Assembly (NCBI GenBank): GCA_012522795.1 | Contig: JAAYJT010000025.1 | Coordinates: 1-41,473 of the forward strand | Reading direction: 5' to 3' | DNA: 41,473 nt | Source: Bacteroidales bacterium | GTDB lineage: Bacteria > Bacteroidota > Bacteroidia > Bacteroidales > JAAYJT01 | Shown: positions 1-41,473 of the stretch, piece by piece | Layout: each line of letters begins with the position of its first letter | How positions within the stretch are numbered: the first letter of the stretch is position 1 | Translations under genes and position numbers: made by a program | Notes under the pieces: model-generated | The model's input: the letters and a program-made list of their open reading frames with translations, nothing else | Told to the model about the DNA's origin: nothing | Database searches by the model: none

Positions 1-460
1 GATATGAATTTTGCACTATACACAAGAATAAGTATGATTTTTTAGTCCAATGATAAAAAAGGGCATATTGCAAGGATGGGGAAAAGTAGTAAATAGCTTA
101 TTTTTAGATGATTATAAAATTAACGGGGTGTCTAACCACTACGATAAATTAGAAACGACTGAGACTAGTCAATGAACAATGAACAATGGACAATGGACAA
201 TGGATCCCGAAGGCTTTCGGGAACAATTGGCAAGTCCCTTTTAATCAATATATTAGTAAGGTTTGAATCAATATTTTAGCAGTTAAGTGAGGAAGAATGG
301 TGGTTGAGCCTGTCGAAATCCCCTGATTTGGATTTGTTTACTTATTTTGAGTTTTTCCCTTCTATACTACTGAAATACAGCGCAGGCTTCTGTAGTGGAC
401 AGAATGTCTCACTTTTTCGGTTAAAGAATTAATTTTACCGCGATTTTTCAATACTACTAC
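1..460. other. Gene-free left edge with short repeats
   Basis: I see no convincing gene in this stretch. It holds a short tandem array at about 173-204, made of GAACAATG units followed by GACAATG units. This is followed directly by a perfect 7-bp hairpin (TCCCGAA, loop GGCT, TTCGGGA, 205-222). At about 301-320 lies TGGTTGAGCCTGTCGAAATC, a string of the kind I recall as a dispersed intergenic repeat in Bacteroidota genomes; that is recollection, since only one copy is in the window. The last bases lead into the symporter gene. Confidence 0.5.
173..222. repeat. Short tandem repeat plus hairpin
   Basis: GAACAATG occurs twice in tandem and is followed by two GACAATG units, so the period drops from 8 to 7. 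The array then runs into the perfect inverted repeat TCCCGAA-GGCT-TTCGGGA at 205-222. There is no T tract after the hairpin, so it is not an obvious terminator. The likely identity is a dispersed intergenic repeat element. Confidence 0.5.
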
Positions 461-1642
461 ATGAAACTATCCAAACTACCATTGTTGGCGAAAGTTGCAA
501 TTGCAATTGTTTTGGGCATTATTTTCGGACAATTTGTTCCTTTCTGGTTTGCAAGAATATTTACTTCTTTTAACAGCCTGTTCAGCAATTTTTTATCGTT
601 TATAATACCGCTTATTATTATAGGACTGATAACTCCGGCAATAGGCGAGCTGGGAAAAGGCGCAGGAAGGCTCCTGCTTTATACCGCCCTGATAGCTTAT
701 GCTTCTACCTTGTTTTCAGGTTTCTTCACATTTGCTTCCTGTCAGTTCGTTTTTCCTCATATACTTGCTGAAGGTATTGAGCCGCTGGACGTTGAAACTA
801 TAAATGAAGATCTCGTGAAGCCGTTTTTCAGTATTTCAATGCCTCCGGTCATGGATGTCATGTCAGCCCTCGTTTTATCCTTTACCATCGGATTGGGCAT
901 AACACTTTTAAAAGGTGACACATTGCAAAAAGTATTTATTGATTTCAGGGAGATAATAACACTCGTAATAGCTTCAGTAATTATTCCTCTGCTGCCTTTA
1001 TACATTTTCGGGATGTTTCTTTCAATGTCAGTGTCAGGACAGGTCTTTTCCGTTATTCTCCTGTTTTTAAAGGTCATACTTGTTATTTTCATTCTTCATA
1101 TACTGTTGCTTATCATTCAATTCATTGTAGCCGGAGCCATATCGGAGCGCAATCCTTTCAAAGCATTGAAGAATATGCTGCCGGCTTATGCCACCGCTTT
1201 GGGTACGGCTTCATCGGCAGCAACAATACCGGTTACTTTACAATGTACCATCAATAACAGGATCAACCCTAATATTGCCTCTTTTACCGTACCACTCTGT
1301 GCAACAATACATCTGGCAGGAAGCACCATGAAAATAGTAGGCTTTGCCCTGGCCACACTTTATTTTTACAATATCCCGATTGATTTATTTAACTTCTTTG
1401 GGTTTATTTTCATGTTGGGAATTGTAATGATCGCAGCCCCCGGCGTTCCGGGAGGCGCAATTATGGCTGCCATAGGAATAATTCAGAGTTCGCTGGGTTT
1501 TAACGAACAAATGACGGGATTGATAATCACTCTTTATATTGCTGTTGACAGTTTTGGCACAGCATGTAACGTTACCGGCGATGGTGCCATAGCAATGATA
1601 ATGGATAAAATAGCTTCAAAACAAAAGACAGGGCTGATATAA
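461..1642 (+). CDS. Dicarboxylate/amino acid:cation symporter (DAACS family)
   Basis: This 393-aa integral membrane protein is likely a sodium- or proton-coupled importer of C4-dicarboxylates or acidic amino acids. It begins with a hydrophobic segment (KVAIAIVLGIIFGQFVP) and has many further membrane spans. The family's serine-rich re-entrant region is represented by ATALGTASSAATIP, the following transport motif by CATIHLAGSTM, and the C-terminal binding helix by DSFGTACNVTGDGAIAMI. Its length fits the short prokaryotic members (about 390-430 aa). Substrate cannot be read from the sequence. It stands alone, upstream of two tRNA genes transcribed toward it. Confidence 0.88.
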   Translation: MKLSKLPLLAKVAIAIVLGIIFGQFVPFWFARIFTSFNSLFSNFLSFIIPLIIIGLITPAIGELGKGAGRLLLYTALIAYASTLFSGFFTFASCQFVFPHILAEGIEPLDVETINEDLVKPFFSISMPPVMDVMSALVLSFTIGLGITLLKGDTLQKVFIDFREIITLVIASVIIPLLPLYIFGMFLSMSVSGQVFSVILLFLKVILVIFILHILLLIIQFIVAGAISERNPFKALKNMLPAYATALGTASSAATIPVTLQCTINNRINPNIASFTVPLCATIHLAGSTMKIVGFALATLYFYNIPIDLFNFFGFIFMLGIVMIAAPGVPGGAIMAAIGIIQSSLGFNEQMTGLIITLYIAVDSFGTACNVTGDGAIAMIMDKIASKQKTGLI

Positions 1643-1892
1643 AGCCAGGAAATGGTAGTTTTCACGATATGCCTTTTTATTTCCTTTGCTCGGTGTTCAT
1701 AAAACAGTAAGCTGCCAGAAGCCATAAAAAGCTAAATGAAATCAGGGAGGTGGGCACAAAGACTACTTTATTACATTCAAAAAACGTTTATTGCAGCTCA
1801 CACATATTTATCTGATGCTCAGATATGTAAGCAGGGAATGGCGAGCGAAGAATGGGCAAAATACATCTGAAATGAATTTGTAGGTTTCAAAC

Positions 1893-1923
1893 AAAAAAGG
1901 CTGAACCATTGATTCAACCTTTT
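1893..1923 (-). terminator. Terminator of tRNA-Leu
   Basis: On the minus strand, four bases after the tRNA-Leu 3' end, an 11-bp stem (AAAAGGTTGAA with TTCAGCCTTTT, one G-U pair) closes a 7-nt loop and is followed by a T run. This is a typical Rho-independent terminator. Confidence 0.7.
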
Positions 1924-1926
1924 CTG

Positions 1927-2012
1927 TACCCGGGGCGGGACTTGAACCCGCACAGCCATATACGGCCAAAGGATTTTAAGTCCTTCGTGTCTACCACTTC
2001 CACCACCCGGGC
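1927..2012 (-). tRNA. tRNA-Leu (anticodon TAA)
   Basis: The minus strand folds as a class II tRNA of 86 nt. The acceptor stem GCCCGGG pairs with CCCGGGT (one G-U), the anticodon loop is CTTAAAA with TAA, a long variable arm follows, and the T arm is GCGGG-TTCAAGT-CCCGC. The discriminator base is A, as expected for leucine. CCA is not encoded; the gene is followed by CA. It has its own promoter and terminator. Confidence 0.95.
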
Positions 2013-2033
2013 TTAATTAATTATTTTGTGGTG

Positions 2034-2065
2034 CAAAATTACAACGCTTTCAACAAATATTCAAA
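2034..2065 (-). promoter_or_regulatory. Bacteroidota-type promoter of tRNA-Leu
   Basis: Read on the minus strand, TTTG (2065-2062) is followed after 20 nt by TAATTTTG (2041-2034), a perfect match to the Bacteroidota -33/-7 consensus. The tRNA starts about 21 nt downstream. Confidence 0.8.
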
Positions 2066-2083
2066 TTTATTTTATCTCTGAAC

Positions 2084-2106
2084 AAAAAATCCCGGCACTA
2101 CCGGGA
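2084..2106 (-). terminator. Terminator of tRNA-Gly
   Basis: On the minus strand TCCCGG-TAGTG-CCGGGA forms a 6-bp GC-rich hairpin followed by six Ts, five bases past the tRNA-Gly 3' end. It separates tRNA-Gly from the tRNA-Leu promoter downstream. Confidence 0.75.
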
Positions 2107-2110
2107 CGTG

Positions 2111-2183
<73 letters not shown>

Positions 2184-2193
2184 ATTGGGGGTG

Positions 2194-2223
2194 CAAATAT
2201 ACAATGTTTTTCATTATCACAAA
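2194..2223 (-). promoter_or_regulatory. Promoter of tRNA-Gly
   Basis: On the minus strand TTTG (2223-2220) is followed after 18 nt by TATATTTG (2201-2194). The sequence after the -7 box is GC-rich (GCACCCCC) and 14 nt of it (TTTGCACCCCCAAT) recur in front of rplU. Confidence 0.75.
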
Positions 2224-2364
2224 AAAATGGAAATATTTTTCAGAAAAATTTATTTTTCCCGGTAGCTGTAATACAAACACCCGTCAGTTTTTAAATACAT
2301 ATCTGTGAAATCCTTTGCTAACCACGAAATTTGTAATTTTGTCATCCTAATTTCATTTTAGTTT

Positions 2365-2991
2365 ATGAACAATAGATCAGGAAATACTATAAAATCGGTT
2401 TGTGTTTTTTGTGGTTCCAGCACCGGAAAAGGCGAAACCTACGCCACTCATGCCCGCTTACTCGGAGAAGCAGTAATTAATCACGAACTCGATCTGGTGT
2501 ACGGTGGCAGTAACATCGGGCTGATGCGCATTCTGGCTGATACCGTTATAAACGGAGGCAGAAAAGTTACCGGTATCATGCCAAATAATCTTGCTGCAAA
2601 AGATATTGTTCATAAAAGTGTTCATGATCTGCATCTGGTTGATACTATGCACGAGCGTAAAGCTATGATGGCTGCTTTATCGGATGCTTTTATTACTATG
2701 CCGGGTGGTTTGGGAACACTGGATGAAATATTTGAGATACTTTCATTGAATCAGCTCGATATTATTTCAAAACCGGCAGCACTTTATAATGTGAATGGCT
2801 ATTACAACGATTTATTAAAGTTTCTGGATCACACTGTAAACGAACATTTTGTACGAACCGAGCATCGCTCAAACCTGCTGGTTGATGATAATGCCGAGCG
2901 ACTTATTCAGCGAATAAAAAGTTTTATGCCTGAAAAACCACCTAATAAATGGGTTGATGAATTAAAAACTGCCACAGTCAAACATCTGTAA
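2365..2991 (+). CDS. LOG-family nucleoside-monophosphate phosphoribohydrolase
   Basis: This 208-aa protein belongs to the Rossmann-like LOG family, whose characterised members cleave cytokinin riboside monophosphates or purine nucleoside 5'-monophosphates to base and ribose phosphate. The family signature PGGLGTLDE is at residues 113-121, preceded by the conserved MHERK (95-99); the N-terminus has the strand and turn VCVFCGSSTGKG. Length is normal for the group. It lies 1 bp upstream of a P-loop kinase gene, so the two are probably co-transcribed. A -7-like TAATTTTG lies at 2334-2341. The exact substrate in this organism is unknown. Confidence 0.87.
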   Translation: MNNRSGNTIKSVCVFCGSSTGKGETYATHARLLGEAVINHELDLVYGGSNIGLMRILADTVINGGRKVTGIMPNNLAAKDIVHKSVHDLHLVDTMHERKAMMAALSDAFITMPGGLGTLDEIFEILSLNQLDIISKPAALYNVNGYYNDLLKFLDHTVNEHFVRTEHRSNLLVDDNAERLIQRIKSFMPEKPPNKWVDELKTATVKHL

Positions 2992-2992
2992 T

Positions 2993-3550
2993 ATGATAGT
3001 AATTGGGATCACCGGCACACTTGGCTCCGGGAAAGGTACTATTGTTGATTATCTTGTGAGTAAGAAAGGGTTTGAACACTATTCGGTTCGGGCATATCTT
3101 ATTGAAATAATCCGGGAAAAAGGACTTCCGGTAAACCGCGATAGTATGGTAGTGGTTGCCAATGACCTGCGAAAACAGAATTCACCCTCATTTATTATTG
3201 ATGAACTTTACAAGCAGGCGGTGAAGATTGGGAAAAACTGTATTATTGAAAGTATAAGAACCGTTGGCGAAATTGAATCGCTGAGACAAAAAGGCAGTTT
3301 CTTTCTTTTTGCTGTTGATGCTGATCCCAGAATCCGTTATCAGCGGATCTTTGAACGAAGATCAGAAACTGATATGATTGATTATGAAACATTCCTGGAA
3401 AATGAAAAACGCGAGATGCGAACCAGGGATCCCAATAAACAAAATCTTCAGAAATGTATTAAAAAAGCTGATTTTGTTCTCAACAATAATGGCAGTTTTG
3501 AAGATCTACACCGGCAGATAGATGCAATACTCCTTAAAATTGAGCTTTAA
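2993..3550 (+). CDS. P-loop nucleotide kinase, dephospho-CoA kinase-like
   Basis: This 185-aa soluble protein starts with a strand and Walker A loop (GITGTLGSGKGT, residues 5-16) and ends with a CoaE/adenylate-kinase-like C-terminus (KADFVLNNNGSFEDLHRQID). That places it among small P-loop kinases acting on nucleotides or related small molecules. It starts 1 bp after the LOG gene and ends 86 bp before the dCMP deaminase gene. The neighbourhood suggests a deoxynucleotide or nucleotide-salvage role, but the phosphate acceptor cannot be read. I would not call it coaE without showing that the genome lacks another copy. Confidence 0.7.
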   Translation: MIVIGITGTLGSGKGTIVDYLVSKKGFEHYSVRAYLIEIIREKGLPVNRDSMVVVANDLRKQNSPSFIIDELYKQAVKIGKNCIIESIRTVGEIESLRQKGSFFLFAVDADPRIRYQRIFERRSETDMIDYETFLENEKREMRTRDPNKQNLQKCIKKADFVLNNNGSFEDLHRQIDAILLKIEL

Positions 3551-3636
3551 ATATTGATCCTTTATGGTACTTAAAGACATATTCCACTATTTTCAAACCC
3601 AATGACATTATTAATTAACATTAATCTTCATCAAAC

Positions 3637-4128
3637 ATGAGTTCAGAAAAATATATACGTCCTACCTGGGATGAATATTTTATGGAAGTTGCCAACACCA
3701 TTGCCAAGCGTGCCACATGCGACCGCGGTCGCAGCGGCTGTGTGATTGCCCGCAACCGCCAGATACTTGTAACAGGTTATGTAGGTTCGCCTATTGGGAT
3801 GCCGCATTGCGATGATGTGGGACATCTTTTTAAAAGTATCACTCATGAAAACGGAAAGGTAACCCAGCATTGTGTTCGCACAGTACATGCTGAACAAAAT
3901 GCAATTTGTCAGGCTGCAAAACTTGGAATTGCTTTGGAAGGTGCCACTCTGTATTGTCGCATGACCCCCTGCCGCACCTGTGCCATGCTTATCATCAATT
4001 GCGGCATCAAGCGTGTGGTTTGCGAATTCAGGTATCACGACTCTGCCGAATCGGAAGCTATGTTTGATTCAGCCGGAATAAAACTCGACTATGTCAACGA
4101 TGAAATAATGAAATACGACAGACAATAA
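3637..4128 (+). CDS. dCMP deaminase (zinc-dependent)
   Basis: This 163-aa enzyme of the cytidine/deoxycytidylate deaminase fold should convert dCMP to dUMP, the precursor for thymidylate synthesis. The catalytic zinc motifs are HAE (residues 84-86) and PCRTC (111-115). The region CVIARNRQILVTGYVGSPIGMPHCDD with its extra His and Cys residues is typical of dCMP deaminases rather than cytidine deaminases or tRNA adenosine deaminases. Length fits the family. It faces rsmA convergently with only 4 bp between the stop codons. Confidence 0.87.
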   Translation: MSSEKYIRPTWDEYFMEVANTIAKRATCDRGRSGCVIARNRQILVTGYVGSPIGMPHCDDVGHLFKSITHENGKVTQHCVRTVHAEQNAICQAAKLGIALEGATLYCRMTPCRTCAMLIINCGIKRVVCEFRYHDSAESEAMFDSAGIKLDYVNDEIMKYDRQ

Positions 4129-4132
4129 CAGC

Positions 4133-4900
4133 TTAAAAAAGTGAAGCTGTCAGCATAATAAAATCATCAACACTTAATTGTTCAGCTCTTTTATCGGCAA
4201 ATGGAATCTCTTTGGATTTAGTATCTTTTGTCAATACTGACAAGGCATTGCGCAATGTTTTACGGCGCTGGTTAAAGGCAGTTTTTACTACCAGCATAAA
4301 AAGTTTCTCATCACAATCCAGCTTATTTCTTTTATTCCGAACCATACGCATTACCGCAGATTTTACTTTTGGCGGTGGTTTAAAAACATTTTCATTAACA
4401 GTGAAAAGATATTCAATATCATACCATGCCTGCAATAACACGCTCAGTATCCCATAGGTTTTTGAGCCGGGCATTGCCGTTATCCTCTGTGCAACCTCTT
4501 TCTGAACCATACAAACCACCTCGGGGATAAGATAACGATGGTCAATTATTTTGAAAAAGATCTGGCTTGAAATATTGTACGGGAAATTACCTATTACTGC
4601 ATAAGGTTGCTCAGAAAAAAGACCTTGCAGATCGGTTTTTAAAAAATCGTTTTCAATAAGGTTATTTTGTAATCCGGGAAAGTTTTCGCCAAGATAGGCT
4701 ACTGATTCTCTGTCAATTTCAATAGCTTTAACATTAAAATCGTTATTTTCAAGCAGAAACTGAGTAAGTATGCCGGTTCCAGGTCCTATTTCAAGAACAT
4801 TTGATATCTGACCAGTTAAACTTGATGCAATTTTTCTTGCAATGTTCCGGTCGTGAAGAAAATGTTGACCTAAGTGTTTTTTGGGTCTTACTGGAAGCAA
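4133..4900 (-). CDS. rsmA: 16S rRNA (adenine1518-N6/adenine1519-N6)-dimethyltransferase
   Basis: RsmA/KsgA dimethylates two adjacent adenines near the 3' end of 16S rRNA during 30S subunit maturation, using SAM. The 255-aa protein has the N-terminal KKHLGQHFL signature, the SAM-binding motif VLEIGPGTGIL, the acidic ribose-binding loop after it (AIEID), and the catalytic NFPYNIS motif (NxPY). The C-terminal helical part (TAFNQRRKTLRNAL) also fits. Size is normal. It sits 39 bp downstream of the TPR gene, perhaps as one transcript, and converges on the dCMP deaminase gene. Confidence 0.95.
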   Translation of the reverse strand: MLPVRPKKHLGQHFLHDRNIARKIASSLTGQISNVLEIGPGTGILTQFLLENNDFNVKAIEIDRESVAYLGENFPGLQNNLIENDFLKTDLQGLFSEQPYAVIGNFPYNISSQIFFKIIDHRYLIPEVVCMVQKEVAQRITAMPGSKTYGILSVLLQAWYDIEYLFTVNENVFKPPPKVKSAVMRMVRNKRNKLDCDEKLFMLVVKTAFNQRRKTLRNALSVLTKDTKSKEIPFADKRAEQLSVDDFIMLTASLF

Positions 4901-4939
4901 TTAGATAAAAATTAAAAACAGATAATTTTTTATAAAAGT

Positions 4940-6778
4940 TTAAATTACATCCCCTCTGAGTATTCTGAACCGCTGACGGGCAGGGTCGGCAAAAAGGCTT
5001 GCAGGATAATTCAACATCAACTCCTTATAATATTCCATAGCCTTATCTGGCTCTTTCAGATAAACGTCATAAATCTCGGCAAGTTTAAAAAGAGCTTTAT
5101 CAGCAAGTAATTCATTGGGGTATTGCATAACAATTTCTTCAAGATACGTACTTGCATTGTCATACTCTCCCCGACGAATACTTATCTCTGCTCTTTTATA
5201 CAGCACATCATCATTTATCAAGTGATAAGGAAACAATGTGGTGATAGAATCAAGAACCTGCAAAGCAAGGTCGTCGCGGTGACGGTAACTGTGAAGTTCG
5301 GCACGAGCATAGTATTCAAGTGCCACATAAGTACTGTCAGGTTCCATATTATCTTTTATCAGCAGCGACAATGCCATAGCATCGTTGGCAATAAGCTTGG
5401 ATGTAGCGGCTTTCAACACATTTAGCTGTGCCCTTGCCCATTCAAATTCACCAATATAAAACGATAGTCTTGCATTTCTGAATTTGGCTTCATGGCCTAT
5501 TGGCTCGTTTGGAAGTTCTTTTTCAACCTGCGAATACAAAAGGGTGGCTTCCCAAATTTCGCCCGCATACAGCAAAACATCTGCTAAATCGAGTTTACAT
5601 TCTGCCAGTTTTTCCTTTCCAAGCCCCTTTATCGCCAAAGCTTCATTAAGCAGTTCAATGGCTTTGTCAGCATCATAAAACATAAATGCGTAAAGATTGG
5701 CAAGATCGCGTATAAGCGAAATAGTAAGACGATTTTTGCCAAATTCTGCCAGAGTTTCGTTATATCTATTTTCAAGTAATGATAAATACTCATGATTAAG
5801 CGGATTAACAGATGCAAGCCGTTTTGTTTCTGCTTTGAGGATCTCAATCCTTGCATTCATATAATACTGATTTTCAGGACCTTTGGTAATTATATATTCA
5901 TAGGATTTTATTGCGACATCGAAATCATTGTTGGTAGTGCTAAGCTGAGCAATGGAATAAACCCTTTTGCCATTCTCATTTAATCTTTTATCAAGCGCTA
6001 CTGCCTGAATATAAGCTGATTCAAAATCCGACTGCTGTATTGACAGCCATAGCATAAGTTCAGAATAAACATTTACATCCGGATATTGGCGAATGTTCCG
6101 AAGCAGTGAGGTTCGCAGGTATTTTAAGCGTTTGCCTTCTGTGTCAGAAAACAGTGAGTTTTGCAGGCGGATTTGAATTTGGTTCAAATTTTTAACATCT
6201 GTCTTGACCAGATTTAAATATTCGTCAACCATACCTTCAAAATCTCCGATACGATCGTACAAATTTCCTAGTTCCATCTGAAAAGCATCATTTTCTGACA
6301 GTAATACCCTGCCTCTATGGTAGGTTTTTATGGCATAATCGTTTTCACGCTTAGACATGAATGCATTAGCAACATCAATGATAGTACGCTTATCCGAAGG
6401 AAGGTTCTTTATGATATCATCATATTGTTTTTTTCCTTTCAGAACATCACCGCTTGTCATCAGTACATAACCAAGATCTACTGCGTATCTTGGATTTTTA
6501 TTTTTAGCCTTTAGGTGTCTCTTAACCAGTTTTTCAGCTTTTCTATAATCGCGAACTTCAATAAGGCAATGAAAATAGTAGTGATAATGGAAATCAGACT
6601 GGTTATTGTCGTATAACTTTTCAAAAATAGGTAATGCCTTTTCATAATCCATTTTCCTGTAATACTCAAGAGCAAGGTCTCTTTCAGTATTCTTCTGCTG
6701 AGCCTGTGCATTGAATATTCCGGCCAGCATAATTAAAATCAGGATAAGAAAAGTATGACGAAATATTTTAATTTTCAT
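4940..6778 (-). CDS. Exported tetratricopeptide-repeat protein
   Basis: This 612-aa protein starts with a signal peptide (RHTFLILILIMLAGIFNAQA) and is otherwise built of helical TPR-like repeats, beginning with ALEYYRKMDYEKALPIFEKL and ending with repeats of YDNASTYLEEIVMQYPNELL and KAMEYYKELMLNYPASLF type. The last repeats resemble those of outer-membrane TPR proteins of the BamD/YbgF type. It is probably periplasmic or attached to the outer membrane and acts as a protein-binding scaffold. No enzymatic domain is visible and no specific function can be given. Confidence 0.8.
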   Translation of the reverse strand: MKIKIFRHTFLILILIMLAGIFNAQAQQKNTERDLALEYYRKMDYEKALPIFEKLYDNNQSDFHYHYYFHCLIEVRDYRKAEKLVKRHLKAKNKNPRYAVDLGYVLMTSGDVLKGKKQYDDIIKNLPSDKRTIIDVANAFMSKRENDYAIKTYHRGRVLLSENDAFQMELGNLYDRIGDFEGMVDEYLNLVKTDVKNLNQIQIRLQNSLFSDTEGKRLKYLRTSLLRNIRQYPDVNVYSELMLWLSIQQSDFESAYIQAVALDKRLNENGKRVYSIAQLSTTNNDFDVAIKSYEYIITKGPENQYYMNARIEILKAETKRLASVNPLNHEYLSLLENRYNETLAEFGKNRLTISLIRDLANLYAFMFYDADKAIELLNEALAIKGLGKEKLAECKLDLADVLLYAGEIWEATLLYSQVEKELPNEPIGHEAKFRNARLSFYIGEFEWARAQLNVLKAATSKLIANDAMALSLLIKDNMEPDSTYVALEYYARAELHSYRHRDDLALQVLDSITTLFPYHLINDDVLYKRAEISIRRGEYDNASTYLEEIVMQYPNELLADKALFKLAEIYDVYLKEPDKAMEYYKELMLNYPASLFADPARQRFRILRGDVI

Positions 6779-6875
6779 AAGCTAAGTAATTGAACTTCTG
6801 AAAAGAACTAAAGACGTGATAAAAACTTTTCAGGACAAAAGATCATTAACAAAAAACAAGCGTACTGCCGGGAGT

Positions 6876-8147
6876 TTAATCAATTATATCAAAACCGGTA
6901 TATGGTCGTAATGCCTTGGGAATAACAATTCCTTCACTGGTTTGATTATTCTCGAGCAATGCAGCCACTATACGTGGTAACGCCAGAGCACTTCCGTTTA
7001 GTGTATGAACAAGTCTTGAACGACCTTGTTCATCTTTAAACCTGAGTTTCATACGGTTTGACTGGAAAGATTCAAAATTCGATATTGAACTAACTTCAAG
7101 CCAGCGTTGCTGAGCGGCTGAATACACTTCCATATCGTAAGTAAGGGCTGAGGTAAAGCTAATATCACCTCCGCAAAGCTTTACAACCCTGAATGGTAGT
7201 TCCAGTGCCTGAAGAAGAATAGTTACATAGTTACGCATTTCTTCAAGCGTTTCATACGAACGTTCCGGGTGCTGGATCTGAACAATTTCAACTTTGTCAA
7301 ACTGATGCAGACGGTTAAGACCTCTTACATCTTTTCCGTATGAACCAGCTTCGCGCCGAAAACAACTTGAATAGGCAACATTTTTAACCGGCAGATCGCC
7401 TTCTTTCACGATCATATCGCGATAAAAATTTGTAACCGGAACTTCGGCTGTAGGAATAAGATATAATTTATCTTCATTCACAAAATACATCTGTCCGTCC
7501 TTGTCAGGCAATTGTCCTGTTCCAAACCCCGATGCTTCATTCACAAGCAAGGGAGGTTGATATTCAAGATATCCTGCTGCAATGGCTCTGTCGAGAAAAA
7601 AATTTATCAAAGCTCTTTGCAAACGGGCACCTTTACCGCGATATACAGGGAAGCCGGAGCCGGTAATTTTGTTACCAAGCTCAAAATCAACAATATCATA
7701 TTTCTTGCAAAGATCCCAGTGAGGCACTGCATCAGAATGCAATACAGGGATTTCGCCTTCCTGATAAACTATTTCATTGTCTTCGGCAGTTTTGCCAGGC
7801 TTAATAGAAGCATGTGGCAGATTCGGGAGCTGAACGAGCAATTGCTGAAGTTCGTTTTCTGCTTCACTAAACTTATCGCCCAATTCCTTGCCCATGGTCT
7901 TTAAGGTACCTGTTCTTTCTTTCAGAGCTGCAGCTTCTTCTTTCTTACCATTTTGAAATAAAATGCCAATTTCTTTTGAAATCTGATTCATTTCTGCATT
8001 TACCTGATCCAGGCGGCTTTTTGCATCTCTGCGGGTTTTATCAATCTGAATTATCTGATCAACAATGGTAGCAGCATCAAAATTTCTAACGCTTAACCTT
8101 TCGATGATGATTTCAGGGTTTTCTTTTATTACATTGAGTTCTAACAT
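6876..8147 (-). CDS. serS: Serine--tRNA ligase
   Basis: Seryl-tRNA synthetase charges tRNA-Ser with serine. The 423-aa protein has the long N-terminal antiparallel coiled coil (about residues 25-105, rich in Lys/Glu) followed by the class II catalytic core. Motif 2 is visible as CFRREAGSYGKDVRGLNRLHQF and its neighbours, and motif 3 as NGSALALPRIVAALLENNQ; TAEVPVTN is the serine-binding TxE loop. Length is standard. It is preceded by its own -7-like box and separated from rpmA by a terminator. Confidence 0.97.
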   Translation of the reverse strand: MLELNVIKENPEIIIERLSVRNFDAATIVDQIIQIDKTRRDAKSRLDQVNAEMNQISKEIGILFQNGKKEEAAALKERTGTLKTMGKELGDKFSEAENELQQLLVQLPNLPHASIKPGKTAEDNEIVYQEGEIPVLHSDAVPHWDLCKKYDIVDFELGNKITGSGFPVYRGKGARLQRALINFFLDRAIAAGYLEYQPPLLVNEASGFGTGQLPDKDGQMYFVNEDKLYLIPTAEVPVTNFYRDMIVKEGDLPVKNVAYSSCFRREAGSYGKDVRGLNRLHQFDKVEIVQIQHPERSYETLEEMRNYVTILLQALELPFRVVKLCGGDISFTSALTYDMEVYSAAQQRWLEVSSISNFESFQSNRMKLRFKDEQGRSRLVHTLNGSALALPRIVAALLENNQTSEGIVIPKALRPYTGFDIID

Positions 8148-8169
8148 AATATATCAACTTAAAAAGCAG

Positions 8170-8177
8170 CAAAATTA
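8170..8177 (-). promoter_or_regulatory. Possible -7 box of serS
   Basis: TAATTTTG on the minus strand, 22 bp upstream of the serS start codon, matches the -7 consensus and is followed by GCTGC. The expected -33 TTTG is absent; that position overlaps the rpmA terminator hairpin. Confidence 0.4.
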
Positions 8178-8180
8178 GAT

Positions 8181-8208
8181 AAAAAAACCCGGTTATAAAT
8201 ATACCGGG
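8181..8208 (-). terminator. Terminator after rplU-rpmA
   Basis: On the minus strand CCCGGT and ACCGGG form a 6-bp stem around an AT-rich loop, followed by seven Ts. It lies between the rpmA stop and serS and probably ends the ribosomal-protein transcript. Confidence 0.75.
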
Positions 8209-8245
8209 CACCACAAATTTTTATTAAAGAACAAACTTATTCCAA

Positions 8246-8509
8246 TCATTCCTGGGTTTCAGGGAAAACCGAAACATAGGATTTATTATTCTTTCTTTTT
8301 TTAAATTCCACTTTACCATCAGTCAATGCAAACAAGGTATGGTCTTTACCCATGCCAACATTGACACCTGGTGAATGTACAGTTCCGCGCTGACGGACAA
8401 TAATATTGCCAGCCTGTGCAAACTGACCACCAAAAATTTTCACTCCTAAACGTTTGCTGTGCGATTCGCGACCATTACTTGAACTACCAGCACCTTTCTT
8501 GTGAGCCAT
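8246..8509 (-). CDS. rpmA: 50S ribosomal protein L27
   Basis: L27 is a small basic protein of the large subunit near the peptidyl-transferase centre. The 87-aa product has the characteristic [20 protein letters not shown] start, then LGVKIFGGQ and [21 protein letters not shown], all hallmarks of the family. There is no N-terminal cleavable extension as found in Firmicutes. It follows rplU by 47 bp, the usual rplU-rpmA operon. Confidence 0.98.
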
Positions 8510-8556
8510 AATATCTGATTATTAATTCCTTACGGAAGATTAAACTTGTATTTATC

Positions 8557-8868
8557 TTAATTAGTTATATCATTAATCTCAATTTTGCTCAGGTATTGCC
8601 TGTGCCCATTGAGTTTCTGATATCCTTTTCTTCTTTTTTTCTTGAACACCAATACTTTATCACCTTTTAAATGCTCAAGAATAGTTGCAGTAACAACTGC
8701 ACCTTCTACTGTAGGCGTTCCAACGGCTGTCTGCCCTTCATTTTCAATCAATAATACATTACTGAATTCAACTTTGTCGCCTGTACTGCCTTCAAGCCTG
8801 TGAACAAATAATTTTTGTCCTTTTTCTACTTTGAACTGCTGTCCTGCTATATCAACAATTGCTACCAT
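8557..8868 (-). CDS. rplU: 50S ribosomal protein L21
   Basis: L21 binds 23S rRNA in the large subunit. The 103-aa protein begins [19 protein letters not shown], a family hallmark, and contains [14 protein letters not shown] near the C-terminus, the conserved rRNA-binding basic stretch. It is the first gene of the rplU-rpmA operon and has a good promoter 40-70 bp upstream. Confidence 0.97.
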
Positions 8869-8907
8869 TATTTCTTTGCTTTTTTAAGTTGTTGGAAATT
8901 GGGGGTG

Positions 8908-8936
8908 CAAAATTAGACAAATTATTTAAATATCAA
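8908..8936 (-). promoter_or_regulatory. Promoter of rplU-rpmA
   Basis: On the minus strand TTG (8936-8934) is followed after 18 nt by TAATTTTG (8915-8908). The bases from the -7 box onward, TTTGCACCCCCAAT, are identical to those in front of tRNA-Gly, giving a GC-rich discriminator as expected for a growth-regulated promoter. Confidence 0.7.
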
Positions 8937-9128
8937 TGCTATGATAAGAAAATTTTCAGCTAAAAACTAATTATCATTATGAAAGAATCATGTTTTACCT
9001 TATTAAACAATACATTACAGCTTAAAACCTATTTTGCTAGCTGGAGTTTATTCTTTTACAATTATCCGCTAAACCAAAAATATTAATGCTTTATTGATCA
9101 TTCAATTTCTGGATTCTGAATTGAGAAA

Positions 9129-10904
9129 CTAATAGACTATAGTACTCAAATCCTTTATTCTGCCAACCGGATAAACATTTTTATTATGATCGCGGTAATC
9201 TGACCGCTGGTAAAACCAGTTAAGAATATTCCACTGTTGTTTAAAAAAATCGGGATTCTTTTGTTTTGCCTCTTCAAACTCCTGCCTCAGAGTTTCATCA
9301 TTATTGAGCATCTTCCTCGCTAATGGTTCCATAACATAGGTTTCAGCATATTCTTTCTGTTCAAATATAGCATTAAAAAAACCCCAGTACAGAAATGAAT
9401 CATTGCTTTTGGGTTCAAGCATACGTGCAATAAGCCGCGCTGACGGCTGATCCATAGGTATTATTACTGAACCAGCAGCAAATTCACGTTTCATTATAAC
9501 CGGTATAGCCTCAGCATTTACATTGTGATGCCCTTCGTTTGGCATAATGCTCCATACAGGATTTTCAAAAACATAAGTTTCAATCTCAATATTTATTTTT
9601 TCACGCACCGGATACATTGCTATACCATGGCACTTTATTCGCCCGATTATTTCTGTCCATTCAGCCGGTATTATATAAGCTTCGGGCAGCATTGTAGTAG
9701 CCGAAGGAATATTTTTGTTAAAAAGAGGCAATGAATAGGTTATCGGACGCTCAGGATAATAATGAAACCAAGGACCACCGGTTAAATCACTGGTACTTAT
9801 ATCATACTCCACCCCTTTAAAATCTACCATAATACTATCAGTATTTGAAATTCTGAACCCCAGGGGAAAAGGTTCTTTACGAAGTTCTGCCGAAGCACAG
9901 TAATTATCAGCCTTATCTATCAAATCTTTCAGCTTATCTCCCTCTTTACTAAGGATGTTCATAGTATACAGTATCATATTGTATGTACCTTCAACCCGGG
10001 TTTTATAATCTTTAAGCATATGGGATTCAATAAGCAAACCCGGACGATTAAGCAATGCACAATAGCCCTGCGAAAGCATTCCTGGTGCTGCACCGGTTCG
10101 CAAACCACTACGTATATCATGCCATTGCCTGAAAGTAACATATGGGAATGTTGGAAATCCGGATTCTACCATCTTCTTGCTTACAGAAGGCTCATAAACA
10201 TCACTTAACCAGTGAGTAAGATTATTATCCATATTGCCCAGAGTTTCAATCATATAGGTTATTGTATACTGATAATCAGCTCCGTCAGTACTATGACAGT
10301 CAATAAAGAAATGCGGTTTCCATTCATTAAATAATTTAAGCCATACCTGCATTTCGGGAGCGTCAGCTTTGACAAAATCACGGTTCAGATTCAGGTTTTG
10401 TGCTGTAGTGCGCCACCCCATCTCTTTAGGGCCGTTTTGATTAATACGATTATAAGGTCCGAACCGCTCATGACCATCAACATTAAAAATAGGAATAAAA
10501 AGTATGGTTATATTTTCAAGCAGATCATTATATTTTTTATGAACGACAATGTCCCTGATAAGCATCAAAACTGCATCTTTTCCATCAGGTTCGCCAGGAT
10601 GAATGCCGGACTCAATTAACAAAACAGTTTTACTGCTTTTCTCCGGAGTAAAGTGACCATCCTTGTCAACGATCAACAAAGGCAAAAGCCTGCCCTGAGG
10701 GCTTACGCCAAAATTTGTGTAATGAACCACAGGCGAGTGGTCAGCAAGACGTTGGCAAAACTCCACAGTTTGCTCGTAGCGCGGTGTTTCAAGAAAACCT
10801 GATTTTTCGTAATAGGTTTCCCAATTTGGATCCTGGGCTTTAATAAAGGAAACAGTTAAAATGAAGAACAGATAAAAAAGCAGTTGGAGTTTTCGTAAGC
10901 GCAT
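9129..10904 (-). CDS. Exported M14-family zinc carboxypeptidase
   Basis: This 591-aa protein has a signal peptide (KLQLLFYLFFILTVSFIKAQ) and a peptidase M14 domain. Zinc ligands are seen as H102 and E105 in SGIHPGEPDGKD and H204 in FFIDCHSTDGAD; the substrate-binding Asn-Arg pair is in LNLNRDF. It is probably a periplasmic or secreted carboxypeptidase for peptides, possibly cell-wall peptides. The large C-terminal part (about 320-591) has no motif I recognise. It starts 11 bp after the mtnA stop on the same strand, so the two may be co-transcribed, though the functions are not obviously linked. Confidence 0.87.
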   Translation of the reverse strand: MRLRKLQLLFYLFFILTVSFIKAQDPNWETYYEKSGFLETPRYEQTVEFCQRLADHSPVVHYTNFGVSPQGRLLPLLIVDKDGHFTPEKSSKTVLLIESGIHPGEPDGKDAVLMLIRDIVVHKKYNDLLENITILFIPIFNVDGHERFGPYNRINQNGPKEMGWRTTAQNLNLNRDFVKADAPEMQVWLKLFNEWKPHFFIDCHSTDGADYQYTITYMIETLGNMDNNLTHWLSDVYEPSVSKKMVESGFPTFPYVTFRQWHDIRSGLRTGAAPGMLSQGYCALLNRPGLLIESHMLKDYKTRVEGTYNMILYTMNILSKEGDKLKDLIDKADNYCASAELRKEPFPLGFRISNTDSIMVDFKGVEYDISTSDLTGGPWFHYYPERPITYSLPLFNKNIPSATTMLPEAYIIPAEWTEIIGRIKCHGIAMYPVREKINIEIETYVFENPVWSIMPNEGHHNVNAEAIPVIMKREFAAGSVIIPMDQPSARLIARMLEPKSNDSFLYWGFFNAIFEQKEYAETYVMEPLARKMLNNDETLRQEFEEAKQKNPDFFKQQWNILNWFYQRSDYRDHNKNVYPVGRIKDLSTIVY

Positions 10905-10915
10905 AAGAAATGAGA

Positions 10916-11953
10916 TTAATGAAAAAGTTTCGAAATTTCTTTTTTATTGGGTTTAATGATACCTTTACTCGTTATTAAACCAGTTATCAGTGTTGCCGGC
11001 GTAACATCAAAAGCGGGATTCAAAGCCTGAGAACCGGGAGCTGCTATCTTAATATTTTCAATCTCCCCTTGTTTATTCAACCCCGAAATACTAAGTACTT
11101 CATCGGGACTGCGGAACTCAATAGGAATTTCATTACCTGATGTCATGCTCAGGTCGAAAGTTGAAAGTGGAGCAGCAACATAAAACGGGACACCAAAATA
11201 ATCAGCTAGGATCGCTTTTTCGAGTGTTCCGATCTTATTGGCAATGTCTCCATTAGCTGCTACACGATCGGTTCCAACAATGACAAGTTGTATTTTCCTA
11301 TGTTGCATCATATATGCCGCTGCATTATCAGCTATTATATGATGTCTGACATTTTCGTTTCCAAGCTCCCAGGCAGTTAATCTAGCACCCTGACAACGCG
11401 GGCGGGTTTCATCAACAAAAACCGTAAAATCCTTGTTTTTCCTTTTGGCTTCGTATATTGGAGAAAGCGCACTGCCATGATCTACAAAGGCTATCCATCC
11501 TGCATTACAATGGGTCAGTATTCCCATTCCATCTTTAATCAGCGGTTCTCCAAATATACCTATGAGCCTGCCTTCCTCACTGTTCTCAGCAGCAATTCCC
11601 TGAGCCTCCCTGATAGCCTCCTCGGTATTTGAACATGCAGAAACTCTTTGTGTAGCAAAAAAAAGATCCCGCGCAGTGGGGCGTGTAGCCTCTATAGCTG
11701 CTCTGGCTGCTAAAAGATATTCATCTTTATTTATGGATGATGCCTGTAAAAAAGCCTGCGCCATGGCAAAACCCGCTGCTGCTCCTATAGCCCCGGCACC
11801 CCTTACATTCATATTACGAATAGCTTCGGCAGTTTCTTCCCAGGTTCTGCAAACCATAACATCAAATATAAATGGAAGCTTATTCTGGTCAATCATGTGA
11901 ACAGCACCGTTTTCCCACCATAAAGTCAAATAATGTTTTCCGCTGACAATCAT
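10916..11953 (-). CDS. mtnA: S-methyl-5-thioribose-1-phosphate isomerase
   Basis: MtnA converts methylthioribose-1-phosphate to methylthioribulose-1-phosphate in the methionine salvage pathway. The 345-aa protein shows NVRGAGAIGAAAGFA, the catalytic-cysteine region THCNAGW, VDETRPRCQGARLTAWEL, and the catalytic Asp in GTDRVAANGDIANKIGT, all typical of the aIF2B-related MtnA group. No other salvage genes are nearby, so it could instead act in ribose-1,5-bisphosphate or deoxyribose-type salvage, as some relatives do. I saw no SAM riboswitch in the leader. Confidence 0.9.
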   Translation of the reverse strand: MIVSGKHYLTLWWENGAVHMIDQNKLPFIFDVMVCRTWEETAEAIRNMNVRGAGAIGAAAGFAMAQAFLQASSINKDEYLLAARAAIEATRPTARDLFFATQRVSACSNTEEAIREAQGIAAENSEEGRLIGIFGEPLIKDGMGILTHCNAGWIAFVDHGSALSPIYEAKRKNKDFTVFVDETRPRCQGARLTAWELGNENVRHHIIADNAAAYMMQHRKIQLVIVGTDRVAANGDIANKIGTLEKAILADYFGVPFYVAAPLSTFDLSMTSGNEIPIEFRSPDEVLSISGLNKQGEIENIKIAAPGSQALNPAFDVTPATLITGLITSKGIIKPNKKEISKLFH

Positions 11954-12187
11954 ATATTAAAATTAAAACTGGCTAACAGCTACAAAAATACATAAAGTAA
12001 TACTGTTGGTATTTATTGAAAACTGATTAAATACATTTTGCAACGATTTGGAATGTTTTCCTTTTAAGTGAATAGGAGCATTCAGGCAAAAAATGAAAAA
12101 TATTATTCAATCTTCGTTTTCGTTTGTAACCTCAATCATAAAGCATGCGTCATATAGTTCGGAAACAAATTAAAAAAACATTTAAAT

Positions 12188-12514
12188 ATGGAAGGAATAT
12201 TAGTTCCACTTGGTGCTTTTGCGATGGTTGTTGCCATTGTTTATCTTCGTCAAAGAAAAGCTGAACGAGTGCTTATGATTGAAAGAGGAGTTGATCCTAA
12301 AATTTTTGAAACCAGAAAACAACCCATGCAGAATTTAAAATGGGGCATCTTGCTGGTAGGGCTGGGGTCAGGGCTGATCATTGCCAATGCTTTGTCGCAC
12401 ACGGTCTATTTCACAAAAGAGGAAGCATATTTTGCCATGCTATTCCTGTTTGGAGGAGTCAGTCTGTTGGTCTTTCATTATATTGACTGGAAAAAACGAA
12501 AAAACGCTGAATGA
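12188..12514 (+). CDS. Small membrane protein, DUF6249-like
   Basis: This 108-aa protein has an N-terminal membrane helix (ILVPLGAFAMVVAIVYL), a short basic and charged cytoplasmic loop (RQRKAERVLMIERGVDPKIF), and two further helices near 50-70 and 80-97, ending in a lysine/arginine-rich tail. The pattern fits the DUF6249 family common in Bacteroidota, of unknown function. Those proteins often accompany ECF sigma factors, but none is seen here. It stands alone, with a likely terminator downstream. Confidence 0.65.
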   Translation: MEGILVPLGAFAMVVAIVYLRQRKAERVLMIERGVDPKIFETRKQPMQNLKWGILLVGLGSGLIIANALSHTVYFTKEEAYFAMLFLFGGVSLLVFHYIDWKKRKNAE

Positions 12515-12531
12515 TATCTATTGATCAAGAA

Positions 12532-12562
12532 CCTGTTATATGTTTTTGTTTAACAGGCTTTT
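12532..12562 (+). terminator. Terminator after the DUF6249-like gene
   Basis: CCTGTTA (12532-12538) and TAACAGG (12551-12557) form a 7-bp stem with a 12-nt loop, followed by CTTTT. It lies 17 bp past the stop codon, between two convergent genes. Confidence 0.55.
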
Positions 12563-12595
12563 ATATCTGAACCAATGTAAATCCTGGTTTTGATC

Positions 12596-13162
12596 TTACA
12601 GAAACTGATATGTGTGAACCGGAATATATATTGGACCTTCGCGGCGAAGGATACTCTCATAAAGTATCAGTTCCTCTATTTCCTGGCTTCCTGAATCGTG
12701 TATCCTATTTTCTTCGAGAACCTGCTGAAAACTTTTTTTATCTCTTAATCCCTTTATCCTTCCAATAGTAAGATGCGGCACAAAATTCTGCCTGTCCGGA
12801 AAGATGCCAATGGTTTTCAATTGTTCGCTTACCCTGCTGAAAAGTTGTTGCATATTTTCCCCGGCTTCAATTCCAAACCAAATAACACGAGGATCGTATC
12901 TGCTGCCAAACATACCCGTATTTCTAACCTCTAAACTGAATTTTTCTGTTGATTGGCAGGCAATTTTTAAACATTTATCAATATCGGGGATCTGATGCAC
13001 AAAAGTATCGCCAAAAAATTTTATTGTTAAATGCATATTCACTGGATTAACCCAGGTGATACGTTCATTTCTGAGCGATTGTTTAATCCTGTCATATACT
13101 TCCAAAAAAGTTTCGGAAGCCTGAATTTTTACAGCGGCAAATAATCGTTTGGTTTTCTGCAT
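12596..13162 (-). CDS. thpR: RNA 2',3'-cyclic phosphodiesterase (2H family)
   Basis: ThpR opens 2',3'-cyclic phosphate ends of RNA and was historically named 2'-5' RNA ligase. The 188-aa protein has the two HxT motifs of the 2H phosphoesterase fold, HLTIKFFGDT starting at residue 44 and HLTIGRIKG starting at residue 130, separated by the usual distance. It begins KRLFAAVKI, the standard first strand of the family. It stands alone between a convergent small membrane protein gene and the divergent tRNA-Ala. Confidence 0.9.
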   Translation of the reverse strand: MQKTKRLFAAVKIQASETFLEVYDRIKQSLRNERITWVNPVNMHLTIKFFGDTFVHQIPDIDKCLKIACQSTEKFSLEVRNTGMFGSRYDPRVIWFGIEAGENMQQLFSRVSEQLKTIGIFPDRQNFVPHLTIGRIKGLRDKKSFQQVLEENRIHDSGSQEIEELILYESILRREGPIYIPVHTYQFL

Positions 13163-13284
13163 ATAATGATAAATTATTGATAATATATGGTTTATCTTGT
13201 AATTTTAGCTTGGTGTTCAGATAAAATTCACTGCAAATCTATAAAAGATTAAATTTGAAAAGGATAATCGGCTTTTTAAAAAGA

Positions 13285-13314
13285 TTTGATATAAAAGAAA
13301 TTTTTCTACCTTTG
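13285..13314 (+). promoter_or_regulatory. Promoter of tRNA-Ala
   Basis: TTTG (13285-13288), 18 nt, TACCTTTG (13307-13314): a perfect match to the Bacteroidota consensus. A GC-rich stretch (CCGCCC) follows, and the tRNA begins 18 nt after the box. Confidence 0.8.
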
Positions 13315-13332
13315 CCGCCCAAAACATAGCTC

Positions 13333-13406
13333 GGGGCGTTAGCTCAGTTGGCTAGAGCGTTAGACTGGCAGTCTAAAGGCCAGGGGTTCGACTCCCCTAC
13401 GCTCCA
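13333..13406 (+). tRNA. tRNA-Ala (anticodon GGC)
   Basis: The 74-nt cloverleaf has acceptor GGGGCGT with ACGCTCC (one G-U), D arm GCTC-AGTTGGCTA-GAGC, anticodon stem TTAGA/TCTAA with loop CTGGCAG giving GGC, and T arm AGGGG-TTCGACT-CCCCT. The discriminator is A and CCA is not encoded. It has a clear promoter and a following terminator. Confidence 0.95.
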
Positions 13407-13412
13407 CAATAA

Positions 13413-13445
13413 AAGCTTGTAAATTAACACATTACAGGCTTTTTT
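13413..13445 (+). terminator. Terminator of tRNA-Ala
   Basis: AAGCTTGTAA (13413-13422) pairs with TTACAGGCTT (13432-13441), with one G-U pair, and is followed by a T run. It starts six bases past the tRNA. Confidence 0.75.
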
Positions 13446-13631
13446 CTTTTAAAGCTTCGTGACTTTGATAGCTGTGAAAACAGCACTATTTGAGTTTAAG
13501 TATCATTTACATTCAGGTAAATACGAAATCCGCCTTTTACTTACAGGAAAGAAGTTTCATCAAAACCGCTGTCAGTTCATAGGTTATAATTTCAAATTCT
13601 TGCGTATATTTGCGATATTAATAATATACTG

Positions 13632-14318
13632 ATGAAAAAAATTGTAGTATTAAGTGGCGCTGGTATCAGCGCTGAAAGCGGCATCAGCACTTTTCGTGAT
13701 GCAGGCGGTTTATGGGAAAATCACAGAATTGAAGAAGTTGCTACCTACGAAGCATGGGAGCGCGATCATGAACTTGTTTTAAAATTCTATAATCAACGCC
13801 GTAAACAACTTCTTGAGGTAAAACCAAATGCAGGACATTATTCATTGGTTAAGCTTGAAGAAAAATTTGATGTTCAAATAATCACACAAAATGTTGATGA
13901 TCTGCATGAGCGTGCAGGTTCAAAAAACGTACTGCATCTTCATGGTGAGTTAAGAAAGGTAAGAAGTACTGCCGATCCTAATCTGGTATACAAGCTTGAT
14001 AGCTGGGAACTGAATAAAGGTGATCTGTGTGAAAAAGGTTCACAACTCCGTCCTCATATTGTATGGTTTGGCGAAGCTGTGCCAATGATAGTCCCTGCTG
14101 CTAAAATTTCCTCCGAAGCTGATATTTTCATTGTGGTAGGAACTTCTATGCTTGTTTATCCCGCTGCAGGACTTATTGATTATGTTCCGGTTAAATCGCC
14201 TAAATATCTGGTTGATCCAAATGCACGCGAAATAAGGCATATAAGCAATCTTACTGTAATTCCTGAAAAAGCAGGAACCGGCCTGGTAAAGCTTGTTGAC
14301 GAGTTACTGGCAAATTAA
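13632..14318 (+). CDS. cobB: NAD-dependent protein deacylase (sirtuin)
   Basis: This 228-aa sirtuin removes acyl groups from lysines using NAD. The NAD-binding GAGISAESGISTFRD motif (residues 9-23), TQNVDDLHERAG (86-96) and catalytic His104 in LHLHGE are present. Tyr53 and Arg56 in KFYNQRR match the Tyr-x-x-Arg pair that marks class III sirtuins (CobB, SIRT5) and favours succinyl or malonyl lysines. The zinc site normally made by two CxxC pairs is almost absent: only Cys133 remains. A -7-like TATATTTG lies at 13605-13612. The FKBP gene follows within 4 bp. Confidence 0.9.
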   Translation: MKKIVVLSGAGISAESGISTFRDAGGLWENHRIEEVATYEAWERDHELVLKFYNQRRKQLLEVKPNAGHYSLVKLEEKFDVQIITQNVDDLHERAGSKNVLHLHGELRKVRSTADPNLVYKLDSWELNKGDLCEKGSQLRPHIVWFGEAVPMIVPAAKISSEADIFIVVGTSMLVYPAAGLIDYVPVKSPKYLVDPNAREIRHISNLTVIPEKAGTGLVKLVDELLAN

Positions 14319-14322
14319 TTTC

Positions 14323-14787
14323 ATGAATATGAACAGAATTGTTTTTATAATATTCTTTGGTGCTTTATTTTTTGCAGGATGTCAGAAAGACGAAAGCAAA
14401 CAGGATGAAATTGACAGAAAAAAGATACTTGATTATATAAATGAAAACAACATCAACGCTCTTGAAACTCCATCAGGGCTGTTCTATGTAATTGAGAACT
14501 TAGGCACAGGCGGGCATCCAAATGCTTATTCAACTGTTAGTGTGCGGTATACAGGTTATTTTGTCGATGGCACAATTTTCGACTCAAATGAAGGCAAGGA
14601 ATTAGTACCTTTTAGCCTTGGACGTGTTATTAAAGGATGGCAGGAAGGAATTCCACTGTTTCAGAAAGGTGGAACCGGGAAACTGCTAATCCCATCGCGC
14701 CTTGCCTATGGGTCAAATTCAGCAGGTTATGGCATTCCCGATAATTCAGTGCTGATCTTTGATATCCGATTGATTGATTTTAACTGA
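14323..14787 (+). CDS. FKBP-type peptidyl-prolyl isomerase, lipoprotein
   Basis: This protein of about 154 aa has a lipoprotein signal (RIVFIIFFGALFFAGC), so it should be anchored in the periplasm. A short helical linker (KDESKQDEIDRKKILDYI) precedes an FKBP domain with VSVRYTGYFVDGTIFDSN, PFSLGRVIKGWQEGIPLF and LLIPSRLAYGS, which are the active-site segments of the FkpA/FKBP22 type. It probably helps fold exported proteins. I place the start at 14323 because that ATG gives a proper lipoprotein signal; a start at 14293 would prepend ten residues and overlap the sirtuin gene. Confidence 0.88.
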   Translation: MNMNRIVFIIFFGALFFAGCQKDESKQDEIDRKKILDYINENNINALETPSGLFYVIENLGTGGHPNAYSTVSVRYTGYFVDGTIFDSNEGKELVPFSLGRVIKGWQEGIPLFQKGGTGKLLIPSRLAYGSNSAGYGIPDNSVLIFDIRLIDFN

Positions 14788-14795
14788 TTTTAACA

Positions 14796-15266
14796 ATGAA
14801 TGATAACTCTTTGAATATCAATCATTTTTCGGAAAAGGCAAAACGATTTTGTAATATTCAGGATCGCAGTGAAATGGAAATATTATTAAAATTAAAATTC
14901 TGGAATTGTAAACCTGAATGGATACCGGAAATCATCAATGAATTGAAAAAGGAAAGATTTCTGGATGAACAAAGATTTGCCAATAGCTTTGCACGAGGAA
15001 AATTCAGAATGAAAAGCTGGGGAAAGCTAAAGATCATGGGCACCCTGCTTCAGCACAATATTTCTCAGGATATAATAAACAAGGCTTTGAATGAAATTGA
15101 TGAAAACGATTACAGAAATACTCTTGCAAACTTGCTGGAAAAAAAATGGAAGGTAACTACAGGGGAACAGAATTCAAAGGTCAATAAAACTGCCGCCTAC
15201 GCTATAAACAAAGGCTATGAATCCGGACTCGTTTTTAAAATATTACGTAGCACCACATTTACATGA
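14796..15266 (+). CDS. recX: Regulatory protein RecX
   Basis: RecX modulates RecA filaments. The 156-aa protein has the tandem three-helix repeats of the family, with LLKLKFWNCKPEWIPEIINELKKERFLDEQRFANSFARGKFR being the most conserved part (Leu-x-x-Lys followed by FLDExRFA) and a second repeat near WGKLKIMGTLLQHNISQDII. It starts 8 bp after the FKBP gene. In the empty site it would lie 133 bp upstream of prfB; the integrative element now separates them. recA is not in this window. Confidence 0.88.
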   Translation: MNDNSLNINHFSEKAKRFCNIQDRSEMEILLKLKFWNCKPEWIPEIINELKKERFLDEQRFANSFARGKFRMKSWGKLKIMGTLLQHNISQDIINKALNEIDENDYRNTLANLLEKKWKVTTGEQNSKVNKTAAYAINKGYESGLVFKILRSTTFT

Positions 15267-15337
15267 CGTTCGGTAACAGAAAGTGAACAGAAGCTAAAAA
15301 CTCATCACTGACCTGAAATTTTTCAGTTTTAGGTTAT

Positions 15338-15345
15338 TATTTTTG
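15338..15345 (+). promoter_or_regulatory. Possible original -7 box of prfB, now cut off
   Basis: TATTTTTG matches the -7 consensus and lies 21 bp before the left attachment repeat. In the uninserted chromosome it would be about 57 bp upstream of the prfB start. No good -33 TTTG is seen, so this is tentative. Confidence 0.3.
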
Positions 15346-15366
15346 AACTTTTAATTCATTCAGAAC

Positions 15367-15386
15367 TTTATATATACAAAACTAAT
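15367..15386. repeat. attL core of the integrative element
   Basis: The 20-bp sequence TTTATATATACAAAACTAAT is found here and again, identical and in the same orientation, at 22017-22036. The two copies flank a gene block that begins with a tyrosine integrase, as expected for attL and attR left by site-specific integration. Confidence 0.85.
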
Positions 15387-15408
15387 CTGAATAAAACAAC
15401 AAAATACT

Positions 15409-15478
15409 AAATAAATAATAAACTTATGTAAAGCCCTGATACAAGGGCTTTTTTATTTAGTTGAGTTATTATTTATTT
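15409..15478. repeat. 13-bp inverted repeat around a terminator hairpin
   Basis: AAATAAATAATAA (15409-15421) is repeated exactly in inverted orientation at 15466-15478. The pair brackets the hairpin at 15430-15454. It lies 23-92 bp inside the left end, where integrase arm-type or accessory-protein sites often lie, but low sequence complexity weakens that reading. Confidence 0.45.
15430..15454 (+). terminator. Rho-independent terminator inside the left end
   Basis: AAAGCCCT (15430-15437), loop GATACA, AGGGCTTT (15444-15451), then further Ts to 15454. It would stop transcription entering the element from recX and from the possible stranded prfB promoter. Confidence 0.75.
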
Positions 15479-15489
15479 TACTTTATTAG

Positions 15490-15519
15490 TTGTTTATTTG
15501 ATTAATATTTGTACCTTTG
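15490..15519 (+). promoter_or_regulatory. Promoter of the integrase gene
   Basis: TTG (15490-15492), 19 nt, TACCTTTG (15512-15519) matches the Bacteroidota consensus. A second near copy, GTACCTTTA, follows at about 15522. The leader to the start codon is about 60 nt. Confidence 0.6.
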
Positions 15520-15586
15520 TTGTACCTTTACCAGTTTGAAGTTGTAAGGGTTATAAAAACAGGTTTTACAATTAACATAAAGGACA

Positions 15587-16714
15587 ATGGCAACAAAGGT
15601 TACACTAAGACAAAAAACTATTTCAGGGAATAGAAAAAGCTTATATCTTGACTTTTACCCTGCAATATTGCACCCAGAAACAGGGAAACCAACAAGAAGG
15701 GAATTCTTAGGACTGTACATATTTGACAAACCTAAAAACCCATTTGATAAGGAAAGCAACAAAGAAACTTTACTATTAGCTAAAAACATACGGGCGAAAC
15801 GACAAATTGAAATTCAGGCAGAAAATTACGGCTTCCTAAGTTCAAAGCTAAAAGCAGAAACCGACTTTGTACAGTTTTTCAAACAATTAGTTGATACTAA
15901 GACAGGAAGCAATAAAAAAGTATGGCAAGCGGCATTTAATTACTTCAATATGTTCACAGGGGGCAAATTACCAGTTGCAAAGCTAAATGAAAGCTTATGT
16001 AATGAATTTAGAAAATACTTATTGACAGCAAAACGGCAAAGAAGTATTAAAAACATAAGTATTACACAAAATTCAGCCCGTACATATCATAATATATTCA
16101 AGGCAGCATTGAAGCAAGCATTTAAAAAAGGGCTTATTGATATTGATCTAAGTACACGAATAGACGGTATAAGCGGGCAAGAAACACAGCGGGAATACTT
16201 AACATTAGAACAATTACAAGCCCTTGCAAATACACCGTGTTCAATACCATTGCTTAAAAATGCAGCCATATTTTCAGCCCTTACCGGTTTACGTTTTTCT
16301 GATATTTCAAAACTTGTCTGGAGTGAAGTACATTACAGCGAATCAGAAGGGTATTACCTGCAATTCAGGCAAAAGAAAACCAAAGGCGTTGAAGTATTAC
16401 CAATTTCAGAACAAGCGCTTAACCTTTTGGGTACACCTGGCGAACCTACAAAGAAAGTATTTGAAGGGTTGAAGTATTCAGCATATTTGAATCTTCACCT
16501 AAAGCAGTGGGTTTTAAAAGCAGGAATAACAAAGGATATTACATTTCATTCATTCAGGCATACATTTGCGACCTTGCAGCTTTCAATGGGAACAGATATT
16601 TACACTGTTTCAAAAATGTTGGGACACCGTGAATTGCAAACCACACAGGTTTATGCTAAGATCATAGATGAAAGCAAGCGTAAAGCAGCTAACAGAATCA
16701 AATTAGATATGTAA
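15587..16714 (+). CDS. int: Tyrosine site-specific integrase
   Basis: This 375-aa tyrosine recombinase should catalyse integration and, with an excisionase, excision of the element at the 20-bp core. It has an N-terminal arm-type domain (residues 1-90), a SAM-like core-binding domain (about 93-190) and a catalytic domain with Arg236 (TGLRFSDIS), the His321-x-x-Arg324 motif (HSFRHTF), His347 (GHREL) and the nucleophile Tyr356 (TTQVYAKI). The catalytic set is complete. Its ATG follows TAACATAAAGGACA, a leader nearly repeated before the next gene (TAACATAAAGGGCA at 16720-16733). Confidence 0.95.
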   Translation: MATKVTLRQKTISGNRKSLYLDFYPAILHPETGKPTRREFLGLYIFDKPKNPFDKESNKETLLLAKNIRAKRQIEIQAENYGFLSSKLKAETDFVQFFKQLVDTKTGSNKKVWQAAFNYFNMFTGGKLPVAKLNESLCNEFRKYLLTAKRQRSIKNISITQNSARTYHNIFKAALKQAFKKGLIDIDLSTRIDGISGQETQREYLTLEQLQALANTPCSIPLLKNAAIFSALTGLRFSDISKLVWSEVHYSESEGYYLQFRQKKTKGVEVLPISEQALNLLGTPGEPTKKVFEGLKYSAYLNLHLKQWVLKAGITKDITFHSFRHTFATLQLSMGTDIYTVSKMLGHRELQTTQVYAKIIDESKRKAANRIKLDM

Positions 16715-16733
16715 CAATTTAACATAAAGGGCA

Positions 16734-17435
16734 ATGAAGTATTATACAAAGAAAGAAACCAAGATACAGGTTTTTGAAGGAAAAGAAACCGAATTTATAA
16801 ACTATTCACCCAAGAATGAATTTGAAAGGTTGTATTATTTGCATCCACCACCAGAACCAACAATTGAAGGAAAAGTAAAACACCTTATTATAAAGTTGTT
16901 TGAACAACTGGAAGCGGAAAGGCAAGGACGGTTGAAATACCATTTTGACCCCCACGAATTTTTAATAGTGCAAGAAGTTGATTCAAGCATTAGGGATAAA
17001 ATGTTAAGTATGTTAGCAAATACATTGGCTTATTACCCCAAAGAACTAAGAACAATACACGAACAGGATATTAGAACTTACATTGAAACATTTGAAACAA
17101 AAGAACCTTTGAAAACTGAACCAAATACAAAGGACTTTCAGTTAAGCAACTTAATTACACACAATAACAGTACTAAAATTGTTGAAGCAATTAAGATTCA
17201 ATATAAAAACATTAAAGGGAAGCGGCTTAAATTGCTGTTAATAGCATTACAGGAACTTAACTTGATACCAACAGAACGTATTGCAACTACCTTTCACAAT
17301 TGCTGTAAAAAGGAATTTAACTGGGATATTGCAAGTTATAGCGCAATGAATGATACTATTTATAATGAACTAACAGATAAAACAGAACTTGAAGGCATGA
17401 AGCAATTCATAAAAAATATAATAGGCACAAATTAA
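16734..17435 (+). CDS. Element-encoded protein of unknown function
   Basis: I do not recognise this 233-aa protein. It starts 19 bp after the integrase gene and shares a nearly identical ribosome-binding leader with it, so the two are probably expressed together. It is soluble, rich in Lys/Glu and mostly helical (ERLYYLHPPPEP early, then ERQGRLKYHFDPHEFLIVQE). The C-terminal part (about 155-233) looks like a helical bundle with CCKKEFNW. No enzymatic motif, signal peptide or membrane span is visible. Confidence 0.7.
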   Translation: MKYYTKKETKIQVFEGKETEFINYSPKNEFERLYYLHPPPEPTIEGKVKHLIIKLFEQLEAERQGRLKYHFDPHEFLIVQEVDSSIRDKMLSMLANTLAYYPKELRTIHEQDIRTYIETFETKEPLKTEPNTKDFQLSNLITHNNSTKIVEAIKIQYKNIKGKRLKLLLIALQELNLIPTERIATTFHNCCKKEFNWDIASYSAMNDTIYNELTDKTELEGMKQFIKNIIGTN

Positions 17436-17438
17436 GCA

Positions 17439-17471
17439 ACTTGTATAAACTTGTATTTACTTGTATACAAG
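17439..17471. promoter_or_regulatory. Helically phased repeat and palindrome (candidate operator)
   Basis: ACTTGTAT occurs three times at exactly 10-bp spacing (17439, 17449, 17459), and the last copy merges into the perfect 12-bp palindrome CTTGTATACAAG (17460-17471). A further TACAA follows at about 17476. The array lies 80-110 bp before the HTH/excisionase-like gene. One-turn spacing puts all sites on one DNA face, as for cooperative binding by a regulator or an excisionase. Confidence 0.65.
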
Positions 17472-17549
17472 ATAATACAACCGAATATTTGAATAAATAA
17501 CAAAGCAAGCAGGTTAAATTTGCAATGAATTATTAAATTTATTGCAGAT

Positions 17550-17900
17550 ATGACAAGTTTAACATTTGACAGATTACCAGAAGCGGTGACAATGCTTATT
17601 AGTGAAGTTAGCGAAATTAAACAATTGCTAATTGAACAACAGCCGTTACCCCCTGAACCAACAGAAAGGTTTTTGACTATTCAAGAAGCAGCGGAATTCT
17701 TAAACCTTACAGTCCCGACATTATACAGCAAAGTACACAAAAGACAAATACCCGTAATGAAACAGGGTAAACGACTATACTTTTCAAGTACTGAATTAAT
17801 GGAATACCTGAAAGCAGGGCGCAAGAAAACAAATGCTGAAATTGAACTGGAAGCAGAAGCGTATTTGCTGAATAAAAAGAAAGGGGGCAATAATGAATAG
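17550..17900 (+). CDS. Excisionase-like helix-turn-helix protein
   Basis: This 116-aa protein has a MerR-like HTH_17 domain at about residues 40-95: RFLTIQEAAEFLNLTVPTLY and KVHKRQIPVMKQGKRLYFSS, then a recognition of the EYLKAGRKK type. Such proteins in Bacteroidota integrative elements act as excisionases or regulators of excision. The N-terminal 30 residues form a likely coiled helix (LPEAVTMLISEVSEIKQLL). The phased repeat just upstream is a plausible binding site. The gene overlaps the next by 8 bp. Confidence 0.85.
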   Translation: MTSLTFDRLPEAVTMLISEVSEIKQLLIEQQPLPPEPTERFLTIQEAAEFLNLTVPTLYSKVHKRQIPVMKQGKRLYFSSTELMEYLKAGRKKTNAEIELEAEAYLLNKKKGGNNE

Positions 17901-18204
17901 ATCATTAAAAACCCCCGTTCTTTTACATAAAGGACGGTACAAAGATAAGAATTATTTTACACAATACAATAGGGTATTTACAGCGCTTTACAAGCAACCT
18001 AAAACAATGCCAATGGTTTCTATTGAAACCGGTATTTTAAGGGCTAATATTTGCCGGTACATTGCCAGAATGCAAGAAAAGGAAAGTGTAGTTGTTGTTC
18101 GCAAGGGTATTTGTCCGGTCTCAAAACACCGTGCAGAATTCTATACTACCAATTTTGTTGAACATTCAAATATTGATAGCTATGGAATTGAAACCAGTAT
18201 TTAA
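17893..18204 (+). CDS. Small winged-helix-like DNA-binding protein
   Basis: This 103-aa basic protein is of a type I recall from Bacteroidota mobile elements. The central part (YNRVFTALYKQPKTMPMVSI and TGILRANICRYIARMQEKES) reads as a helix-turn-helix, followed by a likely wing (VVVVRKGICPVSKHRAEFYTTN). It overlaps the upstream gene by 8 bp and the downstream gene by 23 bp, which indicates translational coupling. A regulatory role is inferred; no target is known. Confidence 0.65.
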   Translation: MNRSLKTPVLLHKGRYKDKNYFTQYNRVFTALYKQPKTMPMVSIETGILRANICRYIARMQEKESVVVVRKGICPVSKHRAEFYTTNFVEHSNIDSYGIETSI

Positions 18205-19576
18205 TGACCTTGACAATCCGGAAGTTATTCTAAATCATTTTAAGCAACTAAAGGTTATGTCGAAAGCAAATCAAAATCCCTTTCCGGTTGAAGTGTTTCC
18301 AGAAGCTATACAGGAAATAATAATTTCAACAAATGAAAGCTTGAAATTTCCAATTGACTTTATGGGGGCTTCAATACTTTATGCTGTTTCTGTTTCAATA
18401 GGAAATACACACCGTATTGAAGTAATGAAAGGTTGGCAAGAAACACCCGTTTTATACCTGGCTATTGTTGGGCGTGCAGGAACAAATAAAACACACCCAC
18501 TAACCTTTGCTTTAAAGCCAATTGAACAAAGGGACAATAAAAAATATCAGGAATACCTGATTGAAAAACAAAAATATGATTCTATTGTAACACTTTCTAA
18601 GAAAGAAAGGGAACAACAAGGATATGATGAACCTATAAGACCAAGTTGGGAACAAATACTAGTAACTGACTTTACACCTGAAGCGCTTGTAGATGTACAC
18701 AAATTCAATTTAAGGGGTATTGGCGTTTATAATGATGAACTGGCAAGTTGGTATAAAAACTTCAACCGGTATAACAAGGGAAGCGAAGAACAATTTTGGT
18801 TAAGTGCCTGGAGTGGTAAACCGATAAGGGTAAACCGAAAAACAAGCGAACCGAATTACATACCATTTCCGTTTATTTCAGTTATAGGGACAATTCAACC
18901 AGGTATTTTAAATGAATTAGCTGATAACAGAACTGAAAACGGATTTATAGACAGATTGCTGTTTGTTATACCTGATAACCTAAAAAAAGAATACTGGAGT
19001 GAAACAGAATTAAACCCTTTAATAACTGAAAGTTGGGAAAATATTATTTCAAACCTTTTAAATATACCATTAGAAGGGGATATAGATAATAACAGCCCTA
19101 AACCAGTAGTATTGAAGTTTAAACCCGAAGCAAGACAACTTTTAACTGAATGGCAAAGGGAATTAACAGACCTTAGTAATAAGCCCGAAAATGAAGCGAT
19201 TAGCGGTATTTATGCTAAAGTTGAAATGTATGCCGTTCGGTTTGCTTTAATACTTCAAATGTTACGGTATGCCTGCAATATAGATAATAAATATGCGATT
19301 GGTATTGAAGCTGTGCAAGGGGCGTTAAAGTTGGTTGAATATTTCACAAAAACAGCTATTAAGGTTTTTAATATTGTAACAGATGCAAGCCCACTTGACA
19401 AATTGCCACTTGATAAACAAACTTTTTATTTGAGTTTATCAGATACCTTTACAACAAATGAAGGTTTGCAAATTGCTTTAAATATGGGAATACCTGAACG
19501 AACTTACAAACGGTTTTTGAATAGAAAAGATTTATTCAAATGGACAAAACAAGGTGAATATGAAAGGTTATACTGA
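18182..19576 (+). CDS. DUF3987-type P-loop replication protein
   Basis: This protein of about 464 aa carries a Walker A-like loop GRAGTNKT (residues 97-104), followed by the DUF3987 pattern: VTDFTPEALVDV, GIGVYNDELASWYKNFNRY, SEEQFWLSAWSGKPIRVNRK, and a hydrophobic VIGTIQPGILNEL with NGFIDRLLFVIP. DUF3987 proteins are found with primase-like domains in plasmids, phages and islands and are thought to act as replicative ATPases or helicases. I start it at 18182 (MELKPVF) rather than at an upstream in-frame codon at 18092, which would lie deep inside the previous gene. The iteron array begins just past its end. Confidence 0.82.
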   Translation: MELKPVFNDLDNPEVILNHFKQLKVMSKANQNPFPVEVFPEAIQEIIISTNESLKFPIDFMGASILYAVSVSIGNTHRIEVMKGWQETPVLYLAIVGRAGTNKTHPLTFALKPIEQRDNKKYQEYLIEKQKYDSIVTLSKKEREQQGYDEPIRPSWEQILVTDFTPEALVDVHKFNLRGIGVYNDELASWYKNFNRYNKGSEEQFWLSAWSGKPIRVNRKTSEPNYIPFPFISVIGTIQPGILNELADNRTENGFIDRLLFVIPDNLKKEYWSETELNPLITESWENIISNLLNIPLEGDIDNNSPKPVVLKFKPEARQLLTEWQRELTDLSNKPENEAISGIYAKVEMYAVRFALILQMLRYACNIDNKYAIGIEAVQGALKLVEYFTKTAIKVFNIVTDASPLDKLPLDKQTFYLSLSDTFTTNEGLQIALNMGIPERTYKRFLNRKDLFKWTKQGEYERLY

Positions 19577-19583
19577 TAACATA

Positions 19584-19777
19584 CTGGCACAACTGGCACA
19601 ACTGGCATTTAGCGCTGTAATGTATTGTATTTCAAAACTTTATTTTCTTTATACAAGTGGCACTTTGTTGGCACAACTGGCATTTTCAAAAATAGTTTGT
19701 GCCACTTGTGCCAAGTTTGTGCCACTAAAAAACAAGCTAAAACCCTTGCTAATTGCGGATTGTGCCACTAATGCCAC
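19584..19777. repeat. Opposed 9-bp iteron array, candidate replication origin
   Basis: TGGCACAA-type units occur at 19585, 19594, 19603 (variant TGGCATTT), 19658 (TGGCACTT), 19669 and 19678 (TGGCATTT). The reverse form TTGTGCCA occurs at 19697, 19706, 19717 and 19760, with a shortened ATGCCAC at 19771. Spacings within each cluster are 9 or 11 bp. The two clusters point toward each other across about 12 bp of A-rich DNA. The array fills the gap between two replication-type genes, as iterons for a replication initiator would. Confidence 0.75.
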
Positions 19778-19833
19778 TAATGCAATGATGTTTTACTGTA
19801 AAACGATTAGTTAAACCGTTTATACTTTGAAAT

Positions 19834-21171
19834 ATGAATACAATGTACCAATACATATTAGAAAAAGGAAGTGTAAAATATTATTGCCCTAACTGTAAGG
19901 CAAAAACATTTGTAAAGTACATTGATACAAACACGGGTGAATATTTACCGGAACAGTACGGACGTTGCGACCGTGAAAGTAAATGTTCTTACCATTTAAA
20001 TCCTTATTCAGACGGTTACGCAAAAACTAATGTTAAACAACAAAAGCAATTTCATATTATTAAGAAACCAGAACCACAACCTGAACCAGTATTCTTTGAC
20101 TTTGATACATTCAAACAAACATTACAGACTGAACGATATAAAGAAAACACCTTTATTCAAAACCTATTTTACAACGTTGCATTTCCTTTTAAAGTTGATG
20201 ACATTACAAAGGTTGTACAGTTGTACCGGCTGGGTACGGTTGCAAAAGGCTATTGGAAGTGCGCAATAACATTTCCATTCATTGATATTGAAAATAATGT
20301 TAGGGCTATACAGGTAAAGCAATTTGATGAAAAAAACCATACCTTAAGCACTAACTTTTTACATTCAATAATTGAAAAACACCATACCAGGAACAATAAA
20401 CCTTTACCCGAATGGCTTAAAAAGTACACTGACCAGGATAAGAAAATTACATGCTTATTTGGTGAGCACCTTTTGAATAAGCACCCCAGTAACCCCGTTG
20501 CATTAGTAGAAGCACCTAAAACAGCCGTTTACGGTACGTTGTATTTCGGCTTACCTGAGACCCCTGAAGACCTTATTTGGTTAGCAGTGTACAATAAAAG
20601 CAGCTTTTCATTTGATAAATTGAAGGTATTGCAGGGGCGTTTTGTTATTGTATTTCCTGACCTTTCAAAAGACGGTAATACCTTTAAAGAATGGGAAACC
20701 AAGGCCAAAGAATATGAAAGACGTTTACCTGGAACACATTTTATTTTTTCGGAATTATTAGAACAGAAAGCACCTGACCAGGATAAAGCAGAAGGAAATG
20801 ATATTGCAGATTATTTTATAAAACATGACTGGAAGCCATTTAGGAAACAAACCGAACCTAAAAAAGTTATTGAAGTTACCCACAAAACAAAACATTTTAA
20901 TTTGCACACTGAACCATTGCCGAAAGTTGGACAAATTGTACCACCTAAGAAAACAGAAGACTGGAACAAGATCATTTCAGAACTTGAAAATTGTTTTTCA
21001 AATATTGAAATACCCGAACAACCAGTAAGGCTAAACGATTGCGCCACAATAATAAATTGTTCAACGTTTATTGAAAAGCACCTTACATTTGTTAAGGCTA
21101 ACAATGGCAACAAAACTTTTTTACCTTACCTTAGTAGATTGCAGGAATTAAAAAACAAATTAGAAGTATGA
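19834..21171 (+). CDS. Zinc-finger and toprim-like replication protein (DUF6371-like)
   Basis: This 445-aa protein starts with a zinc finger (Cys18, Cys21, Cys45, Cys51; CPNC and CDRESKC) like the CHC2-type fingers of primases. A central region has VALVEAPKTAVYGTLYFG and RFVIVFPDLSKDG, which resemble the toprim Glu and Asp-x-Asp-like parts of primases; the order fits DUF6371 proteins of Bacteroidota elements. It probably primes or helps initiate replication of the element at the adjacent iterons. The C-terminal 120 residues look like a separate helical region. It overlaps the next gene by 4 bp (ATGA). Confidence 0.72.
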   Translation: MNTMYQYILEKGSVKYYCPNCKAKTFVKYIDTNTGEYLPEQYGRCDRESKCSYHLNPYSDGYAKTNVKQQKQFHIIKKPEPQPEPVFFDFDTFKQTLQTERYKENTFIQNLFYNVAFPFKVDDITKVVQLYRLGTVAKGYWKCAITFPFIDIENNVRAIQVKQFDEKNHTLSTNFLHSIIEKHHTRNNKPLPEWLKKYTDQDKKITCLFGEHLLNKHPSNPVALVEAPKTAVYGTLYFGLPETPEDLIWLAVYNKSSFSFDKLKVLQGRFVIVFPDLSKDGNTFKEWETKAKEYERRLPGTHFIFSELLEQKAPDQDKAEGNDIADYFIKHDWKPFRKQTEPKKVIEVTHKTKHFNLHTEPLPKVGQIVPPKKTEDWNKIISELENCFSNIEIPEQPVRLNDCATIINCSTFIEKHLTFVKANNGNKTFLPYLSRLQELKNKLEV

Positions 21172-21434
21172 AAGACAGGAAAAAAACAATCAGCGAATTA
21201 GCAGAAAGAATAAAAGCTAAAGAAAATCCGGGTTATATTAGAATATGGTCGTTCAAAGATGGCAGACCTTATTTAGAGGATGAAGGCTTATCAAATGATT
21301 CATTAAAAGTAAACTTACTTGAATCAGGCGGGGGCGAATTACCCAACTGGAAAGCGTTCGACCTGGAAGCAATCGCAAATGAACCAGAGACCAGGCAACG
21401 ATTAACTAACCATAAAATAACCTCAGAGCTATGA
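21168..21434 (+). CDS. Small element-encoded protein of unknown function
   Basis: I do not recognise this 88-aa charged protein. It has a Lys/Glu-rich helical start (RKKTISELAERIKAKENPG), then a strand-like middle (YIRIWSFKDGRPYLEDEGL) and a helical end. Both ends overlap neighbours by 4 bp (ATGA at 21168-21171 and 21431-21434), which strongly supports that it is translated, as part of an operon with the primase-like gene. Confidence 0.65.
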   Translation: MKDRKKTISELAERIKAKENPGYIRIWSFKDGRPYLEDEGLSNDSLKVNLLESGGGELPNWKAFDLEAIANEPETRQRLTNHKITSEL

Positions 21435-21742
21435 ATGATTATTTAAACAACAAGGGTAAATTCAAAGCCGGCAATCCTGGCGGAGGGAGACCGAAGGGAA
21501 GCAAGAACAAATCAAGCGAAAACATTAGGAAGTTTTTTAGTGATTTTCTTGAAAAGCATATTTCAGAACTGAATGAGGCTTTCAATGAATTAGAAGCAAG
21601 GGAAAAATTCAAGGTTTTACTGGATATGGCAAAATACGTTATACCTGTACTAAGATCACAGGATAATATTATTTATGATCTATCTGACGACCTGTTTAAT
21701 GAAGTTGTTGAGCAAATCAAGAAAGAATATCAACTGGATTAA
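21431..21742 (+). CDS. Small protein with DUF5681/small-terminase-like start
   Basis: The 103-aa product starts with GKFKAGNPGGGRPKGSKNKS, an N-terminal arrangement known from DUF5681 proteins and from some phage packaging (small terminase-like) or mobile-element proteins. The rest is helical and acidic (FSDFLEKHISELNEAFNELE, DDLFNEVVEQIKKEYQLD). It could be a DNA-binding partner in packaging or replication; the short length leaves this open. It overlaps the preceding gene by 4 bp. Confidence 0.6.
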   Translation: MNDYLNNKGKFKAGNPGGGRPKGSKNKSSENIRKFFSDFLEKHISELNEAFNELEAREKFKVLLDMAKYVIPVLRSQDNIIYDLSDDLFNEVVEQIKKEYQLD

Positions 21743-21745
21743 AAC

Positions 21746-21904
21746 ATGAGTTTGAGGAGTTCAAACTCCTCGATGAATGATTTAGGTATTAAGCCTAATG
21801 AGAGCGCAAATGCTCGATTAATAAACCGAACAGTAACAGAGCAGCCGGAGGTTGTTCAAGAAGTTATATCTTTGCAATTAATACGACTGTTTTTAATAAA
21901 ATGA
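21746..21904 (+). CDS. Possible 52-aa element protein
   Basis: An ATG three bases after the preceding stop opens a 52-codon frame (MSLRSSNSSMNDLGIKPNES, continuing with TVTEQPEVVQEVISL). The amino-acid mix is protein-like, and the position fits the operon. However, its first third covers the hairpin cluster at 21754-21812, so the sequence there may be kept for structure rather than coding. Confidence 0.35.
   Translation: MSLRSSNSSMNDLGIKPNESANARLINRTVTEQPEVVQEVISLQLIRLFLIK
21754..21812. other. Cluster of three small hairpins near attR
   Basis: Within 60 bp lie GAGGAGT-TCAA-ACTCCTC (21754-21771, perfect 7-bp stem), TAGG-TATTAAG-CCTA (21782-21796) and GAGC-GCAAAT-GCTC (21801-21814 approximately). 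No T tract follows, so none is a clear terminator. They may form a structured RNA or single-strand DNA site such as an origin or packaging signal. Confidence 0.4.
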
Positions 21905-22016
21905 AATAAGCACCCGGAAAGCAGTTTTTAAGTAGTATTTGGGCACTATTTGTACCTTGAGCATAAATAAGCAACTATAATGTACTGATAATAAAACACT
22001 TAACCAAAAATATTAA

Positions 22017-22036
22017 TTTATATATACAAAACTAAT
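22017..22036. repeat. attR core of the integrative element
   Basis: Identical to the 20 bp at 15367-15386. The prfB start codon lies 13 nt to the right, so integration preserves the immediate translation-start region of prfB. Confidence 0.85.
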
Positions 22037-22049
22037 TGTCTGATAAATT

Positions 22050-23139
22050 ATGTTAACATCAGAAATGGTCAAAGAACTGAAACAGAGGCTCGATGCTTTA
22101 AGGAGGTTTCTTTGACATCGATAAGAAGAAGCAACTTATTTCGGAAGAGGAAGAATTAACACATGCTTCCGAGTTCTGGAGCAATACCAAAAAAGCTGAG
22201 GCTGTTTTAAAATCTATTAAAGAAAAGAAAGATTGGGTAAAAGCTTTTGATAAAGCACAAACTACCTATGATGATCTGGTTGTGTTGTGGGAATTTTATC
22301 AGCTTGAGGAAGCAACTGAAGAGGAAGTTGAGAAACAGTATAAAACCTCTTTGAGACTCATTGAAGATCTTGAATTTAGAAATATGCTCAGCGGCGAGGA
22401 AGATAAGCTGGGAGCAATAGTACAGATTAATTCAGGTGCAGGGGGGACTGAAAGTCAGGATTGGGCTGAAATGTTGCTGCGCATGTACCTTCGCTGGGGC
22501 GAACGCAATGGTTATCAAACCACTGTTCTCAATCTTCAGGAAGGAGATACTGCCGGTATAAAAACTGCTTCAATTGAATTTGACGGCAATTATGCTTTCG
22601 GCTATCTGAAAGGTGAGAACGGAGTTCATCGTCTGGTCAGATTATCGCCCTTTGATGCAGCCAACAAACGCCATACTTCATTTGTTTCGGTATATGCATA
22701 TCCTGTAATTGACGATAATATTGTGATAGAAATCAATCCTGCGGATATTTCATGGGATACTTTTCGCTCCAGTGGACCGGGCGGACAAAATGTAAATAAA
22801 GTAGAAACTGCTGTTCGTCTTCGTCACGCTCCTACCGGGATCATAATTGAGTGTCAGGAAACACGGTCACAACAACAAAACCGTGATAAAGCACTACGAA
22901 TGCTTAAATCACAGCTCTATGAGATTGAGCTTAGAAAGAAGCAGGAAGAGCAGGCTAAAATTGAAAGTAGTAAAAAACTTATTGAATGGGGTTCGCAAAT
23001 AAGAAATTATGTAATGCACCCGTATAAATTGGTTAAAGACCTGCGAACAGGATATGAAACATCGAATGTTCAGGCTGTTATGGATGGAGAGATTGATGAT
23101 TTTATCAAGCGCTATCTGATGGAATTTGGTCGCTCTTAA
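22050..23139 (+). CDS. prfB: Peptide chain release factor 2, with programmed +1 frameshift
   Basis: RF2 releases peptides at UAA and UGA. A 21-codon start frame ([20 protein letters not shown] and L) ends at TGA 22113-22115. The slip site CTTTGAC (22110-22116), with a Shine-Dalgarno-like AGGAGG three bases before it, is the classical autoregulatory +1 frameshift: ribosomes slip by one base and continue with [13 protein letters not shown]. The full product is 362 aa. The anticodon-like SPF of RF2 ([12 protein letters not shown]) and GGQ ([13 protein letters not shown]) are present. A start at 22282 would wrongly truncate it. Its stop overlaps the cvpA-like stop by 4 bp. Confidence 0.96.
22101..22116 (+). 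promoter_or_regulatory. RF2 programmed +1 frameshift site
   Basis: AGGAGG TTT CTT TGA C: internal SD-like element, slippery CTT, in-frame TGA followed by C. Low RF2 leaves the TGA unread and favours the shift, so RF2 controls its own synthesis. Confidence 0.95.
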
Positions 23140-23696
23140 ACAATTATAGCTGGAGGATCATCCTTTTTTTCTTCCTTTTTCTCGTCTTTTTTCTCTGGTT
23201 TTACTTCAGGCATCCAATCTTTAACAAGAGGCCAGATACCCGGAATTACCTTTGACAAAGGATTATAAAGGTATGATTTGTTTCGCATTTCACCGGTTAT
23301 CAATTTACCTTTTGTATCAATGCTGTTTATTACAAAAACAAGGATTCCAAGAAAAAGAGCAACGCGTAAAAGACCAAACATCATTCCGAACAAACGATTT
23401 ATTATTCCCAATTCAGCCATTTTCACCAATTTGTCCAACAGGTTCCCAAGTATCTGTATTACTACAACTACAATAACAAATGTTAAAACAAAAGAAATAA
23501 TACTCATATATGAATTGTCGAAACCCATATCGTTGCGAAGCCAGTCGGCAACCATATCTGAAAAATGAATTGAGATCCAGATACCGGCAAATAAAGCTAA
23601 TAGAGAAGTAAGTGACAGAATGAGCCCCTTTGAAAAACCTTTATAGGCAAACCAGACAATAAGGATCAGTAAAACAATATCTATAGCGCTCATCAC
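23136..23696 (-). CDS. CvpA family membrane protein
   Basis: This 186-aa protein has four likely membrane helices (first [20 protein letters not shown], last [15 protein letters not shown]) and the CvpA-family GFSKGLI motif after the first helix. It ends in a highly charged Lys/Glu/Asp tail ([17 protein letters not shown]). CvpA proteins are linked to colicin V production and envelope integrity. It follows the ABC ATPase gene by 6 bp, so it is probably co-transcribed with the mlaE/mlaF-like pair. The start could be one codon later. Confidence 0.83.
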
Positions 23697-23702
23697 ATTA
23701 TT

Positions 23703-24449
23703 TTAATGCTTCAGCTGTTTTGTCAACTGTGAAGCAAAAACAAAATTATTAAGTTCCTTGTTATCGCTGTTGAATATATATTCTCGTGTGCCTTCCCACC
23801 ACAGCCTGCCCTGAAAAATAAAACATACTTTATCGCCAATTTCCATTACCGAATTCATATCGTGAGTATTAACTACCGTAGTTATCTTATACTCTCTGGT
23901 GATCTCGCTTATTAATTTATCAATTACATTTGAGGTCACAGGATCCAGACCAGAATTAGGTTCGTCGCAAAACAAATATTTTGGGTTAATTGAAATTGCT
24001 CTTGCAATAGCTACTCGTTTTTTCATTCCCCCACTAAGCTCTGAAGGATATAATTTATTAGCATTTTCAAGGTTTACCCTTTGCAGGCAAAAGTTTGCAC
24101 GTTCAAGTTTTTCATCCTGCGAAAGCTTAGTGAACATCGAAAGCGGGAATATCACATTTTCTTCAACAGTCATCGAGTCAAACAAAGCACTACCCTGAAA
24201 CAACATACCGATCTCTCGCCGGATTTCGCCAATTACCTGCGGCGCTGATTCAGAAAAAGGTCTTCCGTCATATTCAATTGTGCCTTTATCAGGTTTAATT
24301 AGGCCTACAAGGCATTTCATCAATACTGTTTTTCCTGAACCGCTGGTACCTATAATCAGGTTGGTTTTTCCGCGTTCAAACCTGACTGAAACATCATCAA
24401 GTACCTGATGTTCACCAAATCGTTTTGATAAATGTTCGGCCACTATCAT
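23703..24449 (-). CDS. MlaF-like ABC transporter ATPase
   Basis: This 248-aa ATPase has Walker A GTSGSGKT (34-41), the signature LSGGMKKR, Walker B YLFCDEPNSGLDP and the switch His in NTHDM. The phenylalanine/glutamine loop region LFQGSALFDSMTVEEN and the LSGGMKKRVAIARA form are typical of MlaF/Ttg2A-type ATPases, which drive lipid traffic between the membranes. It overlaps the permease gene by 4 bp. No MCE-domain (MlaD) partner is in this window. Confidence 0.9.
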   Translation of the reverse strand: MIVAEHLSKRFGEHQVLDDVSVRFERGKTNLIIGTSGSGKTVLMKCLVGLIKPDKGTIEYDGRPFSESAPQVIGEIRREIGMLFQGSALFDSMTVEENVIFPLSMFTKLSQDEKLERANFCLQRVNLENANKLYPSELSGGMKKRVAIARAISINPKYLFCDEPNSGLDPVTSNVIDKLISEITREYKITTVVNTHDMNSVMEIGDKVCFIFQGRLWWEGTREYIFNSDNKELNNFVFASQLTKQLKH

Positions 24450-25186
24450 GTTAAGAACAATTGAGTTAAAATCAGATTAAAAACAATTATCATGATACTG
24501 CTCATAACTACACCTTTGGTACTTGCAGTGCCTACCTCAAGTGCGCCACCTTTTGTGTAAAAACCATAATATCCTGAAATTGATGCAATAAGAAAAGCAA
24601 ATACCGCTGTCTTTATCAGAGCATAAAAAATATTGAACGGAACAAAGAACGACTGGATACCAAGAACAAATATGTGTGTAGGCACTAGTCCCGTTGTAAT
24701 ACCTGCCAGCCAGGCACCAAAAACAGCCAGGAACATACTTATTACAATAAGTACCGGGTTAATGAGTACTGATGCCACAATTTTGGGGAAAATCAGGAAA
24801 GCTGCGGGGTTAATACCCATAATTTCAAGGGCATCAATTTGTTCGGTAATACGCATGGTTCCAATTTCGGAAGCAATAAGAGAACCAACCTTACCCGCCA
24901 GGATAAGACTGATAATAGTTGGCGAAAACTCAAGTACAACAGATTCGCGCACAGCATAACCTATGGTATAAAGAGGCACAAGTGGGTGATCAATATTGAA
25001 TGCGAGCTGTATGCAAAGTACAGCTCCCATAAATATTGAAATGATCATCACAATGCCAAGAGAATCCAACCCGAGGCGATCTATTTCAACAATGATCCTC
25101 TTCAGGTAAATCTTTTTATTTTCAGGTGGTTTGAATACCTGTTTTAATAATAGCAGATATTGTCCAAGGCTGTATAGTGCTTTCAT
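24446..25186 (-). CDS. MlaE-like ABC transporter permease
   Basis: This 246-aa permease has about five membrane helices and MlaE-family segments: the amphipathic N-terminal helix, VVLEFSPTIISLILAGKVGSLIASEIG (with the conserved GxxGSxxAxExG), MRITEQIDALEIMGINP and the C-terminal GVVMSSIMIIVFNLILTQLF. It is the first gene of the mlaE-mlaF-cvpA run. It should work with the ATPase in phospholipid transport across the cell envelope. Confidence 0.9.
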   Translation of the reverse strand: MKALYSLGQYLLLLKQVFKPPENKKIYLKRIIVEIDRLGLDSLGIVMIISIFMGAVLCIQLAFNIDHPLVPLYTIGYAVRESVVLEFSPTIISLILAGKVGSLIASEIGTMRITEQIDALEIMGINPAAFLIFPKIVASVLINPVLIVISMFLAVFGAWLAGITTGLVPTHIFVLGIQSFFVPFNIFYALIKTAVFAFLIASISGYYGFYTKGGALEVGTASTKGVVMSSIMIIVFNLILTQLFLT

Positions 25187-25232
25187 TACCTGTGAAAAAT
25201 AATCGGCTAAGATAAATATAATCCTCTAAAAT

Positions 25233-25247
25233 CTGTTGATTCAACAG
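25233..25247. promoter_or_regulatory. 15-bp palindrome between divergent genes
   Basis: CTGTTGA-T-TCAACAG is a perfect inverted repeat with a single central base, 47 bp upstream of the permease gene. It may be an operator for that operon; no regulator is identified. Confidence 0.35.
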
Positions 25248-25335
25248 CATAATAAATTATAAAATCAGATAAAAATTCCTGTAGTGCAAAACCATACATA
25301 ATAGTATTTATCCGGATTTTCAGTAATTCTATCTG

Positions 25336-25375
25336 TATTATTATCCGGTATAAAAATATCCATTATTATTATCCG
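25336..25375. repeat. Direct repeat TATTATTATCCG, 28-bp period
   Basis: The 12-mer occurs at 25336-25347 and 25364-25375, and a related TTTATCCGG lies at about 25307-25314. All lie 85-150 bp before the small lipoprotein gene. They may be regulator sites; low complexity makes this uncertain. Confidence 0.35.
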
Positions 25376-25459
25376 TTTGCTCTATAATACAAACAATAAA
25401 AAAGGATTTTGCCTTTCAATCACAAACATCTCAAATACAAGTAATTAAATCATAATACA

Positions 25460-25666
25460 ATGAAAATTCAAAAATTGCCTATTCTTATCCTTACTCTTAT
25501 GCTTGCTTTTTTGTTAAGCTCCTGCTCAACCTCACGTAAAAGCAGTAAAAGTCAGAAAAGATATCACCAGAGATGCGACTGTTCAAGATTCAGCGAATTA
25601 GGAAGCAATAAAATAATCACTATTGACTGGGTGGCATATTATGAAGGACAAACAAATTCTGAGTAA
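25460..25666 (+). CDS. Small lipoprotein of unknown function
   Basis: This 68-aa protein has a lipoprotein signal (LPILILTLMLAFLLSSC), and the mature part is short and basic (STSRKSSKSQKRYHQRCDCS) then ends in VAYYEGQTNSE. It has two or three Cys residues after the lipid-anchored one. No family is recognised. Its end overlaps the start of the SprT-like gene by 26 bp. Confidence 0.6.
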   Translation: MKIQKLPILILTLMLAFLLSSCSTSRKSSKSQKRYHQRCDCSRFSELGSNKIITIDWVAYYEGQTNSE

Positions 25667-26252
25667 TTATCTGCCTCCGTCAGTCGTAGATAAAATCCTG
25701 TTAATTCTTACTGAAAACAAAGCTATTCTACGTATAAGTAGGTCGCGGGCAAGTAAGCTCGGAGATTATCGTCCTCCCGCGAATGGTAAACCACATCGCA
25801 TTTCGGTTAACCATGACTTGAATCCCTATGAATTTCTGATAACTCTGATTCATGAGATTGCTCACATGAAATGCTGGCAGCAATATGGGAAAAAGGCAAA
25901 ACCACATGGACAGGAATGGAATATGTTGTTCAAGAAATTGTTAAATGATTTCAATAAACCCGGATTATTTCCTGAGAATATAAGTGAAGCAATAAATTTT
26001 TACACCCGGCCTGACACAACTTTACAACAAGGCAAAGATGCCCTGAAAAATGCTCTTAAATTACTTGAACCTTCTATTGATCAGCTTATTGTAGAAAACG
26101 TTTCTAATGGGGAAACATTTGTATACAGAAATCAGGTGTTTGAAAAAATAGAAAAGGTTCGGAAAAGGATTAAGTGTAGACGGTTAAAAGATAATCGTTT
26201 GTACGCTTTCGATCCTTTAGTAGAGGTTTTGCCATACAAATTAAAAAGATAA
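25641..26252 (+). CDS. SprT-like zinc metalloprotease domain protein
   Basis: This protein of about 203 aa has the zinc-binding HEIAH motif at residues 71-75 within FLITLIHEIAHMKCWQQYGK and the following KPHGQEWNMLFKKLL, as in SprT/Spartan-type proteins. The Cys-rich zinc ribbon of full SprT is not evident; the C-terminus instead has FVYRNQVFEKIEKVRKRIKC. SprT-like proteases can act on DNA-protein crosslinks, but that is not shown here. I choose the ATG at 25641; a TTG at 25623 would lengthen it by six residues. Confidence 0.82.
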   Translation: MKDKQILSNYLPPSVVDKILLILTENKAILRISRSRASKLGDYRPPANGKPHRISVNHDLNPYEFLITLIHEIAHMKCWQQYGKKAKPHGQEWNMLFKKLLNDFNKPGLFPENISEAINFYTRPDTTLQQGKDALKNALKLLEPSIDQLIVENVSNGETFVYRNQVFEKIEKVRKRIKCRRLKDNRLYAFDPLVEVLPYKLKR

Positions 26253-26291
26253 ATTATTCAAGGATTTCCAACTGCAAATTGAATTTTCATT

Positions 26292-26299
26292 TATATTTG
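26292..26299 (+). promoter_or_regulatory. Possible -7 box of manC
   Basis: TATATTTG matches the -7 consensus 38 bp before the manC start codon. No convincing -33 TTTG is seen at the usual distance. Confidence 0.4.
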
Positions 26300-26337
26300 G
26301 CAAAACAAATATTCACAAACAAATAATATACTCTATC

Positions 26338-27423
26338 ATGAATAAAAATAACTATTGCATAATAATGGCTGGCGGTGTTGGAGCACGTTTCTGGCCTATG
26401 AGTAAAACAGCCCGACCCAAACAATTCATTGATATCCTTGATACAGGTCAAACCTTGATACAAACCACTTTTGACAGGTTTAGAAATATTTGTCCAACAG
26501 AAAACATATATATAGTTACCAGTGAAATATATTTAGATTACGTAAAAAACCAGCTTCCTGAAATTGCTGACGAACAAATACTTGGTGAGCCAATGCGAAG
26601 GAATACAGCACCATGTATAGCCTATGCCAGCTACAAGATCTTCAAAAAAAATCCTGATGCTAACATCGTGGTGGCCCCATCAGATCATATTATCTCTAAA
26701 ATAAACAATTTCAATGATGCCATACTTACTGCACTTGATGCAAGTGCAAAAAATGACTGGCTGCTTACGCTTGGAATACAACCTACACGGCCTGATACCG
26801 GATATGGTTATATTCAGTTTGAAGAGAACTCTACTAATAACAATCGTATTTCGAAAGTAAAAACATTTACTGAGAAACCACAATATGATCTGGCCGTATC
26901 ATTTCTGAAAAGCGGTGATTTCCTCTGGAATTCCGGTATTTTTATCTGGAGGCTGAAAAGTATTATGAAAGCAATTGAACAATATTTACCTGAAATTGAT
27001 GAAATTTTCAGGGAAGGCCTTGATTATTATGAAACCCCAAAGGAAAACTATTTTATTTCTAGGGCATATCCTGTGGTAAAAAATATTTCAATTGACTATG
27101 GGGTTATGGAAAAAGCTGATAATGTATATGTTATCTCTGCTGATCTGGGTTGGTCAGATTTAGGAACATGGGGTTCATTATACGAAAATATGCCTAAAGA
27201 TGAATCGGGAAATTCAATTATCGGAAACAATGTAATGAGTTATGAGCTTAAAAACTGTATTGTAAATATGCCCAAAGATAAACTTGTAGTATTACAGGGA
27301 CTTGAAGATTATATTGTTGTTGAATCTGATAATGTTCTTTTGGTTTGTCACAAAAAAGATGAGCAGGAAATACGCAATTTTGTAGAAGACATACGTACAA
27401 ACAAAGGCGAAGAATTTGTTTAG
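26338..27423 (+). CDS. manC: Mannose-1-phosphate guanylyltransferase
   Basis: This 361-aa nucleotidyltransferase makes GDP-mannose from GTP and mannose-1-phosphate for surface polysaccharides and glycans. It has the GGVGARFWPMSKTARPKQF signature at residues 12-30, then VVAPSDHII, FTEKP, WNSGIFIWR and ISIDYGVMEKADNV. It lacks the C-terminal phosphomannose isomerase cupin of the long form, as usual for the short Bacteroidota type. No other sugar-nucleotide gene is adjacent. Confidence 0.92.
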   Translation: MNKNNYCIIMAGGVGARFWPMSKTARPKQFIDILDTGQTLIQTTFDRFRNICPTENIYIVTSEIYLDYVKNQLPEIADEQILGEPMRRNTAPCIAYASYKIFKKNPDANIVVAPSDHIISKINNFNDAILTALDASAKNDWLLTLGIQPTRPDTGYGYIQFEENSTNNNRISKVKTFTEKPQYDLAVSFLKSGDFLWNSGIFIWRLKSIMKAIEQYLPEIDEIFREGLDYYETPKENYFISRAYPVVKNISIDYGVMEKADNVYVISADLGWSDLGTWGSLYENMPKDESGNSIIGNNVMSYELKNCIVNMPKDKLVVLQGLEDYIVVESDNVLLVCHKKDEQEIRNFVEDIRTNKGEEFV

Positions 27424-27451
27424 CTTGTAAATCAATATAGTAAACAGGTTT

Positions 27452-28105
27452 CTATAGTTCGATCTCCTTTACTTCCCCATCCACGATCAGAGTTCCTTCG
27501 GTTGCACTGCGAATTTCATCAATACTCACTCCGGGAGCACGTTCAAGGAGCCGGAAACCTTCAGGGATGACTTCAAGCACCGCAAGATTAGTAACTATTT
27601 TCTTCACGCATCCTACACCTGTAAGAGGCAGTGTACATTTTTTCAAAAGTTTCGACTGACCAGAAGGAGATGTATGCTGCATAGCCACAATTATATTTTT
27701 TGCTGCTGCTACCAGATCCATAGCACCCCCCATGCCTTTAACCATTTTCCCAGGTATCTTCCAGCTTGCAATGTCACCTTTTTCTGACACTTCAAAGGCA
27801 CCAAGTACTGTAAGATCAACATGTCCACCACGAATCATGGAAAAACTTGTAGCTGAATCAAAAAATGCAGCTCCCGGATTAACTGTTACTGTTTGTTTTC
27901 CTGCATTTATAAGATCCGCATCTACTTCTTCTTCCTTAGGGAATACACCCATTCCAAGAATACCATTCTCTGACTGAAGAATTACCTGCATTCCTTCGGG
28001 AATATAATTGGCCACCAGGGTAGGAATGCCAATGCCAAGATTAACATAATATCCGTCTTTAAGTTCTTTGGCTATGCGTTGAGCTATTTGTTCTTTAGTA
28101 AGCAT
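27452..28105 (-). CDS. 3-oxoacid CoA-transferase, subunit B
   Basis: This 217-aa subunit pairs with the upstream gene to move CoA between succinyl-CoA (or acetyl-CoA) and acetoacetate or a similar acid. The catalytic glutamate lies in [33 protein letters not shown] and [14 protein letters not shown] are typical of beta subunits (ScoB/AtoA). Length is standard. It follows subunit A by 114 bp on the same strand. Confidence 0.9.
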
Positions 28106-28219
28106 GATTTATCATATTGAGATTAAAACCTAATTTCTTAAAATATTTTCCGTATTACAAACCATATATGATTGAGACACTGATGATTAGATTCAAAAAA
28201 AATGCAAAACAAAAAGTTA

Positions 28220-28912
28220 TCAGGTTCTGACAGTTCTGCGTTCTATTCTTTTTTCATAATTTTTACCCTGAAAAATCCTCTGAACAAAAATCCCGGGTGT
28301 GTGTATAAAATTCGGGTCCAAAACACCGGCGGGAACAAGTTCTTCAACTTCGGCGATAGTAATTTTTCCAGCCATTGCCATAGGCTGATTGAAATTATTA
28401 GCTGTTGCCCTATAAACCAGGTTTCCCATAGTATCGCCCTTCCATGCTTTAACGATAGCAAAATCAGCAGTTAAAGCAGTTTCAAGCACATGAGGTTTTC
28501 CGTTAAAAACCCTAATCTCCTTACCCTCAGCTGCCTCAGTGCCATAGCCTGCAGGAACGAAAAAAGCCGGAATGCCTGCTCCGCCGGCTCTGCATCTTTC
28601 TGCAAGAGTACCTTGTGGAATAAGTTCTACTTCAAGCTCGCCGCTAAGCAACTGTCTTTCAAATTCATCATTCTCACCTACATACGATGAGATCATTTTC
28701 TTTATCTGATGCTTTTTTAATAACAAACCTAAACCAAAATCGTCAACACCTGCATTATTTGAAATACAGGTGAGGCCTTTTACTTCGGCTTTCACCAATG
28801 CAGAAATACAGTTCTCGGGAATTCCGCAAAGACCAAAACCTCCAAACATCAGTGCCATTCCATCACTAATTCCCTGTATAGCCTCATAGGCATCTTTAAC
28901 AACTTTATTCAT
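28220..28912 (-). CDS. 3-oxoacid CoA-transferase, subunit A
   Basis: This 230-aa alpha subunit has the glycine-rich GMALMFGGFGLCGIPE segment, ISNNAGVDDFGLGLLLK, GTLAERCRAGGAGIPAFFVPAG and a C-terminal VEELVPAGVLDPNFIHTPGI, all typical of ScoA/AtoD. I start it at 28912 (MNKVVKDAYEAI), where the conserved part begins; a start at 28990 would add 26 residues that do not resemble the family. The pair probably acts in ketone-body or acid catabolism, but the acceptor is not determined by sequence. Confidence 0.9.
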   Translation of the reverse strand: MNKVVKDAYEAIQGISDGMALMFGGFGLCGIPENCISALVKAEVKGLTCISNNAGVDDFGLGLLLKKHQIKKMISSYVGENDEFERQLLSGELEVELIPQGTLAERCRAGGAGIPAFFVPAGYGTEAAEGKEIRVFNGKPHVLETALTADFAIVKAWKGDTMGNLVYRATANNFNQPMAMAGKITIAEVEELVPAGVLDPNFIHTPGIFVQRIFQGKNYEKRIERRTVRT

Positions 28913-29116
28913 TTTCTCAATTGATTTATTGTAAATAAGATAACAGTAAAAGAATAAAGATGGTTCAATAAACTTGTGTTTTTCAACCATGGTAAAATAA
29001 TGAGTTCAGCAAATAACCATAATAGAAATAGAGCTTACTGCTTTAAGTGCTAAAATATCAAATATGAAATGATGAGCCGGAATTAATACGTAAATTATAA
29101 GATATGAATTGAAATC

Positions 29117-29779
29117 TTATTTAAAATCAATAATGCCGTGCTGAAATGCAAACTTACTTAAACCTATGGCTGACTTGACTTTTGTTTTTGAAAAAATGTT
29201 TTTTCTATGGGTTTCAACAGTTCTTTCACTGATGAACAGTTTTTCAGCGATCTGCTGGGTAGTATATTCCTGCACTATCAATGATAAAATCTCAATTTCT
29301 CTTTTCGTAAGGCTTAATTCATTCATTGATGGTCTTTTATCATCAAAAGCTGCCTTTCCGCTTATCTTGTTATAAACCATTTCCTGAATTTCTTCACCAA
29401 AATATTTCTTTCCACTAGCCACAATTTCAATAGCTTTAGAAAGTTCTGATAAGTTTGCCGATTTGAGCACATACCCTGCAGCCCCGCTTTTAATCATTTT
29501 TTCAACATAGCTGTAATCGTCGTACATAGTAAGTGCAAGGATATTGGCTTTTGGATTCAGTTTTTTAATCTGACGGGTAAGCTCAACACCTGAGATCTCG
29601 GGCATATTTATGTCAATTAGAAAAATATCCAGATCAAGTTCTGTAAATTTACTCAGCAATTCATTTCCTGAAAGTGCATGACCAACAATCTCAAACCGGG
29701 GATCATCAGATAAAAGGGAACTTATTCCTTCAACAAAAAGTTTGTGATCGTCAATTATAAAAATTCTTATTTTCTTCAT
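29117..29779 (-). CDS. NarL-family response regulator
   Basis: This 220-aa regulator has a receiver domain (Asp10, Asp11 and phospho-acceptor Asp56 in FLIDINMPEISG; Lys in VLKSAN) and a C-terminal LuxR-type HTH (LSLTKREIEILSLIVQEY, EKLFISERTVETHRKNIFSK). It should bind DNA after phosphorylation by the histidine kinase encoded 11 bp upstream. Targets are unknown; the divergent large exported-protein genes beyond the kinase are candidates. Confidence 0.92.
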   Translation of the reverse strand: MKKIRIFIIDDHKLFVEGISSLLSDDPRFEIVGHALSGNELLSKFTELDLDIFLIDINMPEISGVELTRQIKKLNPKANILALTMYDDYSYVEKMIKSGAAGYVLKSANLSELSKAIEIVASGKKYFGEEIQEMVYNKISGKAAFDDKRPSMNELSLTKREIEILSLIVQEYTTQQIAEKLFISERTVETHRKNIFSKTKVKSAIGLSKFAFQHGIIDFK

Positions 29780-29790
29780 TACTCTTTCTT

Positions 29791-31737
29791 TTATTCAGGT
29801 ACAACAATGGTTACTATTGTTCCCCTCCCAACAACGCTATCAATAAACACTTTACCTTTTAGCCCTTCAATTCTTGATATAAGGCTCTTTAAACCCAATC
29901 CTTTTGAATTCTCATGCTGTTGAAAATCAAATCCTACACCATTATCTTCAATCATTATTGTAATATCTTCATGATTTTGAATAATTTGTATATTTATTTC
30001 TGAACCATCAGCATGAGAAAGTATATTATTTACTACCTCTAAAATAGCTCTATAAAGTGCATGTTCAAGATACTGATCCATTTTTTCATTCAAGCCTGAA
30101 ATATCCAGCGACACTGTATACTTTTCAGTTTCATTTAGTTTCATTACAAGGTCTTCAACTGCAAGTCTGAAGCCTTTCTCAATCAACACAATAGGTGCCA
30201 TATTTTGAACTATATGTTTCATTTCTCTTAAAATCTCATTAAGGGTTGAAACTGTATTATTCAAAATCATTGATTTTCTTTCAGGTGCCAGATCAGATCT
30301 TTCAAGCAGTGCAGTAAGGTTTAATTTTGCTAAGGATAACATTGGCCCAACACTATCATGCAATTCCAGCCCCATCCTTTTACGTTCCTGTATTTCAGCA
30401 TTAAAAGCCGCTTTTGAGCGCTCTTCGGTAAGTTTAACAACAGCTTCATTAAACTTAACTGCCTGTTCCTGTTTTACTTTATTTATATGATTGTTATAGA
30501 TAAGCAGGATTATAATAATTATTGCTATAAACAGTAATCCTAAAAGTATTATAAGTGAGTTTCTCCGGCTCAATGAAAGCTTTTGTTTCTCTATTTCAAT
30601 TAATTGTGCTTCTTTATCTTTGATCAACTGATTGATCTCCATGTAATAGAGTTGATGTAGTTTTGACTGATCGTTGAGTTCCATTTTTAAATTATTCGCA
30701 CTTTTATAATATGAAAGAGCTTTCTCAAAATCATTTGTTTGTTCATAAATAGCTGAAAGTACTTCAAACACCTTATATATTAACTCAGTTGAATTGGTAT
30801 TTTCAGCTTCTTCAAGTGCATTATAAGAATGTTCAATAGCTTTGGCTATATTTTTTTGTTTAAGATTTACCCTTGCCAATCCAAGTTGATTCGCAGTTAT
30901 CAAATTACCGGAGTTAATCTTTTCAGATACTTTAAGACTTTTTTTATAAACTTCCTCTGCGTTTTTGAAATCACCATTATTAAGATAAATATTACCTTCA
31001 ATATTTTGTGCAAATGCTGATGTATAAAGGTCGGAAATGCTATTTGCCACCTGAATTGCCAGTTTAGCATAAAATATAGCAGAATCAGGCTGATTTATCT
31101 GCAACAATGAGGCTGCCAGATGGCTATAAACTATTGCAAGCCCGTGACTATCCTGACTATCCAGAAAACCATTCTGACTTTTGTGAAAATGATAAAATGC
31201 TTTTTCAATATTATTAAGGTCCAGATACAGTATCCCAAGATTGCAATGGATGATATTTATCTTATCGGGCATTGCAGCCAACTCATAATTGTGAATTGCT
31301 GCCAGAAAATTCTCTAATGCATCTTTATTATTCTTTATTGATAAATTCAATACACCCAAATTATTATAACTATCACCTATTCTCACAAGATTATTTTCCT
31401 GTATTGATAGTTTAAGTGCTTTATGATAATTTTCAAATGCCTGAAAATGATTGGATTGGACAACACAGGTTGCACCAATTAAATTTAACATCCTAATCTG
31501 CCATTCAGCATCATCAAGTTTTTTCAGAACATTGACTGCCAGTGTTCTGGCACTGTCGGGATTGGAATAAACCAAAGCCTGCATTTCTTTAAAAAGAGTG
31601 TCAACAGACTGTCCGTCAATTATTATTGTTGATGAAATATTTGATTGCTTTTTTTGTCCGCTCATAAAGAATATGTCGGCAAACATATTGACCTGTATTA
31701 ACAATGTTGAAACTATAAGCAATACAAACGATTTCAT
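29791..31737 (-). CDS. TPR-containing sensor histidine kinase
   Basis: This 648-aa sensor has an N-terminal signal or anchor, about seven TPR repeats (about residues 60-360) that should lie in the periplasm, a single membrane helix (about 393-414), then a HisKA_3 region with the phospho-acceptor His460 (RKRMGLELHDSVGP) and an HATPase_c domain (LEVVNNILSHADGSE, EDNGVGFDFQQH, GLGLKSLISRIEGLKG). The HisKA_3 type pairs with NarL regulators, matching the neighbour. The TPR sensor implies that it reads protein or peptide interactions rather than a small ligand. Confidence 0.92.
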   Translation of the reverse strand: MKSFVLLIVSTLLIQVNMFADIFFMSGQKKQSNISSTIIIDGQSVDTLFKEMQALVYSNPDSARTLAVNVLKKLDDAEWQIRMLNLIGATCVVQSNHFQAFENYHKALKLSIQENNLVRIGDSYNNLGVLNLSIKNNKDALENFLAAIHNYELAAMPDKINIIHCNLGILYLDLNNIEKAFYHFHKSQNGFLDSQDSHGLAIVYSHLAASLLQINQPDSAIFYAKLAIQVANSISDLYTSAFAQNIEGNIYLNNGDFKNAEEVYKKSLKVSEKINSGNLITANQLGLARVNLKQKNIAKAIEHSYNALEEAENTNSTELIYKVFEVLSAIYEQTNDFEKALSYYKSANNLKMELNDQSKLHQLYYMEINQLIKDKEAQLIEIEKQKLSLSRRNSLIILLGLLFIAIIIIILLIYNNHINKVKQEQAVKFNEAVVKLTEERSKAAFNAEIQERKRMGLELHDSVGPMLSLAKLNLTALLERSDLAPERKSMILNNTVSTLNEILREMKHIVQNMAPIVLIEKGFRLAVEDLVMKLNETEKYTVSLDISGLNEKMDQYLEHALYRAILEVVNNILSHADGSEINIQIIQNHEDITIMIEDNGVGFDFQQHENSKGLGLKSLISRIEGLKGKVFIDSVVGRGTIVTIVVPE

Positions 31738-32190
31738 TTATCAATCTATAAAAGATAATACATTTAATAAAAGAGAATGAATGTCTGAATTTTCAATTTT
31801 TACCAAATATTGGTTTTTAAAAACTGCCTGTTGACCCGACAAAACTAATTCATTTTTTTACTGATTTTTATAAATTATTAATAATCAGGGCAAAAATACC
31901 CTCTACTACTGATATTTTTTACCTTAAACTACGGATTCCGGTACTGAGATTATGTAATAATTTTGCTGCATCAATATATTTCATTGTCTTTGACACCCAA
32001 ATTAAAAGCAACCATGAGACAAATATTCAACCCGGATCTAAAAACAAAATTGGTTTTTCAATTCAAATGATGATTTTTTAAATTATATGAAAAACGTAAT
32101 ATCAATAACCTCTGCAATTACTTATAGCGCTATGAATAGCACATCATTAATTATTAACAAATATTTTTTTAACCTTTAAATCTTTTCATT
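31738..32190. other. Intergenic region between divergent operons
   Basis: This 453-bp AT-rich stretch separates the two-component system from the three exported-protein genes. On the minus strand TAGTTTTG (31847-31840) matches a -7 box for the kinase gene, with no clear -33 element. I found no convincing promoter for the rightward gene, no RNA gene and no ORF worth calling. Confidence 0.4.
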
Positions 32191-34380
32191 ATGAAAAAAA
32201 CATTTATTCTAAGTTTTACGACTATTATTGCAGTTTTGTGCAGCTTTTCAACTCCTGTATCCGGTCAAACCTGGGGCAATACAGAAGAATTGTTCCATCC
32301 GGTTTCACATAATCTCGAAAATGGAATATTGCTTGATACGCCCCGTTCCAGCCCCATTATTGAGAACGATCACCTATTTTACACTGACTTTTATGGCTTT
32401 CACATCTATAATATAGCTGATCCGGAAAACCCTGTAAATATTTCATGTACTCCTGTACCAGGAAAAGCCTATCATTTTACCATTCAAGATGACATTGCAT
32501 ATGTTTGCAACGACTGTGGAGTAGTTGTTATTGATATAAGAGATTATACAAATCCTGAAGTTGTTAATTTCCAATACCTTGATTTTGAACCCTTTATGAT
32601 TATTGTAGAGCAATCATATGTATACTTTGCACATGAAAGCGGAGTAAAAACATACAAGCTTACTGCAGATTATGGTTTTGAACTCACAGGGTATATTGAT
32701 ATTCCTCCTGCTGTCACCAATTTTGCAGGTTTTACAAAGAAGGGACATCTTATTTATTATGTCAATTCCAAGGCTGTCTTTTCACTTGATGTAAGTGATC
32801 CCGAGGACATACAACTTGTTGCAAGCGATGAATTCAATACCGGCGGAACATGTTGGGGCAGAGTTATAATAAAAGATCACTATTTAATGGTTGCAACTAC
32901 CCTTAAACTCCTTGTTTATGACCTTTCTGATCTTAACAATCTTACACGGGTTTATGAAGGACTACCATCTTCCCATACTATTTATAACATTGTTATTGAA
33001 AATAATATTATGGTTATAAATCATAGTAATAATGGGAGTTTTACTATCTGTGACATAACTGACCCTGTAAACCCGACCGTTCTATACGCCCATATTGGTA
33101 ATTGGTTTTATAATCGCCTTTATACATTGGGAGGCTTAAAGAATAATATTTTATATATTTTAAATAATGGACAAGAGCATTCTGAAGGTTATACTATACA
33201 CCTTATTGATATTTCGGAGGTTACATCGCCTTCAATTATCAGTAAAATAGAATCAAAACCGGGTAAATCCCGATCAGTAGCACTATTGGAAAAAAATGAT
33301 CAGAGATATGCTCTTGTTGCCAGGGATAACACTAGAGATACTCAATCGTCAAGTGGATTATTGAATATTCTAAATGTTACTGACCCGGCAAATCCTATAC
33401 TCCTATCAACAATTGATATTCCGGGGCATGGTATGTCAATTGCAACAGATCAAAACAGTTGGGCATATATTTGCGTTGCAGTTTTAAATTTTCCCACCTA
33501 TCATTACAACATAGTATTAGTTAATATTGAGGACCTTACCAATCCTTATATTACTGATCTGCAACCTGCCGGCGGAAATCTGGGCTATTATTTCAATAGC
33601 GTTGTAAGTTATTATGATGGAAGCGCATACTTAATTGACAAAGACTACATCAGGATTTATGATGGTTCTTCAGGAACATTGATTGAAAAAGGTATTACTT
33701 CAGTATATGGACAGAATGGAATGGGTATTCTGGCTAACAAGGAAGGATTTGTTTATGTAGCAGGAGGTAACTATGGTTTTCAACTATATAATGTCTCTAA
33801 TCCATTAAATCCATATATGGTGAATTGGCATAATACTAATGGACCTGTTTTTGATGTATCAGTAGAAGATGGTATTGCATGTGTGGCTGATTATTCAGGT
33901 GGTTTATACACTTTTGATGTAAGTCAGAATGTAATTATTCCCCGTGGTCAAATTTTTACAAATGTTGGAAAACCAATTTCCGTATTAAAGCTTAACGATA
34001 TAGCATATTTAGGAATGGATAATGGACGTATTGAGATGTTTGATGTTTCCAATCCTGAGCAACCTGAATCTTTAGGCTGGTATCTTACTAATGGCACACG
34101 GGTTAATGATATGATAGCCGATTATGAAAATGATCTTATTTATGTAGCAAATGAGCTTGAAACATTGATCCTTAAACTGGGAAATGCAACTACAATATTA
34201 CCCGGTGATGCCAATTGCGATGGCAAAGTTGACATAAGTGACGTAATAGTGATAATAAGTTATATAATGGGTTATAGCCCTGAGCCATTCTGTTTTGAAA
34301 ATGCAGATGTAAACGATGACGGTGAAATAACAATATCAGATGTTGTCATTACAGTAAATATAATTTTCAACAGCAAGTAA
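32191..34380 (+). CDS. Exported LVIVD-repeat propeller with C-terminal dockerin
   Basis: This 729-aa protein has a signal peptide (KTFILSFTTIIAVLCSFSTPVSG), then a run of LVIVD-type repeats (FHIYNIADPENPVNIS, GVVVIDIRDYTNPEVVNF, LNILNVTDPANPILLSTI, FQLYNVSNPLNPYMVNW, IEMFDVSNPEQPES), which should form one or more beta-propellers. The last 65 residues are a type I dockerin-like module: LPGDANCDGKVDISDVIVII and NADVNDDGEITISDVVITVN are the two calcium-binding F-hand repeats. No T9SS signal is seen. It is likely cell-surface or secreted. The neighbour carries a very similar dockerin. Confidence 0.85.
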   Translation: MKKTFILSFTTIIAVLCSFSTPVSGQTWGNTEELFHPVSHNLENGILLDTPRSSPIIENDHLFYTDFYGFHIYNIADPENPVNISCTPVPGKAYHFTIQDDIAYVCNDCGVVVIDIRDYTNPEVVNFQYLDFEPFMIIVEQSYVYFAHESGVKTYKLTADYGFELTGYIDIPPAVTNFAGFTKKGHLIYYVNSKAVFSLDVSDPEDIQLVASDEFNTGGTCWGRVIIKDHYLMVATTLKLLVYDLSDLNNLTRVYEGLPSSHTIYNIVIENNIMVINHSNNGSFTICDITDPVNPTVLYAHIGNWFYNRLYTLGGLKNNILYILNNGQEHSEGYTIHLIDISEVTSPSIISKIESKPGKSRSVALLEKNDQRYALVARDNTRDTQSSSGLLNILNVTDPANPILLSTIDIPGHGMSIATDQNSWAYICVAVLNFPTYHYNIVLVNIEDLTNPYITDLQPAGGNLGYYFNSVVSYYDGSAYLIDKDYIRIYDGSSGTLIEKGITSVYGQNGMGILANKEGFVYVAGGNYGFQLYNVSNPLNPYMVNWHNTNGPVFDVSVEDGIACVADYSGGLYTFDVSQNVIIPRGQIFTNVGKPISVLKLNDIAYLGMDNGRIEMFDVSNPEQPESLGWYLTNGTRVNDMIADYENDLIYVANELETLILKLGNATTILPGDANCDGKVDISDVIVIISYIMGYSPEPFCFENADVNDDGEITISDVVITVNIIFNSK

Positions 34381-34435
34381 CCCCGGCATTTCCTATAAAA
34401 ATTTTACTCAATTTATAAATCTTTTATTTTAGCAC

Positions 34436-36313
34436 ATGAGAAACAGAATATTACTTCTTTTTAGTTTGGCATTACATTTATCTGTCATTGCTCAAACATT
34501 TACAGATATAACGTTACAATCAGGTATTAATGTTTTACCTGGTTTAGGCGATGTTGTAATATGGTTTGATTATAATAACGACGGATGGCTAGACTTTTTT
34601 GGTTCAACTAACAGTCAGACAGTTTTCTATCATAATAATGGTGATGGCACTTTTACTGATATATCAGTACAATCAGGGCTTTCAACAACAACCCCATATT
34701 GTATTGCCGCTGGCGATTACGACAACGATGGCTATACTGATATTCTTCTGGCATCAATACATTCAAGTTATAATTTAATAGTGTATCGCAATGATTCAGG
34801 AAATGGCTTTGTGGAAGCCTTTAATACAGGTATCTCCGCAACACATAGCATTTGGTTAGATTATGATTGTGATGGTCATTTGGATATATTCTGTCTTACC
34901 TGGGCAGGAGCACCTTGTCTATTCAGAAATGATGGTAACGGGAGCTTTGAAGATGTAACACAGTCTATGGGATTTAATCAATCTTCTGGTACAACAGCCT
35001 CGGCTTCTGATTATAACAATGATGGATTTCCTGACATTTATTGTGCGTTCAGTTCAAGTACAAAAACAAATCGATTGTATAAAAATATTGCAGGCTCGGG
35101 ATTCGAGGATGTAACGATTGCAGCCGGTGTAAATGATTACAGAAAAAGTGAGGCTGTTGCATGGGGAGACTATAATGATGATGGATGGATGGATTTGTAT
35201 TTTGCCAATATTGGCTCAAATCGCAATGTACTGTTTCATAATAATGGAAATGGGACATTCACTGATGTAACTCTAACCGCCGGTGTCGGAGACGTGGGAG
35301 ATGCCAGAACTTGCGCATGGATTGATTATAATAATGATGGTTATCTTGATTTATTTACTACCAACCATGTGAATCCAAACAGATTACATGAAAATAATGG
35401 AGATGGCACATTCACCAATGTGGCACCCACAGCAAATATAACTGGTCCGACCGATGGTTTCTCAATTAGCTGGGGTGATTTTGACCGCGACGGTGATCTG
35501 GATATCCTGTTTGCCGGGCATTCATTTGGAATTGTATTATTAAGGAACGATGGCGGTAATGCACAAAACTTCTTAAACATTACTCTGGAAGGCACATTTG
35601 ATAACAGAAGTGGAATTGGAAGCCGCATTACAGTGTTTGCAAACGATAGGCAGCAAATAAGGGAAATAAATGGTGGGCGCGGTGCATATTCTCAGGATGC
35701 ACTAGCTTTACACATAGGGCTTGGCAATGCTCAAATTGTTGACAGCATCCATATTTTATGGCCAAGCGGTATGTTGCAGAAAGTATTTAATATTAATGCA
35801 AACCAGTTTATTACCATTCAGCAGGAGGGCAATGTACCACCACGCATTTTTCGTTTAGTTGAACCTTTACCTGATCCTTCTATTGCAGATAATAGTGCCG
35901 CATTTAAATGGACAGCAAGTTATGACCCAGACATGGGTAATACAATTGATTATTATCTACATATTGAAAGCCCGGAGCACAACGCTGTTTTTGGTCCTGT
36001 TCAGGATACTACAATTATTATAGTACCTGCACCATGGATGAGCGCCGACTCAACTTATTGGTATGTTAATGCCAGCGACGGCATTGACATACGTCGAAGC
36101 TGGGATAAATGGATATTCAATTATACAAGCACCACTGTTCCAGGAGATGCAAATTGCGATGGCATTGTAGATGTGCTTGATATTATTTGTTTAACTAATT
36201 ATATAGCAGGACTAAACCCTGAACCTTTCTGTTTCGAAAATGCTGATGTTTCAGGAGATGGTGTTATTGATCTTATTGATATTATTCTTACCATTAATAT
36301 AATTATTGAGTAA
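34436..36313 (+). CDS. Exported FG-GAP/ASPIC protein with C-terminal dockerin
   Basis: This 625-aa protein has a signal peptide (RILLLFSLALHLSVIAQ), then about eight FG-GAP/VCBS repeats with calcium-type loops (YNNDGWLDFF, YDNDGYTDILLA, YNDDGWMDLYF, FDRDGDLDILFA), then an ASPIC/UnbV-type segment (GSRITVFANDRQQIREINGG, LHIGLGNAQIVDSIHILWPS). An Ig-like stretch (about 470-560) precedes a dockerin-like end (VPGDANCDGIVDVLDIICLT, NADVSGDGVIDLIDIILTIN). It follows the propeller gene by 55 bp and shares PEPFCFENADV in the dockerin with it, so the two probably share a binding partner. Confidence 0.85.
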   Translation: MRNRILLLFSLALHLSVIAQTFTDITLQSGINVLPGLGDVVIWFDYNNDGWLDFFGSTNSQTVFYHNNGDGTFTDISVQSGLSTTTPYCIAAGDYDNDGYTDILLASIHSSYNLIVYRNDSGNGFVEAFNTGISATHSIWLDYDCDGHLDIFCLTWAGAPCLFRNDGNGSFEDVTQSMGFNQSSGTTASASDYNNDGFPDIYCAFSSSTKTNRLYKNIAGSGFEDVTIAAGVNDYRKSEAVAWGDYNDDGWMDLYFANIGSNRNVLFHNNGNGTFTDVTLTAGVGDVGDARTCAWIDYNNDGYLDLFTTNHVNPNRLHENNGDGTFTNVAPTANITGPTDGFSISWGDFDRDGDLDILFAGHSFGIVLLRNDGGNAQNFLNITLEGTFDNRSGIGSRITVFANDRQQIREINGGRGAYSQDALALHIGLGNAQIVDSIHILWPSGMLQKVFNINANQFITIQQEGNVPPRIFRLVEPLPDPSIADNSAAFKWTASYDPDMGNTIDYYLHIESPEHNAVFGPVQDTTIIIVPAPWMSADSTYWYVNASDGIDIRRSWDKWIFNYTSTTVPGDANCDGIVDVLDIICLTNYIAGLNPEPFCFENADVSGDGVIDLIDIILTINIIIE

Positions 36314-36624
36314 CTAACTACTCAAATACAATATTTATTTATTATATAAAAAACAAGATTTAACAATAAAATAAATCGTTCTTTTTAGGAAGGGAAACAG
36401 TTATAATACAGAAGAAGAAAAGTGATTTCTTCATGTTTGATTTATTGTTTGGGGAGCGAATATCACTATTCGCTCCTTTTTAGAATAATTAGCTATATAT
36501 AAAAAAATATAAAAATATGCAGTCATTGATTATTAATCACAACTATTTGCCTCCGTAGCTAAATTATAGAATACTAATTTTAATTTTATTTATATCCTTT
36601 TATGTATCAATCAAACTTTAAATT
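36314..36624. other. Intergenic region with terminator
   Basis: Apart from the strong terminator at 36453-36481, I see no gene or clear regulatory site in these 311 bp. Confidence 0.5.
36453..36481 (+). terminator. Strong Rho-independent terminator
   Basis: GGAGCGAATA (36453-36462), loop TCAC, TATTCGCTCC (36467-36476), then five Ts. It ends the transcript of the two dockerin genes before the 1186-aa gene. Confidence 0.85.
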
Positions 36625-39600
36625 ATGAAAAATTTATTACTCTTTTTTGTTGCAATGCTCTTAGGGTTTTATAGCCTAAAAGCTGTTGATGTACAAATTG
36701 GTTTGGGTGAAACCACAAATTTAGATTTCCCGATTAATTCCTGTTACGGTTTTAATTACAGCCAGCAAATTTATTTGCAAAGTGAGATTAACGATGCAGG
36801 AGGTGGGGCTGGAGAAATAACCAAAATAAGGTTTTTTTATGCCTCTGATGGGGAGGATTTTAATGCGTGGAAAAACTGGACAATATATCTCGGCAACACT
36901 ACTAAAACTTTCTTTCTAAGTTCATCCAACTGGGTTCCTGTTGATCAGTTAACACAGGTTTTTTCAGGAGATCTTCCTACACCGGTTGCTGGCACATGGC
37001 TTGAGATAACTTTACAAATTCCATTTAATTATACTGGAAATAATATTGTTGTAGCAGTAAATGAAAACTCTCCAGGTTATAGTTGTACTGCTGCCTGGCG
37101 TTCTTTTAATTCGGGTTCGAACAGAGGAATACATTACTATGACGATGATAATAACCCAGATCCAGCCAATCCACCATCTGGTAATTTAAAATCAGTTATA
37201 GCACAAATTCAGTTTGATATGGCTGCATTTGTGCCAACAACCCCACCTAATTGCGCACTGTCGATTAGTCCTGTAAATAACCAAACAGTTTTATTAGACC
37301 AAACTCTGAACTGGATAAGTGGTGGAGGAGGCCCTACTTCTTATGATGTTTATTTTGGAACAAGTAACCCACCTGAATTCATTCAAAATCAGAGTGAAGC
37401 TACCTATACCCCAACACTTGTTGCCGGGCAAACCTATTATTGGCAAATTGTTCCCCGCAATAGTATTGGACCTGCTGAGGGATGTCTTGTCTGGAGTTTT
37501 AAAACAGCTACTGAAACACAACTTTTTGAAAGTTTTGAATCAGTAACATTTCCCCCCTTGGGCTGGACCAACCCCGATAATTTTCTCAGAAACACTAGCT
37601 ATAAATATCATGGTACTGCTTCTGTATACAAATACACTTCAGCTGCTCAAAGTTTACTCACAACTCCATTATTAACAATTACTCCTGATAGCAAACTGGA
37701 GTTTTATGCTTTTACAACTGCAACAACCAATACACAAAGGATTCAGATTAAATTTTCAACTGATCGTGAAAACTGGCTTAATATCAGTCCTCCTTTGCCA
37801 ATTCCCATTACTTCAAAATTTGAATATTTTAGTGTAGATCTTGGCTCTCTTGCTGGAGAAGAATCAGCTTATTATCTTGCTATAGCTGTATTTAACACAG
37901 GCACGGGTGCAGCAGTTTATCTTGATCAGATTTTAGGTCCGGAAATAGCACCTGTAATGCCAGGACCTCCTGTTTTGGGAGATCCGGCAAACAATCTTAT
38001 AAATGCACCGAATAAACCCGAACTCTCATGGGAACCATCAGCATCAGGAGGCATTCCACATGGTTATAAAATTTACCTTGACACCTCTCCTACGCCTACT
38101 TTTGAATGGGCTGATGTTACTACTACTTCTTATAAAGTTCTGCCACTTTTGGAATATTCAACAACTTATTACTGGAGAGTTGGTGCTTATAATAACGCCG
38201 GTGAAGATCTAAGTGAAATACGATCGTTTACAGTTATGGATGACCCAACAATTTATTCATTTCCGTGGGTAGAAAATTTTGGTTCTTTAGATAGCGATCC
38301 TTTTCCACCTTTTGGCTGGACAATACATAGTGGCGTTATAGATGATCCAACGAATTTAGGAACACATCCTTCTGGTAACTGGATTCGGGGGAACTGGTTG
38401 AACAACCCAGCTGAAGCTGATAATAAAACAGCAAAAATATTTCTTAATTTTGTATTTAATGGATGGCTAATAACCCCGCCAATAAGTATTACCGAAAGTG
38501 GTTATGAATTAATTTTTGATTTAGCATTAACGCAGCGAAATACTATGAATCCTCCTTCTCAACCAGGGGGCGCCGATAAAATATTTGCTATTCTTATAGG
38601 GGACGGAACAAACTGGACCCCTGCAAATGTTGTCAGACAATGGGATAACAAAGGCTCAGAATATGTTTTTAATGAAATACCAAATACAGGGATGAAAGTT
38701 ACTATCCCAATTAGTGAACCGGGTATTAAACAAATTGCATTCTATGGATATTCTGAATTAACTGGCGCTGGGCTCGTTGATATACTGATTGATAATATTA
38801 CTGTAATGAAGCCCACGGATTGTTTACCCCCAACTGATCTTTCGGCATCAAATGTCAGCAGTTCAACAGCTGATATATCATGGATGGCAGGTTCTGACGA
38901 AACACTATGGAATATTAAATACGGAGCTGTGGGATTTAATCCCTATACAAGTGGATATTTAATTCCGGGAGTATCAAGCAATACATTCACAATTACAGGA
39001 TTACAGACTATTACTAATTATCATGTTTATGTTCAGGCTGATTGTGGAGAGGGTGAGATAAGTCTTTGGGGTGGACCTGTTCTGTTTGAGACTTTATGTG
39101 CTCCTTTTCCACTTCCTTTTACTGAAGACTTTACAAATACAGCAGTCAAGCAAATACCCGGATGCTGGTCAAAAGCAGGATTAGGGGAAGGAGCATGGGG
39201 AGTTAATAATACAAACCTTGCTGGTGGCGCACATCCAGAAATGAAACTTAATTACTCTCCAAGTTTTACAGGAATATCAAGGTTAATCACACCAGTCCTG
39301 TTAACGGAAGGTGCCACTAATTTTACAATTTCATTAAAACAATATTTGAATTATTATTCTTTTTACGAAGGAGCATATATTGCAATTGAGTTTTCAGTTG
39401 ATGATGGTGAGAACTGGTCAATAATTTGGCAACACTTCATTGATGCTATTTACAATGCTCAATATAATGAATTTGATTTTGAACTGCCAAAAAACACTGA
39501 AGAGTTCTTAATAGCCTTTACATATTTTGGAAATAATTATAACAATATCGATGGCTGGCATTTTGATGATATAAGCATTATTGCAATAGAAGAACCTGAA

Positions 39601-40185
39601 CCACCAGATAATCAGACTGTAACTGGAAATGTGGATGGCTGCTATAATGCAACAGAAGTTGTTACTATTTCAAATGCTCAGGTAGGATCAGGAAGTATCG
39701 GAGAGTTCAGAGCTGGAATAAGTATAAACGCAACAGACTTTACTTTACTTGAAAATGCTACTGCATACTTGTATGCCGGCACTAACATTGTTCTTGGCGA
39801 TGGCGTTCATGTTAGCGAAGGAGCTAATTTTTATGCCGGTATCATGGAGGAAATAACATACTGCGAACAGGCTGCTGCAATGGTTGCAGCTAAATCGGAA
39901 GAGATTGTTCCCGCTGTGATCATGAATCCTGAAACAACAGAATCTGTATTTACATTATTCCCTAATCCTTCAACCGGACGTTTCACTTTACTGATGAAAG
40001 AAACTGATGAGACTTCAACCATCAATATTGAAATATTTGATATGATGGGCGAAAAAATACTTCAAACACAACTCTTTGGTCAGAATCATCATGAATTTGA
40101 TCTTACTAACAGTCCAAAGGGAATTTATATATTACGTATATTGAATGGAAAGCAGACAAGCATAGAAAAACTGATTAAACATTAG
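36625..40185 (+). CDS. Large multidomain surface protein, T9SS substrate
   Basis: This 1186-aa protein has a signal peptide (LLLFFVAMLLGFYSLKA). I read fibronectin type III-like domains at about 205-290, 445-535 and 728-812 (for example PPTDLSASNVSSSTADISWM), with jelly-roll domains of the MAM or choice-of-anchor J kind between and after them (LFESFESVTFPPLGWTNPD; FVENFGS-like; FTEDFTNTAVKQIPGCWSKA). The last 80 residues are a type A T9SS signal (LFPNPSTGRFTLLMKE, IFDMMGEKIL, SPKGIYILRILNGKQTSIEK). It should cross the outer membrane by T9SS and be anchored or released. The ligand is unknown. Confidence 0.87.
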   Translation: MKNLLLFFVAMLLGFYSLKAVDVQIGLGETTNLDFPINSCYGFNYSQQIYLQSEINDAGGGAGEITKIRFFYASDGEDFNAWKNWTIYLGNTTKTFFLSSSNWVPVDQLTQVFSGDLPTPVAGTWLEITLQIPFNYTGNNIVVAVNENSPGYSCTAAWRSFNSGSNRGIHYYDDDNNPDPANPPSGNLKSVIAQIQFDMAAFVPTTPPNCALSISPVNNQTVLLDQTLNWISGGGGPTSYDVYFGTSNPPEFIQNQSEATYTPTLVAGQTYYWQIVPRNSIGPAEGCLVWSFKTATETQLFESFESVTFPPLGWTNPDNFLRNTSYKYHGTASVYKYTSAAQSLLTTPLLTITPDSKLEFYAFTTATTNTQRIQIKFSTDRENWLNISPPLPIPITSKFEYFSVDLGSLAGEESAYYLAIAVFNTGTGAAVYLDQILGPEIAPVMPGPPVLGDPANNLINAPNKPELSWEPSASGGIPHGYKIYLDTSPTPTFEWADVTTTSYKVLPLLEYSTTYYWRVGAYNNAGEDLSEIRSFTVMDDPTIYSFPWVENFGSLDSDPFPPFGWTIHSGVIDDPTNLGTHPSGNWIRGNWLNNPAEADNKTAKIFLNFVFNGWLITPPISITESGYELIFDLALTQRNTMNPPSQPGGADKIFAILIGDGTNWTPANVVRQWDNKGSEYVFNEIPNTGMKVTIPISEPGIKQIAFYGYSELTGAGLVDILIDNITVMKPTDCLPPTDLSASNVSSSTADISWMAGSDETLWNIKYGAVGFNPYTSGYLIPGVSSNTFTITGLQTITNYHVYVQADCGEGEISLWGGPVLFETLCAPFPLPFTEDFTNTAVKQIPGCWSKAGLGEGAWGVNNTNLAGGAHPEMKLNYSPSFTGISRLITPVLLTEGATNFTISLKQYLNYYSFYEGAYIAIEFSVDDGENWSIIWQHFIDAIYNAQYNEFDFELPKNTEEFLIAFTYFGNNYNNIDGWHFDDISIIAIEEPEPPDNQTVTGNVDGCYNATEVVTISNAQVGSGSIGEFRAGISINATDFTLLENATAYLYAGTNIVLGDGVHVSEGANFYAGIMEEITYCEQAAAMVAAKSEEIVPAVIMNPETTESVFTLFPNPSTGRFTLLMKETDETSTINIEIFDMMGEKILQTQLFGQNHHEFDLTNSPKGIYILRILNGKQTSIEKLIKH

Positions 40186-40230
40186 CCTCCTCTCATTCTT
40201 TCTGTCTGCTAAAAGCGTCATAACAGACGC

Positions 40231-40268
40231 AAACCCCGTCATAGATTAAAACCGTGACGGGGTTTTTT
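40231..40268 (+). terminator. Terminator after the T9SS substrate gene
   Basis: AAACCCCGTCA (40231-40241) pairs perfectly with TGACGGGGTTT (40255-40265), followed by further Ts. An 11-bp GC-rich stem with a T tract; a strong terminator, 45 bp past the stop. Confidence 0.88.
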
Positions 40269-40352
40269 AATTTAAAAGCCTGTTACACAATGATTCAAAA
40301 AAATTGCGAGTTACGAGTTAAGTGGTTATGAAAACAGACTCTTTATTAAATT

Positions 40353-41473
40353 GATACTGTCCCAAAAAGTGTATAAAGTACAAAAAGTTTAATTTGGATT
40401 ACTTCACATAAAAAACATCACCTATGGACTTTACACCATCTCAAATCAGCAAAATTATTGAACGAATCGTATGCAAGGAAGATGGTTTAAATACCATTCT
40501 CAAACTTACTCTTGAAACATTGATGAAAGCTAAGCGTACAGAATATAAACATCTTACCCGGGATTACAGTAATGGCTATAGATCTCGCAAAGCTTTTGGA
40601 AATAAGCAAATGCTTGAATTACAAGCACCCCACACACGTAATGGTGGTCTTTATCCGGTTATTTTAGGTTTATTAAAAAAACCAGGAACAAGAAGCCCGG
40701 AGCTTAGGCTTCCGTTTATATAAACCAGGTTTAACCACCAAACAAGTAAGCGGTGTTTTTTAAGAGATTTATGGCAAACATTATAGCAATAGTCAGGTAA
40801 GTCGAATGTTCGATCTTGTTCCTAAAGAAGTATTTAAGTGGCTTAATCGTCCATTAAAAAGCTATCATCCTATTGTTTACATTGATTCTACATTTATTCC
40901 CACTCGTCGGGTAGATAGCGTTAGTAAGGAAGCCTATTACACTTTATTAGCAGTATGTAGTGACCGTACACGTGAGGTTTTAGGAGTATTTAATTTTCCA
41001 ACCGAAGGTAGTAAGCAATGGGAAGCTATTTTTGAACGCTTAAAGAACCAAGGTTTATCAAATGTTGGTTTATTTGTTACATATGGATTGACCGATATAT
41101 AAAAAGCGATATGGAAGCATTTTCGCAGTGCAGATATTCAACTTTGTTCAGTTCATCTTCACAGAGTATTTCTTAAAGAAGTTAAGCCTAAACACAAAGC
41201 AGCCCTATCAGAAGGTTTTAGAGAGGTCTTCCGGTCAGATGACCGCAATGATACAATAGAAGCTGCCAAGCAAAGATTTTCAGAGTTTTGCGATTATTAG
41301 GGGAAATATTATCCCTATTTTGGAAGACGCAAAAACAACGCTCGTAACGAATTGTATTTTACTTACATATTATATGATCATCGAACACGATCAATGATTT
41401 ATTCAACGAATTTAGTAGAACGTCTTAACAGAGACTTTAAGCGAACAACCCTTATGCGTGGAGCTTTACCCAA
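40353..41473 (+). mobile_element. Decayed IS256-family insertion sequence (right end outside window)
   Basis: The left end is placed at about 40353, where GATACTGTCCCAAAAAGTGT resembles the terminal repeats I recall for IS256-family elements. The right end is not in the window, so the inverted repeat cannot be checked. A broken transposase fills the rest. Confidence 0.65.
40424..41473 (+). pseudogene. IS256-family transposase, frameshifted and stop-containing
   Basis: The reading frame begins MDFTPSQISKIIERIVCKED and continues into NGYRSRKAFGNKQMLELQAPHTRNGGLYPVILGL, the conserved N-terminal part. A seven-A run at 40675-40681 shifts it by one; in the new frame the text continues as NQEQEARSLGFRLYKPGLTTKQVSGVF, then TAA (40761-40763). 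Further on, DSTFIPTRRVD gives the first catalytic Asp, and two more in-frame stops lie at 41100-41102 (TAA) and 41298-41300 (TAG). STNLVERLNRDFKRTTLMRG marks the catalytic-Glu region. It cannot make a full transposase. Confidence 0.85.

Follow-up and report, generated by a model that had tools for sequence, protein, structure and literature searches.

A 41,473-nucleotide stretch of a Bacteroidales genome, referred to here as the window, contains an integrated island of 6670 bp (15367-22036) between recX and prfB, raising the question of what kind of mobile element this is and in which vehicle it would reach a new cell. An earlier note on this DNA had offered two answers: packaging by a helper phage, which would make the island a satellite, or transfer with the aid of a conjugative element. 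Our analysis favors the former and we regard the island as a putative phage satellite, a reading that we consider fairly likely; its own genes for insertion and copying, together with a likely packaging adaptor, suggest travel inside phage particles.

Island ends and insertion site

The island is delimited by two exact copies of a 20-bp repeat, TTTATATATACAAAACTAAT, set 6650 bp apart, consistent with the identical ends reported earlier. No third match exists in the whole window at up to three mismatches (2 matches versus 0.06 expected from shuffles), and the assembly has exactly two occurrences of the inner 16 bases of the repeat, against none in two same-genus genomes. The repeats and the PF00589 integrase provide the specific attachment site and dedicated integrase typical of PICIs. 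In the same-genus genome G001, recX adjoins prfB and the island is absent. In a second genome of the genus, G002, recX lies downstream of prfB and on the opposite strand. Relatives L073, L074 and L083 likewise have, close to their ends, stretches resembling the repeated TTTGTACCTT segment inside the island (Table 1). An exact empty 20-bp site (attB) was found in neither G001 nor G002, and the island is known as one copy in one assembly, which along with its small size would fit the remains of a prophage or mobilisable element that has decayed or become defective and lost its mobility. We consider such decay quite improbable, as all eight frames are open, the end repeats are identical, an iteron array is present, and islands with the same gene order and a 70-75% identical DUF3987 protein occur in other families of the Bacteroidota.

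Table 1. Features of the island (positions in the window; values are E-values unless stated otherwise)
Feature	Position	Strand	Evidence or remark
Left end repeat, putative attL core	15367..15386		exact 20-bp copy
Repeated TTTGTACCTT stretch, possible integrase arm sites or int promoter	15497..15533	+	70% repeat of 21927-21963
Tyrosine integrase, 375 aa	15587..16714	+	PF00589 2.6e-20, PF13102 2.4e-17, PF17293 2.2e-8
DUF6043-like protein, 233 aa	16734..17435	+	PF19509 7.9e-7, residues 117-217
HTH_17 excisionase / AlpA-like regulator, 116 aa	17550..17900	+	PF12728 1.7e-13; TIGR01764 excise 2.9e-11
103-aa protein, winged-helix-like by eye	17893..18204	+	63-64% identical in L062, L063
DUF3987 ATPase/helicase, 463 aa	18185..19576	+	PF13148 1.3e-59; phrog_2373 DNA helicase 8.9e-57
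Iteron array, GGCACAA in both orientations, partly 9-bp phased	about 19583..19785		between DUF3987 and DUF6371 genes
Zinc-ribbon + DUF6371 + DUF6965 protein, 445 aa	19834..21171	+	PF21957 6.8e-23, PF19898 1.5e-38, PF22292 4.8e-21
Orphan, 88 aa	21168..21434	+	no match in Pfam, PHROGs, NCBIfam
Probable small terminase, 103 aa	21431..21742	+	GNPGGGRPKG N-terminus, helical C-terminal half; phrog_8771 2.3e-5
Right end repeat, putative attR core	22017..22036		prfB start codon 13 bp further on

Gene content and predicted origin

Eight ORFs, all on the plus strand, make up the island, so that the six-gene order given in the earlier note has to be extended. Its main gene calls hold: the integrase is complete, having arm and SAM-like domains in addition to PF00589 (Pfam), and the excisionase-like, DUF3987 and zinc-finger proteins all have clear Pfam matches, the zinc ribbon being on the same protein as DUF6371. 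The length of the DUF3987 protein is counted from a chosen start; the listed ORF opens at an upstream TTG (18092). The DUF6043-like protein occupies a variable slot between the integrase and HTH_17 genes, and no significant family was found in Pfam, PHROGs or NCBIfam for the protein encoded directly after the HTH_17 gene. Defence-type matches are confined to the HTH_17 protein (NCBIfam MAD1, 3.8e-9, 36.6 bits against a cut-off of 80; PADLOC mad1, 2.6e-4). As claimed previously, families of relaxase, conjugation, capsid and tail proteins are absent from the Pfam, PHROGs and NCBIfam matches of the eight ORFs; by these matches the island lacks the relaxase gene of a relaxase-bearing integrative mobilisable element.

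The iteron array described in the earlier note was located between the DUF3987 and zinc-finger genes and has seven copies of GGCACAA versus 0.06 expected, and is probably the origin of the island. The DUF6371 protein is probably a replication (primase-type) protein, and with DUF3987 and the iterons would form the replication module with origin known from PICIs.

A probable small terminase

Judged from sequence, the last gene of the island probably encodes a small terminase (TerS), hereafter the GRPKG protein, because its relatives are found directly upstream of the large terminase gene (TerL) in prophages and phages. Matches to phrog_8771 are present at eight places in 7 of 198 genomes of the order, one being the present island and three adjoining TerL (L165, L169 and L170); at L164, L166, L167 and L168 no TerL was evident nearby by eye. 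The neighboring TerLs match phrog_2 in L165 (1.8e-37) and phrog_3717 in L170 (8.5e-46), that of L169 being 94% identical to the latter. Homologues also lie directly upstream of TerL in phages Pam1 and APT65 and in two Manatee Spring phages. One of the TerL-adjacent prophage homologues comes from the same genus as the island host. The GRPKG protein family gives a profile match of 99.4% (E 1.5e-21), and hhalign of the protein against the TerL-adjacent family gives 98.6% (5.5e-16). The DUF5681/small-terminase-like start noted earlier agrees with PHROGs, profiles and context, although the protein's own Pfam DUF5681 match is sub-threshold (E 0.14). On homology and context, the island has the terS homologue that only some PICIs carry.

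In five relatives (L062, L063, L065, L066 and L111) the similarity of the homologue is confined to the C-terminal half (first-pass E-values from 8e-5 to 0.012), and a Hafnia phage has a weak homologue about 4 kb from TerL. The structural model of the GRPKG protein (mean pLDDT 73) had no match at E <=0.001 in PDB or BFVD, the best BFVD row being a phage DUF5681 protein (E 2.1), and VIA-align, comparing two chains only, gave no significant match. The model of a TerS-like protein from relative L099 (pLDDT 64.8) returned 121 matches, none at E 0.001, with phage protein 2ao9 at rank 21 (E 3.1). A search of the island's assembly for one TerL family, that of L170, found no member.

Related islands and the DUF3987 tree

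The earlier note had proposed searching Bacteroidota for this gene order in combination with other att sites; such kindred islands exist across the phylum, inserted at tRNA genes, mnmE and other sites. Among the cultured relatives are Natronoflexus pectinivorans, Cyclobacterium roseum and the L119 Pontibacter strain. A DUF3987 tree of 78 of 81 rows (L082, L095 and L135 dropped for length; labels of L090 and L069 assigned by hand; 10 of the 78 contig-cut) separates 32 rows, 26 of them with a relaxase, from 46 rows without a detected relaxase (100/99), and places the present island on the relaxase-free side. The sister lineage (relaxase seeds PF03432 or PF01076) has a common core of integrase, HTH_17, DUF3987 and DUF6371 genes followed by the relaxase. 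No relaxase is among the 25 Pfam families matched by 45 chosen proteins; a broader Pfam scan covered 150 of 178 ORFs and 25 of its 89 families were listed. Iterons were enriched at least threefold in 25 of the 46 loci where no relaxase was detected and in none of the 18 that have one; this enrichment is therefore restricted, among loci tested, to the relaxase-free side.

In some relaxase-free relatives the core is followed by a TerS of another type, in L119 by a clear Pfam Terminase_4 (1.6e-23), and the TerS-like protein of L099 (phrog_24579, 6.9e-6) is also from this side. The 48 relaxase-free loci contain two GRPKG-type small ORFs, each following the core, and the 33 relaxase-side loci contain none. 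An odd profile match upstream of DUF3987 in L068 (1.5e-9) was left out of all counts. A recognised TerS is absent from 29 of the 46 relaxase-free rows (26 with none, three with a 195-aa protein only), and five more are contig-cut. These 29 rows would be consistent with a satellite that has only a packaging site and uses its GRPKG protein for regulation or DNA binding, as would the three Bacteroides phages in which a homologue is found near an integrase rather than at a terminase, and the PICMIs, described without terS in the accessible part of PMC10803314. That its homologues adjoin TerL at three prophage places and in four phage records argues against such a role, which we hold to be very improbable.

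Conjugative mobilisation, the second answer of the earlier note, fits the relaxase-bearing sister lineage; on the island's own side of the tree no relaxase was detected. For the present island it would require an integrative mobilisable island of the iOriT type, self-excising and self-replicating, whose oriT is recognised by a relaxase that a conjugative or mobilisable element supplies. Islands with oriT and no relaxase are a recognised class according to the available portion of PMC11389934, and in L076 the core is followed by a protein with a NikA-like match below threshold (6.1e-4). The same core is joined to a relaxase in the sister lineage, and DUF6371 occurs in 11 records of a plasmid collection, typed as four conjugative and seven non-mobilizable. 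One of the latter, the 10-kb circular CP103138.1, carries cfxA and encodes a protein annotated for mobilization; we take it to be of the Bacteroides NBU / Tn4555 kind of mobilisable element. It shares with the island a site-specific integrase, an HTH protein, an ATPase and a DUF6371 protein in circular order, but continues to the mobilization protein where the island has its TerS-like protein. An iOriT island remains rather unlikely in our estimation, as it leaves unexplained both the 46 rows without a detected relaxase (five cut) and the TerS-like proteins in the position that the relaxase occupies in the sister lineage. A helper-packaged satellite is better supported because homologues of the GRPKG protein stand in TerS position and relatives carry other TerS types.

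Virome records bear on these readings to a limited extent. IMG/VR scans with the GRPKG protein, the L099 TerS-like protein and the TerS of L170 yielded no locus, and the island DUF3987 yielded one relative and no locus in a collection that may leave out own or near-genome records. Query A1 gave six loci, all at <=43% identity and none of the close group. Two human-faecal phage records (L004 and L005) contain relaxases, and presence in such records is therefore no proof of packaging. A 5996-bp record, L003, was considered as a possible circle and ruled out, being linear and holding part of the core only.

Proposed mechanism and comparison with known satellites

As a satellite, the island would respond to infection by a helper phage, or to the induction of one, by excision as a circle through its integrase and HTH_17 protein, and its DUF3987 and DUF6371 proteins would initiate replication at the GGCACAA iterons. 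By binding both a site on the island and the large terminase of the helper, the TerS-like protein would bring island DNA into helper particles, and in the next cell the integrase would insert it upstream of prfB.

On our best reading, the island would work like a PICI and has the gene order of the Vibrio PICMIs, and we assign it to neither. It resembles the PICMIs of Vibrionaceae, as described in the accessible text of PMC10803314, in gene order and families: about 6-7 kb in size, both have an integrase, a variable gene, AlpA/HTH_17, often a single gene, and a DUF3987-type primase (PF00589, PF12728 and PF13148 in the island), flanked by short direct repeats (17 bp in PICMIs, 20 bp here) and with no capsid genes. 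PICMIs differ in being integrated at fis rather than between recX and prfB of Bacteroidota, and in that text have neither the DUF6371 partner nor a terS. With PICIs/SaPIs (PMC6092414) it shares a specific att site and the order of integrase, xis/regulator, primase-replication, origin and sometimes terS, but it has no divergent repressor gene; whether Gram-negative PICIs have a master repressor divergent from the excision and replication genes is called unclear in that paper, in which the string 'bacteroid' does not occur.

Implications

According to the portion of PMC11389934 available, the named satellite families are P4-like, PICI, cfPICI, PLE and PICMI, besides further ones proposed for marine or soil bacteria; Cyanobacteria and Actinobacteria are recent additions. 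We saw no report of a phage-satellite way of life for Bacteroidota. There is an even chance, in our judgement, that one Bacteroidota island lineage switched vehicles, the common core being followed by a relaxase on one side of the tree and by diverse phage TerS on the other, and, jointly with this, that the relaxase-free side would be a Bacteroidota phage satellite family, spread over many families at tRNA, mnmE and prfB sites, of which we found no earlier description. If true, such a family would open the study of phage parasitism in a phylum of major importance in gut and sea, and, with relaxase and TerS divided over a single core, it would become testable how hitch-hiking elements change between conjugative and viral helpers.

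Island boundaries and gene content

The island between recX and prfB is a real, discrete element. The identical 20-bp ends claimed in the earlier note proved to be exact repeats spaced 6650 bp apart, and the window holds no further match when up to three mismatches are allowed (2 found, 0.06 expected). The inner 16 bases of the repeat occur twice in the assembly (2.88 Mb, 100 contigs, 97% complete) and are absent from both same-genus genomes searched (G001 and G002). The full-length island has a single place in the assembly, and its G+C content is 33.9% vs 36.9% in sampled flanks. In G001, recX (57% identical) is directly followed by prfB (85% identical) without an island; the empty arrangement is therefore seen, but not the exact attB, as the 20-bp end sequence does not occur at this junction. 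The neighbouring genes in G002 are not those of the window. The prfB start lies 13 bp beyond the right repeat; in this gene 21 codons are followed by an in-frame TGA, the release factor 2 frameshift site. Insertion parts prfB from recX, suggesting that a promoter within the right end of the island could drive prfB transcription.

The eight ORFs of the island, all on the forward strand, encode in order an integrase, a DUF6043-like protein, an HTH_17 protein, a 103-aa protein without family, a DUF3987 protein, a zinc-ribbon/DUF6371 protein, an 88-aa orphan and a 103-aa GRPKG protein. As the earlier note had claimed from sequence, there is no relaxase or capsid family among their matches, nor a large terminase. 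Defence-type matches are confined to the HTH protein (NCBIfam MAD1, under its cut-off; PADLOC mad1, 2.6e-4).

Coordinates of the island and of features in related loci (window positions unless a locus is named)
Feature	Position	Remark
Island	15367-22036	
Left and right end repeats	15367-15386, 22017-22036	
Island flanks towards recX and prfB	15267-15366, 22037-22049	
GRPKG protein	21431..21742	+ strand
GRPKG relatives in Bacteroides phages BF1-TP2, BKO1-TP3, BS-TP4	L058:7965-8261, L191:3977-4270, L192:320-703	near integrase
Compact stretches with GRPKG protein	L164:2705-8197, L166:5499-14794, L167:7728-10962	different replication genes
529-aa protein in DUF3987 place	L168:4685-6274	
195-aa protein	L062:13308-13895, L063:13703-14290, L066:14433-15023, L067:12714-13301, L070:12955-13545, L075:12783-13370	49-86% identical to L038 copy
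195-aa protein	L111	
Restriction-modification-like genes	L090:13416-16216, L121:8708-11182	by eye, after core

A probable small terminase

The GRPKG protein has a match (2.3e-5) to the uncharacterised family phrog_8771, which hit eight places in seven genomes among 198 of the order, the window included. At three of these places (L165, in the same genus, L169 and L170) it adjoins a large terminase (TerL); the TerL of L165 matches phrog_2 (1.8e-37), that of L170 phrog_3717 (8.5e-46), and L169 has a TerL 94% identical to the one in L170. No TerL was evident by eye in the stretches at L164, L166, L167 and L168, and the genomes of L168 and L166 have TerL relatives on other contigs. In phage Pam1 a relative annotated as small terminase (TerS) lies directly 5' of TerL, as do relatives in APT65 and two Manatee Spring phages. 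A profile of six island proteins matched one of six TerL-adjacent proteins at 99.4% (1.5e-21), and the window protein alone did so at 98.6% (5.5e-16); because both sets were picked by similarity, this match confirms kinship, and independent evidence comes from genomic context. Over 76 columns, the window protein is also 37% identical to the G001 prophage protein. On the contrary side, the relatives in three Bacteroides phages (see table) lie near an integrase, with a TerL-like gene located in BF1-TP2 at a distance of ~19 kb, and a weak relative in a Hafnia phage (E 0.03) lies ~4 kb from TerL.

Three other compact stretches carry the same TerS-like protein. Those at L164 and L166 have a DUF4373-like replication protein (by eye) and lie at tRNA-Leu, with 16-bp repeats 6.2 kb apart and 17-bp repeats 9.7 kb apart, respectively; that at L167 reaches the contig end.

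Relatives and their integration sites

DUF3987 relatives were detected in 38 of 393 genomes of the order (E 0.001), and a five-row alignment reached 1e-90 in 9 of 395 genomes of the phylum. Pattern scanning of an 84,980-species collection yielded 101 confirmed relatives; the 80 best of these were retained. Family labels in their tree include Flavobacteriaceae, Cyclobacteriaceae, Chitinophagaceae, Saprospiraceae, Hymenobacteraceae, Sphingobacteriaceae, Marinilabiliaceae, Tannerellaceae and Muribaculaceae; bins with Bacillota titles (L064, L129 and L132; 3 of the 80) are taken as mis-binning. Among the best 80 of 101, the DUF3987 protein closest to the window's is that of L062 (Vaginella, 75% identical), followed by L063, L064 and L070 (72%) and L065 (Natronoflexus) and L066 (70%). 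Integrase, HTH_17, small protein, DUF3987 and DUF6371 genes have the same order in L062, L063, L065, L066 and L070.

An exact direct repeat of at least 16 bp, from upstream of the integrase to past the core (integrase, HTH_17, DUF3987, DUF6371), is present in 12 of 29 loci tested, window included. Five of the 12 overlap tRNA genes (L065, L066, L087, L099, L119), in L075 the end of an ORF read as mnmE falls within the 16-bp repeat, and the repeats of L074 and L083 begin at a contig edge and are hence of uncertain length. L168 has a 47-bp repeat at tRNA-Asn, with copies 7456 bp apart. A check proposed earlier, for the same gene order at different att sites, was thus positive (tRNA, mnmE-like and prfB sites). 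Many relatives (L062, L063, L067, L070, L075 and others) lie directly after a gene reading as mnmE, and an extra small zinc-finger-like protein, absent from the window island, precedes the integrase in these five and others. In L168, a 529-aa protein with an N-terminus similar by eye takes the DUF3987 place beside a DUF6371 protein 64% identical to the window's, which may point to exchange of the replication ATPase.

Relaxase-bearing and relaxase-free lineages

A relaxase follows the core in 26 of 81 rows (80 loci plus the window). Pfam confirmed seven of the eight relaxase seeds (PF03432 or PF01076), the eighth, a mobilization protein of CP103138.1, having no Pfam match. In the DUF3987 tree (78 rows), a 100/99 branch splits 32 rows (26 with a relaxase, 5 cut and 1 with none) from a relaxase-free side of 46 (8 TerS, 3 TerSb, 1 weak HTH, 3 with only a conserved 195-aa protein, 5 cut, 26 none), rows counting as uncut when 1200 bases or more follow the core. 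L090 received its TerS label by hand, on its GNPNGRPKG protein, and the label also takes in L062, L063, L065, L066 and L111, whose homologue shares the helical half only; 29 of the 46 relaxase-free rows are uncut and have no recognised TerS. As a control, small ORFs with a GRPKG motif near the start were counted: 2 of 48 relaxase-free loci have one, following the core in each case (the window and L090), and none of 33 relaxase-side loci does.

Another TerS-like protein is common to L099, L119 and L074, with matches to phrog_24579 (terminase small subunit) in L099 (6.9e-6), L119 (2.3e-3) and L039, on the same contig as L074 (4.4e-4). L119, an 8.7-kb island at tRNA-Ala, encodes a protein matching Terminase_4 (1.6e-23; 83.4 bits, cut-off 24.7), and no large terminase or capsid gene was evident by eye among its ORFs. 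The main rival reading is of islands mobilised through an oriT only. When 45 chosen post-core proteins from relaxase-free loci were scanned against Pfam, 25 families were matched, none a relaxase; a sub-threshold NikA-like protein in L076 suggests that some relatives may be mobilised by another route.

The 195-aa protein follows the core in many relaxase-free islands and is absent from the window island; for its L038 copy, Pfam gives no match and PHROGs one at chance level only. Some relaxase-free islands carry restriction-modification-like genes after the core (see table), likened here to the defence hotspot after prim in PICMI; among the Pfam matches listed for 150 proteins scanned, N6_Mtase occurs in at least three and HsdM_N in at least two. 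Two human faecal sequences named Bacteriophage sp. (L004, MT836643.1; L005, MT836828.1) encode an integrase together with DUF3987, DUF6371 and relaxase-family proteins, and so look less like phages than like mobilisable islands.

GGCACAA units in both orientations are arrayed between the DUF3987 and DUF6371 genes of the window island. This motif, derived from the window, was counted in 64 loci having both replication genes, and was at least 3-fold enriched in 25 of 46 loci without detected relaxase, window included (50 observed vs 1.2 expected), and in 0 of 18 relaxase loci (0 vs 0.5), which may use other iterons.

Comparison with known satellites

By analogy, the island would work like two known satellite classes. 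PICI sometimes encode terS after the replication module, where it directs packaging (PMC6092414). PICMI, as described in the available sections of PMC10803314, comprise int, a variable gene, AlpA (PF12728 being part of its search model), often one gene, and a DUF3987-type primase, with a 6.1-kb prototype; they lack terS, whereas the island has a TerS-like gene and, unlike PICMI, is not integrated at fis. The same sections report no complete PICMI outside Vibrio, but 135 elements in complete genomes fitted the search model, 67 of them in Vibrionaceae, so bare signatures were known earlier outside that family.

Among the literature matches listed, a minority of all hits in a collection with limited subscription content, we found no report of Bacteroidota phage satellites. 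Of three papers on Bacteroidota or gut phages, PMC10367356 mentions 'satellite' in a reference alone, PMC12629997 lacks the word, and the available sections of PMC12946183, on lateral transduction in Bacteroides, have 0 occurrences; those of PMC12324425 describe marine elements of a different kind, without terminases.

Judging from its parts, the integrase and HTH_17 protein would excise the island, replication would proceed at the GGCACAA iterons, and the TerS-like protein would bring about packaging by a helper. The satellite reading of the earlier note has become the probable one, through a TerS-like protein with TerL-adjacent kin: we consider it fairly likely that the island is a phage satellite encoding a small terminase of its own, and belongs to a family spread through the Bacteroidota.
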